Positions 1 to 55,059 of a stretch of DNA of 55,059 bases are shown in pieces (the stretch's first letter is position 1; the number at the start of each line of letters is the position of its first letter). This DNA comes from Thermodesulfobacteriota bacterium. Its GTDB lineage: Bacteria; Desulfobacterota; WTBG01; CAIYCZ01; CAIRTM01. The position numbers and the translations under genes are program-made. Below the pieces are notes generated by a model. It ran no database searches and was not told the origin of the DNA. It worked only from the letters and a program-made list of their open reading frames with translations. Location of the stretch: positions 1 through 55,059 of the forward strand of contig JANQGV010000215.1 of assembly GCA_028282925.1 (NCBI GenBank), read 5' to 3'.

Positions 1-298
1 TTACATTTTTAGCCTATTCATAAGCATACATTCATATGCTATTACTTATCTATAAGCAGTTAATGAAGAGGGGCACTGCAAAACCATGAGGGGCGTCAAG
101 TCAATTCCAAATAATCAATCAATTCAACCCGTGATGAATCGCAGCAGGTAGTTTTATATCTTCCGATACAGATGCGTTTCCATTCAGGACTAATAACAAC
201 CAGAAAGGAGGTGAAGAATTGTAAGTGCTACGCAAACGGAGGGGCTCATGAGAATGATGCATGACAACCGTGAACAATTAAACAAGAGGAGATGTACT
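1..298 (+). promoter_or_regulatory. Structured 5' leader, copy 1, of the secreted-protein cassettes
   Basis: This untranslated region upstream of the first cassette gene is repeated with sequence drift before the second (1087-1392) and fourth (3757-4064) signal-peptide cassettes. Shared blocks in order: an AGCATA/TATGCT dyad (23-40), a block around CCATGAGGGG (about 85-95), a stem whose outer arms are CGCA and TGCG (about 140-176), and a perfect anti-SD complement AAAGGAGGTGA (204-214). The arms vary between copies while pairing is kept, which suggests a folded RNA. It could be a riboswitch or a long leader with a ribosome standby site. It only faintly resembles the c-di-GMP-I core, so I assign no class. 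The window starts inside this copy, so it may extend upstream. Confidence 0.55.
23..40. promoter_or_regulatory. Operator-like dyad, copy 1
   Basis: AGCATA and TATGCT are perfect 6-bp inverted arms with a 6-bp spacer. The same dyad precedes the other two leaders at 1118-1135 and 3787-3804. It lies about 260 bp before the start codon, at the likely 5' end of the leader. It could be a protein operator or the first hairpin of the transcript. Confidence 0.45.
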
Positions 299-826
299 AT
301 GAAGAAAATTATAATTTGTTTTGCTGTCGCTTTGAGTATCGTGATGTCAAGCAGTGCGGTGTTTGCTGGTAGTGGAAAGGCGTTCATACCATCATGGCGT
401 GTCTTCAGGGATGCAAGCTCCAGTACTCATTATGAAACAAAAATTTGGCTGTCCAATATATCTGACAGTACTATTTCGTTAACAATAACATTATACTCAC
501 AAGATAATTCCAGTGGGTATCCAACAGTATTTTCAGATGATACTGAATTGCATTGTGTTAATTATAGCGGAACTTACAATGAAAATCCGACAACTGGTTC
601 AGTTACATTTGATATTGCTCCATATGAAACATGTTATTTTCAAGCATATTCAGGAAACGATCAAAGTGATACGTATGGACATGGTTTTATCGAATGGACT
701 GCAGCAGATGATGAGAATCAACCAGCATTAGGCTTAGTAGCACATGGTTATACAAAATACATTAACCTTGGTAATACTAGAAGCTATGCTTATGACATTA
801 CAATAAATGGTGGCAATCCCTTCTAA
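299..826 (+). CDS. Secreted cassette protein 1 (beta-sandwich-like, unknown function)
   Basis: 175-residue exported protein. I chose the ATG at 299 because an AGAGGAG Shine-Dalgarno sits 8 nt upstream and a clean signal peptide (MKKIIICFAVALSIV.. to VFAG) starts there. The reading frame is open further upstream but without a better start. The mature part has a strand-rich pattern WLSNISDSTISLTITLY that recurs in the other cassettes, giving an Ig/beta-sandwich impression. It ends TINGGNPF, matching the shared C-terminal motif I-N-[GN]-G-x-P-F. A terminator hairpin follows at 855. Paralogues lie at 1393, 2010 and 4065. I do not recognise the family. A surface-exposed or matrix role is inference from export and multiplication only. 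Confidence 0.8.
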   Translation: MKKIIICFAVALSIVMSSSAVFAGSGKAFIPSWRVFRDASSSTHYETKIWLSNISDSTISLTITLYSQDNSSGYPTVFSDDTELHCVNYSGTYNENPTTGSVTFDIAPYETCYFQAYSGNDQSDTYGHGFIEWTAADDENQPALGLVAHGYTKYINLGNTRSYAYDITINGGNPF

Positions 827-854
827 CAATTCGCCCAACAACACGGAACACACT

Positions 855-884
855 AAGGCAGGACCTCACGGCTCTGCCTTTTTT
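855..884 (+). terminator. Cassette terminator 1
   Basis: AAGGCAG and CTGCCTT form a 7-bp stem with a 12-nt loop, followed by a run of T. The same hairpin, with wobble-preserving changes, ends most cassettes in this array. Confidence 0.8.
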
Positions 885-1086
885 GATCCTTGTTATGCAA
901 GGTTGTTCTGTGGCCGACTATATCTACTTAGTAAATCGACTAGTATCGGTCGGCATAATAACATTCTGAATAACTGAAACGCCGATAAAAATACGTCGAA
1001 TTGCTCTTAGATAGTTATTACTTCTCAATTGAAATGGAATATTTGAACAGTAAAATTGTTCCTTCTACATGCATTAATTAAAGACA

Positions 1087-1392
1087 TGTAAAAATTTACA
1101 TTCTTTACCAATACCTCAGCATACATTGATATGCTATGTTTCATGTAAGAAGCAGACATACAAGGGGCATTGCAAAACCATGAGGGGCATTAGATCACTT
1201 CCCAAAAATCAATCAATTAAACCAGGTATGTATCGCACAAGATAGAGTTTTATCTTTTGATACAGGTGCGTTGTTATGCAGGACTAATAACGACAAGAAA
1301 GGAGGTGAAGAACTGCAAGAATTTTGCAAACTGAGGGGCTAATTATAATGAAGCATGACATCCGTGAACAAATAAACAAGCGGAGATGTACT
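1087..1392 (+). promoter_or_regulatory. Structured 5' leader, copy 2
   Basis: Second copy of the cassette leader. It holds the perfect dyad AGCATA/TATGCT at 1118-1135, the CCATGAGGGG block near 1180, a CGCAC/GTGCG stem (about 1226-1270) enclosing AAGATA/TATCTT, and AAAGGAGGTGA at about 1298-1308. The inner stem differs from copy 1 in sequence but still pairs. The 895-1086 stretch upstream shows no gene or clear motif. Confidence 0.55.
1118..1135. promoter_or_regulatory. Operator-like dyad, copy 2
   Basis: AGCATA-cattga-TATGCT, identical in arms and spacing to copy 1. An imperfect palindrome TGTAAAAATTTACA lies just upstream at 1087-1100 and recurs before copy 3. Confidence 0.45.
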
Positions 1393-1926
1393 ATGAAGAA
1401 AATTATAATTTGTATGACTGTCACTTTGAGTATCGTGATGTCAAGCAGTACGGTGTTTGCCGGCGGTGGTAGCGCTATTATGAACCATTGGTATTTAGAG
1501 TCGAGTTCTAATGGGAATTCTTACTATTATACTACGTTATGGCTATCAAATATTACCCCTGATACGGTTGATGTAGAAGTAACCTTTTATGATATGGACG
1601 GCGATGTTTTTCAGGATTCTTCAAGTGACAACTTGACCGGACATATTCGTGGATGGGGTGGTGACAGCTACACAGAATACTCCGGCAGCACTAATCCATC
1701 AGTAACAGTTTCTATAAATGCAAATGAAACATGTAGAATCAAATTAACTCACACGTCAACCAGTCAAAGCAAAGCAGGATATGCGCTTATTGAATGGGCA
1801 CATTCTTCAAGCAGCCCCACTAAAAATTCCAAAGCCTTAATAGCATATGGAAAGGAACAGTATATTTATAACAGCTACTATGGTCGTGCTACCGCAATAG
1901 AAATAAATAACGGGAAGCCATTCTAA
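1393..1926 (+). CDS. Secreted cassette protein 2 (beta-sandwich-like, unknown function)
   Basis: 177-residue exported paralogue of the first cassette gene. The start at 1393 follows a GGAGATG-type ribosome site and begins a signal peptide nearly identical to copy 1 (MKKIIICMTVTLSIV.. to VFAG). The signal peptide is much better conserved than the mature part, which is rich in Ser, Tyr and Asn and holds the shared LWLSNITPDTVDVEVTFY strand pair. It ends EINNGKPF. The N-terminal block plus leader seem to have been duplicated or homogenised while the exported body diverged. Function unknown. A terminator follows at 1956. Confidence 0.8.
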   Translation: MKKIIICMTVTLSIVMSSSTVFAGGGSAIMNHWYLESSSNGNSYYYTTLWLSNITPDTVDVEVTFYDMDGDVFQDSSSDNLTGHIRGWGGDSYTEYSGSTNPSVTVSINANETCRIKLTHTSTSQSKAGYALIEWAHSSSSPTKNSKALIAYGKEQYIYNSYYGRATAIEINNGKPF

Positions 1927-1955
1927 TTAATCGACCAATAACACTATTTTGTACT

Positions 1956-1984
1956 AAGGCAGGTTCTCACGACTCTGCCTTTAT
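1956..1984 (+). terminator. Cassette terminator 2
   Basis: AAGGCAG/CTGCCTT stem, same as the first cassette terminator, with a short T-rich tail. The next gene starts only about 25 bp later, so readthrough may feed it. Confidence 0.65.
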
Positions 1985-2009
1985 CTCATTAATCTAAAGG
2001 AGAATCAAA

Positions 2010-2492
2010 ATGAAAAAACTGTTGTTAATAAGCATGGCTGCCGTTTTGAGTATCGTGCTCACAAGTAGTGCGGTGTTTGCAGGTAATGCAGAAATCCCTG
2101 CGTGGTATGCAAATGGTGGAAACGACTATTGGACACACATTGTTGTAACAAATATTTCACCTGTACCGATTACTGTAACGGTTACTTTTTGGAAGAGCGA
2201 TGGCAACCTTTTAGCCTCTAAAACCATTAGCACCGGGCAAAGTACTAATAGCAATGGTGAATACGCCGTCACCTTGGATGAAAGGGAAACAAAGATTATT
2301 TCTATCGATGAATCACAATTTACAACCTATACGTATGGAAGTGCATTAATAAATGCAAGACCGAACAGTACAACAGCACAGGGAAAAACAACTTACGATG
2401 GAACTGTTTACGCGACTGCGACATGCCAAATATATGGAATATACCATCTTAACCAGTTTGGCGTTCCCATTAATGGTGGCCGACCCTTTTAA
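2010..2492 (+). CDS. Secreted cassette protein 3 (beta-sandwich-like, unknown function)
   Basis: 160-residue exported paralogue. It starts at an ATG with AAAGGAG 7-8 nt upstream and carries a signal peptide ending VFAG. Unlike copies 1, 2 and 5 it has no long leader of its own and lies directly behind the terminator of the previous cassette. The mature part has the family pattern IVVTNISPVPITVTVTFW followed by KSDG, shared with the cassette at 4065. It ends PINGGRPF. Function unknown. Partial transcription from the upstream cassette leader is likely but inferred. Confidence 0.8.
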   Translation: MKKLLLISMAAVLSIVLTSSAVFAGNAEIPAWYANGGNDYWTHIVVTNISPVPITVTVTFWKSDGNLLASKTISTGQSTNSNGEYAVTLDERETKIISIDESQFTTYTYGSALINARPNSTTAQGKTTYDGTVYATATCQIYGIYHLNQFGVPINGGRPF

Positions 2493-2572
2493 CTCTTCAC
2501 GAGTAATATAATGTGTACAAAGGAAGGGTTAATTGCCCCGCTTTTTACCTATGCTTAAAAGGAGAATATATT

Positions 2573-3376
2573 ATGAAGAAAAAACTGATAGCATTGACGC
2601 TCATTTCGTTTTTTGTATTAACCGGTGTTGTTTGGGCGGGAACATATTCAACCTACCCGTCTCGTGGGTCGGTCAAGGGTGCGAATGTATTATATAATAA
2701 CACTGACACTGTTACTATTAATACTGGCTACGGTGAGTGTAACGGAAAGTATTGGGAAATAACAAATGATATAACATATCAACTTACAGGTATTAGTGGC
2801 GAAGACTTTTACTATATTTATATTGATGACAGCATGGCAAGTTATCCTGATTTAGATAATGATTCATTTGCGCACAGTAATACAGAACCTGCATGGAGCG
2901 ATACAAAATTCGGTTGGTATAATGGTAATGATCGTATGATAGGAGTTGTTTGGGTTAAAGATGACTCTACAATCAGTGAATTCTTAACTAATCCAATTAG
3001 TGACAATAAAATTGAAATCACAACCAAGGAAGCCGTTAAAATACTTATAAACACTAATGGAGGCGTTGGTACCATTACTGGTAGTTGGCAAAATCTGGAT
3101 GTTAGTGGAACTACAAATTCAAGCTTATATGTTCCAGTAAATGCAACTGATGTTAAAATCTATGGGTATACATATGATGGAAACTCTATGGCACGATTAA
3201 GGGTTTCACCACAAGTTTCCAGCGGAAATTACAATGGAATTTCCATTTTATCATATAGCTTTGGTTGTACGGTTCAATGGGTTGCTCTTGAAAGTTCAAG
3301 ATGTATTATGTGGTGGTCTGAATCAAATGATGAACAAGCCCAAGTAATTAACTTTGGGTGGAGAATGGTAAGATAA
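2573..3376 (+). CDS. Secreted protein of unknown function within the cassette array
   Basis: 267-residue exported protein. I chose the ATG at 2573, which has AAAGGAG nearby and begins a signal peptide (MKKKLIALTLISFFV.. to VWAG). The mature sequence differs from the flanking cassettes: it lacks the WLSNIS strand pair and the INNGxPF ending, finishing NFGWRMVR. It is strand- and Tyr/Asp-rich with about six Trp, as in carbohydrate- or surface-binding beta proteins, but I cannot name a domain. It is followed by the standard cassette terminator at 3405, so it may have been inserted into, or captured by, the array. Confidence 0.75.
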   Translation: MKKKLIALTLISFFVLTGVVWAGTYSTYPSRGSVKGANVLYNNTDTVTINTGYGECNGKYWEITNDITYQLTGISGEDFYYIYIDDSMASYPDLDNDSFAHSNTEPAWSDTKFGWYNGNDRMIGVVWVKDDSTISEFLTNPISDNKIEITTKEAVKILINTNGGVGTITGSWQNLDVSGTTNSSLYVPVNATDVKIYGYTYDGNSMARLRVSPQVSSGNYNGISILSYSFGCTVQWVALESSRCIMWWSESNDEQAQVINFGWRMVR

Positions 3377-3404
3377 TAAACTTGAATCTAATGAAACTTT
3401 ACAT

Positions 3405-3438
3405 AAAGGCAGGGCCGCACGGCTCTGCCTTTTCCTTT
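3405..3438 (+). terminator. Cassette terminator 3
   Basis: AAAGGCAG pairs with CTGCCTTT around a short loop, followed by a T-rich tail. It belongs to the gene ending at 3376. Confidence 0.8.
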
Positions 3439-3460
3439 TTTTAAATGGATCCAAAAAAGA

Positions 3461-3508
3461 TCACATCGATTCACTGTCGGCGTATCGATGCATGGTGATG
3501 GAGAGCAG
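3461..3508 (-). pseudogene. Duplicated 3' fragment of the ATP-grasp gene
   Basis: Read on the minus strand this encodes LLSITMHRYADSESM and a stop, nearly identical to the last residues (LLSITMHRYADSEPI) of the intact ATP-grasp gene at 4714-5760. No other part of that gene is present here. It sits after a cassette terminator, in the same relative position as the intact gene end after the last cassette. The simplest explanation is recombination or duplication in which a cassette with its terminator and the adjoining gene end was copied or inserted. Confidence 0.8.
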
Positions 3509-3512
3509 CCCG

Positions 3513-3545
3513 TAGGTCGGATAGAGCATAGCGAAATCCGACCTA
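3513..3545. repeat. REP-like palindrome
   Basis: TAGGTCGGAT and ATCCGACCTA are perfect 10-bp inverted arms with a 13-nt loop. The sequence resembles the widespread GTAGGTCGGATT.. REP-type elements of Gram-negative bacteria. I see no second copy in the window and no RAYT transposase. Confidence 0.6.
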
Positions 3546-3575
3546 TGATTTTTTACAAATAATACAATGTAAACT

Positions 3576-3605
3576 AAGGTAGAGTTTTACGGCTCTGCCT
3601 TTACA
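3576..3605 (+). terminator. Orphan cassette terminator
   Basis: AAGGTAG/CTGCCTT forms the same hairpin as the cassette terminators with one G-U pair, but no gene precedes it. Between it and the previous terminator lie only the ATP-grasp fragment and the REP-like element. This is probably the remnant of a deleted cassette. I see nothing else in 3606-3756. Confidence 0.6.
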
Positions 3606-3756
3606 TTTATTTTACAAATAAATATGTGAACAAAACTATCAACACAAATACAAGACGAAAAGTAATCCGATTTAAAAGTGACATCGAATACATAGGAGCC
3701 CTGATAAGTTTAATCAGTTAAAACCCTCATTTGCTATTAAATAACAATTCCAATAC

Positions 3757-4064
3757 GTAAAAATTTACATTCTTAGGCTATTCCTCAGTATAGATTGATA
3801 TGCTATGTATTCTCTATAAGCAGTAAACATACAAGGGGCGCTGCTAAAATCATGAGAGGCTTCAAATCAATTCATAATAATCAATCAACAATATGTGTTA
3901 CGTATCGCACTTAGAAGAAATGTGTCTACCGTTACGGGTGCGTTTTTATTCAGAACTAATAACAACCAGAAAGGAGGTGAAGAACAGTAAGTGCTTCACA
4001 AATAAAGGAGAAAGTCAGTCACCATGTATCCTAATAACAACCATTAAGCAAGAGGAGAATCAGC
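3757..4064 (+). promoter_or_regulatory. Structured 5' leader, copy 3
   Basis: Third leader copy. The dyad at 3787-3804 has one change that still pairs as RNA (G-U). The block near 3850 reads TCATGAGA where copies 1 and 2 read CCATGAGG, a compensated change. A CGCAC/GTGCG stem encloses TAGA/TCTA (about 3907-3942), and AAAGGAGGTGA lies at about 3970. Here the reading frame after the strong SD differs from copies 1 and 2 and overlaps the gene start, which argues that the block is kept as RNA rather than as a coding extension. Confidence 0.55.
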
Positions 4065-4637
4065 ATGAAGAAACTGCTAATTAGTATGGCTATTATTGTG
4101 AGTATAGTAATGTCAAGCAGTGCGGTGTTCGCAGGAAGTGGTACAGCAGTCATTCCACATTTTTACGGATATACAATTAATGATGATGATCAGCATCCAG
4201 TTCAGGTGTTTATGTCAAATATTTCGGATAAAACAATAACAGTAAACATTACATTTTTTAAATCAGATGGTACAATTTTACAGGAAGGAAGTGCTGGTGA
4301 TTTAGGTGCCGGCGTTGGTATATTAAAAGCATACAACACGTCCGGAACCTATAACGAAAACTTAAATAGTTCCACTGCACCAACATTTTCATTTGATATT
4401 GATGCAAATGAAACAAGCTATGTCAGGCTGGATATTGGTTCAACAATAAAATATGGTTATGGTCTCATTGAATGGAACAATGAAACTGCGACGACCATTA
4501 CCCCAAATTCACCGGCTTTAGTAGCACATTGTCGTATCCAGCAATATAATACAGATAGTCGAGATATAAGTACTACAGAAAATTGGGCGTATGTAGGTTG
4601 GTACAGTGTGCCCATCAACAACGGCCTCCCGTTCTAA
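4065..4637 (+). CDS. Secreted cassette protein 4 (beta-sandwich-like, unknown function)
   Basis: 190-residue exported paralogue of the cassette family. The ATG at 4065 has AGAGGAG 8 nt upstream and starts a signal peptide (MKKLLISMAIIVSIV.. to VFAG). The mature part has the conserved strand pair VFMSNISDKTITVNITFF, then KSDG, and ends PINNGLPF. It shares NETSY/NETC near residue 120 and YGLIEW with cassettes 1 and 2 (GFIEW, ALIEW), so the family has a second conserved core late in the protein. Function unknown. It is the last cassette before the array meets the 3' end of the minus-strand ATP-grasp gene. Confidence 0.8.
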   Translation: MKKLLISMAIIVSIVMSSSAVFAGSGTAVIPHFYGYTINDDDQHPVQVFMSNISDKTITVNITFFKSDGTILQEGSAGDLGAGVGILKAYNTSGTYNENLNSSTAPTFSFDIDANETSYVRLDIGSTIKYGYGLIEWNNETATTITPNSPALVAHCRIQQYNTDSRDISTTENWAYVGWYSVPINNGLPF

Positions 4638-4661
4638 CAATCCATCAACACAATGCACAAC

Positions 4662-4694
4662 AAGGCGGGGTCTCACGGCTCTGCCTTGTTTTAG
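4662..4694 (+). terminator. Cassette terminator 4
   Basis: AAGGCGG pairs with CTGCCTT using one G-U pair, followed by GTTTTAG. It ends the last cassette and lies 20 bp from the 3' end of the convergent ATP-grasp gene. Confidence 0.75.
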
Positions 4695-4713
4695 TAAATA
4701 GAGCCAGGAAAGA

Positions 4714-5760
4714 TTAAATGGGTTCACTGTCGGCGTATCGGTGCATGGTAATGGAGAGAAGCTTGTCGATAAACTGGACGTAGTCCATGCCGGCTTTGGC
4801 GGCGGATTCTGCAACCTCGTCGCCGCAGGCAAGGCCCGGGTTGGGGTTGGCTTCGATAATGAATATCTGGTCGTTGTCGGTGATGCGCATATCGATGCGG
4901 CCGTAGTCGTGGATCTGCATCAAACGGAACACCTTTTTGCTGATTTTAGCAACTCTTTTTTCAAGTGCTTCATCAATATCGCTGAACCCGAATTTAATTT
5001 TCCACTTCTTCTGATACTTTTCGTTCCACTTGACATGACTGGTGGCGATCATTGGGCCGCCATCGCCGTTGTGCTGGAAAAACAGTTCTCGTGAAGGCAG
5101 CACCTTGAGCTTCTTATTGCCGATAACAGATACATACAGCTCACGCCCTTCGATGTACTCCTCTACAATTGCAGGCTGATTGTAGGTATCATGTACCATG
5201 GTTACCCGTTCGAACAGTTCGTCGAAATTATTTACAATGGAGCTGTTTGAGATGCCGTCGGAACCGTCTTCATACAGGGGCTTAACGATATGGGGATAGT
5301 GCATGGACTTTGGTATATGTATTTTCCTGCCGGGATGCAGAACATAAAAACCGGGCACGTGGATTTTGCGCGAGCGCAGTATCTGTTTACTCAGCCCCTT
5401 GTTGCGGCACAGCATGAGCCCCTCTGAACCGGTGCCGGTAAACGGCACCTTAAACATCTCAAGCAGGGCCGCAATATGCATATCCATACGGCGGTCGTAG
5501 TGAAAATTTTCCGTGAGGTTGAACACAACATCTGGTTTTTGTTGAGATAAAAGTGTAACAACCGGCTCAATTTGTTTCTCGATTCCGAGAGTCGTCACAT
5601 AGTGGCCAAGCTCACGCAAGGCATTCACCACATACAGCTCGGTCGACTGCTTGTGCTTTCTCTTATTATAATAGTCGGGTGGTTCACTGATAAACTCAGG
5701 GTCGTTTTCCGGAATACACAGGGCATCCATCAGAACCAGAATGTTAAGCGGGTGTTTCAT
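4714..5760 (-). CDS. ATP-grasp ligase, D-alanine-D-alanine ligase-like
   Basis: 348 residues, close to the usual length of D-Ala-D-Ala ligase-type ATP-grasp enzymes, which join a carboxylate to an amine using ATP through an acyl-phosphate. The N-terminal part (about 1-110) is the preATP-grasp domain. The central lid follows, and the metal-binding end of the fold is seen in IIEANPNPGLACGDE near residue 305-320. The start codon overlaps the stop of the upstream zinc peptidase gene by 4 bp (ATGA), so the two are translationally coupled. The ordinary Ddl is usually near division genes, so this paired form is more likely a specialised peptide or amino-acid ligase. Substrate unknown. Confidence 0.75.
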   Translation of the reverse strand: MKHPLNILVLMDALCIPENDPEFISEPPDYYNKRKHKQSTELYVVNALRELGHYVTTLGIEKQIEPVVTLLSQQKPDVVFNLTENFHYDRRMDMHIAALLEMFKVPFTGTGSEGLMLCRNKGLSKQILRSRKIHVPGFYVLHPGRKIHIPKSMHYPHIVKPLYEDGSDGISNSSIVNNFDELFERVTMVHDTYNQPAIVEEYIEGRELYVSVIGNKKLKVLPSRELFFQHNGDGGPMIATSHVKWNEKYQKKWKIKFGFSDIDEALEKRVAKISKKVFRLMQIHDYGRIDMRITDNDQIFIIEANPNPGLACGDEVAESAAKAGMDYVQFIDKLLSITMHRYADSEPI

Positions 5761-6800
5761 TGGTCGTTAAAACCTCCCTCGAAAATGTGCACATTGTTCA
5801 TAACAGCGGTTACAAATGCCGTTACTTCAGGCAGCACATCGGTTTCGGGTTTATGGAGGTAGAGGTTCAAATCGTCGCAGCGGGCAATCAGCTTGCGGAT
5901 CAACTTATCGATATCGAATTTTCGTTGCCCGGTCCAGGTTGAAACGATATTAACGATATGACGCCGCTCTTTCCTGAGGAAACGGGCCGCAGTGGGTAAA
6001 TCATCGGAACCCGGTGTGGTGTAAAATATTTTCATGAGGCTTGGTACATAGTAGCCCGGGAATTCGTCTCCCATGTACAGGCGCCTGCGCTCATAGTATG
6101 CAAGCAGGGTCGAATACATACGGCTTGCAGCCCAGGGAGTATCATTTGTGGTTACCAGGGGTTTCTTGTCCGTGATCTCCTGCATGATGTGGTCCACATA
6201 CTGCAACTTCTTCATTGCCGGCCAGCCCTGGTATTTTTTTTGCCAGTTGCTTGTTGGGGCCAGCCACACGGCAAAGGTTTCCGCAAAGTCTTCATCAGGA
6301 TGAGCCTGGGCATAGTTGTCTTCAAGATGAATGACATAGCGTTTTGAATACGGGTGGGCATAGTAGTCTTCCGAGTACTTGGCCGAGAACGGCCCGAACA
6401 GCTCCCTCCAGCGTGTGCGGCGGTAGAGCCGGTACGCGTAATTAATGGCGTGTCCGGTTTCGTGTCGCAGCAGCTTCATGCACCATGAATCGGTTCCGCC
6501 TTCAACCTCCAGCATCATTTTACGTTCAAGCTGCACAAGGCGCGGATGCGCCAGATAAAAGGGAATGCCCACGATAGGTTCCTTGTCAGGGCAAAGCCAG
6601 TCATAGGTGAGATAGCATGGAGGCTGAAACGGTATACCGCGATCTGTAAGCTCCTCGTACAACCTTTTAATGCGCTCTTCAAGCACGGTGCCCTCGATGG
6701 TTAATCCCAGGTCACGGATGCGCTGTTTCAGCAGTTCTTTATCCGCCATGTTTTGAAGTTGTTCGGATGTCAGCTTTGTTTTTTTTCGTTTTGATTTCAT
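5757..6800 (-). CDS. Putative zinc-binding metallopeptidase (gluzincin type)
   Basis: 347 residues without a signal peptide. A zinc motif HETGHAINYAY lies near residue 108, and a likely third ligand Glu in DEDFAETFAVWL lies near 170, the HExxH...E arrangement of gluzincins. The N-terminus is Lys-rich. The gene overlaps the ATP-grasp gene by 4 bp and is transcribed first, implying that the peptidase and ligase act on the same peptide or amino-acid substrate (inference). It matches the general description of the putative zinc-binding metallopeptidase family seen beside ATP-grasp genes. The precise substrate cannot be read from sequence. Confidence 0.7.
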   Translation of the reverse strand: MKSKRKKTKLTSEQLQNMADKELLKQRIRDLGLTIEGTVLEERIKRLYEELTDRGIPFQPPCYLTYDWLCPDKEPIVGIPFYLAHPRLVQLERKMMLEVEGGTDSWCMKLLRHETGHAINYAYRLYRRTRWRELFGPFSAKYSEDYYAHPYSKRYVIHLEDNYAQAHPDEDFAETFAVWLAPTSNWQKKYQGWPAMKKLQYVDHIMQEITDKKPLVTTNDTPWAASRMYSTLLAYYERRRLYMGDEFPGYYVPSLMKIFYTTPGSDDLPTAARFLRKERRHIVNIVSTWTGQRKFDIDKLIRKLIARCDDLNLYLHKPETDVLPEVTAFVTAVMNNVHIFEGGFNDQ

Positions 6801-6934
6801 ATAAGCAAAGGGAATGATAGTGATGAAGTATTTATATTATAAATTCGGCATAAAAAGACATAATGTTAGTGATTTCTGTAAGGATTGCATGCGAAGAGAG
6901 TTAGTGAGTCATTTTATAAAATAGTAAAGACGTG

Positions 6935-7040
6935 CAGGAGCGGCCTTTGGCCGCGATAGCGATCGTAAAAAATATATACGTTCATCAATCGCACCTGCAG
7001 GTGCTCCTACCAAACGATTATGATATTGAGGCTATAAAAT
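6935..7040 (+). repeat. Dispersed repeat, copy A
   Basis: About 106 bp. It starts AGGAGCGGCCTTTGGCC, contains TCGCACCTGCAGGTGCTCC, and ends GATATTGAGGCTATA. Copies B (27749-27854, plus) and C (35093-35200, minus) share these blocks in the same order with diverged middles. Each block pairs with itself or with another block (AGGAGC with GCTCCT). It looks like a non-coding MITE or REP-doublet type element. No transposase is visible. Confidence 0.7.
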
Positions 7041-7072
7041 TTTGTGAATTCCTCGAGCGGGAAAGCGCCGAT

Positions 7073-7104
7073 AAAAAAGCCGTTGATTACGTGATCAACG
7101 GCTT
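7073..7104 (-). terminator. Terminator of the PilZ gene
   Basis: On the minus strand AAGCCGTTGAT and ATCAACGGCTT form a perfect 11-bp stem with a 6-nt loop, followed by TTTTTT. It lies 26 bp past the PilZ stop codon. This and copy A of the dispersed repeat fill the 6801-7129 gap. Confidence 0.85.
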
Positions 7105-7129
7105 CTGGTATTCGAGTTAATGAGGGTGT

Positions 7130-7468
7130 TTAATTATCATAGGCGTAATCAAGCAGGCACCACTGGTCTTTTGGTTTGATGCTGGAGAACTGACAGCCGA
7201 TGATGAAGTTGGTCCGGTTCTCGTCAAGCATCTGCTGAACCCACAGCACGGTTGCAGCGGGGCGGATGGACGATAGCGCGGTCGGGACCTTGATTGATAA
7301 AGAGATATCGGTACCCGGTAAAATTTTCTCACTGGTCTTGATTTCAACCTTAACGCCGTCGCGGTTGATGTCGGTTATTTTGCAGGTGCGTTTTTTACCG
7401 GTGCCGTTGATGCTGTATTTTGCATTGAGTGCTGCAGGAAACCGGGGGTGCTTTCGTTGTTCTTTCAT
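7130..7468 (-). CDS. PilZ-domain protein (putative c-di-GMP receptor)
   Basis: 112 residues, a single PilZ domain. The RxxxR-type motif is RKHPRFP at residues 5-11, and the second motif is DINRDGVKVEI near 38-48, a D-x-N-x-x-G variant of D/NxSxxG. Single-domain PilZ proteins bind cyclic di-GMP and pass the signal to partner proteins in motility, polysaccharide or secretion control. It is a stand-alone gene with its own terminator at 7073. The Asn/Arg replacements in the second motif leave c-di-GMP binding likely but not certain. Confidence 0.85.
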   Translation of the reverse strand: MKEQRKHPRFPAALNAKYSINGTGKKRTCKITDINRDGVKVEIKTSEKILPGTDISLSIKVPTALSSIRPAATVLWVQQMLDENRTNFIIGCQFSSIKPKDQWCLLDYAYDN

Positions 7469-7622
7469 GAATTCACCAGACTGTTTGCATTTATAAGGTT
7501 AAAGTCTAGTTAAGAAAGAAAGAGTTGTCAAAAGGAATCATGCGCATTCTTAACAATATATTGCAAATTATTTAATCTATATTTTTCAATATATTTCGTA
7601 TGATAGTAATTTATGGCAATAT

Positions 7623-8462
7623 TTATCTATTCAACAGGATGGGAATGGTAGATTGGCGCATAATATAGGCGGTAGTACCCCCTAAAATAAGGTCGTGGAT
7701 ACGGCTGTGCCCAAAGGCCCCCATAACGATCAAGTCGAAATCATTATTTTCGGCATAAGAGAGTATTTCCTTGCCGTCGTTGCTCCCCTGGATCCATTGA
7801 ATGTCGATTTCAAGGGAATACGGGCCCACGAATTCCTTAATCTCGGCAGACAGCGCCGAGCTTTTTTCATCGTCATCGGTTACCATGATAACCGTCATGG
7901 GCCAAGACGTAACCGTAACCATCTCGCAGGCGGTTTTCAGAGCCTTGTTGGACTCAATGCCGCCGTCGTAAGCAACAAGGATTTTCTTAAAAACCCGGCT
8001 GGTGTTCGGGGTGACCAGGACCGGCCGGGGAGATTTTCTGACAACCGATTCCGTTGTGCTGCCGAGCAATCCGGTGGACCACTGCTCATGTTCACCCCGC
8101 TGGGCGATAACGACAAGATCCACCTTTTTAGCTTCATCGGAAATGATGGCCGGTACAATACCGGTCAGCCGTTTTGTTTTAGGTTCAATTGATTCTTGTT
8201 TGCAGGTATTTGAAAAATCACTGAGCACCAGCTCTGCCCGCTCTTCCAGAATTTGCTGAAATTTAGGCAGGTAGTTCTGATAAGGGCTGAAACCGAGAGA
8301 ACCCGATATATCGTTGAGAAACGGACCTTCAAGGGCACGCACGTCAATAACATTCAGTCCGGTAATTTCGGCCTTGAAGAGTGATGCAAGCTGCAAGCCG
8401 TACTCAAGTGCGATATTGCTGTTGTCCGAACCGTCTGTTGGAACCAGTATGCTTTTTATCAT
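7623..8462 (-). CDS. Tandem universal stress protein (UspA family)
   Basis: 279 residues with two Usp folds. Domain 1 (about 1-150) starts MIKSILVPTDGSDNSNIALE, and domain 2 (about 158-279) starts KKILVAYDGGIESNKAL. Each ends in an ATP-type G-2x-G-9x-G[ST] region: GLLGSTTESVVRKSPRPV in the first and GAFGHSRIHDLILGGTTAY in the second. Such double Usp proteins are cytoplasmic and are linked to stress and energy-limitation responses. It is divergent from the EIIA-PII-antiporter operon across a 169-bp AT-rich gap. Usp proteins are often coupled to ion transporters, so a functional link is plausible. Confidence 0.9.
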   Translation of the reverse strand: MIKSILVPTDGSDNSNIALEYGLQLASLFKAEITGLNVIDVRALEGPFLNDISGSLGFSPYQNYLPKFQQILEERAELVLSDFSNTCKQESIEPKTKRLTGIVPAIISDEAKKVDLVVIAQRGEHEQWSTGLLGSTTESVVRKSPRPVLVTPNTSRVFKKILVAYDGGIESNKALKTACEMVTVTSWPMTVIMVTDDDEKSSALSAEIKEFVGPYSLEIDIQWIQGSNDGKEILSYAENNDFDLIVMGAFGHSRIHDLILGGTTAYIMRQSTIPILLNR

Positions 8463-8631
8463 TGCGTTGTACCCCTTTATTGTTAAGTGTAGTTTGTAGT
8501 CGAATAGAATTCTACAGAAATATTTTGCTTTGTAAATAGTAAAATGCTAGTTTACTTTATATATAGAAATGCATATAAAATAATTTAATTTTACTTTTAT
8601 TTAGTTTAAATTGATTTGCAGGTGAGCTGTA

Positions 8632-9087
8632 ATGAAGCTGCTACAGGTTCTTTCAAGAGATTCGATCTATTTTGGAAGCACCCCGGAAGGTAAAGACGCT
8701 TTTTTCGATTATGCCGTTGATATAATTACCGGTCGGAACCCGGAGTATGACAGATCAGCCATCAAGAACCTGTTCATGATGCGGGAACAGACCCTCAGCA
8801 CCGGGATCGGTGACCGTATTGCGATTCCTCACATCATGTATGAAAAGTGCAGCCGGCAAGAATTGTACATTTTCAAGCTCAAAAATCCGCTTGAGTTTGA
8901 CGCCCTTGATAAACAGCCGGTAGAAATTGTTTTTATGCTGATCGGTTCTTCAAAAGACGCCCCTGCCCTGCATATGCAGATACTGGCCAAAATGGGGCTG
9001 ATGCTTCGCAAGCCCGGCGTTATCGACGCACTGCGGGCCGCATCAACACCAGATGATTTATACGGAGTACTGCAACAGTATGACTAA
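8632..9087 (+). CDS. PTS EIIA-like regulator (PtsN/fructose type)
   Basis: 151 residues, the size of a single EIIA(Ntr) domain. The phospho-acceptor His is in GIGDRIAIPHIM near residue 66. In the family this His takes phosphate from NPr/HPr, and the protein then controls potassium transport and other targets. It is the first gene of an operon that continues, with an 8-bp overlap, into a PII-like protein and two antiporter-type proteins. No PTS permease is near, so a regulatory role, probably on the downstream antiporters, is likely. An AGGTGAGC ribosome site precedes the ATG. Confidence 0.85.
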   Translation: MKLLQVLSRDSIYFGSTPEGKDAFFDYAVDIITGRNPEYDRSAIKNLFMMREQTLSTGIGDRIAIPHIMYEKCSRQELYIFKLKNPLEFDALDKQPVEIVFMLIGSSKDAPALHMQILAKMGLMLRKPGVIDALRAASTPDDLYGVLQQYD

Positions 9088-9421
9088 GGCAAAACTGTTT
9101 GTTTGCATTATTTCGCACGAAAAACGAATCGAGGATGTGCTGGAAGCACTGCTCGATGCAGGCATCTCCCGCGCTTCCATTATGGATGTGCGAGGAATGC
9201 TTGAATATCTTGCCGATGAAATACCGCTCTTTGCCGGCTTCAGAAGCCTTATAGAGGACAACAGCAAGACCAATAAAATGATTATCTCCGTCGTTGAGAA
9301 TGACGAGCAGGTCAGGATGGCTTTTGACGTTATTGAGGAAGTATACGGTAGTTTTCAGGAAACAAATTCAGGCATTATGTTTTCCCTGGACATTGCCGAC
9401 ATCCGCGGGCTTAAATTATGA
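9080..9421 (+). CDS. PII-like signalling protein
   Basis: 113 residues from the ATG at 9080, which overlaps the EIIA stop by 8 bp. An alternative start at 9053 is less likely. The sequence shows a ferredoxin-like pattern of strand (KLFVCIISHEK), helix (VLEALLDAG), strand, and later strand (MIISVVEND) and helix (AFDVIEEVYG), as in PII-like proteins. The canonical PII T-loop Tyr and nucleotide motifs are not obvious. PII-like proteins sense nucleotides or small molecules and often regulate a transporter encoded beside them. Here that would be the antiporters downstream. Assignment rests on fold pattern and context. Confidence 0.55.
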   Translation: MTKAKLFVCIISHEKRIEDVLEALLDAGISRASIMDVRGMLEYLADEIPLFAGFRSLIEDNSKTNKMIISVVENDEQVRMAFDVIEEVYGSFQETNSGIMFSLDIADIRGLKL

Positions 9422-9483
9422 GCCGTCTCCTTTGATTCAAGCAGGCTTTTCTTTTTTGTTCTTGTGCAGGAGTGCATCCACCT

Positions 9484-10530
9484 ATGTCTCCCAAGCAGCT
9501 CCTCATACTTTTTATCGTCCTTTCCTATACCGGGGTCGTTCTGATATACCGCCGGAAAAAAATTTCCCTTTTAGGGGGCATGGAGTACCTGCTTGTGGGG
9601 CTTCTTTTTTCTCTTGTGTCGGTTGATCAGGCTTTGCTGAAACCGCTTCTCTACGCTTTTATCGGATGGATCGGCCTGTTGACAGGAATGCAGATGAAGG
9701 TCGAATATGTGTCCCGACTCGACCGGTCTTTCTACGGAAGGGTATTTGTTTACACGCTTGTTTTCTTCTGCCTTGTATTTGCTTTCCTGAGCATCGTTGT
9801 TGCACCGGTAACGGCGCTGTATATGGCTATCGGACTGTTGCCGGTTTCATACCTTGTGGTTGCCCGCTACTGTAAAGAAAACAGGTATGTCCTCTTTTTT
9901 GCCAGCATCATGCCCTTCGTTGCTGTTGCATATCTTTTTTTTGTTACGGTCTTTCAGTCGGACGGTTATACCCTTTCATTTTTCTTCCTGATCATCGCCT
10001 GTTTTGCAATTATTGCACGGTTCATCATCACTAATATTGACGATAAACGGTCGATTGAACTGATTCTTATCGGGCTCATTATACTGATATCAGAGAGCTG
10101 TGCCGTTTTAAACTGTTCGGCATTGCTTGTAACGTTTGCAGTCGGAATGTACCTGGCAAATTTTTGCCCCCTTGATGATGTAGTATTTATTGCGTTGTAC
10201 AAGGACGAAAAACCACTCTACAGCATTTTTTTGCTGCTGGTCGGCATGCTGGCCGGTATGCAGGCAAGCTTCACGTTTTTTTTACAGGGTATGGCCGTCG
10301 TTGTTTTTGTTGCCGGATTAAAATATGTCCTCTTTAAAATACCGTTTTTCAATATGCCGCCCCACTACCATAGATATATGCAGGCACCGGGCGGGTTTGC
10401 CGTAACCATCGGGGTCGATAGCTGGCTGAACCAGGGCGTCGGCCTGCAAACGGGCTGGTTTTCACTCTTTCTTTTCATTGTGCTGATGCTTCAATTTATT
10501 TCAGTTTTTATAAGCCGATCATATGAATAA
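9484..10530 (+). CDS. Polytopic membrane protein, cation:proton antiporter-like
   Basis: About 348 residues with about ten hydrophobic segments. The ATG at 9484 is preferred to the GTG at 9472 because CAGGAG lies just before the latter and 11 nt before the former. The arrangement matches a CPA2-type antiporter membrane domain, but the conserved acidic ion-binding signatures are weak, so it may be a degenerate or regulatory partner of the next gene, which it overlaps by 8 bp. Two adjacent antiporter-type genes could form a heteromeric transporter (inference). It acts in the inner membrane. Confidence 0.6.
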   Translation: MSPKQLLILFIVLSYTGVVLIYRRKKISLLGGMEYLLVGLLFSLVSVDQALLKPLLYAFIGWIGLLTGMQMKVEYVSRLDRSFYGRVFVYTLVFFCLVFAFLSIVVAPVTALYMAIGLLPVSYLVVARYCKENRYVLFFASIMPFVAVAYLFFVTVFQSDGYTLSFFFLIIACFAIIARFIITNIDDKRSIELILIGLIILISESCAVLNCSALLVTFAVGMYLANFCPLDDVVFIALYKDEKPLYSIFLLLVGMLAGMQASFTFFLQGMAVVVFVAGLKYVLFKIPFFNMPPHYHRYMQAPGGFAVTIGVDSWLNQGVGLQTGWFSLFLFIVLMLQFISVFISRSYE

Positions 10531-11827
10531 ACTATTTCGTCTTTTTTTAAACGCTCTTAATATAGTACTCATAACCCTGGTATACAGGCTTGTGATTGGT
10601 GCAAGCTTTTTCAACGATCAATTCGTTTTCATCAGCCCCTATCTTACCCTGGGCTTTCTGATAACCGCTGCATATATAGCCGGCAGTATTGCCCGGCATT
10701 TCGGACTGCCGTCGCTTACCGGCTATCTTCTTGCAGGGTTACTCTTCGGCCCGCACCTTTTGGGGTTGATACCGCAGCAGGATATTCAGGCCCTTGAGTT
10801 GATCAATGCCCTGGCCCTGAGCTTTATCGCCATTACAGCCGGTGGTGAACTGCGGCTTGCAAGCCTCAAGAACAACTTCCGCTCAATTATCAGTATTACG
10901 CTTTCACATACGCTGCTGATTTTCAACGGTATTGCGCTGCTGTTTTTTTGTGTTTTGTATTATACCCCGCTGCTGGCTCTTCCTGATACGGTCGCGGTTC
11001 TCTCTTTTTCCCTGCTGCTGGGCGTAATTGCGCTTGCAAACTCGCCGTCTACAACCATTGCGGTCATAACCGAATGCAAATCAAAAGGCGATTTCACCGA
11101 TATCGTTCTGAGCGTTACCATGCTGAAGGACACCATCGTTCTGGTGCTTTTTTCAGTCATCATTGCCTTTATATCGGGCATGTATACCGGCAGTACCATC
11201 TCACTGCCCCTCTTGTTTGAAATCATGCGCCACCTGGTGGTGTCTGTTGTTGCCGGCTTTGTGATGGGGGTTTTGCTGATTCTTTTCTTTAAATATATCG
11301 ACCGCAATATATCGATTTTCGTTATTATTGCATCATATCTGGCCCATGAGTTCGCCCATGTTGTTGGTCTGGAGCATCTTTTGATGTGCCTGATTGCAGG
11401 GTTTACCGTGCAAAACCTTTCCAGGCAGGGACCCAGGATGATTGAAGCGATCGAGAACAGTCACCTGCCGATTTATGTTGTTTTCTTTTCCATAGCAGGC
11501 GCAGGACTCAACTTTAATTACTCTCAGGCGTCCGTCATTATGGTATTGTTGTTTGTCGGTGCACGCACCCTGATTGTGTTCGGCTCCACATATGCCGGTG
11601 CGGCCTATGCCGATGCACCCGCAAAGATAAAAAAACATTCCTGGACCGCCTACATAGCCAATGCCGGCCTTGCCCTGAGCATGCTGATTATTATTGATGA
11701 GACGTTCGACGGTTGGGGTGCCGTTTTTAAATCAATTATGCTGTCGGTTATAGCGGTCAACCAGATTATCGGGCCGATACTCTTCAAATTCGGACTGGGA
11801 AAAACAGGAGAGGCGCGTAAGTTGTAG
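10523..11827 (+). CDS. Cation:proton antiporter (CPA2/KefB-like membrane domain)
   Basis: 434 residues with about 12 membrane segments. The N-terminal half has the family pattern AGSIARHFGLPSLTGYLLAG followed by LLFGPHLLGL, typical of NhaP/KefB-type exchangers. Mid-protein NSPSTTIAVITECKSKGDFT resembles the ion-site region. There is no C-terminal TrkA-N domain, so regulation may come from the EIIA- and PII-like proteins encoded upstream. It exchanges Na+ or K+ for protons at the inner membrane. The gene starts within the previous gene (8-bp overlap) and ends 14 bp from the convergent trehalose operon. Confidence 0.8.
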   Translation: MNKLFRLFLNALNIVLITLVYRLVIGASFFNDQFVFISPYLTLGFLITAAYIAGSIARHFGLPSLTGYLLAGLLFGPHLLGLIPQQDIQALELINALALSFIAITAGGELRLASLKNNFRSIISITLSHTLLIFNGIALLFFCVLYYTPLLALPDTVAVLSFSLLLGVIALANSPSTTIAVITECKSKGDFTDIVLSVTMLKDTIVLVLFSVIIAFISGMYTGSTISLPLLFEIMRHLVVSVVAGFVMGVLLILFFKYIDRNISIFVIIASYLAHEFAHVVGLEHLLMCLIAGFTVQNLSRQGPRMIEAIENSHLPIYVVFFSIAGAGLNFNYSQASVIMVLLFVGARTLIVFGSTYAGAAYADAPAKIKKHSWTAYIANAGLALSMLIIIDETFDGWGAVFKSIMLSVIAVNQIIGPILFKFGLGKTGEARKL

Positions 11828-11840
11828 CGGGCCCGGCGTG

Positions 11841-13355
11841 TTACTCGGCATGGACACCGGAATTCCCGTTTGTTTCGGTGGAAGGAACCTGGGTGGAATA
11901 ATCGTACTCTTCGAGAATCGGAAAGCGGTACAGCTTTTCGGTAAAGGCCGCATCGAGGAATGAATCGACCCACCAGAAAATATCGTATTTTTTAATGGAC
12001 TGCCGCAGTTTGCCCATGCGTGCCTGACGCTCTTCCCGGGACATTTCAAAAGCCCGGTAAATAGCATCGGCCACACTGTTCACATCGTACGGGTTTACCA
12101 TAATCGCGCCTTTGTGCAACTGGGCCGAGGCACCGGCGAATTCACTTAAAATAATCACCCCGTTGTCTTCCACACTACAGGCGCAGTATTCCTTGGCAAC
12201 AAGGTTCATACCGTCTTTCAGAGGGGTGATCAGGGCAATTTCTGCTGTGCGGTAATAGCCGAGCAACTCGTACTGGTCGAGGCTTCGGAATATGTAATGT
12301 ATGGGCACCCAGCCGTATTTGGTAAAACGTCCGTTGATACGCGAAACAAGCTGTTCGATCTCGATACGCAACTGCTGATATTCCGGGATGTTGACGCGGC
12401 TCGGTACCACGATTTGAATGTAGCTGACGGCACCCAGCAGCGCAGCATGCTTTTCCAGGGCTTTTTCAAAAGCCTTCAAACGTTCAATGATACCCTTGGT
12501 ATAGTCCAGGCGGTCGATACCCAATATAATCTGCCGGTCGCTCAGGTTTTCATGGATGAACCAGGCGCTGTCGGCCACCTCTTTTGTGGCGGTCTGCTGG
12601 GCAAAGTATTTGTAATCGATGCTGATGGGAAAATTACCGACCTTGATTGTTTTATCACGCAGTTGAAGCGTGACGATTTGGCCCTTGCCCTGTGTGCGCA
12701 CATTTTTGATGAAAGTCCGCACACACTGCACAAAATTGCGCCGGTCGCGCAGTGTCTGAAACCCCAGTAAATCGTATTCCATCAGGGCGTGAATCAGTTC
12801 ATAGCGCCAGGGGAGCTTCACGAAAATATCGGGCGGTGGAAAAGGTATGTGAAGAAAAAAACCGATTTTCTGGTCGGACCCCATGGACTTCATTTCCTGG
12901 GCAACATTCATCAGGTGATAATCGTGCACCCAAATGTAGTCGTCCTTACGGGTGTTCTCAAGTATAACGGCGGCGAATTTTTTATTGACCTCCTGATAAC
13001 TCGACCAGTATTCGGAATCAAAGTTACAGCGTGACTGAAGGTCGTGAAAAAGCGGCCAGATAACCTCATTTGACAGGCCATGGTAATATTTGTCGATATC
13101 CTCTTCGGAGAGCATAACCGGCTTGAGTTTATAGCCGATGTCGACTGATGCCTGACGGAGAGGGACTTCAAGGTCGGCGTCATGGGGAGAGCCCGGCCAG
13201 CCGATCCATAACCCGCCCCTGTTTTTCAGTACCGGGGCAAGCGCAGTCACAAGACCGCCGGAACCGGGTTTAACCGTCCATTGTCCATCGTTTTTTTGAA
13301 GGATAATCGGTAATCGATTTGAAACGATTACAAGACGTCTTTCCGGATTAGTCAT
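11841..13355 (-). CDS. otsA: Alpha,alpha-trehalose-phosphate synthase (GT20)
   Basis: 504 residues, within the usual 450-500 range of OtsA. It makes trehalose-6-phosphate from UDP-(or other NDP-)glucose and glucose-6-phosphate. Family landmarks are visible: the N-terminal RLVIVSNRLPI, the W/HDYH region WVHDYHLMNVAQEM near residue 143, the substrate loop GIDRLDYTKGIIERLKAFE near 281-299, and the nucleotide-sugar site DGMNLVAKEYCAC near 386. It is the last gene of a minus-strand operon after DUF5752 and TreT. No OtsB phosphatase is in the window. Confidence 0.93.
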   Translation of the reverse strand: MTNPERRLVIVSNRLPIILQKNDGQWTVKPGSGGLVTALAPVLKNRGGLWIGWPGSPHDADLEVPLRQASVDIGYKLKPVMLSEEDIDKYYHGLSNEVIWPLFHDLQSRCNFDSEYWSSYQEVNKKFAAVILENTRKDDYIWVHDYHLMNVAQEMKSMGSDQKIGFFLHIPFPPPDIFVKLPWRYELIHALMEYDLLGFQTLRDRRNFVQCVRTFIKNVRTQGKGQIVTLQLRDKTIKVGNFPISIDYKYFAQQTATKEVADSAWFIHENLSDRQIILGIDRLDYTKGIIERLKAFEKALEKHAALLGAVSYIQIVVPSRVNIPEYQQLRIEIEQLVSRINGRFTKYGWVPIHYIFRSLDQYELLGYYRTAEIALITPLKDGMNLVAKEYCACSVEDNGVIILSEFAGASAQLHKGAIMVNPYDVNSVADAIYRAFEMSREERQARMGKLRQSIKKYDIFWWVDSFLDAAFTEKLYRFPILEEYDYSTQVPSTETNGNSGVHAE

Positions 13356-13374
13356 AAATACCTATGCGAATCGA

Positions 13375-14628
13375 TCAGTTTTCAGAACTTTCCGTCAGCA
13401 CATAGTTGGTAATGCCTCTTTCCAGTGACAGCATCAGGGTCAGGTATTCACGCAGGTGCCGTGTTAAAAGAAAATTTTCACGGACAAACTGTTTACCGGT
13501 CGTGCCCATGCGCTGTAGCGAATACGGGTTGCGTAACAGTTCCCGCATGCGAAGGGCCGCGCCCTCGGGGGTGTTTACAAGAAATCCGGTATAATAATCA
13601 TGTACCTGCAGGCGTATGCCCCCTACATTGCCCCCAATCACGGGCCTTTCTTTCCACAACGCCTCTGTTACCGTTAACCCGAAACCTTCCTGGATTGACT
13701 TCTGTATAACAATTGCCGAGCCGCGTTGCAAGGCATTTATTGTGCGATGTGCATCACTGGGCAGCAGCAGCACGTGAATATTGGGGTATCCGCTTGACGC
13801 ATCGCGCACCTCTTCCAGCACCATTTGACCTTCGGGGTCATCGGTTGCACCGCCGCCGGCAAGTACCAGCTCGGCCGGAATGGTCTGGTTGAGGGTTTTA
13901 AAGGCCTCGATAACGCCAAGAGGGTCCTTGAACCGGTCGTAGCGCGACACCTGGGTCAGTACCGGAACTTCATCGGGTATGCCGTATTTGGCCATAACCG
14001 TGTCGATCTCCTGTTGATCAAGGTCACAGTTCTTCTGGCTCAGAGGGTCAATACTGGGTGCAATCAAAAACTGGGCATGCGGCAGAGGCTGTGCAAAGTC
14101 TTTCATGGAAAAAATGCTGGCATCGTAGTTCTGAACTTTGCTTTCCAGATATTTCCACACTTTCCGCACCGGCCGGCTTGAATCGATATGGCAGCGCCAT
14201 ACCCATTTACCGCGGCGGTTGGGGCACAGGTCAAGAAGTATTGCCGGTTGTGGGTCGTGGATGAACACAAAATCGGCCTCTTCTAAAATCGGACGCAACC
14301 GTTCGGCATTTTCCTCATTGTTCTTTTCATATACGTCGATCATTGACTGTGTCAGAATTGAGGGGTTACCCTGCATGGCATTGTGGAATGTCTTGGTGAC
14401 TTCAAAAAATGTATCGTACCCCTCAATGACTTCCCAACGGGCATCAAGTCCGAGGTCCTGCATAAGGGGCAGCATCCAGTCCAGGATTTCGGCTACCCCG
14501 CCGCCGACCCTTGTGGAATTCACATGCACAACACGGGCGCCTTTCAGGCTTTGCGCAAGCTGACGTAACTGTGATATGGCAATTTCTCCTGCTACAGCCT
14601 CGTAATCTTTAAGCGTTCTTTCGATCAT
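13375..14628 (-). CDS. treT: Trehalose synthase, TreT-type glycosyltransferase (GT4)
   Basis: 417 residues, matching TreT enzymes that join an NDP-glucose to glucose to give trehalose directly and reversibly. The N-terminal signature VVHVNSTRVGGGVAEIL near 33-49 and the following LDARWEVIEG are characteristic. The C-terminal GT-B site has RGSAIVIQKSIQEGFGLTVT and EALWKERPVIGG. The gene overlaps the upstream DUF5752 gene by 4 bp, and OtsA follows after 19 bp. Having both a TreT and an OtsA route in one operon is notable. TreT may run in either direction depending on energy state. Confidence 0.88.
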   Translation of the reverse strand: MIERTLKDYEAVAGEIAISQLRQLAQSLKGARVVHVNSTRVGGGVAEILDWMLPLMQDLGLDARWEVIEGYDTFFEVTKTFHNAMQGNPSILTQSMIDVYEKNNEENAERLRPILEEADFVFIHDPQPAILLDLCPNRRGKWVWRCHIDSSRPVRKVWKYLESKVQNYDASIFSMKDFAQPLPHAQFLIAPSIDPLSQKNCDLDQQEIDTVMAKYGIPDEVPVLTQVSRYDRFKDPLGVIEAFKTLNQTIPAELVLAGGGATDDPEGQMVLEEVRDASSGYPNIHVLLLPSDAHRTINALQRGSAIVIQKSIQEGFGLTVTEALWKERPVIGGNVGGIRLQVHDYYTGFLVNTPEGAALRMRELLRNPYSLQRMGTTGKQFVRENFLLTRHLREYLTLMLSLERGITNYVLTESSEN

Positions 14629-15296
14629 TGTAATCCCTCTAATGAGTCAATGAGTGCCTGTTTCAACTCCGGCAGGCTTAAAAAGTAGAAATCCACCTGT
14701 GCCAGGGCCTGAATAATTTCTTCGGGTTTATTTTCCTGAAACTGCATCCAGAAGGTGAAATCGTCAACGCGGTCGGTTGTGCGGCGTCGGGCTTCAAGAA
14801 AATGGTAATAAATACTGCTGGTACTCATTTCAGGCAGACGTTTTATAAGGTCCTGGGGAGTATACAGCTCAATGCCGGTATCAAAAACAACCGTGGCGGC
14901 CTGCATAAACATGAATTCATCTCCCCGGACAACCGAAGGGATGTACTGCATATCACTCAGGCGCTCATCAATAATTTCAATAATACGCTCACGCATGTCT
15001 TCAAAATCGTCGAAGCTGTACGGGTTTAAAATACCGAGACGCTCGGCAAGGGCCAGATCCCTCATTTTTTGCGCCGCCCACAGTGCAAAATCGTTCCTGA
15101 ATTCAGGGTCGTCAAAGGTAGGGGTAATAAGGGTTTCGCAAAAGTGATAATACAGGCATTCTATGGGACAGTTGCGAAGCCTTTCCCGTAATTCCCGCAA
15201 ATTAAATGCCGAATCGACCCCGCCCATCCTCCTGATAATGGTGCAGTCCTTTACGCCGAACGACTGATTGTCCTGATGGATATCATGTTGTTCCAT
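14625..15296 (-). CDS. DUF5752-like protein of the trehalose operon
   Basis: 223 residues from the ATG at 15296, chosen because AAGGA lies 7 nt upstream. A longer reading frame to 15416 has a hydrophobic start but no ribosome site. The protein holds two related halves: LRERLRNCPIECLYYHFCET near 30-50 and LIKRLPEMSTSSIYYHFLEA near 140-160 both read as L-x-L-x...S/ECxYYHF. This internal repeat suggests a duplicated helical module. Proteins of this type are known beside trehalose-synthesis genes, with no defined function. The 4-bp overlap with treT makes a role in trehalose control or complex formation plausible. Confidence 0.65.
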   Translation of the reverse strand: MEQHDIHQDNQSFGVKDCTIIRRMGGVDSAFNLRELRERLRNCPIECLYYHFCETLITPTFDDPEFRNDFALWAAQKMRDLALAERLGILNPYSFDDFEDMRERIIEIIDERLSDMQYIPSVVRGDEFMFMQAATVVFDTGIELYTPQDLIKRLPEMSTSSIYYHFLEARRRTTDRVDDFTFWMQFQENKPEEIIQALAQVDFYFLSLPELKQALIDSLEGLQ

Positions 15297-15468
15297 GGAT
15301 ACGTCCTTATACTGAAATGGATTAAAGGATTGATTATTTTTGACATATTCATTGTTCTGTCGTATTAATATCGCTTGAAAACTCAAAAAACTGAATAAAA
15401 TTTTCACAAAAAGCATAAGTAATTATTATTGTACCTCATAAAAAACACTCATTTAGAAAGCCTGTGTT

Positions 15469-16437
15469 ATGGATGTTTTTTTCTATGAAGCCTTTGAAGA
15501 AGAAGAAACCGCCTTGCGTTCCTTTATGCCGGAGTCCGTATCGGCCGGATTTACGTATAAAACCATCCAGGAAAGCCGGGATTCAGATCCCCCGGCACCC
15601 ATAATCAGTATTCGAACACAATCTGCGATACCCCCTGAGTGGGCGGGCAGTATTTCAGCCCTGCTGGCCCGCAGTACCGGCTACGATCATCTTCTAACAT
15701 ATCGGAAAAAGCATAATGCCGAACTCCCCTGCGGCTATTTACCGCTCTATTGCAACCGTGCCGTTGCCGAGCAGGCAATGCTCCTTTGGATGAGCTTGCT
15801 GCGTAAACTCCCCCGGCAGATTGATAACTTCACCCGGTTCCACCGCGACGGCCTGACCGGAAGCGAATGTGAGCATAAAACGCTGCTTGTCGTAGGCGTT
15901 GGTAATATCGGTTTGGAGCTGGTAAAGATCGGCAAAGGCCTGGGTATGACCGTTCTGGGGGTTGATATTGATGAGAGACACGATACCGTAGAGTATATTT
16001 CAATTGAAGAGGGCCTTAAACGGGCGGATATCATCGTATGCGCCATGAATGTAACCGACGATAACAGGGATTATTTTAAGTATATGCTGCTCAAAAAAAC
16101 CCACCCGGGTACGCTTTTTATCAATATCGCCCGGGGTGAATTGTCGCCGACCGGGGATTTACTGCGACTCATTTCCGAAGGACATCTGGGCGGCGTGGGA
16201 CTTGACGTCTACACCGAAGAAAGCGCCCTGGCGGTATCCCTGCGCAGCAGCGCCGGGAAACATTCCGATGCAGTTGATGCTGTTATGCAATTAAATGCAT
16301 TCCCGAACGTTATCTGCACTCCGCACAATGCCTTTAATACCCGCGAAGCAGTGTCCAGAAAGGCCGCTCAGAGCATTCAGCAAATCCTGCATTTTTTGTC
16401 CCATTCCAGGTTTAAATGGCCGGTTCCTCTCCAATGA
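15469..16437 (+). CDS. D-isomer-specific 2-hydroxyacid dehydrogenase
   Basis: 322 residues, usual for the family, which reduces 2-oxoacids with NAD(P)H. The Rossmann motif is LLVVGVGNIGLELVKIGKG near 142-160, with an acidic residue VDID after the next strand favouring NADH. Catalytic Arg is in NIARGELSP near 222, the Glu region in DVYTEESALAV near 246, and His in CTPHNAFNT near 286. The catalytic domain resembles the D-lactate dehydrogenase subgroup. It is divergent from the trehalose operon and sits 300 bp before smc. Physiological substrate unknown, D-lactate or a related hydroxyacid being most likely. Confidence 0.85.
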   Translation: MDVFFYEAFEEEETALRSFMPESVSAGFTYKTIQESRDSDPPAPIISIRTQSAIPPEWAGSISALLARSTGYDHLLTYRKKHNAELPCGYLPLYCNRAVAEQAMLLWMSLLRKLPRQIDNFTRFHRDGLTGSECEHKTLLVVGVGNIGLELVKIGKGLGMTVLGVDIDERHDTVEYISIEEGLKRADIIVCAMNVTDDNRDYFKYMLLKKTHPGTLFINIARGELSPTGDLLRLISEGHLGGVGLDVYTEESALAVSLRSSAGKHSDAVDAVMQLNAFPNVICTPHNAFNTREAVSRKAAQSIQQILHFLSHSRFKWPVPLQ

Positions 16438-16737
16438 CGCTCTGTACATATAAAAACGGCATTAAACCATACAGGCACCCTTCTCTCCCAGCGTGTAAAT
16501 AGAGTTAAACTATATATAATAACGTATCCCGGAATGATCATGGCATACAATTTGTAGTATTTGTTTAAAATTTACCACCTATATATTGTGTTAGATAAGC
16601 ATTTTTTTCTTTACATGCCATTTTTAATCTGTTACCATTTCCCTAATTTTCCACACAATCATAACATTAACCGATTAAACGTATGAAATTTTAAACGGTT
16701 AGATATAAAAGGTACACGAATTACCTGAGGTCCATCC
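16438..16737. other. Intergenic region before smc
   Basis: 300 bp, AT-rich, with no open frame of note. It must hold the smc promoter. A TATATAATAA stretch near 16514 and TTTAAAATTT near 16565 are possible -10/-35 material but I cannot fix a promoter. No hairpin terminator is evident for the dehydrogenase gene. Confidence 0.4.
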
Positions 16738-19700
16738 ATGCAAGTAAAAGAATTAGAACTGTCGGGTTTCAAGTCATTTGTAGACCGGGTCAGGCTTTCC
16801 TTCAAGCCCGGTATTACCGCGCTTGTCGGTCCTAACGGTTGCGGCAAAAGTAATATCATGGATGCCATGCGCTGGATTATGGGCGAACACAATGCGCGCC
16901 AGTTGCGGGGCTCTAAAATGGAAGACCTGATATTCAACGGCAGTGACAGCCGCAAGCCCAACGGCATGGCCGAAGTGTCCATGATCCTGACCAATGGAAA
17001 CGGCAACGGAAATGGTAATGGGAACGGTAACGGCAACGGTAACGGCGGTGTTACAACTGTAAGTCGTCCGACCGAGCTGATGGTAACGAGACGGCTCTAT
17101 CGCTCCGGCGACAGCGAGTACATGATCAACAAGGTGCCCTGCCGTTTAAAAGATATTGTTGAACTGTTTCTCGACTCAGGTATCGGTTCAAAATCATACT
17201 CGATCATGGAACAGGGTAAAGTCGATTACATTCTCAGCCTGAAACCGGACGAGCGCAGAATCCTGGTTGAGGAGGCCGCCGGAATTGCAAAGTACCGCTC
17301 ACGAAAAAAAGAGGCCTTGTCGAAAATTCAGTCTACCAAGAACAATCTGAACCGCCTCCAGGATGTCCTGAATGAAATTCAAATTCAAATGAAGGGGCTC
17401 GACCTGCAGGTCAAACGCCTTAAACGGTACCGTAATATCAAGGAAGAAATAAAAGAGATTGATTTGCAGGTTGCCTCAACCGAGTTGCAGCAACTGCAAA
17501 CATCACGTGAGGTGCACCGGAAAGAACTCGATTCCTGCCGCGATGATGAAATCCGGATTTCCACGGAAAAAAATGCAACCGAAGCGCAGCTTGAAAAGAA
17601 CCGCTTACATCTTACTGAACGGCGGAAACAGGTCTATCAACTACAGCAGGAATCCTATCAGATCAAAAACGATATTCAGAAAATCGAAAACAGCTTCCAG
17701 GTAAATGAACGGGAACTGCAAAACACCTACGATCTGATCACTAAAACCGACACAAACATCGAAGAGCTGTCGGCGTCACTGCATACCCTTGATGAGGACA
17801 TTGAAAAAAACATGCAGGACCAGTCCGAGCATAAGTCCTCAATTGAAGCACTGCAATCCCGGTTCCACTCATCCACCGAATCACTGTCGGTCTCAAAAAA
17901 CAGGCTGAAAGACCTGCAGGAAAATATTGAAAAAGACAACTCGGAACTGTTGCGCGCCACGTATCAGAAAACGGAAATCCGCAACGCCATTACCCTGAAC
18001 AACAAATTGCGTGAAGAGCTTACCGTTAAAATTCATAAAGTAACATCTGAGTTGGATGCGTGCGAACAGCAGTTAAGCGAACTACAGCAAAAAGGCGACA
18101 TGCTTGAAAAACAGGTCTATGAGCTGGTGCAGGTACGCGAACAGAAACAGCAGCAAATTGAGTCGCTGAAAAACACTATCCAGGATCTCAATCAGTTGTT
18201 TGAACAGAAAAACGCAACCTGCAATGAGTGCCGTGATTCAATCGGATCGGTACGCGCCCGGCTGCAGTCCCTCGAAGAGCTGCAAAAAGGGCTTGAAGGT
18301 TTCAGCGAGGGAGTGCGTACCATTATGAATGCCGACAACGAGGCCGAACATGCTATCGGCGGTATTGTCGGGCTGTTTGCGGACCTTCTTGAAACGTCAC
18401 CGGAATATGAACTTGCGGTTGAGGCGGCACTTGACCGCAAGCTCCAGTCGGTAATTGTGCAAACCCATGACGACGGATTCAAGGCAATAGAGTACCTGAA
18501 AGAATCAAACAAAGGCCGGGTTTCTTTTATCCCCTGTAGTATAGCCGATAACGGGTGCGGCACACCTGATATACAGGGTGCGGTTCCGCTTCTGAGACTG
18601 GTTACCATTAAAGACGAGTATAAGCACATAGCTCACACCATGCTGCACGATATTTTGCTTGTAGATACCCTGCAAACTGCCCTTTCAATCTGGAACAGCG
18701 GCGCATGCAAACACATTCTTGTGACCCGCAACGGAGAAATTATCGAGCCGAAAGGCGTGGTTACCGGTGGGAGCACCAAGGAGACCGGCTCAGGCATTTT
18801 AAGGCGCAACAGGGAAATCAGGGAGCATACCGAAAAGCTTGTCCGGCTTGAAGAACAGATGCAACAGTACAGTGCAGAAAGAGACCGTGTTGCCCGTGAG
18901 CTTGAGCAGGCCAAACAGATGTATAATCAACTGGCGGATGAAAAGCAGGAGGTTGACCTTCAACTTGTGCAGGAGCGGTCCAACCTGGAGCAGACCGAAC
19001 GCGATATACTGAAAGAAAAAGAAAAATCGGCAACCCTGGCTGCAGAACGTAACGATGCACAAACACTCATCCAGCAGCATACGGAAGAGCTTTCAGAGTT
19101 GCAGACCAGGCTCAGCGGTTGTGAACAGACCGAGCAGCAGTTGCAGCAGCGTATCCAGGAGTTGCACAATACCGAATCTTCTCTCAAGAAAGGTCTGGAG
19201 CAGTCGGAAACCGACCACACGGAACTGCGTATCCACCTTGCTTCCACCCAGCAAAAACTTGAGAACACCCTCACAACGCTTCACCGGCTGCGCGAACAGA
19301 AGACTGCTACTGAAAACAAAATCTCATCGCTCACCACTGAGAAAGAAACCCTTCAGGAACGCACCGAAAGCCTTACCCGTGAAATAGCCCGGTCAAAAAT
19401 AACCCTTCAGGAACTGCTTGATACGAGTAAAAACGCCGAAAGCGCATTAGTCGAGCAGCAGAATAATGTACAGGGACTGGAAGAGATTGTGACAGGCAAC
19501 GAGGAATCGCTTAAAAAGTTGCGCACAGACTGGGAACAGATTGAACCGAAAATTCATGAAATCGAAATGAAGCTGTCCAACAGCTCTATACACCTTGAGC
19601 ACCTTGAAAAAGAGCTTATGGATAAATATTCCATGGCATTTGAAGAATTGCCTGAACCGCCTGATCCTGAATCTTTTGATGTTAACGAAAGAAACGAACG

Positions 19701-20325
19701 TCTTGAGAAATTAAAAAAACGCCTGGACAACATCGGTGAGGTAAACCTCGGTGCCGCCCGTGAATATGAAGACCATGAAAAAAGGCTGCTGTTTTTGCAG
19801 TCCCAGGAAGAAGACCTGCTGAAATCCATCGAATCTTTACAGAAAGTTATCGCCAAGATCAACCGTATCACTAAACAAAAGTTTCTGGAAACCTATACCG
19901 AGATAAACGACCATTTTAGAAAGTTGTTTCCGTTGCTTTTTAACGGCGGCAAGGCATATATGCAGTTGACCGATGAAAACGATATTCTGGAAACCGGTAT
20001 CGATATTTTCGCCCAGCCTCCGGGCAAAAAAATGCAGAGCCTCGATCTACTGTCCGGTGGTGAAAGGGCGCTGACCGTAATCGCGTTGATGTTTTCCATT
20101 TTTCTGACAAAACCGAGCCCGTTCTGTTTAATGGATGAGATCGATGCACCGCTGGACGATTCAAACATCGGTCGTTTCATTGAACATTTGCAGAAAATGG
20201 CCGAACGGTCACAGTTTATTATCGTAACCCATAACAAGCTGTCAATGCAGGCTGCGGACTCCCTTTATGGTGTAACCATGGAAGAACGGGGCGTATCAAA
20301 GATTGTATCGGTTGCACTGAACTAA
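16738..20325 (+). CDS. smc: Chromosome segregation ATPase SMC
   Basis: 1195 residues, the usual SMC size. The N-terminal head carries Walker A GPNGCGKSNIMDAMRWIMGE near 32-51. Long coiled coils run from about 170-510 and 690-1020 around a hinge (about 515-680, GIVGLFADLLETSPEYELAV). The C-terminal head has the ABC signature LLSGGERALTVIALMFS near 1107-1123 and Walker B CLMDEIDAPLDDSN. It forms the condensin ring for chromosome organisation with ScpA/ScpB, which are not in the window. Oddity: nine Asn-Gly pairs at about residues 86-103 are inserted in a head loop, encoded by mixed synonymous codons. ftsY follows 24 bp later. Confidence 0.97.
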   Translation: MQVKELELSGFKSFVDRVRLSFKPGITALVGPNGCGKSNIMDAMRWIMGEHNARQLRGSKMEDLIFNGSDSRKPNGMAEVSMILTNGNGNGNGNGNGNGNGNGGVTTVSRPTELMVTRRLYRSGDSEYMINKVPCRLKDIVELFLDSGIGSKSYSIMEQGKVDYILSLKPDERRILVEEAAGIAKYRSRKKEALSKIQSTKNNLNRLQDVLNEIQIQMKGLDLQVKRLKRYRNIKEEIKEIDLQVASTELQQLQTSREVHRKELDSCRDDEIRISTEKNATEAQLEKNRLHLTERRKQVYQLQQESYQIKNDIQKIENSFQVNERELQNTYDLITKTDTNIEELSASLHTLDEDIEKNMQDQSEHKSSIEALQSRFHSSTESLSVSKNRLKDLQENIEKDNSELLRATYQKTEIRNAITLNNKLREELTVKIHKVTSELDACEQQLSELQQKGDMLEKQVYELVQVREQKQQQIESLKNTIQDLNQLFEQKNATCNECRDSIGSVRARLQSLEELQKGLEGFSEGVRTIMNADNEAEHAIGGIVGLFADLLETSPEYELAVEAALDRKLQSVIVQTHDDGFKAIEYLKESNKGRVSFIPCSIADNGCGTPDIQGAVPLLRLVTIKDEYKHIAHTMLHDILLVDTLQTALSIWNSGACKHILVTRNGEIIEPKGVVTGGSTKETGSGILRRNREIREHTEKLVRLEEQMQQYSAERDRVARELEQAKQMYNQLADEKQEVDLQLVQERSNLEQTERDILKEKEKSATLAAERNDAQTLIQQHTEELSELQTRLSGCEQTEQQLQQRIQELHNTESSLKKGLEQSETDHTELRIHLASTQQKLENTLTTLHRLREQKTATENKISSLTTEKETLQERTESLTREIARSKITLQELLDTSKNAESALVEQQNNVQGLEEIVTGNEESLKKLRTDWEQIEPKIHEIEMKLSNSSIHLEHLEKELMDKYSMAFEELPEPPDPESFDVNERNERLEKLKKRLDNIGEVNLGAAREYEDHEKRLLFLQSQEEDLLKSIESLQKVIAKINRITKQKFLETYTEINDHFRKLFPLLFNGGKAYMQLTDENDILETGIDIFAQPPGKKMQSLDLLSGGERALTVIALMFSIFLTKPSPFCLMDEIDAPLDDSNIGRFIEHLQKMAERSQFIIVTHNKLSMQAADSLYGVTMEERGVSKIVSVALN

Positions 20326-20349
20326 AAGTTATTTTCCCTGCGATTTCTC

Positions 20350-21288
20350 ATGAGCAAAGAAGAAAAAAAAGGCGGCTTTTTTAAACGCCTTAAAGCCGGA
20401 CTGGCAAAAACCCATCAAGCGGTTACCCGCAAAATTGATGAACTGGCACTTGGTAAACGAGAGATTGATGAGGAGTTTCTCAACAGTATTGAGGAGATCC
20501 TGATTACCTCCGATCTCGGCGTTGCAACCGTAGACAAACTCATGGAATCAATACGGTGGAAGGTCGGCCGCAAGGAACTGAGCGACACCGATAAGCTCCA
20601 TGACGTTTTAAAAAACGAAATATATTCCATTCTTGCGGCCCGGGAACAGCCGCTGCATATCAAACCTGCTACAAAACCCTTTGTCATTCTGACCGTCGGG
20701 GTCAACGGGACAGGAAAAACAACAACCATTGCAAAAATTGCACATATTTTTAAGGACCAGGGCCTGAACGTTATGCTGGCTGCAGCGGACACCTTTCGGG
20801 CGGCCGCCATAGAGCAGCTTGAAATCTGGGGTGATAGAATCGGGTGCAAGGTGATCAAACACCAGCACGGTGCCGATCCATCAGCAGTTGCTTTCGATGC
20901 GTTGAAATCGGCCCGGGCAAAAGACGTGGACGTGCTCATTATTGATACGGCCGGTCGTCTTCACACAAAAGCCCCGCTTATGGAAGAGATAAAAAAAGTA
21001 AACCGTACCATCAGCAAACAAATGGAAGGGGCCCCCCACGAAACGTTGCTGGTACTTGATGCAACAACAGGCCAGAACGCCATCTCACAGGCAACCCTCT
21101 TCAGTGAAACAATAGATATCACAGGCATTGCTCTTACCAAGCTCGACGGAACCGCCAAAGGCGGTGTTATTGTGGGCCTTACCGACACCATGCAGTTGCC
21201 GGTTCGTTTTGTGGGAGTCGGTGAGAAAATAGACGATTTGCGGGAATTTAATGCACGCGATTTTGTTGAAGCCCTATTCGAGGATTAA
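20350..21288 (+). CDS. ftsY: Signal recognition particle receptor FtsY
   Basis: 312 residues, a compact FtsY without a long acidic A domain. The N domain (about 20-100) is followed by the SRP GTPase G domain: G1 [19 protein letters not shown] near 115-133, the DTFRAAA insertion motif near 151, G3 [15 protein letters not shown] near 198, G4 TKLDG near 264 and the closing GVGEKIDDL near 295. It docks SRP-ribosome complexes at the inner membrane for co-translational insertion. It is likely co-transcribed with smc, a common pairing. Its stop overlaps the convergent kinase gene end by 4 bp. Confidence 0.97.
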
Positions 21289-23759
21289 CGGCTCCGCCCC
21301 TTTTTTAGAGCCGCCCCTATTTTAGCTCCCTCCTCAATGGCCGCCGCCAGCTCCCTGATTTGAATCGGTTTATGCAGCACAATATCGATGCCGGACTTGA
21401 GCAGCTCATCGTCCTCTTTGTCTACGTCCCAACCGGTAAGAAGCATCACCGGCAGTTGAGGCTTGTGTTTTTTGATAATCGAGGCTACTGAAACGCCTGA
21501 AATACCCGGCATACCCAAATCGGTCAAAACAAGGTCAAAGTGTTTTTCACTGCAGGCATCGATACCTTCTTTACCATTAGCGGCAACCGTAACGCGATGG
21601 CCGAATTCCTTCAAAATATCTTTTACGATTTCTCGAACAGCTTCTTCATCATCAATAACCAGGATGTCAAGGTTTTGAGGCGACGCGGATTCCGTGGATA
21701 CAGGTTTGCATTTTACTCGATACGCTGCTCCGGGCAGCGACAAGAAGAATTGGGTGCCCTGCCCTACAGTGCTTTCAAAGGTAATGCTGCCGTGATGACG
21801 TTTAATGATCCCATAGGTCATACTGAGTCCCAGCCCCGGTGACTTTGGGCCCTTGGTTGTAAAAAAAGGATCAAAAATAACATCTTTAATGTCGTCCCCA
21901 ATACCGGTTCCCGTGTCCTGGATACTGATTGTTACGGTATCGTCCTTCTTACCGGCAGTGACCGTTATGGTGCCGCCTGCAGGCAGTGCATCAACAGCAT
22001 TATTGATCATATTAACCATGACTTCACGCAGTTCAGAAGAATTGCCGGCTACAAACAGGTCAGGTTCAATATTCCTTTTTAAATCGATGTTGATGTTTTT
22101 CGATTCAGCTTCCGATTTCCAGCGAACCTTCGTATAGTCGATGGCCAGGTGGATAATTTCAGCAAGGTCTACTGTTTCCTGATAGGAATTGGTTTTGCTT
22201 TTGGAGAAATTTTGTATGCGCCGGACCGTTTCGGAACCGTCTCGGGCCGCTTTTTCAATCACCTCAAGACCTTTTACGAAATCGCCGACAACGTTTGAGG
22301 CCGCTCCCTGTAACTTCGTTGTCTGTTGTTGCAGGAGTTGTGATCTCCCGAGAATAGCGGCCAGAATATTATTAAAATCGTGTGCAACACCTGAGGCAAG
22401 TTCTCCAAGTGATTTCAGCTTGGCGGATTGCAGCATCTGCTCCTGCATTTTGCGCCGTTCGCTGACATCACGTATAACCGAAACATCACCCACGATTGCA
22501 CCGTCGCTGTCCTTCAAAGCCGAAATATTAAGCTCGACGTAGATGGTTTCGCCGTTTTTTTTGCGCCATTGGGCTTCGCAGTTTTTAACAAAATACTTTT
22601 CCTTCAACTCATCGGCAATAAACTGTGCGGTTTCCAGGTCCTGCTTATTACGAATGCCGAGATACTTATTGTGTTTCCCGATAAGCTCATTTTCACCATA
22701 CCCCAGCATTTGTTCAACCGCACGGTTAGCCTGCACTATTGAACCGTTGGTATCGGTTACGATAATACCGTCGGCCGTTGTTCTGAAAATGTTTTCCATG
22801 AACTCCATGGATTTGTAGAGCTGTTCATTAATGGCATTTAATTCACGGGTTTTGTTCTGCACCGCGGCATTGAGGGTATCCAGATACTGTGATCGCTCAA
22901 TTTCAGTTCGCTTCCTCTCGGTGCAATCGCGACAGATAATGATTGCTCCGATCATTTCACCGCTTTTATCTTTAACCAGGGACAACGTTGCTTCAACAGG
23001 TAAAATAACCGCGTCGCGACGGATGTAATACAGTTCACAACTGACTTTCCTTTCGGTAAACAGTTTGTTGGCCGTTTCAATCTGCTGCTGAAGGTAGTCC
23101 TCGTCAATGGTAACCGTCTCCCCGGTAGTGGATGTATAGGTACCCTTCATCGGTGACAGAGAGATTATGTGCTTGCCGATGAGTTCTTCACGCTCATAGT
23201 CGAGCATATCAAGCAGCATGTCGTTTACGATACTTATACACCCCCTGGTGTCGGAAATAAGAATTGCATCTCCTGAGTTTTCAATAATATTATACAGTGT
23301 TTCCTGCGTTTCCCATATCGACTCACGCAATTGCTGTTTTTCGGTAAGCTTGTGCAAATCATCGATAAAACCGACTGCTCCTATTACTTCTGCATTATTA
23401 TTTTTAATTAACTGGGATCTGAAAATCACCTGGACAGGCTTACCGTCGGCGTTGACAAGCTCAATTTTTATAGGTAAAAAAGCAGCTCTTTCAAAATGAT
23501 AAAAACTGTAAGGATAAGATATTTCCTGAATATGTGCAGCTTTGTGAACCAGATCAGTGAATTTTTTACCGCTTACATCGTTGTGTTCGTACCCCAGCAG
23601 CTTAAGTAAATGCACGTTACACGTAACCAGGCAGGCCTTTTTATCTACCACCAGACAACAGGTTTTCGTGTCCGGCAGCGATTGATTTAAAAGTGCTGCA
23701 TCTGAATCAATCTCTTTTTTAGGCAAATCACCCTCACAAAGAAATGAAATACTAAACAC
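21285..23759 (-). CDS. Hybrid PAS sensor histidine kinase with receiver domain
   Basis: 824 residues, cytoplasmic, with no membrane segment seen. Order: PAS-like domains at about 30-150, 155-285 (starting ENSGDAILISDTRG) and 310-440 (IFRTTADGIIVTDTNG), a HisKA with phospho-His in LGELASGVAHDFNNILAAIL near 455, HATPase with NMINNAVDALP and DTGTGIGDD, then a C-terminal REC (about 700-815) with DILVIDDEE and phospho-acceptor DLVLTDLGMPG. Signals unknown. The hybrid design implies a phosphorelay or intramolecular feedback. It lies downstream of a second hybrid kinase and a binding protein on the same strand, with a 196-bp gap. Confidence 0.92.
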   Translation of the reverse strand: MFSISFLCEGDLPKKEIDSDAALLNQSLPDTKTCCLVVDKKACLVTCNVHLLKLLGYEHNDVSGKKFTDLVHKAAHIQEISYPYSFYHFERAAFLPIKIELVNADGKPVQVIFRSQLIKNNNAEVIGAVGFIDDLHKLTEKQQLRESIWETQETLYNIIENSGDAILISDTRGCISIVNDMLLDMLDYEREELIGKHIISLSPMKGTYTSTTGETVTIDEDYLQQQIETANKLFTERKVSCELYYIRRDAVILPVEATLSLVKDKSGEMIGAIIICRDCTERKRTEIERSQYLDTLNAAVQNKTRELNAINEQLYKSMEFMENIFRTTADGIIVTDTNGSIVQANRAVEQMLGYGENELIGKHNKYLGIRNKQDLETAQFIADELKEKYFVKNCEAQWRKKNGETIYVELNISALKDSDGAIVGDVSVIRDVSERRKMQEQMLQSAKLKSLGELASGVAHDFNNILAAILGRSQLLQQQTTKLQGAASNVVGDFVKGLEVIEKAARDGSETVRRIQNFSKSKTNSYQETVDLAEIIHLAIDYTKVRWKSEAESKNINIDLKRNIEPDLFVAGNSSELREVMVNMINNAVDALPAGGTITVTAGKKDDTVTISIQDTGTGIGDDIKDVIFDPFFTTKGPKSPGLGLSMTYGIIKRHHGSITFESTVGQGTQFFLSLPGAAYRVKCKPVSTESASPQNLDILVIDDEEAVREIVKDILKEFGHRVTVAANGKEGIDACSEKHFDLVLTDLGMPGISGVSVASIIKKHKPQLPVMLLTGWDVDKEDDELLKSGIDIVLHKPIQIRELAAAIEEGAKIGAALKKGRSR

Positions 23760-23955
23760 TTACAGTTTTAATACGCATATAGTACCATATTGAATACTGT
23801 ATTATTTTTTTCGGTTTGTTTTTGTTGTTTTATTAGATGAAATTTAATATTTTTTTAAAACATACCGGTTTTGCATGTACCCCGAACAAGAAACAGAATG
23901 GAATGGATATGAGGACGAAAAAGGATAAAGCCGTCTAAAAACCGTTTAAAGATAA

Positions 23956-26454
23956 TCAGGTCATATTATCAAAAACAGAGCGTATTGTAGATGCAAATTC
24001 TATTTTTGTAATGGGTTTATAAATAAGCGCTTTTATTCCGGCAAGTTCAGCGCGTTCAGGAGAAACGGTATCACTGTAACCGGTACAGATAATGACGGGC
24101 TTGTCGGGCATTATCTGCAGAATCTGTTTCGCCAGCTCCAGTCCGGTCATATGGGGCATTGTCTGGTCTGTTATCACCATATCAAAGGTATCCGGTGACT
24201 GCCGAAAGACCTCCAGGGCCTCAAGGCTGCTGTTCAATGCGGTTACGGTATACCCGAGCGACTCCAGTCTTTTTTTACCCAAGTCCATCAAAATCTTTTC
24301 ATCATCAATAAAAAGTATGTGTTCATTACCCCTTGAAACGGATAGAGCCGATTCATCTTTTTCCGATGTATCGGCAATAACACGCGGCAGGAGTACCGTA
24401 ACAGTTGTTCCTTTGTCTACCATGCTTTCAACATGAATAACGCCTCCGTGATCCTTCACAATACCATGCACAACGGCCAAACCCATACCCGTCCCTTTTT
24501 CTTTTTCCTTAGTGGTGAAAAAAGGCTCAAAAATTCTTTGCAGTATTCTGGAATCAATACCTGAGCCGGTATCCGTTACCCCGATCTCTACAAACGGTCC
24601 CGGTGAAACATCAGGATACAGATGTATGGTTTCCTGTGTAATGACAACAGGTGCCAGCGAGATTTCCATTTCACCACCATGCTCCTGCATTGAAAATGAA
24701 GCATTAGTGCACAGGTTCATAACAATCTGGTGCATTTGCGTCGGGTCGGCATTGACCTTACCTGCATGCTCGTCTATATTCAAACGTATATCGATGGTAG
24801 TGGGTATTGTCGAGCGAAGCAGTTTTGCGGCTTCCTTGATAATTGGGTGTAAAGAGACCGGTTTTCGTTCTTCCTGGCCTTTACGGCTGAAGGTAAGTAT
24901 TTGTCTTACCAAATCCTTGGCCCGTGTAGTAGACTTCATAATTTGCTGCAAATAATTCTGCACGTTACTGTTAGAGGGGGTATCATCCTGGGCCAGTTCA
25001 GTGTATCCTATAATGCCGGCAAGAATGTTGTTGAAATCATGTGCTATCCCCCCGGCCAGCGTTCCGATTGCCTCCATTTTTTGAGATTGCTGCAGCCGTT
25101 CCTCCATTGATTTCCGCTCGGTAATGTCACGATCTACGCCCCGGTAACCCGCAAGGTTCCCTTTTGAATCAATGATAGGCACCCCGCTTGATTCAAGTGT
25201 AACCTGATATCCTTTTTTATGAATATTGATGTTGATCATGCCTTTAAAGGGTTCTTTCCGGTCGGCAAGCGAGAGAAAAAGATTCCGTACCCGTTCCGCC
25301 TCATCAGGCGGCATAATTTCAAAAGGTTTTTTTCCGATAAGTTCATCGGAGGAGTATCCCAGCACTTTCGCTACTGCCGGGCTCATATAGGTATATGTGC
25401 TGTTCTCATCTACCTCCCAGATGATATCATTTATATTTTCTACAAGTGATCGAAAACGTTCTTCACTTTTTTGAAGTAATTCTTCAGTACGGATTCGTTC
25501 AGTGATATCGGATATGATACCGACCAGCCCGGTGGTCGTGCCTTTATGGTCGGTAATACAGGCCTTGTTGAAAATAACGTTGCTCATCTGACCGTTATAC
25601 CGTAAAACACTGGACTCATACGTTTGGGTTCCCTGCTTTTCGAATAACTCAATATCAGCAGCAAAATAGATTTCAGCGAGGTCCTTGTCGGGTGCAATAT
25701 CATATACGGTTTTTCCAACGATTTCTTCAGGCGCCTTGCCGATAAACTCGGCAAAGGCACGATTGCAACCTGTGTACTTCCCTTTTCGGTCTTTATAGAA
25801 AACAGGGTTTGGTATGGTATTGATGAGCGTCTGCAAAAAAACATATTGTTCACGCAGGGTTTCCTCAGCCCGCTTCCTGTCGGTAAATGAATTTGCAAGC
25901 AGCAATGCCCACACAATAGACACAACCAGCGCAAGAAGACAGATTCCAACCGTAAAGAAAAAGGATTTCCGATGTGCGGTCCGTATTTGTACTTGTGTCT
26001 CTTTACTGATTTCAGCAGTTTTCGTCTTTACAAATGAGGTCAATTGTTCATGCTGTTTTTTGGAAAAGTTATCAAGAAGGTTGCGTGCGGTCTTTATGGA
26101 GAAATCGTACTGGTAGTTGATTATTTTTGTATAGGTGTTTTTATTGGCTCTAAGCAGTTCCAGGTTGATGTCGTGTTTTTTGAACTGCTTCAGCAGTCTG
26201 GACATCTTGCGTTCAAACTCCTGCTTGAAAAGGTCCATGGAATACGGGTTCATGGTGCCCAGCAGTTTATATACCGTGAGACGCATTTCCGACAACTCTT
26301 TTTGAATAACCTGTAATTCGGTTTTTTTAGTAAGAGCACGGTGCTGTACCGATGCAAGACTTCTCGCCGTGTAGTATGCAAACGCACCCTGGAGTATCAA
26401 CAAAGAAACGATGCATAAAAAAGCCACTATAAGCCTGAATGCTATACTGCGCAT
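23956..26454 (-). CDS. Membrane hybrid histidine kinase with two PAS domains and receiver
   Basis: 832 residues. A transmembrane segment near 7-29 and another near 170-192 bracket a helical periplasmic domain (about 35-165). Then come two PAS/PAC domains (about 205-325 and 335-455), HisKA with MEAIGTLAGGIAHDFNNILA near 475, HATPase (NLCTNASFSMQE, DTGSGIDSR, GTGMGLAVVHG) and a C-terminal REC (about 710-825, ILFIDDEKILMD, VITDQTMPHMTG). It begins 6 bp after the stop of a periplasmic binding protein gene, so the two are surely co-transcribed. This suggests that the binding protein presents a ligand to this kinase. Confidence 0.92.
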   Translation of the reverse strand: MRSIAFRLIVAFLCIVSLLILQGAFAYYTARSLASVQHRALTKKTELQVIQKELSEMRLTVYKLLGTMNPYSMDLFKQEFERKMSRLLKQFKKHDINLELLRANKNTYTKIINYQYDFSIKTARNLLDNFSKKQHEQLTSFVKTKTAEISKETQVQIRTAHRKSFFFTVGICLLALVVSIVWALLLANSFTDRKRAEETLREQYVFLQTLINTIPNPVFYKDRKGKYTGCNRAFAEFIGKAPEEIVGKTVYDIAPDKDLAEIYFAADIELFEKQGTQTYESSVLRYNGQMSNVIFNKACITDHKGTTTGLVGIISDITERIRTEELLQKSEERFRSLVENINDIIWEVDENSTYTYMSPAVAKVLGYSSDELIGKKPFEIMPPDEAERVRNLFLSLADRKEPFKGMININIHKKGYQVTLESSGVPIIDSKGNLAGYRGVDRDITERKSMEERLQQSQKMEAIGTLAGGIAHDFNNILAGIIGYTELAQDDTPSNSNVQNYLQQIMKSTTRAKDLVRQILTFSRKGQEERKPVSLHPIIKEAAKLLRSTIPTTIDIRLNIDEHAGKVNADPTQMHQIVMNLCTNASFSMQEHGGEMEISLAPVVITQETIHLYPDVSPGPFVEIGVTDTGSGIDSRILQRIFEPFFTTKEKEKGTGMGLAVVHGIVKDHGGVIHVESMVDKGTTVTVLLPRVIADTSEKDESALSVSRGNEHILFIDDEKILMDLGKKRLESLGYTVTALNSSLEALEVFRQSPDTFDMVITDQTMPHMTGLELAKQILQIMPDKPVIICTGYSDTVSPERAELAGIKALIYKPITKIEFASTIRSVFDNMT

Positions 26455-26460
26455 ATACCC

Positions 26461-27513
26461 TCAATCAAAATGTATTTTTTTATCCGTTAATACGTCCACT
26501 ACAAGGCGATTATCAAAAATATCCGTTACGAAATACTCTTTTTGAAGACGACCGCTCTGTTTCAGAAAAACTTTCAATTCCATAAGATAGCGGTTCAGGC
26601 CGCCGGTGTTGCTGTTACGTTGCAGCATCGTTTCCGGTTGATGGATTTTGACGGCAGTAAACATCCTCTTCAGTTCCGAATCGGAATATGGTGTATGACC
26701 GGCAAAGGTTTTTTCGTTAAGTATTTTTTTGTATTCACCCCAGTTAGCCGGGTCATTAACCCAGCCTGCCGCGCGGATCCATCCTGTAAGTATTTTTTTT
26801 ATATCACTTTCCGGTATGGATTCTATATTACTTCTATACCCCCAGATGCCCTCGGGGATACATCCCTTGTATTGGGAGGAATCGGCAAGGGCAATGCCGT
26901 TGCCTTTCCTCATAGCCTGCATGGCCCATGGTTCGTAATTAACAATTACCGGGAGCCGGCCGGCAATAAACTGCTGGGTCATATCATCAGGATGAAACTC
27001 AACAACCCGAAAATCGGAAACAGTGAGTGACTGCGTCTTCAAATAACGATTGAGGAAATAAAGGCATGAGGGAAGATTAAGAAAAACTCCCACAGGTTTG
27101 CCCTTGTGCTCATGAATAGTGGTACCCTTTTTTACAATAATTTTATCGCCGCCATGTGACCAGTTTGTTTCGGCAAGAGCAACAATAGGGGTACCTTCCA
27201 TGTAAACCCCGACAAGTGAACCGATCATGTCCATTGCAAAATCAATACGGCCGGCTTTTATTGCCTCAAGGATAATAATGGGGTCGTCATAATTAACAAC
27301 CTGAACGCTGATTTTTTGTTCGGCCCAAAAACCCTTTTCCTGGGCTACATGCAGAGGAGACCAGCCGATCCAGGATACGGTGGCAACCTTGTACACTCTG
27401 TTTTCGGCGAGGCATATCTGGTTGAAGGGCAAAATTGATATAAATAAAACAAATAAGGCAAGAGTAGTTCTGCTGGTTACAACACGCTGGTTTGCAACGC
27501 GTATACCTTGCAT
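26461..27513 (-). CDS. Periplasmic substrate-binding protein (NMT1/SsuA-like)
   Basis: About 350 residues. The ATG at 27513 is chosen because AGGAG precedes it by 10 nt, and the reading frame extends to 27546. An N-terminal signal (TLALFVLFISILPF, then CLAEN) exports it. The mature part fits the type-2 periplasmic binding fold of the NMT1/THI5/SsuA group, with KVATVSWIGWSPLHVAQEKG at the start and IDFAMDMIGSLVGVYMEG. These proteins bind small organic ligands such as aliphatic sulfonates or pyrimidine precursors. No ABC permease or ATPase gene is near. Its partner is the hybrid kinase 6 bp downstream, so it is more likely a sensor subunit than a transporter part. Confidence 0.8.
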   Translation of the reverse strand: MQGIRVANQRVVTSRTTLALFVLFISILPFNQICLAENRVYKVATVSWIGWSPLHVAQEKGFWAEQKISVQVVNYDDPIIILEAIKAGRIDFAMDMIGSLVGVYMEGTPIVALAETNWSHGGDKIIVKKGTTIHEHKGKPVGVFLNLPSCLYFLNRYLKTQSLTVSDFRVVEFHPDDMTQQFIAGRLPVIVNYEPWAMQAMRKGNGIALADSSQYKGCIPEGIWGYRSNIESIPESDIKKILTGWIRAAGWVNDPANWGEYKKILNEKTFAGHTPYSDSELKRMFTAVKIHQPETMLQRNSNTGGLNRYLMELKVFLKQSGRLQKEYFVTDIFDNRLVVDVLTDKKIHFD

Positions 27514-27748
27514 GGGCTTTCTTCTCCTGAAAGGCTTTGAATGCAATTCGTATTGCTACCCTATGGGAACTTACTGTATACTTAATATAAAAAAACTATT
27601 TTTTCAATACATGTTTGTTGTTTTTAATAAAACAAATAACTTTAAGAATAAATAAAAAAAGTAACTGCCGGAAAGGGAACTGCAATTAAGAAAAAAGATC
27701 TCAGTATTCATTTTCCGTATCTCTAGAGCAATTTACCAGTATAGCCGG

Positions 27749-27854
27749 GTAGGAGCGGCGTTCGGCCCCGATAAAGGCTTTAAAATCACCATAGTTCATA
27801 CATCGCACCTAAAGGTGCTCCTACTAAGTGAGTTCGATATTGAGGCTATAGAAT
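27749..27854 (+). repeat. Dispersed repeat, copy B
   Basis: Starts GTAGGAGCGGCGTTCGGCC, contains TCGCACCTAAAGGTGCTCC and ends GATATTGAGGCTATAGAAT. It matches copy A (6935) in the same orientation and copy C (35093) inverted. It lies just before a decayed gene, a common setting for such elements. Confidence 0.7.
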
Positions 27855-27994
27855 GTTGCAAAGTGCTCTCATGACCCGTGGGTTATATGATGCAATCACT
27901 TCGAACTGGTATGCAGAGGTATTAAACACTGAAGGAAGCGGCGTTCCCGTGGCAAAAACAGGTTGTTTGGGAAGCAAACGATCAGGCATCTTCC

Positions 27995-28330
27995 ATGGAT
28001 CGTACTTTGCAAGAACCGGCCCCATTCGTACCGGCAAAGATAGTAGTATCCGAAAATTGCAAAATTATAATTGAACTGCCACCCGGCTCACATGGACTTC
28101 TGGTGTTGAATGATTGTTTTTACCCCGGTTGGCAAGCTTCAGCAGGCGGGGAATGTATCGTGTTAACGGTACCTTTAGAGGAGTTCATATCAATCATGGA
28201 GACACCCTTATTGCTTTCACCGAACAGTCGTATGCATTAATAACCGGTTGCAGCATCTCCGTCCTTGCATTACTTTCGACACTATGCATTTGTTTTTTAT
28301 ACTCAAACACGTATGCGGGATTAAAAAAGA
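27995..28330 (+). pseudogene. Decayed C-terminal fragment of a YfhO-like membrane protein
   Basis: One frame gives IELPPGSHGLLVLNDCFYPGW, the typical YfhO segment before the DG turn. Near 28150 the match shifts to another frame, giving MYRVNGTFRGVHINHGDTLI and then a hydrophobic C-terminus (ITGCSISVLALLSTLCICF). Together these follow the usual end of YfhO-type proteins, which are large polytopic membrane proteins linked to lipoteichoic-acid or glycan glycosylation. The N-terminal hundreds of residues are missing. A dispersed repeat sits upstream and a minus-strand gene overlaps the 3' side, so this is a truncated, frameshifted relic. Confidence 0.65.
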
Positions 28331-28374
28331 ATGTTCCGGTCATTCGATTTGTCTTGGAGAAAGTGCTTCAAACG

Positions 28375-28749
28375 CTAACTGGTTTCATTGTCTCCACTAT
28401 CAGTGTCGTCGTCATCATCCTCATAGTCGTCTTCACAGGTCAGGATTTTCTGGACCATGGTGAGGATGTTCAGGGTCCAGCAAAGATACTCATTTGTGCT
28501 CTCTTCCTCTTCTTCGCATTTTTCAATCTCGTCAACCATTTGGGTAACCGCATTGAAAATGCAGAGTACCAGCCCGATATCGGTCTGGCTGCTTTCCAGG
28601 CCCAATGCTTCAATGTCGGCGATTACATTGAAGATCGCCTGTTCAGTAGCGACAGTACCATCCTGGGAGGCCGATGCAGTGCAAAGGCCGAATTGTAAAC
28701 CGACAATAATACCGAGAACCATGGTTGCTGTGTTTTTTGCATATTTCAT
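28375..28749 (-). CDS. Small acidic secreted protein, unknown
   Basis: 124 residues. A signal peptide (MKYAKNTATMVLGIIVGLQF, cleavage near ASAS) is followed by a short helical body with four Cys and a strongly acidic tail (CEDDYEDDDDDTDSGDNETS). The ATG has GAGGC about 10 nt upstream. An open frame on the opposite strand overlaps, but its upper part is the decayed YfhO-like fragment, so I prefer this one. No family recognised. The acidic tail suggests cation binding, which is speculation. Confidence 0.5.
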   Translation of the reverse strand: MKYAKNTATMVLGIIVGLQFGLCTASASQDGTVATEQAIFNVIADIEALGLESSQTDIGLVLCIFNAVTQMVDEIEKCEEEEESTNEYLCWTLNILTMVQKILTCEDDYEDDDDDTDSGDNETS

Positions 28750-28813
28750 TATTTCTTTGCCTCACAATGGTTGATTTTCTTTCGGCAAATGTATCATCAA
28801 TAGGAGCATTCTG

Positions 28814-29662
28814 TCAACAAAACTGCCTCATCACCTGTGCATAGGCTTCTTCAAAGGCGGTTCTCCCCTGCTCAAGATGCCGGGGATCAACACGTGATAC
28901 TCTGGGTATAAGCTCAATAACCTGTATGCCCCGCTCTTCAAGAAACCGTTTTTGCAGGAGGTAGTGTTCATGGCGGGCGATATTCATTGCCAGACTCCAG
29001 GCTTTCTGGGGAGAAAAAAGCTTTTCAATAAATCCGTTGCCAGTTGATCTCAGGTTTTCGGACTTGAGATAGTGCACTATCATTACCTCAGGCTGCATAC
29101 TATCTGCCAGTGCCGTTAAGGGGGCCTTATCTACAAACCCGCCGTCTATATACAATGACTCATCCATGTGTTTGAAACGAAATAACCATGGAACGGTACA
29201 GGAAGCCTGCACTGCATCTGCTATTGAACCACGAGTGAAAATTTCCCGTTTACGTAATGTTATATTTGTTCCGCTGATTACACACGGATAGGCAAACTTT
29301 TCAATATCATGGATGGGCAAACAGTTTTGTAACAAGTGGTTGATCTTTTTGCCCTGCAACCTGCCGTGCCAGCCTTTGAAAAACTTCAAAGCGGCAAAAA
29401 GTGTCCTGTGTACCGGTTCAGGGTCCCAAATGTCATCCTTTTTTATTGAATAAAGAATACGTTCAATCGCTTCCGGGTCCATGCCGGATGCCGCAAAAGC
29501 GGCTATTATGGCCCCGGCACTGCTGCCGCCGAATCCCTGTACTTTCAGGCCGCACGTATGCAGGGCTTTCAGGCAACCGGCATGTGCGTAAAAGCCGAAA
29601 AAGCCGGAAGACATAACAAGACCGATTTTTTTACCGTGTAAGGACTCTATAGAAACAGGCAT
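28814..29662 (-). CDS. Patatin-like phospholipase
   Basis: 282 residues. The nucleophile elbow GGSSAGAIIAAF gives G-x-S-x-G near residue 45, and the Asp of the Ser-Asp dyad is in YIDGGFVDKAPL near 165. The oxyanion region near the N-terminus (MSSGFFGFYAHAGCLKAL) replaces the usual Gly-rich GGGxRG with a less canonical SSGFFGFYAHAG. Patatins hydrolyse lipid acyl groups in the cytoplasm or at the membrane. There is no signal peptide. It is divergent from the selenium-type cluster across 165 bp. Substrate unknown. Confidence 0.85.
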   Translation of the reverse strand: MPVSIESLHGKKIGLVMSSGFFGFYAHAGCLKALHTCGLKVQGFGGSSAGAIIAAFAASGMDPEAIERILYSIKKDDIWDPEPVHRTLFAALKFFKGWHGRLQGKKINHLLQNCLPIHDIEKFAYPCVISGTNITLRKREIFTRGSIADAVQASCTVPWLFRFKHMDESLYIDGGFVDKAPLTALADSMQPEVMIVHYLKSENLRSTGNGFIEKLFSPQKAWSLAMNIARHEHYLLQKRFLEERGIQVIELIPRVSRVDPRHLEQGRTAFEEAYAQVMRQFC

Positions 29663-29827
29663 ATCTATTTAACAAAGGTGTTGACCGCCGGTGACTATTG
29701 TTATTTTAAATACAGTAAGGGGGTGTGAATTGGTATTATCAATTTGTTTTGGTTCAGCATCGGATTTATAAAAAAAGAGCATAGACGTAAATAGCTAACC
29801 GTTCGTTTACTTGATGGGTTATACACT

Positions 29828-30898
29828 ATGAAAACCTTTTTTACCACCGGAAAAGGCATATGTATCGTCGGAATCGGAATCGGTATAACGGCCGCCCTCT
29901 TACAGAAGCTTGGTAACCCACCGAATATGGGCGTCTGTGTAGCCTGTTTTGTACGCGATATAACCGGAGCGCTTGGATTTCACCGGGCCGGTGTGGTGCA
30001 ATATATCAGGCCGGAGATAATCGGGTTTGTCTTAGGCGCTTTTGCATCGGCCCTGATATCAAAGGAGTATCGCCCCAGAACCGGATCCGCCCCTATTGTT
30101 CGTTTTTTACTGGGCTTTTTTGCAATGATTGGAGCCCTTGTTTTCCTGGGATGTCCATGGAGGGCACTCCTTCGACTGGCAGGCGGCGATGGGAATGCTC
30201 TGCTTGGGCTTGCAGGTCTTGTGTTGGGAATCGGGATCGGACTGTACTTCATAAAATCGGGGTTCAATTTAGGACGGTCCCAGAAAACCTATTTTTCAGT
30301 GGGTCTTGTTATGCCGGTTATTGCGGTCGGATTGCTCTTACTCCTCATAACCAGGCCTGAACTTAAAACCGGAGCGCTTTTCCTGAGCACTAAGGGGCCG
30401 GGCGCCTTGCATGCACCGCTTCTCATCAGCCTTGCAGCCGGTTTGCTTATCGGGTTTTTCGCTCAAAAAACCCGCTTTTGCACAATGGGAGCGGTTCGTG
30501 ACGCCATGCTGATACGGGATTTTCATTTAATGAAAGGAGTTATCGGACTGCTGGCCGGGGCTTTTCTTACAAATCTTATCGTTCAGCAGTTCAATCCCGG
30601 CTTTACAGGACAGCCTGCAGCCCATAGCGTTCACTTCTGGAACTTCGCCGGCATGCTTCTGGCCGGGTTGGCCTTTGCACTGGCGGGCGGCTGTCCAGGC
30701 AGGCAGCTTTTTATGTCCGGTGAAGGGGATGGTGATGCAGCGGTTTTTGTATGCGGTATGGTTGCCGGGGCCGCTTTCGCTCATAATTTTGCAATAGCGG
30801 CCTCACCGAAAGGTATCGGGCCGCTGACGCCCCTCTTTGTCGGTATCGGGCTTGTTACCTGTGTTGTTATCGGGTTTACCATGCGTAAAAAAATATAA
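29828..30898 (+). CDS. yedE: YeeE/YedE family membrane transporter (selenium/sulfur type)
   Basis: 356 residues with about nine membrane segments. Cys-containing motifs typical of YeeE/YedE are present: NMGVCVACFVRD near 37, FLGCPWRALLRLAGG near 106, KTRFCTMGAVRDAML near 215 and ALAGGCPGRQ near 287. Family members carry thiosulfate, and the YedE branch has been linked by comparative genomics to selenium use. The immediate neighbours, a TusA/YedF-like protein and a DUF3343 protein, support the selenium branch. It would import or hand over a reduced chalcogen to the TusA-like carrier. First gene of a four-gene plus-strand cluster. Confidence 0.82.
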   Translation: MKTFFTTGKGICIVGIGIGITAALLQKLGNPPNMGVCVACFVRDITGALGFHRAGVVQYIRPEIIGFVLGAFASALISKEYRPRTGSAPIVRFLLGFFAMIGALVFLGCPWRALLRLAGGDGNALLGLAGLVLGIGIGLYFIKSGFNLGRSQKTYFSVGLVMPVIAVGLLLLLITRPELKTGALFLSTKGPGALHAPLLISLAAGLLIGFFAQKTRFCTMGAVRDAMLIRDFHLMKGVIGLLAGAFLTNLIVQQFNPGFTGQPAAHSVHFWNFAGMLLAGLAFALAGGCPGRQLFMSGEGDGDAAVFVCGMVAGAAFAHNFAIAASPKGIGPLTPLFVGIGLVTCVVIGFTMRKKI

Positions 30899-30958
30899 AC
30901 CATACTATGGTTATCATGCAGTGAATACTGTTAGTGAACAACAATATTGGAAAGCAAA

Positions 30959-31177
30959 ATGATGCCTGATAGAATCGATGCCCGCGGACTTTCGTGCCCC
31001 CAGCCGGTTGTAATGACCCGGAATAAAATGGATACATCAAAATCATGTTCATTTGAGGTGCTGGTAGACAGCGGAGCTGCCCGCGACAACATCTGCCGTA
31101 TGGCAACCGGTATGGGCTGGGACGTACAGGTAACAGAGGATGCAGATGAATGTATACTGGTCCTTTCAAAAAAATGA
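30959..31177 (+). CDS. TusA/YedF-like sulfur or selenium carrier protein
   Basis: About 72 residues, a single SirA/TusA domain. The signature DARGLSCPQPVVMTRNKMD holds the persulfide or selenopersulfide Cys in the CPxP motif near residue 12. The start is uncertain among 30947 (TTG), 30959 and 30962 (ATG). Its stop overlaps the next start (ATGA). TusA-like proteins relay sulfane sulfur, and YedF forms occur with YedE in selenium-using bacteria. It likely takes the chalcogen from the YedE transporter. Confidence 0.82.
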   Translation: MMPDRIDARGLSCPQPVVMTRNKMDTSKSCSFEVLVDSGAARDNICRMATGMGWDVQVTEDADECILVLSKK

Positions 31178-31728
31178 ACGTACTGGCAAAAGCAAGAGAT
31201 CTTTTCAAATCACAACCCGGAACGGTTTTGGATGCCGAACGCGGACTGCTCCTGTATGAAAGTGTCAATGATGTCATTCAGGCTGAATCGGTTCTCAAGA
31301 ACAATGGGTTTGATGATATACGTGTTGTAGCACCACCCCCGGAATATCGCAAAGGGTGCGATCTGTCCATTGAGTTTCCCATCATTGAACACATATCCGT
31401 ACTCAGATCTCTAGAGCAGCAAGACTGTGTTCCTATGGATTTGATCATTACCGGCGATGAAAACATGCTGCCCACTGAAATATGTACTGTTAAGGAGTTT
31501 AACCGGCATATAATGGTACGGGCGGCAAATATGAAAATAACCTTTGAAAAAGATACCCTGCGGATTGTCAATATTTCAGGTGGAGGGTGCTCTGATGTGC
31601 CGTACATGGCTACGAAAATGATCGGCCAAAACCTGCATGATGCGCCTTCCCCCAGGGAATGCGGTTTTACGCTCTGCGCGTACACCCTTGCCATAGCCTT
31701 TGAGCATGCCCGGAAACAGTATGTATGA
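31174..31728 (+). CDS. DUF3343 protein with C-terminal Cys-containing domain
   Basis: 184 residues from the ATG at 31174, which overlaps the TusA-like stop by 4 bp. The N-terminal part is DUF3343-like (LLLYESVNDVIQAESVLKNN near 22-41, with the CD motif GCDLSIEF near 64), a small domain seen with YedE and YedF. The C-terminal half (about 95-184) is a separate module with Cys in SGGGCSDVP and RECGFTLCAYT that I cannot name. DUF3343 stand-alone proteins are usually under 100 residues, so this fusion is longer than normal. Probable chalcogen handling; not characterised. Confidence 0.65.
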   Translation: MNVLAKARDLFKSQPGTVLDAERGLLLYESVNDVIQAESVLKNNGFDDIRVVAPPPEYRKGCDLSIEFPIIEHISVLRSLEQQDCVPMDLIITGDENMLPTEICTVKEFNRHIMVRAANMKITFEKDTLRIVNISGGGCSDVPYMATKMIGQNLHDAPSPRECGFTLCAYTLAIAFEHARKQYV

Positions 31729-32585
31729 ACACATCACTTATTATTGCCGGTACGGTTCCATCCGAAAATATTTCACTCATCGCAGATACGGCATCCTATT
31801 ACGATAATGCTGTGCATATCGGCGGCGAAACAATACCTGTTAACCGCGGCACTGCCGCCATGATAGGGGCCGCCTGTAGTATCGCATGTTTTTTTAACGA
31901 TCCGATGCCGTTTTGCATTATCGGCGGCGACATCGGTAAACGTTCCGGCAGCAGGCAGGTATATCGTTATATGATAAAACACCTGCCTAAAATAGAAACA
32001 GGTGTTCTGGGGTTGCATTACATTGTTCCTGATATCGGCTTGCATAACCAGGTGCTCACTGCGGTGAGAAAAATGAGCACAAAACCCCTGCTGATTGCCG
32101 ATGCCGGTTATATGTATGTAGCTAAAGCAAGCGGTCAGGCACCGTTCTATGACCTGTTTATGCCGGATCTGGGGGAAACGGCATTTCTTGCCGACGAAAA
32201 AGCCTCACACCCTGCATATACCCGTGGTTTTTTAACCAGACTTGAGAATGATCCCCTGGAACTCATCAGGCAGGCATCCTCTCATGGTACTGTCCCAAAG
32301 CACCTCTGCGTTAAGGGCAGAACAGATTATATCAGTGTAGATGGCGAAATCGTTTCCACCATAGACAGACCCTGCATTGAAGAGCTTGAGCCCATTGGTG
32401 GTACCGGTGACACCATTACCGGCATGACCGTTGGACTTGTTTCCCACGGTTTTACAATACCTGAGGCCTGTAAAATCGCCTGTAGGGCCAACCGCGAGGC
32501 CGGAGCTTTGACGAACATATCTCCTGCCGACCAGATACATTCTATTATCAATGCAATACCCGCGGTTCTTGAGAAATTACTTTAA
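31725..32585 (+). CDS. Ribokinase/NAD(P)H-hydrate dehydratase-fold protein of the selenium cluster
   Basis: 286 residues. The anion-hole motif EPIGGTGDTITGMTVGLV near 224-241 is that of the ribokinase-like fold, close to ADP/ATP-dependent NAD(P)H-hydrate dehydratase. A central Asp region is DAGYMYVAKASG near 126. There is no NAD(P)H-hydrate epimerase domain. Its start overlaps the DUF3343 stop by 4 bp, so all three genes 30959-32585 are coupled, which ties this protein to chalcogen metabolism rather than general repair. The reaction, possibly an ATP-dependent phosphorylation or dehydration of a selenium or sulfur intermediate, is unknown. Confidence 0.6.
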   Translation: MNTSLIIAGTVPSENISLIADTASYYDNAVHIGGETIPVNRGTAAMIGAACSIACFFNDPMPFCIIGGDIGKRSGSRQVYRYMIKHLPKIETGVLGLHYIVPDIGLHNQVLTAVRKMSTKPLLIADAGYMYVAKASGQAPFYDLFMPDLGETAFLADEKASHPAYTRGFLTRLENDPLELIRQASSHGTVPKHLCVKGRTDYISVDGEIVSTIDRPCIEELEPIGGTGDTITGMTVGLVSHGFTIPEACKIACRANREAGALTNISPADQIHSIINAIPAVLEKLL

Positions 32586-33278
32586 TATGGTGTGTTTCAA
32601 GATCGTGTAGATAATCTTACTACCCGCTTTTACACTGCCCGACAGAGTACCGCTGACCTTGGATTTTCCTATTCGCCTTCGGTATCGTACCGGCACCTCC
32701 CGTATCCTTAAACGATTTTTCACAGCCTTTACCTGCATTTCAGCAGTCCAGCCATAATTCAAATCCCGCATCTGCAGCCGGTAGAGAGAATCGGCGGTAA
32801 TGGCCCTGAACGGTCCGAAATCAGTATATGTGTGGTTGTATAACATACGAATCAACCCTGCACAGAATACATTCCCCCAATATGCATGCCGCGGCAACAC
32901 GTTGTTTATATTGCCGTTCATAATGCGTGAACCAACCACAAAATCGGCAGATTTGTTCATGATCGGTTTCAAAAGAGTGTACATATCTTGAGGGTAGTCG
33001 CTGTAATCTCCATCAAGGAACACCAATATATCGGGATTGTCTGCTGCTGCAATTCCTGCCAGACATGCGGCCCCATAACCTCTTTTCTGTTCACATACAA
33101 CCCGTGCACCGGCTTCCCGTGCGCTCAGAGCGGTGGTATCTGTTGAACCGTTATCGGCAACAATTACTTCCTGCACCAGGTCCAGGGGAATGTCCTGCAG
33201 TACCTTTCCAATGGACTCCTGTTCATTAAAAGCCGGGATAATAACAGATATTCTCAGGTTTGTATCACCTTCCGGCAT
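32577..33278 (-). CDS. Glycosyltransferase family 2 (polyprenyl-phosphate type)
   Basis: 233 residues, a soluble GT2 like DPM1. N-terminal ISVIIPAFNEQESIGKVL, then VADNGSTDTT, and the metal-binding DGDYSDYPQDM near 90-100. Such enzymes move a sugar from a nucleotide donor to polyprenyl phosphate at the cytoplasmic face. The next gene upstream, an integral membrane glycosyltransferase overlapping by 14 bp, may use that lipid-linked sugar. It ends in convergent overlap (9 bp) with the ribokinase-fold gene. Confidence 0.88.
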   Translation of the reverse strand: MPEGDTNLRISVIIPAFNEQESIGKVLQDIPLDLVQEVIVADNGSTDTTALSAREAGARVVCEQKRGYGAACLAGIAAADNPDILVFLDGDYSDYPQDMYTLLKPIMNKSADFVVGSRIMNGNINNVLPRHAYWGNVFCAGLIRMLYNHTYTDFGPFRAITADSLYRLQMRDLNYGWTAEMQVKAVKNRLRIREVPVRYRRRIGKSKVSGTLSGSVKAGSKIIYTILKHTILK

Positions 33279-34572
33279 ACATGTTCCCTTTCATCACACG
33301 TGTATTCAACTCATACAGCAGCATTGTATAAAAGGGTACATACACTGCCAGTTTTACGGGCAATTCCTCATGCCAGATGCCGCTGAAGGTATACTCTATC
33401 AATACGTAATACGACAAAAATACTGTACCACTGAGGATTAATACAGCTCGTGATGGAACAAGAACACAAAATGGTACCAGCCAGCATACATACCAGGGAT
33501 GCACTACCGGCGAAAACACGATAACAGCCATAATAATATACAGGGCGTATGTAACCACATCAGGAGAATCGGCAATCGAGGTTTTACGGTACAAATAAAC
33601 AAAGCTGCACAGAAAAAAAAGCAAGGCAACAATGCGTGCACTTGCAGGTGAGCCGACGACGTACTGAATGAGGTCGTAGAGAGAGCCGTTGAAGTACCAG
33701 GTCCTTGTGTAGATGTTTAATGACTGAAATATATCCAGGCCACCGGTCAGAAAAGGAATATATGCCGTTAAAACCGTACCAAGAAACAACAAAACAACAC
33801 TATGCCGCTTTTTATTCAACAGAAAAGGCAACATCACAATAGGCATCATTTTAATCAGGAATGCAGCGGCAAGGCTTACAGTTGCACAGCGTATCTTTTC
33901 TATTGATAAAAGATACAGTGCACCAAGCATGAAAAATATTCCGGCGCTGTCAAGGTGTCCCGTTCCGGCAAACTCCATGATTACCAGGGGATTCCAGGCA
34001 TAGAGAATACATCGTTCAGGCGCTCCATTTCTTTTTTGCAGGAATAACAGCAATAACGCAATGATTCCCAGATCAAAGAGCATAAACCCGGCATTCATAC
34101 CAAAAACACTTGTACCGGTAAGATAGACTGCTGAAAACAGATACTGGCACAGCGGAGGATAAATTGCAGGCAGATGTGCGTGATTTATAGAGGGGTATAT
34201 TTCCGTATCACGAAATCCGGCAAGTGAATCATCTGCAGGCGCTGTAGAATAAGGATTATGCCCGCTTGCCGTTATGTTACCTTCCCAGACGTACCGGTAT
34301 ATATCATCTGACAGTGACGGTTCGCTGAAAAGCATTATTATTCTGTACACCAGGGAAAAAGCAACAATGATAAAAAATATTCTTTTGCTTTTCGATGGTC
34401 CAACGTGAGAGATATTGGTAGGTTTTTTAAAGACACTTTGAGTTGAAATGCAATAAAGCCCGAAAAGAATACAATATACTGCCAAACAGACAGGTATATG
34501 CTCCCGAAGGTTACCCAGACTCAGAAGATAACCATAAAAAGCTGTTTGAGCTATGGCCGCCGAAAGCAGCAT
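33265..34572 (-). CDS. Polytopic membrane glycosyltransferase (GT-C type)
   Basis: 435 residues with about 11-12 membrane segments. An early periplasmic loop has SLSDDIYRYVWEG near 80-92, the acidic catalytic-type motif of GT-C mannosyl- or glucosyltransferases. A further loop has YAWNPLVIMEFAGTGHLDSA near 188-207, typical of GT87-like enzymes. These use polyprenyl-phosphate sugars on the periplasmic side. It overlaps the DPM1-like gene by 14 bp, which likely supplies the donor. The acceptor (glycan or lipid) cannot be told. Confidence 0.8.
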   Translation of the reverse strand: MLLSAAIAQTAFYGYLLSLGNLREHIPVCLAVYCILFGLYCISTQSVFKKPTNISHVGPSKSKRIFFIIVAFSLVYRIIMLFSEPSLSDDIYRYVWEGNITASGHNPYSTAPADDSLAGFRDTEIYPSINHAHLPAIYPPLCQYLFSAVYLTGTSVFGMNAGFMLFDLGIIALLLLFLQKRNGAPERCILYAWNPLVIMEFAGTGHLDSAGIFFMLGALYLLSIEKIRCATVSLAAAFLIKMMPIVMLPFLLNKKRHSVVLLFLGTVLTAYIPFLTGGLDIFQSLNIYTRTWYFNGSLYDLIQYVVGSPASARIVALLFFLCSFVYLYRKTSIADSPDVVTYALYIIMAVIVFSPVVHPWYVCWLVPFCVLVPSRAVLILSGTVFLSYYVLIEYTFSGIWHEELPVKLAVYVPFYTMLLYELNTRVMKGNMYAGR

Positions 34573-34575
34573 TAT

Positions 34576-35028
34576 CTAGGGTTCCAGTGATAAGCGCACA
34601 TCGTAAAAGAATGCCGGATCTTTATCGGCTATCATGATTCCGCAGTATATCCAAACCAGACCGTATGGCGCGTCGCCGGTTCCTACTTCAACAATCTGGC
34701 TGATCATTCCCTGCGATGTTCCGACTCGGGCAATGGGAACTGAGCCGTATGAGGATTGTGCCATACCGGTCATAAACATGGTTTCATGTGCGGTACTATC
34801 GTTTTTAATGGAAACGGCAAGGGTTCCTTTACCTGCAACAGCAATAAAAAAATGCTGACAACCAACAGGAAAAACATTGGTCTGAATAACTTCAATAGTT
34901 TTAGTCATGCCGGGCACAATGGTGGCAAAATTGAAAAGCTCAGTAGTTGTCGCTGCTGCCGGGTTTGGAACCGCCTCCAGTAGTATCAGTAAAATACCCG
35001 CTATAAAAGATATACCTTTTCGTTTCAT
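34576..35028 (-). CDS. Secreted protein of unknown function
   Basis: 150 residues from the ATG at 35028, preceded by AAAGGA at good spacing. The signal peptide runs to PNPAAA. The mature part is strand-rich with two Cys (GCQHFF, IYCGIM) that could pair, and no domain I recognise. It is 3 bp upstream of the membrane glycosyltransferase and surely co-transcribed, so it may be an acceptor or a factor for that glycosylation pathway. This is inference from position only. Confidence 0.7.
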   Translation of the reverse strand: MKRKGISFIAGILLILLEAVPNPAAATTTELFNFATIVPGMTKTIEVIQTNVFPVGCQHFFIAVAGKGTLAVSIKNDSTAHETMFMTGMAQSSYGSVPIARVGTSQGMISQIVEVGTGDAPYGLVWIYCGIMIADKDPAFFYDVRLSLEP

Positions 35029-35092
35029 ACCAGTTCCTTTATACATGTAAACTAATATTCAATGCCTTTTTATACACGAGAACAATTCAAAA

Positions 35093-35200
35093 ATTCCAGA
35101 GCCTCAATATCTCGCCCGCCCGGAGCACCTTTAGGTACGATTAATGAACTCTGTGGGTTTTACGGCCATTATTACGGCTGAAGGCCGCTTCTACCCGGCT
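35093..35200 (-). repeat. Dispersed repeat, copy C
   Basis: Inverted relative to copies A and B. On the minus strand it starts AGCCGGGTAGAAGCGGCCTT, contains CGTACCTAAAGGTGCTCC and ends GATATTGAGGCT. The rest of the gap 35201-35383 shows no gene. Confidence 0.7.
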
Positions 35201-35383
35201 GTACTCTTGTGTGGAATGCTCTACCTCCAACTCATTTGAACACCTTAAGGCTATTCCCGTCGGTTACATATGTCAATACGGTAAAACCAATATCCACCAT
35301 GGCAACGTATAGGTAGTATCAATTTGACGGATCGGATTTCTCAAATCATTATTACAGAATAGAAAATGTTCTAATAACGGAGC

Positions 35384-36355
35384 TTGAAGATCTTGAATAC
35401 TACAGCCGGTGTGTGCCGATTTCTATTTGTTGTACTCGTATCAATTCTTGTCTTTACTGCAAACCCAAAACAGGCATTATCAGGAGCATGGTGTATGCAG
35501 CAGGGATCGGTGTATGTAAAATTGTCGCAAAACAGATATTTCACCGTTGATACCTTTGACAATCACGGGCAGTCACGTCGGAATAATGAAGGTTCCACGT
35601 TTAAAGATAAAAACACCACACTCTATGTTGAATACGGCCTGCTGAACAATCTGACGCTGTTTGGTTCGCTCCCGTATAAAAATCTTACTTCTCATTACCG
35701 TTTCTTAGAAGATGGTATCAAAAAAGGCAGGCGTACAACCTACCACGGATTCGGCGACATAGAATTGGGACTGAAATATAACATCATTAATAAACCGATA
35801 GTACTTTCCGTCCATTTTCTCACGAAACTTGCCTGGCTGTATGATGGAGACGAAGAGCTTGTACCCGGCAACAATCAGAACGATTACGAACTAAAGCTTC
35901 TCCTTGGAAAATCGCTGTGGCCGTTTCCCGGCTATTGCGGACTTGAACTGGGATATCGATGGCGCACAAACGATCCATCGGATGAATATCGTTACCTGCT
36001 GGAATTCGGAGTAAATATTACCGATAAGCTTTTTTGCCGTATAAAGCTTGATGGTATAAAATCCGTAAAAAACGGCCGTTTACCCGGTGCACCGGAACCC
36101 TATACTGATATGTATGTTGATTATGAAACCGGGCAGCTTGTTAAAAGAACACGCCGGGCATCCGGCAGCAGTTCTTTTTCAAACCCGTCGCTTGGGCTTG
36201 AGTATGATATGGCAAAGCTTGAATTGACTGTTGGATATCAATATACCAAAAAGTGGTCATGTGAATTCACCTATACCAATTACCCCTATGGTGAAAACAT
36301 CGCCGCCGGCGATCAGTACTCATTAGCGCTGGTTTATTACTTTTCTTCTAAATAA
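35384..36355 (+). CDS. Outer-membrane beta-barrel protein
   Basis: 323 residues. The start is a TTG at 35384 or 35393, since GGAG lies just before and no ATG fits. A signal peptide (CRFLFVVLVSILVFTANP, cleavage near ALSG) is followed by alternating amphipathic strands such as LYVEYGLLNNLTLFGSLPY and FGDIELGLKYNI, and a C-terminal aromatic end (SLALVYYFSSK). This fits an outer-membrane barrel of the phenol-degradation/transporter-like type. It lies 3 bp before a cellulose-synthase-like glycosyltransferase, so it may help export the polysaccharide that enzyme makes. Confidence 0.75.
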   Translation: MKILNTTAGVCRFLFVVLVSILVFTANPKQALSGAWCMQQGSVYVKLSQNRYFTVDTFDNHGQSRRNNEGSTFKDKNTTLYVEYGLLNNLTLFGSLPYKNLTSHYRFLEDGIKKGRRTTYHGFGDIELGLKYNIINKPIVLSVHFLTKLAWLYDGDEELVPGNNQNDYELKLLLGKSLWPFPGYCGLELGYRWRTNDPSDEYRYLLEFGVNITDKLFCRIKLDGIKSVKNGRLPGAPEPYTDMYVDYETGQLVKRTRRASGSSSFSNPSLGLEYDMAKLELTVGYQYTKKWSCEFTYTNYPYGENIAAGDQYSLALVYYFSSK

Positions 36356-36358
36356 AGT

Positions 36359-37831
36359 ATGTTTTTAAAATACAGTATAATTTTTTCATATTTCAGCATT
36401 CTATTGTGCCTGATGGTATATTGTCTGCACCGTCTTCATTTGCTGTACCTCTATTTTAAAAATTATCGTCCGGAAGAAAAAAAACCGGCACCTCTGCCTG
36501 TCTTACCTTTCGTAACCATCCAACTGCCTGTTTATAATGAAATGTATGTTATAAAGCGATTGCTCAATGCAGTTGCCCTCCTCGATTATCCAAAGGAGTT
36601 TTTTGAAATACAGGTTCTTGACGATTCAACAGACGAGACTTCACGTATTGCCCTCCAGCACTGTAACATATTACAAAGCCAGGGGTTTCAGGTAACCTAC
36701 CTGCATCGAACCGACCGCATCGGGTTCAAAGCCGGTGCGCTTGAGAAGGGCTTAAAAATTGCCCGGGGTGATTTTATTGCCGTTTTCGATGCCGATTTTG
36801 TACCTGAAAAAGGCTTCCTGCGACAGACCATTTCATATTTTGACGATCCGAAAATCGGTATGGTCCAAACCCGCTGGAGCCATATAAACCGCTCATATTC
36901 AAAGCTTACACAACTGCAATCAATTTTCCTTGATGCCCATTTCATACTGGAGCATACGGCACGTAACCGGTCGGGTAGATTTTTTAACTTTAACGGTACC
37001 GCCGGCGTATGGCGAAAGTCCTGCATTGTGTCTGCCGGCGGTTGGGAACACCACACCCTGACGGAGGATCTTGATTTGAGCTACCGTGCCCAACTCAAAG
37101 GATGGCAATTTGTTTTTCTCCCTGAAATACTCTCACCCGGTGAAATACCGGTTGATATGAATTCATTCAAAAGCCAGCAGCATCGCTGGGCCAAGGGCGG
37201 TATCGAAACGGGTCGTAAAATTCTACCGATACTTTTCAAATCCCCCCTGCCCCTTTCTGTCAAGATCGAGTCTTTTTTTCACCTTACAGCCAATGCTAAT
37301 TATCTGCTCATTCTGGCATTATCGCTTCTAATGTATCCGGCCCTGGTTGTACGAATCCAAATGGGATGGAAAAGTCTTTTTATTCTCGACCTGCTTTGTT
37401 TTATCCTTTCTGTTGTGCCTATCAGTCTCTTTTATCTCGTTTCCCAACACCGAGCCCGCCAGTCACTGCGCAGCCTGTTCATCCATATCCCCCTTCTGAT
37501 GTCCCTGGGAATCGGCCTGAGCATCAATAATGGTAAGGCTGTCCTTGAAGCCCTTTTCGGGCATAAAACAGCTTTTATCCGCACGCCAAAATTCAATATT
37601 ACTTCCCGGTCGGACAGTTGGAAACAGAAAAAATACCGGGCCATACTGTATTACCGGCAGGTGATGATTGAACTGTTCTTTGCCCTGTATTCCCTGTCGG
37701 CAATTATTTTTGCCGTATTATTTAGTGTGTATACATCACTTCCTTTCTTACTGCTGTTTTTCTGCGGCTTTTCATATGTGTCATACCTGTCTATTCAGCA
37801 ACAATTACGGAAACCACTTACCGGTGAATGA
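36359..37831 (+). CDS. Processive GT2 glycosyltransferase, cellulose synthase/CslA-like
   Basis: 490 residues. One N-terminal membrane segment is followed by a GT-A domain with the processive D,D,D,QxxRW set: QLPVYNE, LDDSTD near 86, AVFDADFVPEK near 144, TEDLDLSYRAQ near 232 and QQHRWAKGGIETG near 273. Three to four C-terminal membrane segments follow. It resembles bacterial beta-mannan or glucan synthases (CslA-like). It would make and extrude a beta-linked polysaccharide. No BcsB or PilZ domain is fused. Its stop overlaps the next start (ATGA), coupling it to an iron-sulfur protein, an unusual partner. Confidence 0.9.
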   Translation: MFLKYSIIFSYFSILLCLMVYCLHRLHLLYLYFKNYRPEEKKPAPLPVLPFVTIQLPVYNEMYVIKRLLNAVALLDYPKEFFEIQVLDDSTDETSRIALQHCNILQSQGFQVTYLHRTDRIGFKAGALEKGLKIARGDFIAVFDADFVPEKGFLRQTISYFDDPKIGMVQTRWSHINRSYSKLTQLQSIFLDAHFILEHTARNRSGRFFNFNGTAGVWRKSCIVSAGGWEHHTLTEDLDLSYRAQLKGWQFVFLPEILSPGEIPVDMNSFKSQQHRWAKGGIETGRKILPILFKSPLPLSVKIESFFHLTANANYLLILALSLLMYPALVVRIQMGWKSLFILDLLCFILSVVPISLFYLVSQHRARQSLRSLFIHIPLLMSLGIGLSINNGKAVLEALFGHKTAFIRTPKFNITSRSDSWKQKKYRAILYYRQVMIELFFALYSLSAIIFAVLFSVYTSLPFLLLFFCGFSYVSYLSIQQQLRKPLTGE

Positions 37832-38820
37832 TTTCGGAAATGAATACTCTGAACAAAAATTCTCTTTTACTGAATACAAAACTTGAAAGCCGTGCCGGCA
37901 CCTCCAAGCAGGTAAAAATCGTATCCATTATTGGACTTGTCTCCTTTGCGTTTCTTGAATTTTATTTTTTCAGGGTGCACTATCATCCGATAGGATATCT
38001 TGGTTCAGCCATACCCGTTCTGTTCGGCATGTGGCGTATCTGTACTGAAAAAGAGCGATACCAGAAAATAAGAATTATTGTTATCCTGACAACCTATCTG
38101 TTGTTCTGGTTTGCACTGCCGATTCTGTTTCATGTGAAGGTCCCCATCTTTTTTGTGGGCAAATGGGACAGTTTTCCCCAGTTGCACACAGTTGGGTCCC
38201 TTGTCTTCTTTTTGTACTTCCCTATTGTGTGGATGTTCGGCAGGCGCATGGATTGCGGCTGGTGCTGCCCTTGTGTAACAGCACGTGAAACCGTCGGGTA
38301 CGCTTTCAGGGATGTTTCACCGAGAAATACCCTATGGTGGCGGCTTCGGCATTTAAAAATCGTAACACTTGCATTCCTTGTGTTCTATCTCATAGTTATG
38401 ATCGCCAAGCCGGGTTCGTCGTACAACATTGCCGGTAAATACTTTTACAACTTTGAAATCTATGCCTACTATGCAAGCTTTCTGCTCATCCCCCTGACCG
38501 GCAACCGCAACTTTTGCCGAATCCTTTGTCCATTTGCGGGCTTGTGGGGCGTGCTGAGTGTGCTTGGATTTTACCGTATCAAAGCCGAAAAAGAAAAATG
38601 CACTGCCTGCAAACGCTGTGAAGCGGTTTGTGATATGGGAATTCCTATTGCACGGCTTGTTCACGATAAGGGAGAAATTCGCACGGTTGAATGTATGGGA
38701 TGCGGACGATGTGTGTCCGCCTGTAGGCAACAGGCTCTTACTATTACATCCCTGTACGATGTGACCAGAAAAAAAATAGTATCAAAGAAGGAGCACAACA
38801 ATTGTTCCTGCACTGATTAA
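37828..38820 (+). CDS. Membrane-bound polyferredoxin (NapH/RdxA-like)
   Basis: 330 residues with about six membrane segments. Cys motifs of the NapH/NosR-type are present: CGWCCPCVTARE near 146 and CRILCPFAGLWGV near 231. Two [4Fe-4S] ferredoxin motifs follow: CTACKRCEAVCDMGIP near 258 and CMGCGRCVSACRQQA near 290. Such proteins move electrons between quinols and periplasmic or membrane partners. It is translationally coupled to the beta-glycan synthase upstream, which suggests that it may instead serve a redox step tied to that polysaccharide system. Its true partner is unknown. Confidence 0.85.
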   Translation: MISEMNTLNKNSLLLNTKLESRAGTSKQVKIVSIIGLVSFAFLEFYFFRVHYHPIGYLGSAIPVLFGMWRICTEKERYQKIRIIVILTTYLLFWFALPILFHVKVPIFFVGKWDSFPQLHTVGSLVFFLYFPIVWMFGRRMDCGWCCPCVTARETVGYAFRDVSPRNTLWWRLRHLKIVTLAFLVFYLIVMIAKPGSSYNIAGKYFYNFEIYAYYASFLLIPLTGNRNFCRILCPFAGLWGVLSVLGFYRIKAEKEKCTACKRCEAVCDMGIPIARLVHDKGEIRTVECMGCGRCVSACRQQALTITSLYDVTRKKIVSKKEHNNCSCTD

Positions 38821-39152
38821 ACGTAAAGAATTCAATGCCGCACCTGGAAACAAACAGGGAACCCTTTTCTAGTCATGGTCCGGTTCAGGCTACCCCCCGT
38901 TTATTCTATAGTTTTTCAGTAAATACATCTCCTAAAACAGAGGGGGTGCAGGATGCGCTTATGCAGTTCTGCATCCTATACGCTATTATTGAGTGTTCCC
39001 TTCCTCAGAATCCTCTTCATAACACCAACTATTGTTCAAAATTTACGATAAAAAAACATATTCAAAATTTTTCTTTAACATAGTAATTTAAAAATACCTT
39101 TGAACGACATACGTCGGTCCATAATTACATATAGCCCACGAGGTGCTTATTC
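38821..39152. other. Intergenic region before the phosphoesterase gene
   Basis: 332 bp without a convincing gene. AGGATGC (38950-38956) and GCATCCT (38971-38977) form a 7-bp hairpin that may end the upstream operon, although no T-run follows. The last 100 bp are AT-rich and probably hold the promoter of the next gene. Confidence 0.4.
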
Positions 39153-40517
39153 ATGAAACGCCTTCCAAAATGTGTATTCATATGTATACTGTTTGGTTTT
39201 ACTGCATGTGATAATCAACATTCAAGCGAGTTTTTGTACCAAACCGACCCTGAAACAAAGAAACTTGTTTTGAGTAACTATCCGGAATATCCCGACATGG
39301 ACTTTCTTGTGCTTGCCGACACTCACTACTTTGCCCCTGAACTCGGCACATCAGGAAGTGCGTTTGAAGAGTATTTGAAACACGATCGTAAAATGCTTAA
39401 AGAAAGTTCAGAGATACTTAATGCAGCGGTGGGTGAAATCAAAAAAACAACCGCTGATTTTATCATCATTTGTGGAGATTTAACAAAAGATGGTGAACTG
39501 GAAAGCCACCAGCAGTTTGCATCGGTACTTGCAGATATAGAATCATCAGGCAAAAAGGTATTCGTTGTGCCGGGAAACCATGACATCAGCAATGGTGAAG
39601 CGATGAGCTTTACAGGCACTACGTCTCAACGTGTTCCAACGGTTGAACCGGAAACGTTTAAGCTTATTTACAGCAGGTACGGGTTCAGTGAGGCGATAGC
39701 CGTTGACTCCGACTCTCTCAGTTACATAGTGGAACCGGTGGAAGGTGTATGGTTCTTTGGGCTTGATTCATGCCGGTATCGCGAAAATACGGAAGACGGT
39801 CACCCTGTTACTGATGGTAAATTTTATGATAAAACCCTTTCCTGGATCGAGCAGCAGCTCATAGAAGCTATTACACAAAAAAAAGCGGTTATCGGGTTCC
39901 TCCACCATGGCATCCTGGAGCATTACCCTGCCAATGAAAAACACTTCGACGACTATCTGCTGGAGAATTTTGATAAAATTTCGAAAATGTTTTCCGCCTA
40001 CGGAATGAGGTTTGTGTTTACCGGCCATTATCATGCCCAGGATATCACCAAAAAGACATGGTTGTCGGACATCCCCAATCATTTTCTCATGGATATTGAA
40101 ACAGGCTCCCTTGTTACCTATCCTGTTCCCATGCGCCGTATAGCGGTAAAAAACCAGACAATGACTATTACCAGTGACACGATACAGTCAATCACAAGTC
40201 AACCGGATGGCTTTCCCGCTTTTGCCGAACAGTTTGTTCAAGACGGCATGACCGGCATTATCAACGAAACGCTTACTGAATACGGTGTTCCTGAATCCGA
40301 TCAATCACTTCTTACGCCGCAAATTTCCGAAGCCTATGTCACTCACCTGTGGGGTGACGAAGTAAGGGCGATACCCTATCTGGACTTCACCGGGGTGAGC
40401 CCGCTTGGTGTACTGGTTGGTGTTGTTCAAGGCGATCTTATCAGGGGTTGGTACACCGACCTGCCGCCGACAGACAACAGCCTTAGATGCAATATGCAGA
40501 CCGGACATATAGAATAG
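39153..40517 (+). CDS. Lipoprotein calcineurin-like phosphoesterase
   Basis: 454 residues. A lipoprotein signal ends in GFTACDN with the lipidated Cys at 20. The metallophosphoesterase motifs appear in order: VLADTHYF (D-x-H) near 53, ICGDLTKDGELESH near 107, VVPGNHDIS near 139, GFLHHGI near 250 and TGHYHAQDI near 291. These bind two metals and cleave phosphomonoesters or diesters. As a lipoprotein it acts in the periplasm or at the surface. The C-terminal 120 residues are an extra region without a known domain. It is monocistronic. Substrate unknown. Confidence 0.85.
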   Translation: MKRLPKCVFICILFGFTACDNQHSSEFLYQTDPETKKLVLSNYPEYPDMDFLVLADTHYFAPELGTSGSAFEEYLKHDRKMLKESSEILNAAVGEIKKTTADFIIICGDLTKDGELESHQQFASVLADIESSGKKVFVVPGNHDISNGEAMSFTGTTSQRVPTVEPETFKLIYSRYGFSEAIAVDSDSLSYIVEPVEGVWFFGLDSCRYRENTEDGHPVTDGKFYDKTLSWIEQQLIEAITQKKAVIGFLHHGILEHYPANEKHFDDYLLENFDKISKMFSAYGMRFVFTGHYHAQDITKKTWLSDIPNHFLMDIETGSLVTYPVPMRRIAVKNQTMTITSDTIQSITSQPDGFPAFAEQFVQDGMTGIINETLTEYGVPESDQSLLTPQISEAYVTHLWGDEVRAIPYLDFTGVSPLGVLVGVVQGDLIRGWYTDLPPTDNSLRCNMQTGHIE

Positions 40518-40880
40518 CACACCGCAGGACCCCACACCTTCTTCCCTGAAGCTTACAGCTCAAAGAAAACAGTTTTGTATCAATACCACCTCCATCACAT
40601 AAAAGAGTACTGAATTATCTTTTTATTAATATGGGCTTTTCATATGATGAACCGTTTACAGTACCTTCTGCGAATAAAGTGTGCCTATAATAATTTTAAG
40701 CTCCTTAATAAAATATATTTCATTCTTTTACATATCCTAACGAAATAGAAAAAAACTAATTTAATCATATTTATTTATTTTTTAACATTTAAACTAAGTA
40801 AATATACTTAATTATTTAAGGAATATACCGATAAATAAAAGGGGGACAAACAGTAACGGTAAATAATGGGGAGGAAACAG
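40518..40880. promoter_or_regulatory. AT-rich control region before the chemoreceptor gene
   Basis: About 360 bp without a gene. A dyad TAAGTA-aata-TACTTA lies at 40795-40810, roughly 70 bp before the start codon, and could be an operator. The ribosome site GGGGAGG at about 40869 decides the start at 40881. Confidence 0.4.
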
Positions 40881-42713
40881 ATGACAAATTTTAAATTCAG
40901 CACAAAACTAGCCATTCTGTCTGGAATTCTGATCTTATTTCTTACAGTCATCAACACCTATAACTATTACAGTTTGAACAATATATCTCATACCAATGAA
41001 GAAACCATTGCATATAATAATGACAATGCGTTGATGCTTGAAAAGGAGATCGATCATCTTAAATGGATGAAAAAACTTCGTGATCTTTTTTTGGACAAAG
41101 ATGTTACCGCAGTACAGGTGCAAACCGATCACACTAAATGCGGATTGGGCACATGGCTGTACGGAAATGACGTTAAAAAAACGGTTGCCGGTGATCCGGA
41201 ACTGGCAAAACTCGTTGAATCAATAAAAGAACCGCACCATCTTCTGCATCAGTCTGCAAAAGAAATCGATACAACCTATATTGCCTTTGATACGTCCCTT
41301 GATTCCCTTCTGTCACAGCGCTGGATTGATCATTTGATCTGGATAAAAAACCTCAGTAATTCGATCTTAACAAAAACGCAATTTACGGGTGGAGTCGATC
41401 CCCGGCAATGCGCATTCGGTAAATGGTATTATTCTTTTTCTACCGACGAAACCCATTTTGCAGATCAGTTGCAGAAATGGGAGGAACCCCATACTCGCCT
41501 TCATACATCGGCCGCAAAAATTGTTGAGGCTATGAAAAACAATGATGTGGAAAAGGCCGTGCTGATTTACGAAAATGAAACACTGACGGCGTTGTCGGAA
41601 CTGTCAAACTGTTACACTGATACTCACCGCTTAATAGAGGATTTTGCAAAGCGGCAAAATGCCGCCAAGGACATATTCAATACAAAAACCCTTCCGGCTG
41701 TTGAAACCACGCAAAAGATACTTGCAAAAATAAGAAACAGAATTAATACAAAAACCGACGCGGCTAATAACCGGTTCAAAAGTACGATCAGTGCAGATGT
41801 ATTTGCCGGTAATATACTGGCGTTGATTGCTCTTGTTACCGGTATTGTTCTGGCTTTTTTAATCACCCGCTCAGTTACCAAACCCATTAATCTTATTATC
41901 GCCGGGCTGGGCGAAGGGGCAAAACTGGTTAAGTCGGCTTCCGAACAGGTTGCCGATTCCGGTCAGTCCCTCTCCCAGGGAACCTCGGAGCAAGCCTCAT
42001 CCATCGAGGAATCTTCGGCATCGCTTGAAGAGATGTCGTCCATGACCAAACAAAATTCCGACAATGCAAACCAGGCCAGAAATATGATGAATGATGCCTC
42101 TCGGATTGTCGACAAGGTAAACGATCAGATGAACCTGATGCTTGATGCAATTCAGGAGATCAACAGATCAAGCGAAGAAACGAATAAAATCCTTAAAACC
42201 ATCGATGAAATCGCATTCCAGACCAACCTGCTGGCGTTGAATGCGGCTGTGGAAGCGGCACGGGCGGGAGAATCGGGTAAGGGCTTTGCCGTTGTGGCCG
42301 AAGAAGTTCGAAATCTTGCCCAGCGTTCAGCCGAAGCAGCCAAAAACACTGCACTATTAATCAACAACACCATTACTGCCGTTCAAAACGGAAACGATAT
42401 CACCCAGGCAACCCGGGATGCCTTCCTTGAAAATTCAGATATTTCTAAAAAGGTAACGGATCTGGTCCAGGAAATCGCTTCGGCGTCCGCGGAGCAGTCA
42501 AACGGGATCGAACAGATCAACCAGGCCGTTTCACTCATGGATCAGGTTACGCAACGCAATGCTTCCAACGCCGAGGAAACAGCCGCGGCATCCGAAGAAC
42601 TCAATGCCCAGGCAGGTCATATGAACGAACTTGTTGAGCAACTGATCGTACTGATACGCGGCGGCAGCAAAGGCGTCACATCAAAGGAACTCACACTGTA
42701 CAAAAAACACTAA
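40881..42713 (+). CDS. Methyl-accepting chemotaxis protein with two CZB-like zinc modules
   Basis: 610 residues. A transmembrane segment near 10-30 and another near 310-332 enclose a sensor region with two CZB-like repeats. The first has [25 protein letters not shown] (about 55-135), the second [25 protein letters not shown] (about 150-220). Each keeps the His-Cys-His-His zinc set of CZB. Then come a short HAMP-like stretch and the MCP signalling tip ([20 protein letters not shown] near 440). CZB domains sense zinc, hypochlorite or pH-linked redox changes. They are normally cytoplasmic and C-terminal, so a doubled sensor copy is unusual. Confidence 0.9.
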
Positions 42714-42748
42714 GAAGTGCCACGGTGCACATAACCGGAAAAACCGGC

Positions 42749-43396
42749 TTAACGTTGCATTTGGACCAACTTTTTTTGAGCGGCTAAGAAACCACAACTG
42801 AAAAGGATTTCCCCGGCATTACCGGGCACATTGCCCAGCGACTCTATCTGAATTGCCCCAATAAAAAACATGGCCAGGCTGGTGATGAACAAAACCGGCC
42901 AGCCGATTGCCTTCCAGATAAAAACAGCATTTATAATGACAAACACATTGATCAGTATCACGGGAATCGGGATAACCGGTTCGGCGTGGCTGTAGGTCAG
43001 CACTCCCCAGGCAACTTTAGGGGTTAGGTCCATTGGGGCAATATCATGGAGAAAACCCATGACAATAAAAACGGCGATAAGCACCCACACTGCAACAGCA
43101 GCGTATTTCCTTTGTGCAATCTTTACCCCCATCTGTCGTGCAATGGAAAAGGCAATAAAGCAAAGGAGCGGCGTTATAAAAACGTGGAAAGCAAACCTGA
43201 AAAAATTGAGGAATTTCAGCACCTGACCGGCACCGACCAGAACCCCGATACAGGAAATGAAATTATCATAGAAGAGGGCCGCCAGAATTGCGATAAAACA
43301 GCGGAATTGCAGATCTTTGTCCGGACGCATCCGTACTGCATAAACAATAAGTGCAAGATAGATCAGCGAATAAAGCACATAAAAAACATTACCCAT
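42749..43396 (-). CDS. Small polytopic membrane protein at the end of the cytochrome cluster
   Basis: 215 residues with six to seven hydrophobic segments and no domain I recognise. An AGGAG site 6 nt before the ATG confirms the start. The membrane segments contain His (FRFAFHVF, FLHDIAP, YSHAEPV), which could ligate heme or quinone-site residues, but this is not established. It lies about 190 bp downstream of the pentaheme cytochrome gene, past a terminator at 43533, so it may be a separate unit or read through. Confidence 0.6.
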   Translation of the reverse strand: MGNVFYVLYSLIYLALIVYAVRMRPDKDLQFRCFIAILAALFYDNFISCIGVLVGAGQVLKFLNFFRFAFHVFITPLLCFIAFSIARQMGVKIAQRKYAAVAVWVLIAVFIVMGFLHDIAPMDLTPKVAWGVLTYSHAEPVIPIPVILINVFVIINAVFIWKAIGWPVLFITSLAMFFIGAIQIESLGNVPGNAGEILFSCGFLAAQKKLVQMQR

Positions 43397-43532
43397 GATT
43401 GAACTCCTTATTGATGTGTGTGTCGGGACAAGACCACCTCATTGCCGAATGATCACATTGTACATTCTTACGTCATTTCTGGAAAGAAAATTTATATTTG
43501 CGTTTTGAACATCCGCCCTGAGCATCAATATA

Positions 43533-43570
43533 AAAAAGGACAGGAACTGCATGAGTCCCTGCCCTTTTTT
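43533..43570 (-). terminator. Terminator after the pentaheme cytochrome gene
   Basis: On the minus strand GGGCAGGGACT pairs with AGTTCCTGTCC (11 bp, two G-U) around a 5-nt loop, flanked by A and T runs on both sides. It can act in both directions. Confidence 0.8.
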
Positions 43571-43590
43571 GTTATTGGTTGAGCAGCCGG

Positions 43591-44697
43591 TTACAGAGCG
43601 TTGTTGGAAGTCGTTGAGGGCTCTGAAACCATTTCAAGATCATCGATTGAGGTATCCAGCAACTGGGCAATGTATTCGCCGTTATGCACATGCCCGCCGG
43701 GGTCTTTCAGCGATGTCTGGTAGTTGTAGGCTGCCTTCAGCAGACGCGGAGTCCAGGCATTGTATTGGTTGCTGAACGCTAATTCGTCGGCGTCGGCTAT
43801 GCCGTTTTCATTTGTATCTATGAAGTAGTACGGGTACGTTACGGCATCATATACAATTGCAGTACCGGCGGTGTTGGTGCCGTAGTTCTGAATTGCGGCA
43901 AACAGCTTGGTCTGGAGACCCATGATTTCATAGTACATACCTTCGGATGAGTCACCGTCGCCGTCATAGTCGGTCGAAGACATCTTAATGTCTTTCACAT
44001 CGGTCTCGCCTGCATGACAGGTAAAACAGTTGTCGGCTGTGACTTGCAGGGAGTGCGGGCTGTGGCACTCAACACAGGTGCTGTAATTAGTGGTATGCGT
44101 AAACTGACCGGCATAGGTTTCTCCGTCATATTCATAACCACCGCTTACATCGGACCCGTACAGGGTAGCACCGGCAGCATAGTAATGGATATTCAGAAAA
44201 CTCAGATCCTCTGATACGGTATCGTCATCGGCTACACCGGCTTCGGTAATTGCCGCATCCACCGTTGTCTTGGCCTGGCGGCCCTGGTGACAGGTCATGC
44301 AGATTGCTTCATCACCCAGTCCGGTCAATTCTACACCGGAAGGAAAGGTAACGCTGGTAATATTGCGAACGGCATTTGAGTCGTCATGGCACACAGTACA
44401 GCCGATGTTGTTTTCACCGGTTCCGGCGGTTACTTCATTGTCGACTGTGCCGGCAGCCGTTCCATCGACACCGATAAAATCCTGGAAACCTTCCGGGCTG
44501 TGGCATTTTGCGCAGGAGGTCGGTATTACGGCAGGATCATCTTCATCCCAGTGTACAAATGCTTCTGCCGTGCTATCGGCATGGGCTGACGTTTCCCAGG
44601 CCTCTTCCTGGGGCGACTTTGTTTCGCATGTTTGCCCCATTATGGCAAACGATGCCAGAAGTAAAACAATACTTGTCCAACTGGTAAACTTTTTCAT
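43591..44697 (-). CDS. Pentaheme c-type cytochrome, exported
   Basis: 368 residues. A GGAGGAGG ribosome site precedes the ATG. A signal peptide ends near MGQTCETKS, possibly a weak lipobox. Five CxxCH heme sites are seen: CAKCH (near 60), CTVCH (98), CMTCH (136), CVECH (210) and CFTCH (226). The C-terminal 130 residues have no heme site and include a DTNENGIADADEL calcium-type acidic loop. It is downstream of an octaheme cytochrome with a terminator between. Likely a periplasmic or surface electron carrier of this respiratory locus. Confidence 0.88.
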   Translation of the reverse strand: MKKFTSWTSIVLLLASFAIMGQTCETKSPQEEAWETSAHADSTAEAFVHWDEDDPAVIPTSCAKCHSPEGFQDFIGVDGTAAGTVDNEVTAGTGENNIGCTVCHDDSNAVRNITSVTFPSGVELTGLGDEAICMTCHQGRQAKTTVDAAITEAGVADDDTVSEDLSFLNIHYYAAGATLYGSDVSGGYEYDGETYAGQFTHTTNYSTCVECHSPHSLQVTADNCFTCHAGETDVKDIKMSSTDYDGDGDSSEGMYYEIMGLQTKLFAAIQNYGTNTAGTAIVYDAVTYPYYFIDTNENGIADADELAFSNQYNAWTPRLLKAAYNYQTSLKDPGGHVHNGEYIAQLLDTSIDDLEMVSEPSTTSNNAL

Positions 44698-44839
44698 GCG
44701 TAATCCTCCTCCTGTGTTAAGTTATTTAATTACCAATCTCTTATTAACCACATCTTAACAGTTTATTTTGTCTTGTATATATATTCAAAGAACCATGAAT
44801 GTCAATATTAATTTGCATATAATTTATATTCATTTTAGT

Positions 44840-44875
44840 AAAAAAAAAAGCCCTGTCCGAGAGACAGGGCCTTTT
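44840..44875 (-). terminator. Bidirectional terminator after the octaheme cytochrome gene
   Basis: GCCCTGTC/GACAGGGC is a perfect 8-bp stem with a 5-nt loop and an A-run on one side and TTTT on the other. On the minus strand it ends the octaheme gene with a long T tract. Confidence 0.88.
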
Positions 44876-44897
44876 ACATATGTATAAATAAATATAA

Positions 44898-46487
44898 TTA
44901 TCTGTTTTTCTGTAAACTCTGCAGTTCAGCAGAAGAATAGCCCAGGTAGGTCCAGAAATTGCCGTCTGAGCTGTGACAGGAGTTACACCCGGCAGTATCA
45001 TACCCCAGGGCGTTTTTACCACTTTGAACCCCGTGATTAAGCTTCAGGGGACATATCATGGGAAAGGCAAAAACCAGTCCCAACGATTTTCTAAACTCAA
45101 AATCATATGCTCCTTTTGAAAACCAACCCGAAGCATCAACCCCTTTATCGGCGGCAGTTTCAAGATCTCCGTCTACAAGGAAGTCTTTAAGAATATACGG
45201 CACGGCATTACCAAATCCGATATCAAACCACACCCGGGCCTCATAGCGCTTAAACGGTGTTATTTTAGAACCATCTCCACGTCTGTATCCCCATTTGCCG
45301 CCACGGGGACCTATGGGACACGGCCCTTCCAGTACCCCTTCCCATCCGCCGGATGTACCGTTAAACCAGCGGTACTCGGGCTCTACACCATATTCAACGC
45401 GGTCTCTAAAACCATAAAAATGCTGATTCCCGTATGGTTCAATCGGCTCGGTTAAATCCCTGAACACCAGGCCGCCGGTAGATCGTATATGGCAGGTCTG
45501 GCACGCAAGAAAATCGGCATGCCCGTCAAAGGTTGCTTTGAAGGCGTTTTCGGATGAGGCATGGGGTGCATTACCATGGCAACTGGAGCAGTTGAAATCG
45601 TCCGGAACGATATCATGGGCCCAGGATACATTATGATGTCCGTATTTGACCTTATGCTCACCTGCATAATGGCAATCGGCACACGTTATTCCGGCGGCGG
45701 CATGGACATCACCGTCAATGGTGGCTGTTGCCATGGTGCCGTCACCGGTGTCATAATTCAGTTCATACGACTCGGCCACAAAATCGGTGCCGTATTTAAA
45801 AGCTTTGCTGAGGGTCCCGTATGGGCTGAAAACCTTACCACCGGTGTTAATGTGGCAACGTTTGCAGGCCTCGGTCGTTACTTTGTCTCCAACAGTCTGT
45901 GCATCCTCAAGAGTCGCCATGCTCCAGTAGGAAGTGCCGTTTGCATCTGTTTTAACCGTACGCAGTCCGTCTGGGCCGCCTCCGTCATAGGTTATACCGT
46001 GACACAGCACACAATCGATCTGCTGTTTGACTTGGGTGGTAATTGCTGCGGGCTCCCCCTGAGCATTCACCGGTATAGCATCGGGCCCTGCCCCGATATG
46101 GCAACTGCCGCATCCCGCATCTTTTATGTATTCCGTGTCGAAAATACTGGTCCACCGACCTGCCCAGTTGGCCCCAACGAGGCCGCCGGGAAGTCCTCAG
46201 TAGCGGTTTCCTTTACCGTGCATTCCTGTTACCGGCTGGTTGGTAAACATGTCATACACGTCCTGTACCTGTCCCAGCATTTTGTAGTGAATGGAGCCTG
46301 TTATCTCGTCTACAGCATCAGAATGACAGGGTAAACAGGTCTTTGATCCTTCATATGACGTTAGCAGGTCTGTATGGTCTGTTGCAGCATTTGCTGAACG
46401 AATACTCAGTAACATACCGATAAATAATGATAAATACAGGAATATTTTCAGATGTTCACTGTAGTACGATATGTTTTGTCTCTGCAT
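44898..46487 (-). CDS. Octaheme c-type cytochrome with in-frame TGA (putative selenocysteine at residue 97)
   Basis: 529 residues if the TGA at 46197-46199 is read as Sec. The ATG at 46487 has GGGGAGGG 6 nt upstream and starts a signal peptide (IFLYLSLFIGMLLSIRSANA). The frame before the TGA has one heme site (CLPCH near 51). The same frame after it has seven more (CGSCH, CVLCH, CKRCH, CADCH, CSSCH, CQTCH, CNSCH). The sequence around the TGA reads KGNRY-U-GLPGG. A 6-bp hairpin GGCCTC-GTT-GGGGCC starts 12 nt after the TGA, like a bacterial SECIS. The downstream part has no signal peptide or ribosome site of its own. If the TGA were a true stop, the cytochrome would be lost. Likely periplasmic redox enzyme. 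Confidence 0.82.
46170..46196 (-). other. Putative SECIS element of the octaheme cytochrome
   Basis: On the minus strand, after the TGA, come 12 nt, then GGCCTC (46184-46179), loop GTT (46178-46176) and GGGGCC (46175-46170), giving six pairs with one G-U. The apical G-U and its distance of 18 nt from the UGA match known bacterial SECIS hairpins bound by SelB. CCC and GGG further out may extend the stem. Confidence 0.7.
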
Positions 46488-46626
46488 ATAGTCCCTCCCC
46501 TATTGAAATTTTTTATTAAACAATCATCAAGGGTATCTATTTTAATTAGTAACACAGAAGCACGAATGTTCAACAAGTATTAATAATTATTTCACACAAA
46601 ACATATTGTTTTTTGTCATAAACGAA

Positions 46627-46657
46627 GAAAACCGGCATGTCGTACACACCGGTTTTC
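46627..46657 (-). terminator. Terminator after the double-rhodanese gene
   Basis: GAAAACCGG/CCGGTTTTC is a perfect 9-bp stem with a 13-nt loop, with a T-rich downstream side. It lies about 33 bp past the rhodanese stop codon. Confidence 0.8.
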
Positions 46658-46689
46658 ATTACTAGCTGGTATTTCAGAGCTGTTCAGTA

Positions 46690-47670
46690 CTACTCCAGAA
46701 TGCTTGTATAATCATCAACTGGAGCACTGTATTTGCTTTTCGTCATGGAATTGTAAGCAAATCCGTTTACACCGAAGAGCAGGCTTTTGGCGTCATATCC
46801 CAGCAGGCGCAGGTACGCAACAACCTGAGCAGAGGTCTGGCCGGTGTAACAGTAGATAACGACCGTTTCGTCGGTGGGAAGCAGGTTCAGGCTTTCATCG
46901 CTCTTGAGGGATGATTTAGGCGTAAACTGATATGCGCCGGGAATATGGCCCGGGTCTGCATATTCTTCAGCCGGCCAGTAGTTGACGATGAAATAGTCGC
47001 CGGTGCTTGAATAAACAGATGCGGCATCAATGGACCAGCCGTTGGCTGCTTCATCGAGGTTTGCTTTCACAATACCGGCAATGGTGGTCTCACCGGTTGC
47101 GGGGTCGGGAAATTCGTTTTCAGTATCGGTGGATGCCGGTGTCGTGTCCAGGGTGAATTCATCCTCTTCAATGGCACTTGCCCATTTATTTGATTTGGGA
47201 ACAATGTTTGTATCGGTTGTGATCGAGCACATGCCGAACTTCAGATTACGGGCTTCAAGGCCTTCATAGGCCGGGTCCTGCCCTACCAGGTTCATAACCG
47301 CCGTTGCAAAACTGGCATTCTGACCGGTGTAGCATACATTGACGATCAACTGGTCGGTGGGCAGCGTGTCGATATTGTCGTCCAGGTCCGTCAGTGCCAT
47401 ATTGATTGCACCCTTAATATGAGCAGCGGCATAATCCTCTGCCGACCGGAAGTCGATGATATAGGGAGGATCATCGCTGTTGATAAGCACCAGCAGGTCT
47501 GCAATGGTAATGTTAGGGCTTGCAGATGTGTCCGGTGTTGTGTATGCGGTGAAATACGTATCGCCTGCAGCGCTCAGTACGGTAAATTCATTTACCGGCT
47601 CTTCGCAGGCAAACAGAAATGCCGTGGCTGCAACGGCTACAAACAGTGAAACTATTTTTTTTGCAAACAT
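46690..47670 (-). CDS. Lipoprotein with two rhodanese domains
   Basis: 326 residues from the ATG at 47670, which has AAGGAGAG at ideal spacing; a longer frame to 47727 lacks this. The lipoprotein signal ends FLFAC with the lipidated Cys near 22. Two rhodanese domains follow, each with an active-site loop: VNVCYTGQNAS (about 114) and VIYCYTGQTSAQ (about 271). Both Cys are kept, so both domains may carry persulfide or selenopersulfide. Rhodanese lipoproteins beside multiheme cytochromes occur in Geobacter outer-membrane electron conduits. Its place between two putative selenocytochromes suggests a sulfur or selenium transfer role in the envelope. Confidence 0.92.
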   Translation of the reverse strand: MFAKKIVSLFVAVAATAFLFACEEPVNEFTVLSAAGDTYFTAYTTPDTSASPNITIADLLVLINSDDPPYIIDFRSAEDYAAAHIKGAINMALTDLDDNIDTLPTDQLIVNVCYTGQNASFATAVMNLVGQDPAYEGLEARNLKFGMCSITTDTNIVPKSNKWASAIEEDEFTLDTTPASTDTENEFPDPATGETTIAGIVKANLDEAANGWSIDAASVYSSTGDYFIVNYWPAEEYADPGHIPGAYQFTPKSSLKSDESLNLLPTDETVVIYCYTGQTSAQVVAYLRLLGYDAKSLLFGVNGFAYNSMTKSKYSAPVDDYTSILE

Positions 47671-47845
47671 GGTTCTCTCCTTTTTAGGTTCCTGTTTTTT
47701 TCTCGGGTTATAGTGTATCAAGTGCACTGTTCTTGATTACAGCGCTTGCGGGGTTGGTACACGGCGCTCCCCTCGTTGTTTTGAGTACACGACCGCTTAA
47801 TGCACGTTCCGTCTCCCACCTCCTTTCATTACAAAACTTTTATAT
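47671..47845 (-). other. Gap between the 11-heme and double-rhodanese genes
   Basis: 175 bp. On the minus strand it contains GAAAGGAGGTGGGAG at about 47811-47828, another near-perfect anti-SD match without a gene behind it, like the one in the cassette leaders. A tiny frame MKGGGRRNVH overlaps it. I see no terminator hairpin for the upstream gene, so transcription probably continues. Confidence 0.4.
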
Positions 47846-49240
47846 TTATTCAATAATAACTGATTTATTTGCGGCTCTCTCGCGGCTTATTGCATCGTAG
47901 CCGTATCCCGATTCGCCGTTTTCTTCCTTGTAATTAGCCTTTTCATACAGATCTATGTCGGATGACGTTAAATAGTAGTCGCTGTTATGACAATTGGTGC
48001 TGCATGAGGCTCCTTCATCAACCTGGGTCTGGGGTGTCCAGCGCTGGATATTGTGCGGAAACGTCATCTTCCAGGTCGGTTCACTGGTCTCAAAGTTCGG
48101 TAGATCCTCCACACCCCACGGCTCGAAGGTGTTGGGTGCAATGGGTATATGGCGTACCGTTATATAGTCATAGTCGCTATAACGTGAATTTGTTTCCTTA
48201 AGATAGTTTTTACCGATTTCAAACGTCATGTATGACGAACCGGTAATACCGCCGCCTGCAACATGGCAGCCGTTACAGTTTTTATAGGGCTGTGAATGAC
48301 ACACCTGGCACGACAGGGTCACACCGGTCGTTCCCTGCCAGTGGCTGGTGTGATAGGTGTTTGCATCCTTGGTGCCGGAATGACAGTTTTCACACTTTGG
48401 TGCGCTGTTATTGTTTTCATCAAAGCGGTATGTCAGGGTCGTGCCGTCACCGCCGTGCATTTCTTCCGCGTCGTGGCAGAACTCGCACTTTTTGGCATTG
48501 GGAACGTAATGGACATCGGCCTTGTATTCCTCATGAGCTCCGGTATATTCCTCGCCGATACGCGAACCATGACAGGCCGTGCAGTTGGTTGACAGATCAG
48601 GAGTTTTCCTGAATTCATGACCCCAGTTCAATCCGCTTCCGACTGTCACGGGGCGGATGACATGGCACTGTCCACAGGTTGCGTGGCATTTGCCGCACTC
48701 ACCTTTAAACTCCTCCAGAGCATGTTCGTAGCCCGGGTCGCGTAAATCATATCCGGCCCGAATCTTGAAGCGCTCGTAATAGCCTTCCTGGGTTGTATGG
48801 ATGCTTGTTTTGTAGTGGGCCGATTCGGTTGAATGACAGGGACTGCAGGTATATTCGGCCTCTTCGCTGGGGTATGGTATCAAATCCTCATGGGCCTCGG
48901 TTTTATCTTTGCCGTTGGGGTTGCCGTCGTGACAAAAAGTACACTCCATGGCGCCATGGGCGGTTTCCAGGAAATCTTCATCGATATACACACGTTTCCA
49001 AGGCTCCAACGGAGCCACAGATCCGCCTCAGCCCTCTCCCGTGGATTCGGTTGTCTCAATCGGGTCGGCTATCTCTTTCAACTTTTCCTTGTCCATATGA
49101 CAGCCCAGGCACCCGCCCTGGCTGTCGGCGGGTTCGCACCCCATAAGGCCGAATCCAAACAATAACGCCGCTGTTAAAAGAAGGGAGAGCCGCATATACT
49201 TTTGTTGGTGATGTACTGAAATTTTGATGTGTGTACTCAT
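47846..49240 (-). CDS. Eleven-heme lipoprotein cytochrome with in-frame TGA (putative selenocysteine)
   Basis: 464 residues if the TGA at 49028-49030 is read as Sec. Start at 49240, or at 49195 where the lipoprotein signal (MRLSLLLTAALLFGF.. to GLMGC) begins. One heme site precedes the TGA (CLGCH). After it in the same frame come CTFCH, CSPCH, CGKCH, CGQCH, CTACH, CEFCH, CENCH, CQVCH, CNGCH and a CxxxCH (CSTNCH), eleven in all. The context is TGEG-U-GGSVA. The hairpin GGCTCC-GTT-GGAGCC starts 11 nt after the TGA. Without recoding the long heme-rich part would have no export signal. Probably an outer-membrane or surface electron-transfer lipoprotein, first gene of its operon. Confidence 0.82.
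49002..49027 (-). other. Putative SECIS element of the 11-heme cytochrome
   Basis: After the TGA on the minus strand come 11 nt, then GGCTCC (49016-49011), loop GTT (49010-49008) and GGAGCC (49007-49002), six perfect pairs. The same GUU loop and nearly the same distance are found after the TGA of the octaheme gene, while the stems differ in sequence. Confidence 0.72.
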
Positions 49241-49680
49241 AGCGTTTACCTACGGAGTTTTTTATTAACAACTTAGATCATAATTCGTGCCAATGAAACA
49301 GTGCTGTTGTTATTATTGATAATAGTCTAAAATTACTTCGTATTTTATATTATACTGAATATTGTTGCATCTTTTGCGTGTGTTAACTGCATTAACGCCT
49401 CATCCGGGTTTGCATTAACAAATCTGTTTATTTATTAAACATTGATTTTGAATTAATTACCCCTTGTTAATAGAATAAAAATTAACTATAAACAAGATAT
49501 AAAAAATAATGGCGTGTTATTTCAGATAATTAAATGGTCTGTGCGGCCTTGACGGCAACCAAATGGCGCAACGATTCCGCTTTGTTAACAATGCCTGAAC
49601 TGTGTTAGCCTTGATTGCACATATCGAAGTTAACACATTAACATTTTCTTAACACAATTAACACTTTTTGGTACATTCAT
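49241..49680. promoter_or_regulatory. Divergent control region with repeated TTAAC sites
   Basis: 440 AT-rich bp between the two diverging cytochrome operons, with no gene. TTAAC occurs about ten times. Four TTAACA copies lie within 34 bp right before the regulator start (49630, 49638, 49649, 49658), and others near 49264, 49383, 49392, 49415, 49482 and 49584. This looks like a multi-site binding region for a regulator. A GG-N10-GC pair at 49554-49567 is only a weak candidate for a sigma-54 promoter. Confidence 0.45.
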
Positions 49681-51042
49681 ATGTCTATTAAGCGCATTTT
49701 CAAGAATGAATACGATCTGATCATCGATAATATGGTGGATGGGCTGTTCGTCGTAGACAAAGATCGTAAAATAACCTTCTGGAATAAGGCTGCCGAGGAC
49801 ATTCTGGGGTATAAAAAGGAAGATATTATTGGAAAAACCTGCGATATTCTCAAAAGTCCTACCTGTATGGGTTCAAAAATTGCAGATAAGTACGGACAAT
49901 GCTCACTGTTCTGCAACGAAAAGATCAGCCGCAAACAGTGTATTGTAACCGCCAAAGACGGTAAAACAAAATACCTCCTCAAAAACGCACAGCTTGTACG
50001 CGATCAGGAAAATGAAATAATCGGGGGTGTGGAGAGCATTGTGGACATTACCGACCAGATAGAAAAAGAACGCGAAATCAATTTGCTGCGCCAGAAATTA
50101 AAAGGCCGTACCTCGTTCTGCCGGATCATCGGAAACCACTACACCATGCAGAACATTTACGAGCTTATAGAGCTGGCCAAAGACAGCAATTCATCGGTTT
50201 TGATCCAGGGAGAGAGCGGCACCGGCAAGGAACTGGTGGCCCATGCCATTCATTACTCCAGCTACCGCAAAACCGACCCGTTTCTCAAGGTAAACTGCGC
50301 CGCATTATCTGAAAACCTTCTGGAAAGCGAGCTTTTCGGGCACGTGAAAGGATCCTTCACCGATGCGATACGTGACCGCAAAGGCCGTTTTGAAGATGCC
50401 AACGGCGGCACTATTTTCCTGGATGAAATAGGAGACCTGCCCCTTTCTGTTCAGGTCAAACTGTTGCGGGTCCTGCAGGAAAAAGAGTTTGAACGGGTGG
50501 GCGATAATAAACCCATAAAGGTCGATGTGCGCATTATTGCCGCAACCAACAAAGACCTGCCGTCACTTATCGCCGACGGGCAATTCAGAGAGGATTTTTT
50601 CTACCGCTTGAATGTAATACCCATATGGGTACCTCCCCTGCGGGAGCGCAAAACCGACATCCCTCTGCTTGTGGACCACTTTGTAAGTAATTTTTGTCAA
50701 GAAACCGGCAAACATATCGTATCATGCGATCAAAACACCCTGGACAAACTCCTTGAGTACAGTTGGCCCGGTAATGTCAGGGAACTTGAAAACGCTATTG
50801 AGTATTCTTTTGTTACTACGCGCGGTGATGTAATCACACTTGAAAATTTACCGCGACAAATCAGTACATTTTCCTTTACAGATACTGTAAATCATGAAAA
50901 TGTTACTGACAAAACACAGGAAAAAGAATCAATCATCAACGCACTTGAAGCAACAGGAGGCAACAAGACCAAAGCCGCCGAACTGCTCGGTTACAGCCGG
51001 GTAACGCTCTGGAAGAAAATTAAGCAGTTCGGTATTCAGTAG
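49681..51042 (+). CDS. Sigma-54-type transcriptional activator with Cys-rich PAS domain
   Basis: 453 residues. The N-terminal PAS (about 10-130) holds six Cys in CDILKSPTC, GQCSLFC and RKQC, suggesting metal, heme or redox sensing. The AAA+ domain (about 145-375) has Walker A QGESGTGKELVAHAIH near 178, Walker B GGTIFLDEIGDLPL near 242 and an R-finger region. The sigma-54 contact loop reads GSFTDA instead of the usual GAFTGA. The C-terminal Fis HTH is GNKTKAAELLGYSRVTLWKK near 427-446. It heads the plus-strand cytochrome operon and faces the selenocytochrome operon, so it probably controls both. Whether the variant loop still activates sigma-54 is unsure. Confidence 0.9.
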   Translation: MSIKRIFKNEYDLIIDNMVDGLFVVDKDRKITFWNKAAEDILGYKKEDIIGKTCDILKSPTCMGSKIADKYGQCSLFCNEKISRKQCIVTAKDGKTKYLLKNAQLVRDQENEIIGGVESIVDITDQIEKEREINLLRQKLKGRTSFCRIIGNHYTMQNIYELIELAKDSNSSVLIQGESGTGKELVAHAIHYSSYRKTDPFLKVNCAALSENLLESELFGHVKGSFTDAIRDRKGRFEDANGGTIFLDEIGDLPLSVQVKLLRVLQEKEFERVGDNKPIKVDVRIIAATNKDLPSLIADGQFREDFFYRLNVIPIWVPPLRERKTDIPLLVDHFVSNFCQETGKHIVSCDQNTLDKLLEYSWPGNVRELENAIEYSFVTTRGDVITLENLPRQISTFSFTDTVNHENVTDKTQEKESIINALEATGGNKTKAAELLGYSRVTLWKKIKQFGIQ

Positions 51043-51078
51043 TACGCAATAAAGCATACAACGTTCAAGCCGGGTGCC

Positions 51079-52176
51079 ATGAAAAACCGCGACCTTCTTA
51101 CATTCATCTGCTCATGCACATTTATACTGAGTGCTTTTTGCACTACGTCAAGCGCAACTGCCGCTGAAACGCCGATACCCTGCATCAGCATAACAGACTC
51201 GTCCGGGGCACAACAATCAACCTATGCTCCCGGCGACTCCCTGATATACACCGTTACGTTTCCTCTTGAACAACAGAGTCTTCTGCTGTTTACGGCCTCT
51301 GTTCGGTTCCCCGACAACAATGTCGACCGTACGAAACTGTATGTTTCACTATCCGAACAGGAAAAATCGGTTTGCTGGACCGGCACTGTTCCGGACGATG
51401 CAGCCGGCCGGGCTGAAGTTGTCGTTACCTCACTGATCCTGCCGGGTAAGTTTGTCATTGCCCGTAAAGACTTTGAGGTGTCCCGTTCCGGCGACGACAG
51501 AGATAATCCTTCTTTTATTTGCAGTGCCTGCCACGGCGATAACTACCGCGGTTGGAAGGAGACCCGCCATTACCCTGCCGTAGGCTGCGAGTTGTGCCAC
51601 GGTTCCGGTCAGAACCATATTACCGCACCCTCAAGTGATACCATATCAATACCCACCGGTGACATCTGCAACACATGTCACTCCGGCAACGACGGCACCG
51701 TTATTGAAGCCTCAAACGGCTTTATCAATGCTCAACAGCAACGCAACGAACTCGAGGACACCGCCCACGGCTCTGTTGCCGACTGCTGCACCTGTCACAA
51801 CCCGCATTACAGCCCGTCAAACAATAAAGCGTCGGCTATCAAGTTGACCTGCCGGCAGTGTCATCCTCAAAAGGACGTTTATTTAAATATGCAGTCCCTC
51901 GACTGCGAGGACTGTCATATGGCCCCGGCGGTCAGCAAGGGCGATTCTTCAGGCAGCGGTTTATATAAAAAAGGAGATACTCCGTCGCATCTTTTCAGGA
52001 TCAAAACAGAGGCGGCGGCTGATACATTTTTAACCCCCGACGGTACGGCCGCATCAAAGGATATTCACGGACCGTTTTTGACCGTCGACCGGGCATGTCT
52101 GCATTGTCACAATGGATTTGATGCCGGACTTCAAACCTTTGATTCCGTACAGCAGACGTCCACAATTGTTCATTAA
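51079..52176 (+). CDS. Heptaheme c-type cytochrome, exported
   Basis: 365 residues. The signal peptide ends TSSATAAE. An N-terminal strand-rich domain (about 35-145) looks Ig-like. Seven CxxCH sites follow: CSACH (near 149), CELCH, CNTCH, CCTCH, CRQCH, CEDCH and CLHCH (near 345). This matches periplasmic cytochromes of the NapC/NrfB-like multiheme kind that pass electrons from an inner-membrane quinol oxidase outward. It is followed after 27 bp by a formylglycine-enzyme-like lipoprotein and then by the CbcL-like quinol enzyme. The third gene is therefore a likely electron donor to this protein. Confidence 0.9.
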   Translation: MKNRDLLTFICSCTFILSAFCTTSSATAAETPIPCISITDSSGAQQSTYAPGDSLIYTVTFPLEQQSLLLFTASVRFPDNNVDRTKLYVSLSEQEKSVCWTGTVPDDAAGRAEVVVTSLILPGKFVIARKDFEVSRSGDDRDNPSFICSACHGDNYRGWKETRHYPAVGCELCHGSGQNHITAPSSDTISIPTGDICNTCHSGNDGTVIEASNGFINAQQQRNELEDTAHGSVADCCTCHNPHYSPSNNKASAIKLTCRQCHPQKDVYLNMQSLDCEDCHMAPAVSKGDSSGSGLYKKGDTPSHLFRIKTEAAADTFLTPDGTAASKDIHGPFLTVDRACLHCHNGFDAGLQTFDSVQQTSTIVH

Positions 52177-52203
52177 CGTAGAAACGTTTTATGGATTTTT
52201 TCG

Positions 52204-52962
52204 ATGAGTAACTACAAACTGTGCATATTGATTCTGGTTTTACTCGTTCCCGGCGGCTGTGCACTGACGCAGGTCGGCACAACCAGTGCGCCCCACCCGT
52301 CGGCACCTGAAGGCATGGTGTACATACCGGGAGGAACGTTCACTATGGGGTCGGAATCGGGCGACCCCGATGAACAGCCGGTGCACCCGGTGACCGTACG
52401 GCATTTCTTTATCGACATGCATGAGGTTACCATCGGTCAATACCATCGGTTCATGGATGCAACCAACCACCCTGCACCGGAATTCTGCAATCCCGACATC
52501 GACAACCCTCAAGACCCGGTTGTGGGAATAAGCTGGCATGACGCTGTTGCCTATGCAGCCTGGGCCGGCAAGCGGCTTCCCACCGAGGCCGAATGGGAAT
52601 ATGCCGCCCGGGGCGGCTCCGAAAAGGCGGTATATCCCTGGGGGAACAAACCCGATAGCACGAAAGCCAATTATAACTCATTCGGTATTATGCAGGTAAA
52701 GCAGTTCGCTCCCAATGGCTTCGGCGTATACGATTCGGCCGGTAATGTCTGGGAATGGTGTGCGGACTGGTATCTTGATACATATTATCTTTTCAGCCCC
52801 GGGAAGAACCCTACGGGTCCTTCGGTGGGTATGCATAAAATACTTCGCGGCGGAGCATGGTACTGTGAGAATGCCCAGGTACGCACCGCCAATCGTTACT
52901 ATTCACTGCCCGATGCAACCAGTTTTCATGTCGGGTTCAGATGTGCGAAATCAATAGATTGA
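52204..52962 (+). CDS. Formylglycine-generating-enzyme-like (SUMF1) lipoprotein
   Basis: 252 residues. The lipoprotein signal ends VPGGC with lipidated Cys near 19. The SUMF1/FGE-sulfatase domain fills about 40-250: MVYIPGGTFTMGSESGDPDE, MHEVTIGQYHRFM, RLPTEAEWEYAARGG near 128, NVWEWCADWYLDTYY near 180 and the end LRGGAWYCENAQVRT..GFRCA. True FGE oxidises a sulfatase Cys with two active-site Cys. Here the Cys in AWYCENA is present, but most relatives are structural or carbohydrate-binding. No sulfatase is nearby, so I favour a scaffold or assembly role for the cytochrome complex. Confidence 0.88.
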   Translation: MSNYKLCILILVLLVPGGCALTQVGTTSAPHPSAPEGMVYIPGGTFTMGSESGDPDEQPVHPVTVRHFFIDMHEVTIGQYHRFMDATNHPAPEFCNPDIDNPQDPVVGISWHDAVAYAAWAGKRLPTEAEWEYAARGGSEKAVYPWGNKPDSTKANYNSFGIMQVKQFAPNGFGVYDSAGNVWEWCADWYLDTYYLFSPGKNPTGPSVGMHKILRGGAWYCENAQVRTANRYYSLPDATSFHVGFRCAKSID

Positions 52963-52971
52963 TGTGAAACA

Positions 52972-55059
52972 ATGAAAAAAACTCTTTTTACTAAAAACAA
53001 CCTGGTCCTTCTAACCACCTTTTTGTGCTGTTTATTTGCCGGTTCTCCTGTTTACGCCATAGACGAAGAAAATTGTCTCATGTGTCACCGCCACCGTGGC
53101 TTGAGCCATATCGATGAAAACGGCAATTTCCGCCTGCTGTACATTTCCGAGCCGATATATCAAAACAGCCCCCACGGGCTTTTTGCCTGCACCGACTGCC
53201 ATACCGATATCAAGGAAATGCCCCACACTAATGCCAAAAAAGTCGACTGTCTGATGCAGTGCCATCTGGACGACAGTTACAGGTGGCGTGAGTTTTCACA
53301 TGCCGAAGTCGGCGAGATTATGGCCGAAAGCGTCCATAGCCCTGTGGATGCCGACGGTAATCTAAAACCTCACCAGGAAGACTATCCGACCTGCAAGACA
53401 TGTCATCAGGACCCGCTGTACCGCCCCCTGGCTTTTTTTAAAAACGTGCGCCCGGGTGTATCCGATAAAATTATCAACCGCTGTCTTGTCTGCCATGACG
53501 ATCCTGTGTATGTTAAAAAGTTCTACAACCATTTTTCTTCCCGGATGCAGAAGGGCCGCTCTCCCCGTGAAGTTGTTGAGATGTGCGCTACCTGTCATGA
53601 GGATCGTAACTTTCAGCAACGTCACAACCTGAGTGATGTCGTCTATTCTTACTGGGAAACCTATCACGGAAAAGCCGTTTTCTTCGGCGATGAGATGTCC
53701 CCCGACTGTCTCGACTGCCATGCAGGCTTTACAGGCTCGGTCCACTCAATGCACGCATCCGACGACCCCCGGTCATCGGTTCATCCCGATAATGTACACC
53801 TTTCATGTTCCAATATAGACTGTCACCCCACCTCTGATCCGAATCTGGCAGACTATGATGTACATATGCTGGTTGACAGGGAAGAACACGCCGTTGAATA
53901 TTATATATCGGCATTCTTCGTCACCTTGACGCTCCTGAGTTTTATCCCTATCATGCTGGCGCTTATCCTTGACTTGATACGCAGTCTCGTACCGGTAAAA
54001 ACCATACAGGAACATCGCCCGACTCCCCCCAGACCGCTTGTAGACGGAGTTGAACTGGGCAATCCCGATCCGATTGTTCAGGAGAAGCGGGGGAAAAAAT
54101 ACTTTTACCACCTTACCCTTAATCAACGATTTCAGCATATTGTTCTGATGGTCGCCTTTGCCGGGCTGGCACTTACCGGACTCCCCATGAAGTACTTTCA
54201 CGTGTCTTTTATGGAGAAATTGTATTACCTGATCGGCGGTATAGAGTTGGCACCGTTGCTGCACAGGATTTTTGCTGTGGCAATGATTATTATTTTCGCA
54301 TACCACTTTATCTATATACTGAGTACCTACATTACCTATTATTACATTCCTCTCATAAAGGCCCGTAAATGCACATTTACTAATTTTATAAAAAGTATGC
54401 TGGCCCTTCCCATGGTACCCACACTGGAAGATCTGCGTGACGCCTGGAAAATGAATAAATACCGGCTTTTTATTACCAATGTGAGACCTGCTTCCGGTCG
54501 TTTTACCCTAAAAGAGAAATTCGGATATTTTGCCGTTTTCTGGGGTGTGCCGGTCATCGGAATTTCCGGTCTGATGCTCTGGGGCGAAGAACTGTACAGC
54601 AAATACTTTGTTATAAAACATTTCCTCAATGCCTGTTACATAGCTCACAGTGATGAAGCATTGCTGGCCTGTATTGTAATTTTCCTGTGGCATATATACA
54701 ATACCCACCTGAAATATGAAAATTTTCCCATGGGTATGGCCTGGCTCACCGGGTACAAACATGAAAAGGAAATAGAAGAAGGCCATGCCGGATATTACCA
54801 GGGCCTGGTCGGTGAAAAACAACATGCTTCCGATCGCGGCGGCACACCTTCAGGTGTCGGTGCCCTGATTTTCAGAAAATGCTTTCAGTCCACACTTCTC
54901 CTGGTTTTGATTGCTTCCACCGGCTTTTTAAGCTGGGTTGTTTTCAATACGGTTTTCGGATATCATGTCATCGCGTACAAAAAAGCTCCTGAGCAATACC
55001 CTCTCACAAAGCCGAATTTTCTCGAAGAGGTTGTAACAGGAGGCACCTGCGACAAAAAA
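52972..55059 (+). CDS. CbcL-like inner-membrane cytochrome (eight-heme c domain fused to b-type domain), partial at window end
   Basis: At least 696 residues, with no stop before the window end. The signal peptide ends PVYAIDEEN. The periplasmic part (about 25-290) has six CxxCH sites (CLMCH, CTDCH, CKTCH, CLVCH, CATCH, CLDCH) plus two stretched sites, CxxxCH (CLMQCH) and CxxxxCH (CSNIDCH). A membrane segment near 310-335 follows, then from about 384 a cytochrome-b-like domain starting TLNQRFQHIVLMVAFAGLAL, with several membrane His (LLHRIFAVAMII, YHFIY, FLWHIYN). This fusion matches Geobacter CbcL, a menaquinol oxidase that starts extracellular electron transfer. It would feed the heptaheme protein encoded upstream. 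The ATG at 52972 follows the FGE-like gene by 9 bp. Confidence 0.9.
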   Translation, partial: MKKTLFTKNNLVLLTTFLCCLFAGSPVYAIDEENCLMCHRHRGLSHIDENGNFRLLYISEPIYQNSPHGLFACTDCHTDIKEMPHTNAKKVDCLMQCHLDDSYRWREFSHAEVGEIMAESVHSPVDADGNLKPHQEDYPTCKTCHQDPLYRPLAFFKNVRPGVSDKIINRCLVCHDDPVYVKKFYNHFSSRMQKGRSPREVVEMCATCHEDRNFQQRHNLSDVVYSYWETYHGKAVFFGDEMSPDCLDCHAGFTGSVHSMHASDDPRSSVHPDNVHLSCSNIDCHPTSDPNLADYDVHMLVDREEHAVEYYISAFFVTLTLLSFIPIMLALILDLIRSLVPVKTIQEHRPTPPRPLVDGVELGNPDPIVQEKRGKKYFYHLTLNQRFQHIVLMVAFAGLALTGLPMKYFHVSFMEKLYYLIGGIELAPLLHRIFAVAMIIIFAYHFIYILSTYITYYYIPLIKARKCTFTNFIKSMLALPMVPTLEDLRDAWKMNKYRLFITNVRPASGRFTLKEKFGYFAVFWGVPVIGISGLMLWGEELYSKYFVIKHFLNACYIAHSDEALLACIVIFLWHIYNTHLKYENFPMGMAWLTGYKHEKEIEEGHAGYYQGLVGEKQHASDRGGTPSGVGALIFRKCFQSTLLLVLIASTGFLSWVVFNTVFGYHVIAYKKAPEQYPLTKPNFLEEVVTGGTCDKK

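Follow-up and report, generated by a model that had tools for sequence, protein, structure and literature searches.

Does the in-frame TGA in a gene for an octaheme cytochrome c result from a nonsense mutation or a sequencing error, or does it encode selenocysteine (Sec)? This question is raised by a stretch of DNA from a Thermodesulfobacteriota bacterium (contig JANQGV010000215.1, assembly GCA_028282925.1), which is 55,059 nucleotides long and is referred to here as the window. A preliminary description, made from the sequence alone, had proposed that the gene is read through the TGA and that its product is a candidate selenoprotein, and this reading is supported by the results presented here. 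We conclude that the gene very likely encodes a Sec-containing periplasmic cytochrome of the octaheme tetrathionate reductase (OTR) superfamily, in which Sec occupies the position of the active-site Cys, whereby the actual presence of Sec in the cell is inferred. The assignment as a selenoprotein is based on an alignment column populated by Sec and Cys, a Cys-containing homologue from a genome in which no SelA was found, the presence of sel genes in the window's own genome, and equal dN values on both sides of the TGA.

Reading frame and family of the octaheme cytochrome

The octaheme gene is located on the minus strand at positions 44898..46487; the preliminary description had cited it in plus-strand numbering and named no strand. 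Its frame starts with an ATG at 46487, a few bases downstream of AGGGGAGGG, and extends over 529 codons to a TAA at 44898. The N-terminus following the ATG is hydrophobic and signal-like. The sole break in the frame, and the only lesion found in it, is the TGA at 46197-46199 (minus strand), which corresponds to residue 97 and is embedded in the motif GNRY-U-GLPGG. Eight CxxCH motifs are encoded (residues 51, 126, 159, 208, 269, 300, 329, and 501), one of them before and seven after the TGA. Thus, the frame with its start, signal-like N-terminus, first heme site, TGA, seven further heme sites, and TAA held as previously described. The same is true for the claim that the second part is not fit to function alone: taken separately, it would begin with a GTG at 46070, past heme 2, and lack a signal sequence. 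The list of open reading frames made with translation table 11 contains only this second part.

Comparison with the closest homologue, L025, revealed a dN of 0.256 before and 0.273 after the TGA; dS was saturated, and therefore only dN was used. The equal values indicate that both parts of the octaheme gene are under the same constraint. A general reassignment of UGA had already been excluded in the preliminary description on the grounds that UGA ends many other genes, and this held, as TGA is the stop codon of 11 of the 38 window ORFs with at least 180 amino acids. Terminator-like stems of 14 pairs each are found on both sides of the octaheme gene, one behind it at 44845..44875 and one between the rhodanese gene and the octaheme gene at 46627..46657 (both on the minus strand), and the gene might therefore form its own transcription unit.

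The best NCBIfam match of the octaheme protein is TIGR04315, the tetrathionate reductase family of octaheme cytochromes (E 3e-26). The score of 92.4 bits is well under the curated cut-off of 375 bits. An AlphaFold model, calculated with an alignment of 47 relatives, had a pLDDT of 73.7. Foldseek returned for this model a single significant match (E 1e-14, probability 1.00, TM 0.58-0.69), namely PDB entry 1SP3, which represents the Shewanella oneidensis octaheme cytochrome, and the next-best match had an E value of 0.93. Based on the TIGR04315 match and the sole structural match, the protein is a divergent OTR relative that falls outside the TIGR04315 subfamily as defined by the cut-off. A search of genome contigs yielded only one relative from Thermodesulfobacteriota MAG SKW55 (genome G034) and one distant cytochrome. 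Plasmid records contained merely distant, ordinary relatives of the OTR family, and no relatives were found on viral contigs.

The residue-97 column and the selenocysteine machinery

The preliminary description had suggested inspecting homologues for Cys or TGA at residue 97 and searching the genome for sel genes. Both checks were passed. In an alignment of 80 OTR-family sequences, mostly taken from 395 genomes of the phylum, the residue-97 column contains 46 Cys, 33 TGA, and one Ala. None of the 33 in-domain TGAs in the family occurs outside this column, which corresponds to residue 64 of 1SP3 by chain count (SINNFC64). Cys64 is reported to be an active-site residue of OTR, as are Asn61, Asp150, and Lys153 (Mowat et al., 2004). 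Heme II has been described as the catalytic heme (PMC4484225). Cys64 of 1SP3 is situated beside the catalytic heme, and Lys153 is a ligand of this heme. In the window protein, residue 97 lies in sequence between hemes 1 and 2, and Asn61 is conserved as N94. The positions of Lys153 and Asp150 are not clearly conserved. The Lys153 column is occupied by Lys in 77/80 sequences and by Pro in the window protein and L025, both of which carry a KYG motif that follows this column inside a clade-specific insertion. The single family member with Ala at the Cys64 column, L117 of genome G088, also lacks Lys153, as if the two residues work together.

Some further family members deserve mention in their own right. 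With neither Cys64 nor Lys153, L117 looks like an OTR-family protein that has lost its active site. A third OTR-like group, consisting of L045 (G268) and L049 (G154), carries a TGA at the Cys64 column (TYU/SYU-APPNTV), and L049 is adjacent to a Cys-form paralogue; a simple scan of this group revealed no clear SECIS. A partial octaheme relative at a contig edge in G253 (L026) has its TGA elsewhere (KGYUNNDGS, aligned near R402-R403), at a place not occupied by Cys, which possibly reflects a sequencing error or a decayed gene.

The closest homologue of the window protein, L025 from MAG SKW55, is 64% identical and reads GNRY-C-GLPGG, with TGC as the codon in question. SelA was not found in this genome, which is 97% complete; it was found in 70 of the 75 genomes tested. 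The window's genome, by comparison, encodes selA and tRNA-Sec (selC) together on one contig, which is just 3.6 kb long in this draft genome, as well as selB and selD, the latter with an in-frame TGA of its own at SAG-U-AAKISPGD. Two observations concern the same genome. The SelA on contig G000:C284 scores 351 bits, compared to 430-565 bits for most relatives, and might thus belong to a divergent or foreign sel locus. A second, canonical OTR (L099, G000:C66:7608-8960) likewise has a TGA at the Cys64 column.

In a phylogenetic tree, for which the site itself and the following 39 columns were left out, the Sec/Cys label requires at least six changes, five of which are forced by well-supported branches. 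The octaheme clade of the window contributes only one Sec sequence. These results establish the reading frame, the family, the Sec/Cys equivalence, the presence of the Sec machinery, and the constraint acting before and after the UGA.

SECIS-like hairpins and the adjacent 11-heme cytochrome

A hairpin with a GUU loop beginning 12 nt after the TGA had been noted previously. It is indeed present (GGCCUC-GUU-GGGGCC, 46170..46184, minus strand), with its loop 18 nt after the TGA, but it does not exceed chance: the z value of the hairpin alone is -1.14, and synonymous-codon shuffles equal it in 16-21% of cases (p 0.16-0.21). We therefore rejected it as stand-alone proof. Loop and spacing match the SECIS of the adjacent 11-heme gene. 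When the window was searched with a covariance model of the latter, the octaheme hairpin was recovered at the expected position, but only weakly (5.9 bits, E 7.8), as one of 12 hits, most of which are weak. The hairpin is consistent with a SECIS element and may be one, but taken alone the evidence is weak and does not amount to proof.

In canonical OTRs, a stem of 7-10 bp follows the UGA in the 30 Sec genes, compared to 2-5 bp in the 17 Cys genes. The stem is mostly CUGGUGC-AGGU-GCACCAG and located near the expected distance. The corresponding P value of 3e-10 is overstated, as related sequences are not independent. The 11-heme SECIS covariance model gave no hits to the canonical OTR hairpins. 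As a separate observation, 27/30 canonical Sec-OTRs, for example L071 and L105, and 0/17 Cys genes have an extra Cys (NWCRCTSCH; Pro in Cys forms, NWPRC), which could serve as a resolving Cys or have arisen as a side effect of the SECIS stem.

The preliminary description had missed a second in-frame TGA, located in the neighboring 11-heme cytochrome gene (47846..49240, minus strand), two genes upstream of the octaheme gene. The ORF list gives a GTG frame of 390 amino acids, and reading through the TGA at 49028-49030 (minus strand; residue 71, TGEG-U-GG) to an ATG at 49240 adds a lipobox (LMGC) and the first of 11 hemes. A SECIS hairpin, GGCUCC-GUU-GGAGCC, starts 11 nt after the TGA (49002..49016, minus strand). 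In 17 sequences, 97% of its cells are paired, compared to 36-52% in slid controls, and 11 cells have changed on both sides versus 3.3 in shuffles (0/500); the hairpin thus covaries in homologues.

Homologues of the 11-heme gene were found at 52 places in the 395 genomes, with exactly one TGA at 49 of them. The TGAs of all 28 aligned Sec sequences fall into one column after heme 1, within a glycine-rich motif that reads mostly GEGUGG or GEGUAG and VAGUGV in one subgroup. The sole aligned full-length sequence without a TGA has Tyr at this position. A second class comprises 27 places with a TGA, and its paralogues without TGA have lost the motif (GVNPAG, GVGPTG); some records are common to both searches. 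No Cys form was seen among the homologues of either class in the 395 genomes. SelA was detected in 43 of 48 genomes tested, that is, 47 with an 11-heme gene plus G034, which lacks both. At two loci (G097:C1:13576-17145 and G223:C19:22608-26182), an 11-heme Sec gene is situated about 1.3 kb from selA.

The 11-heme protein matched no NCBIfam model, its AlphaFold model was poor (pLDDT 47.6), and no entry for the family was found in the table of selenoproteins in PMC13188914. Fujita et al. (PMC1914089) remarked that few selenoproteins lack Cys homologues. We consider it likely that the adjacent cytochrome is a second selenoprotein. A partnership with the octaheme protein is conceivable and is merely inferred. 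On a bolder reading, towards which we lean with reservation, the locus encodes two Sec cytochromes, an OTR-like protein with a catalytic Sec and a member of an uncatalogued 11-heme GxGU(G/A) Sec family.

Between the two cytochrome genes lies a gene for a two-domain rhodanese lipoprotein (46690..47670, minus strand; likely ATG at about 47670). Downstream of the octaheme gene, a lipoprotein-like multiheme cytochrome with five CxxCH motifs is encoded at 43591..44697 (minus strand), whose tie to the system is unproven. The region 51079..55059 on the plus strand encodes a multiheme cytochrome, a protein with an FGE-sulfatase domain, and a multiheme/cytochrome b membrane protein that is cut by the window end. 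In G034, homologues of these proteins, including the membrane protein, are encoded next to the octaheme gene of the Cys form, and the membrane protein also recurs in G071, G097, G329, and G069. Adjacent rhodanese and 11-heme genes occur in G071 and G244 as well, and 11-heme and OTR-family genes are neighbors in G363 and G244. The recurrence of rhodanese, 11-heme, OTR-family, and cytochrome b genes points to a possible periplasmic respiratory system for a sulfur or selenium substrate, which remains an inference.

Proposed function, rival explanations, and known systems

According to our model, UGA 97 would be decoded by SelB and tRNA-Sec, which is the well-supported step, and the exported octaheme protein would receive eight hemes. 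Sec97 would be positioned next to the catalytic heme 2, where OTR of Shewanella has Cys64. Its selenolate may attack an S-S bond, as in tetrathionate or polysulfide, as inferred from OTR and the known reactivity of selenolates; an alternative soft, oxidized substrate would possibly be a selenium or tellurium oxyanion. Electrons would be delivered to the substrate through heme 2 and the heme chain, with a multiheme/cytochrome b membrane protein, for instance the one encoded from 52972 onward, as their putative source. Sec in the cell, catalysis, substrate chemistry, and electron donor are all inferred, without expression or mass-spectrometric data.

The rival that survives best accepts the selenoprotein and questions its function. 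In this case, the protein would not reduce sulfur compounds but conduct electrons or represent a heme-ligand variant, with Sec ligating a heme or guarding against oxidation. In favor of this view, there is no clear conservation at the Lys and Asp positions of the OTR site, and the genes surrounding the octaheme gene code for multiheme lipoproteins and a cytochrome b of the membrane. Moreover, nitrite and hydroxylamine are further substrates of OTR (PMC4484225, PMC6449678), so that more than one substrate is possible. Against it stand the near-invariance of Cys/Sec across the family and the joint loss of Cys/Sec and Lys153 in L117, both of which point to an active site. We regard the rival as a serious one, yet less likely than the catalytic reading. 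The preliminary description had left open whether Sec is catalytic or heme-ligating; a catalytic role fits better because residue 97 is aligned to Cys64 of 1SP3, although this is inferred.

A second rival explains the TGA by a nonsense mutation or a sequencing error in an ordinary Cys-form gene. Indeed, a single base separates TGA from the TGC of the nearest homologue, our evidence for the gene comes from a single draft contig, and the misplaced TGA of the G253 relative implies that such lesions or errors occur. However, the TGA coincides exactly with the only family column in which TGA recurs (33 sequences), the frame is otherwise free of lesions with equal dN on both sides, and the genome has the Sec machinery as well as an OTR paralogue and an adjacent cytochrome with TGAs at conserved sites. 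This explanation is thus very unlikely. The weakest rival, decoding of UGA as another residue (by suppression, or as Trp) or synthesis of two separate polypeptides, recalls the non-selenoprotein alternative raised by Fujita et al. for a Geobacter cytochrome without a detectable SECIS (PMC1914089), but is also very unlikely given that UGA terminates 11/38 window ORFs, that homologues have Cys and never Trp at the site, and that the second part lacks a start, a signal, and heme 2.

With octaheme Sec97 at Cys64, selenocysteine is tied to an active-site residue of a multiheme respiratory reductase with a solved structure. Owing to this structure and the natural Sec/Cys pairs, the role of Sec beside the catalytic heme can be tested by exchange, and the at least five to six Sec/Cys changes on the tree represent natural replicates. 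The 11-heme family, widespread in Desulfobacterota and without a Cys homologue seen, would, if confirmed, be a rare Sec-only family. It suggests that selenoproteins among respiratory cytochromes are under-annotated, since gene callers split such genes at the TGA, as did the default table 11 ORF list here.

The preliminary description was not aware of a characterized Sec-containing multiheme cytochrome. This has to be corrected insofar as predicted examples exist. Sec-containing ExtKL cytochromes of Geobacter have been predicted since 2007 (PMC1914089, PMC5877670, PMC6148476), and a single OTR-family selenoprotein, WP_331457571.1, is included in a review from 2026 on the basis of its GenBank annotation, without Sec position or role (PMC13188914). 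The idea of a Sec-containing OTR relative is therefore not new. New, as far as found in open papers, are the equivalence of Sec and Cys64, the repeated switching between Sec and Cys (at least five to six times), the divergent Sec clade, and the Sec-only neighbor family.

ExtKL (NF040886) resembles the window's system in its predicted Sec in a multiheme cytochrome and in a gene for a rhodanese lipoprotein (extH) in its cluster. Unlike the window proteins, it has five hemes, and its Sec follows all of them at the K/L junction. Identity with ExtKL was rejected for both cytochromes, as the N-terminal part of the octaheme protein scores 14.1 bits against a cut-off of 250 and the 11-heme protein gave no match. 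The OTR-family selenoproteins, WP_331457571.1 and the 32 further TGA members found here, are closer; the TGA column is common to the members found here, whereas the clade of the window protein stands apart by its divergence and a hairpin of its own. With OTR of S. oneidensis (1SP3, TIGR04315), the window protein shares the fold, the eight CxxCH motifs, the Asn61 equivalent N94, and the Cys64 site at Sec97. It differs by Sec instead of Cys, an identity of only about 25% to canonical members, an insertion near the Lys153 region, and tetrathionate being no more than an inferred substrate.
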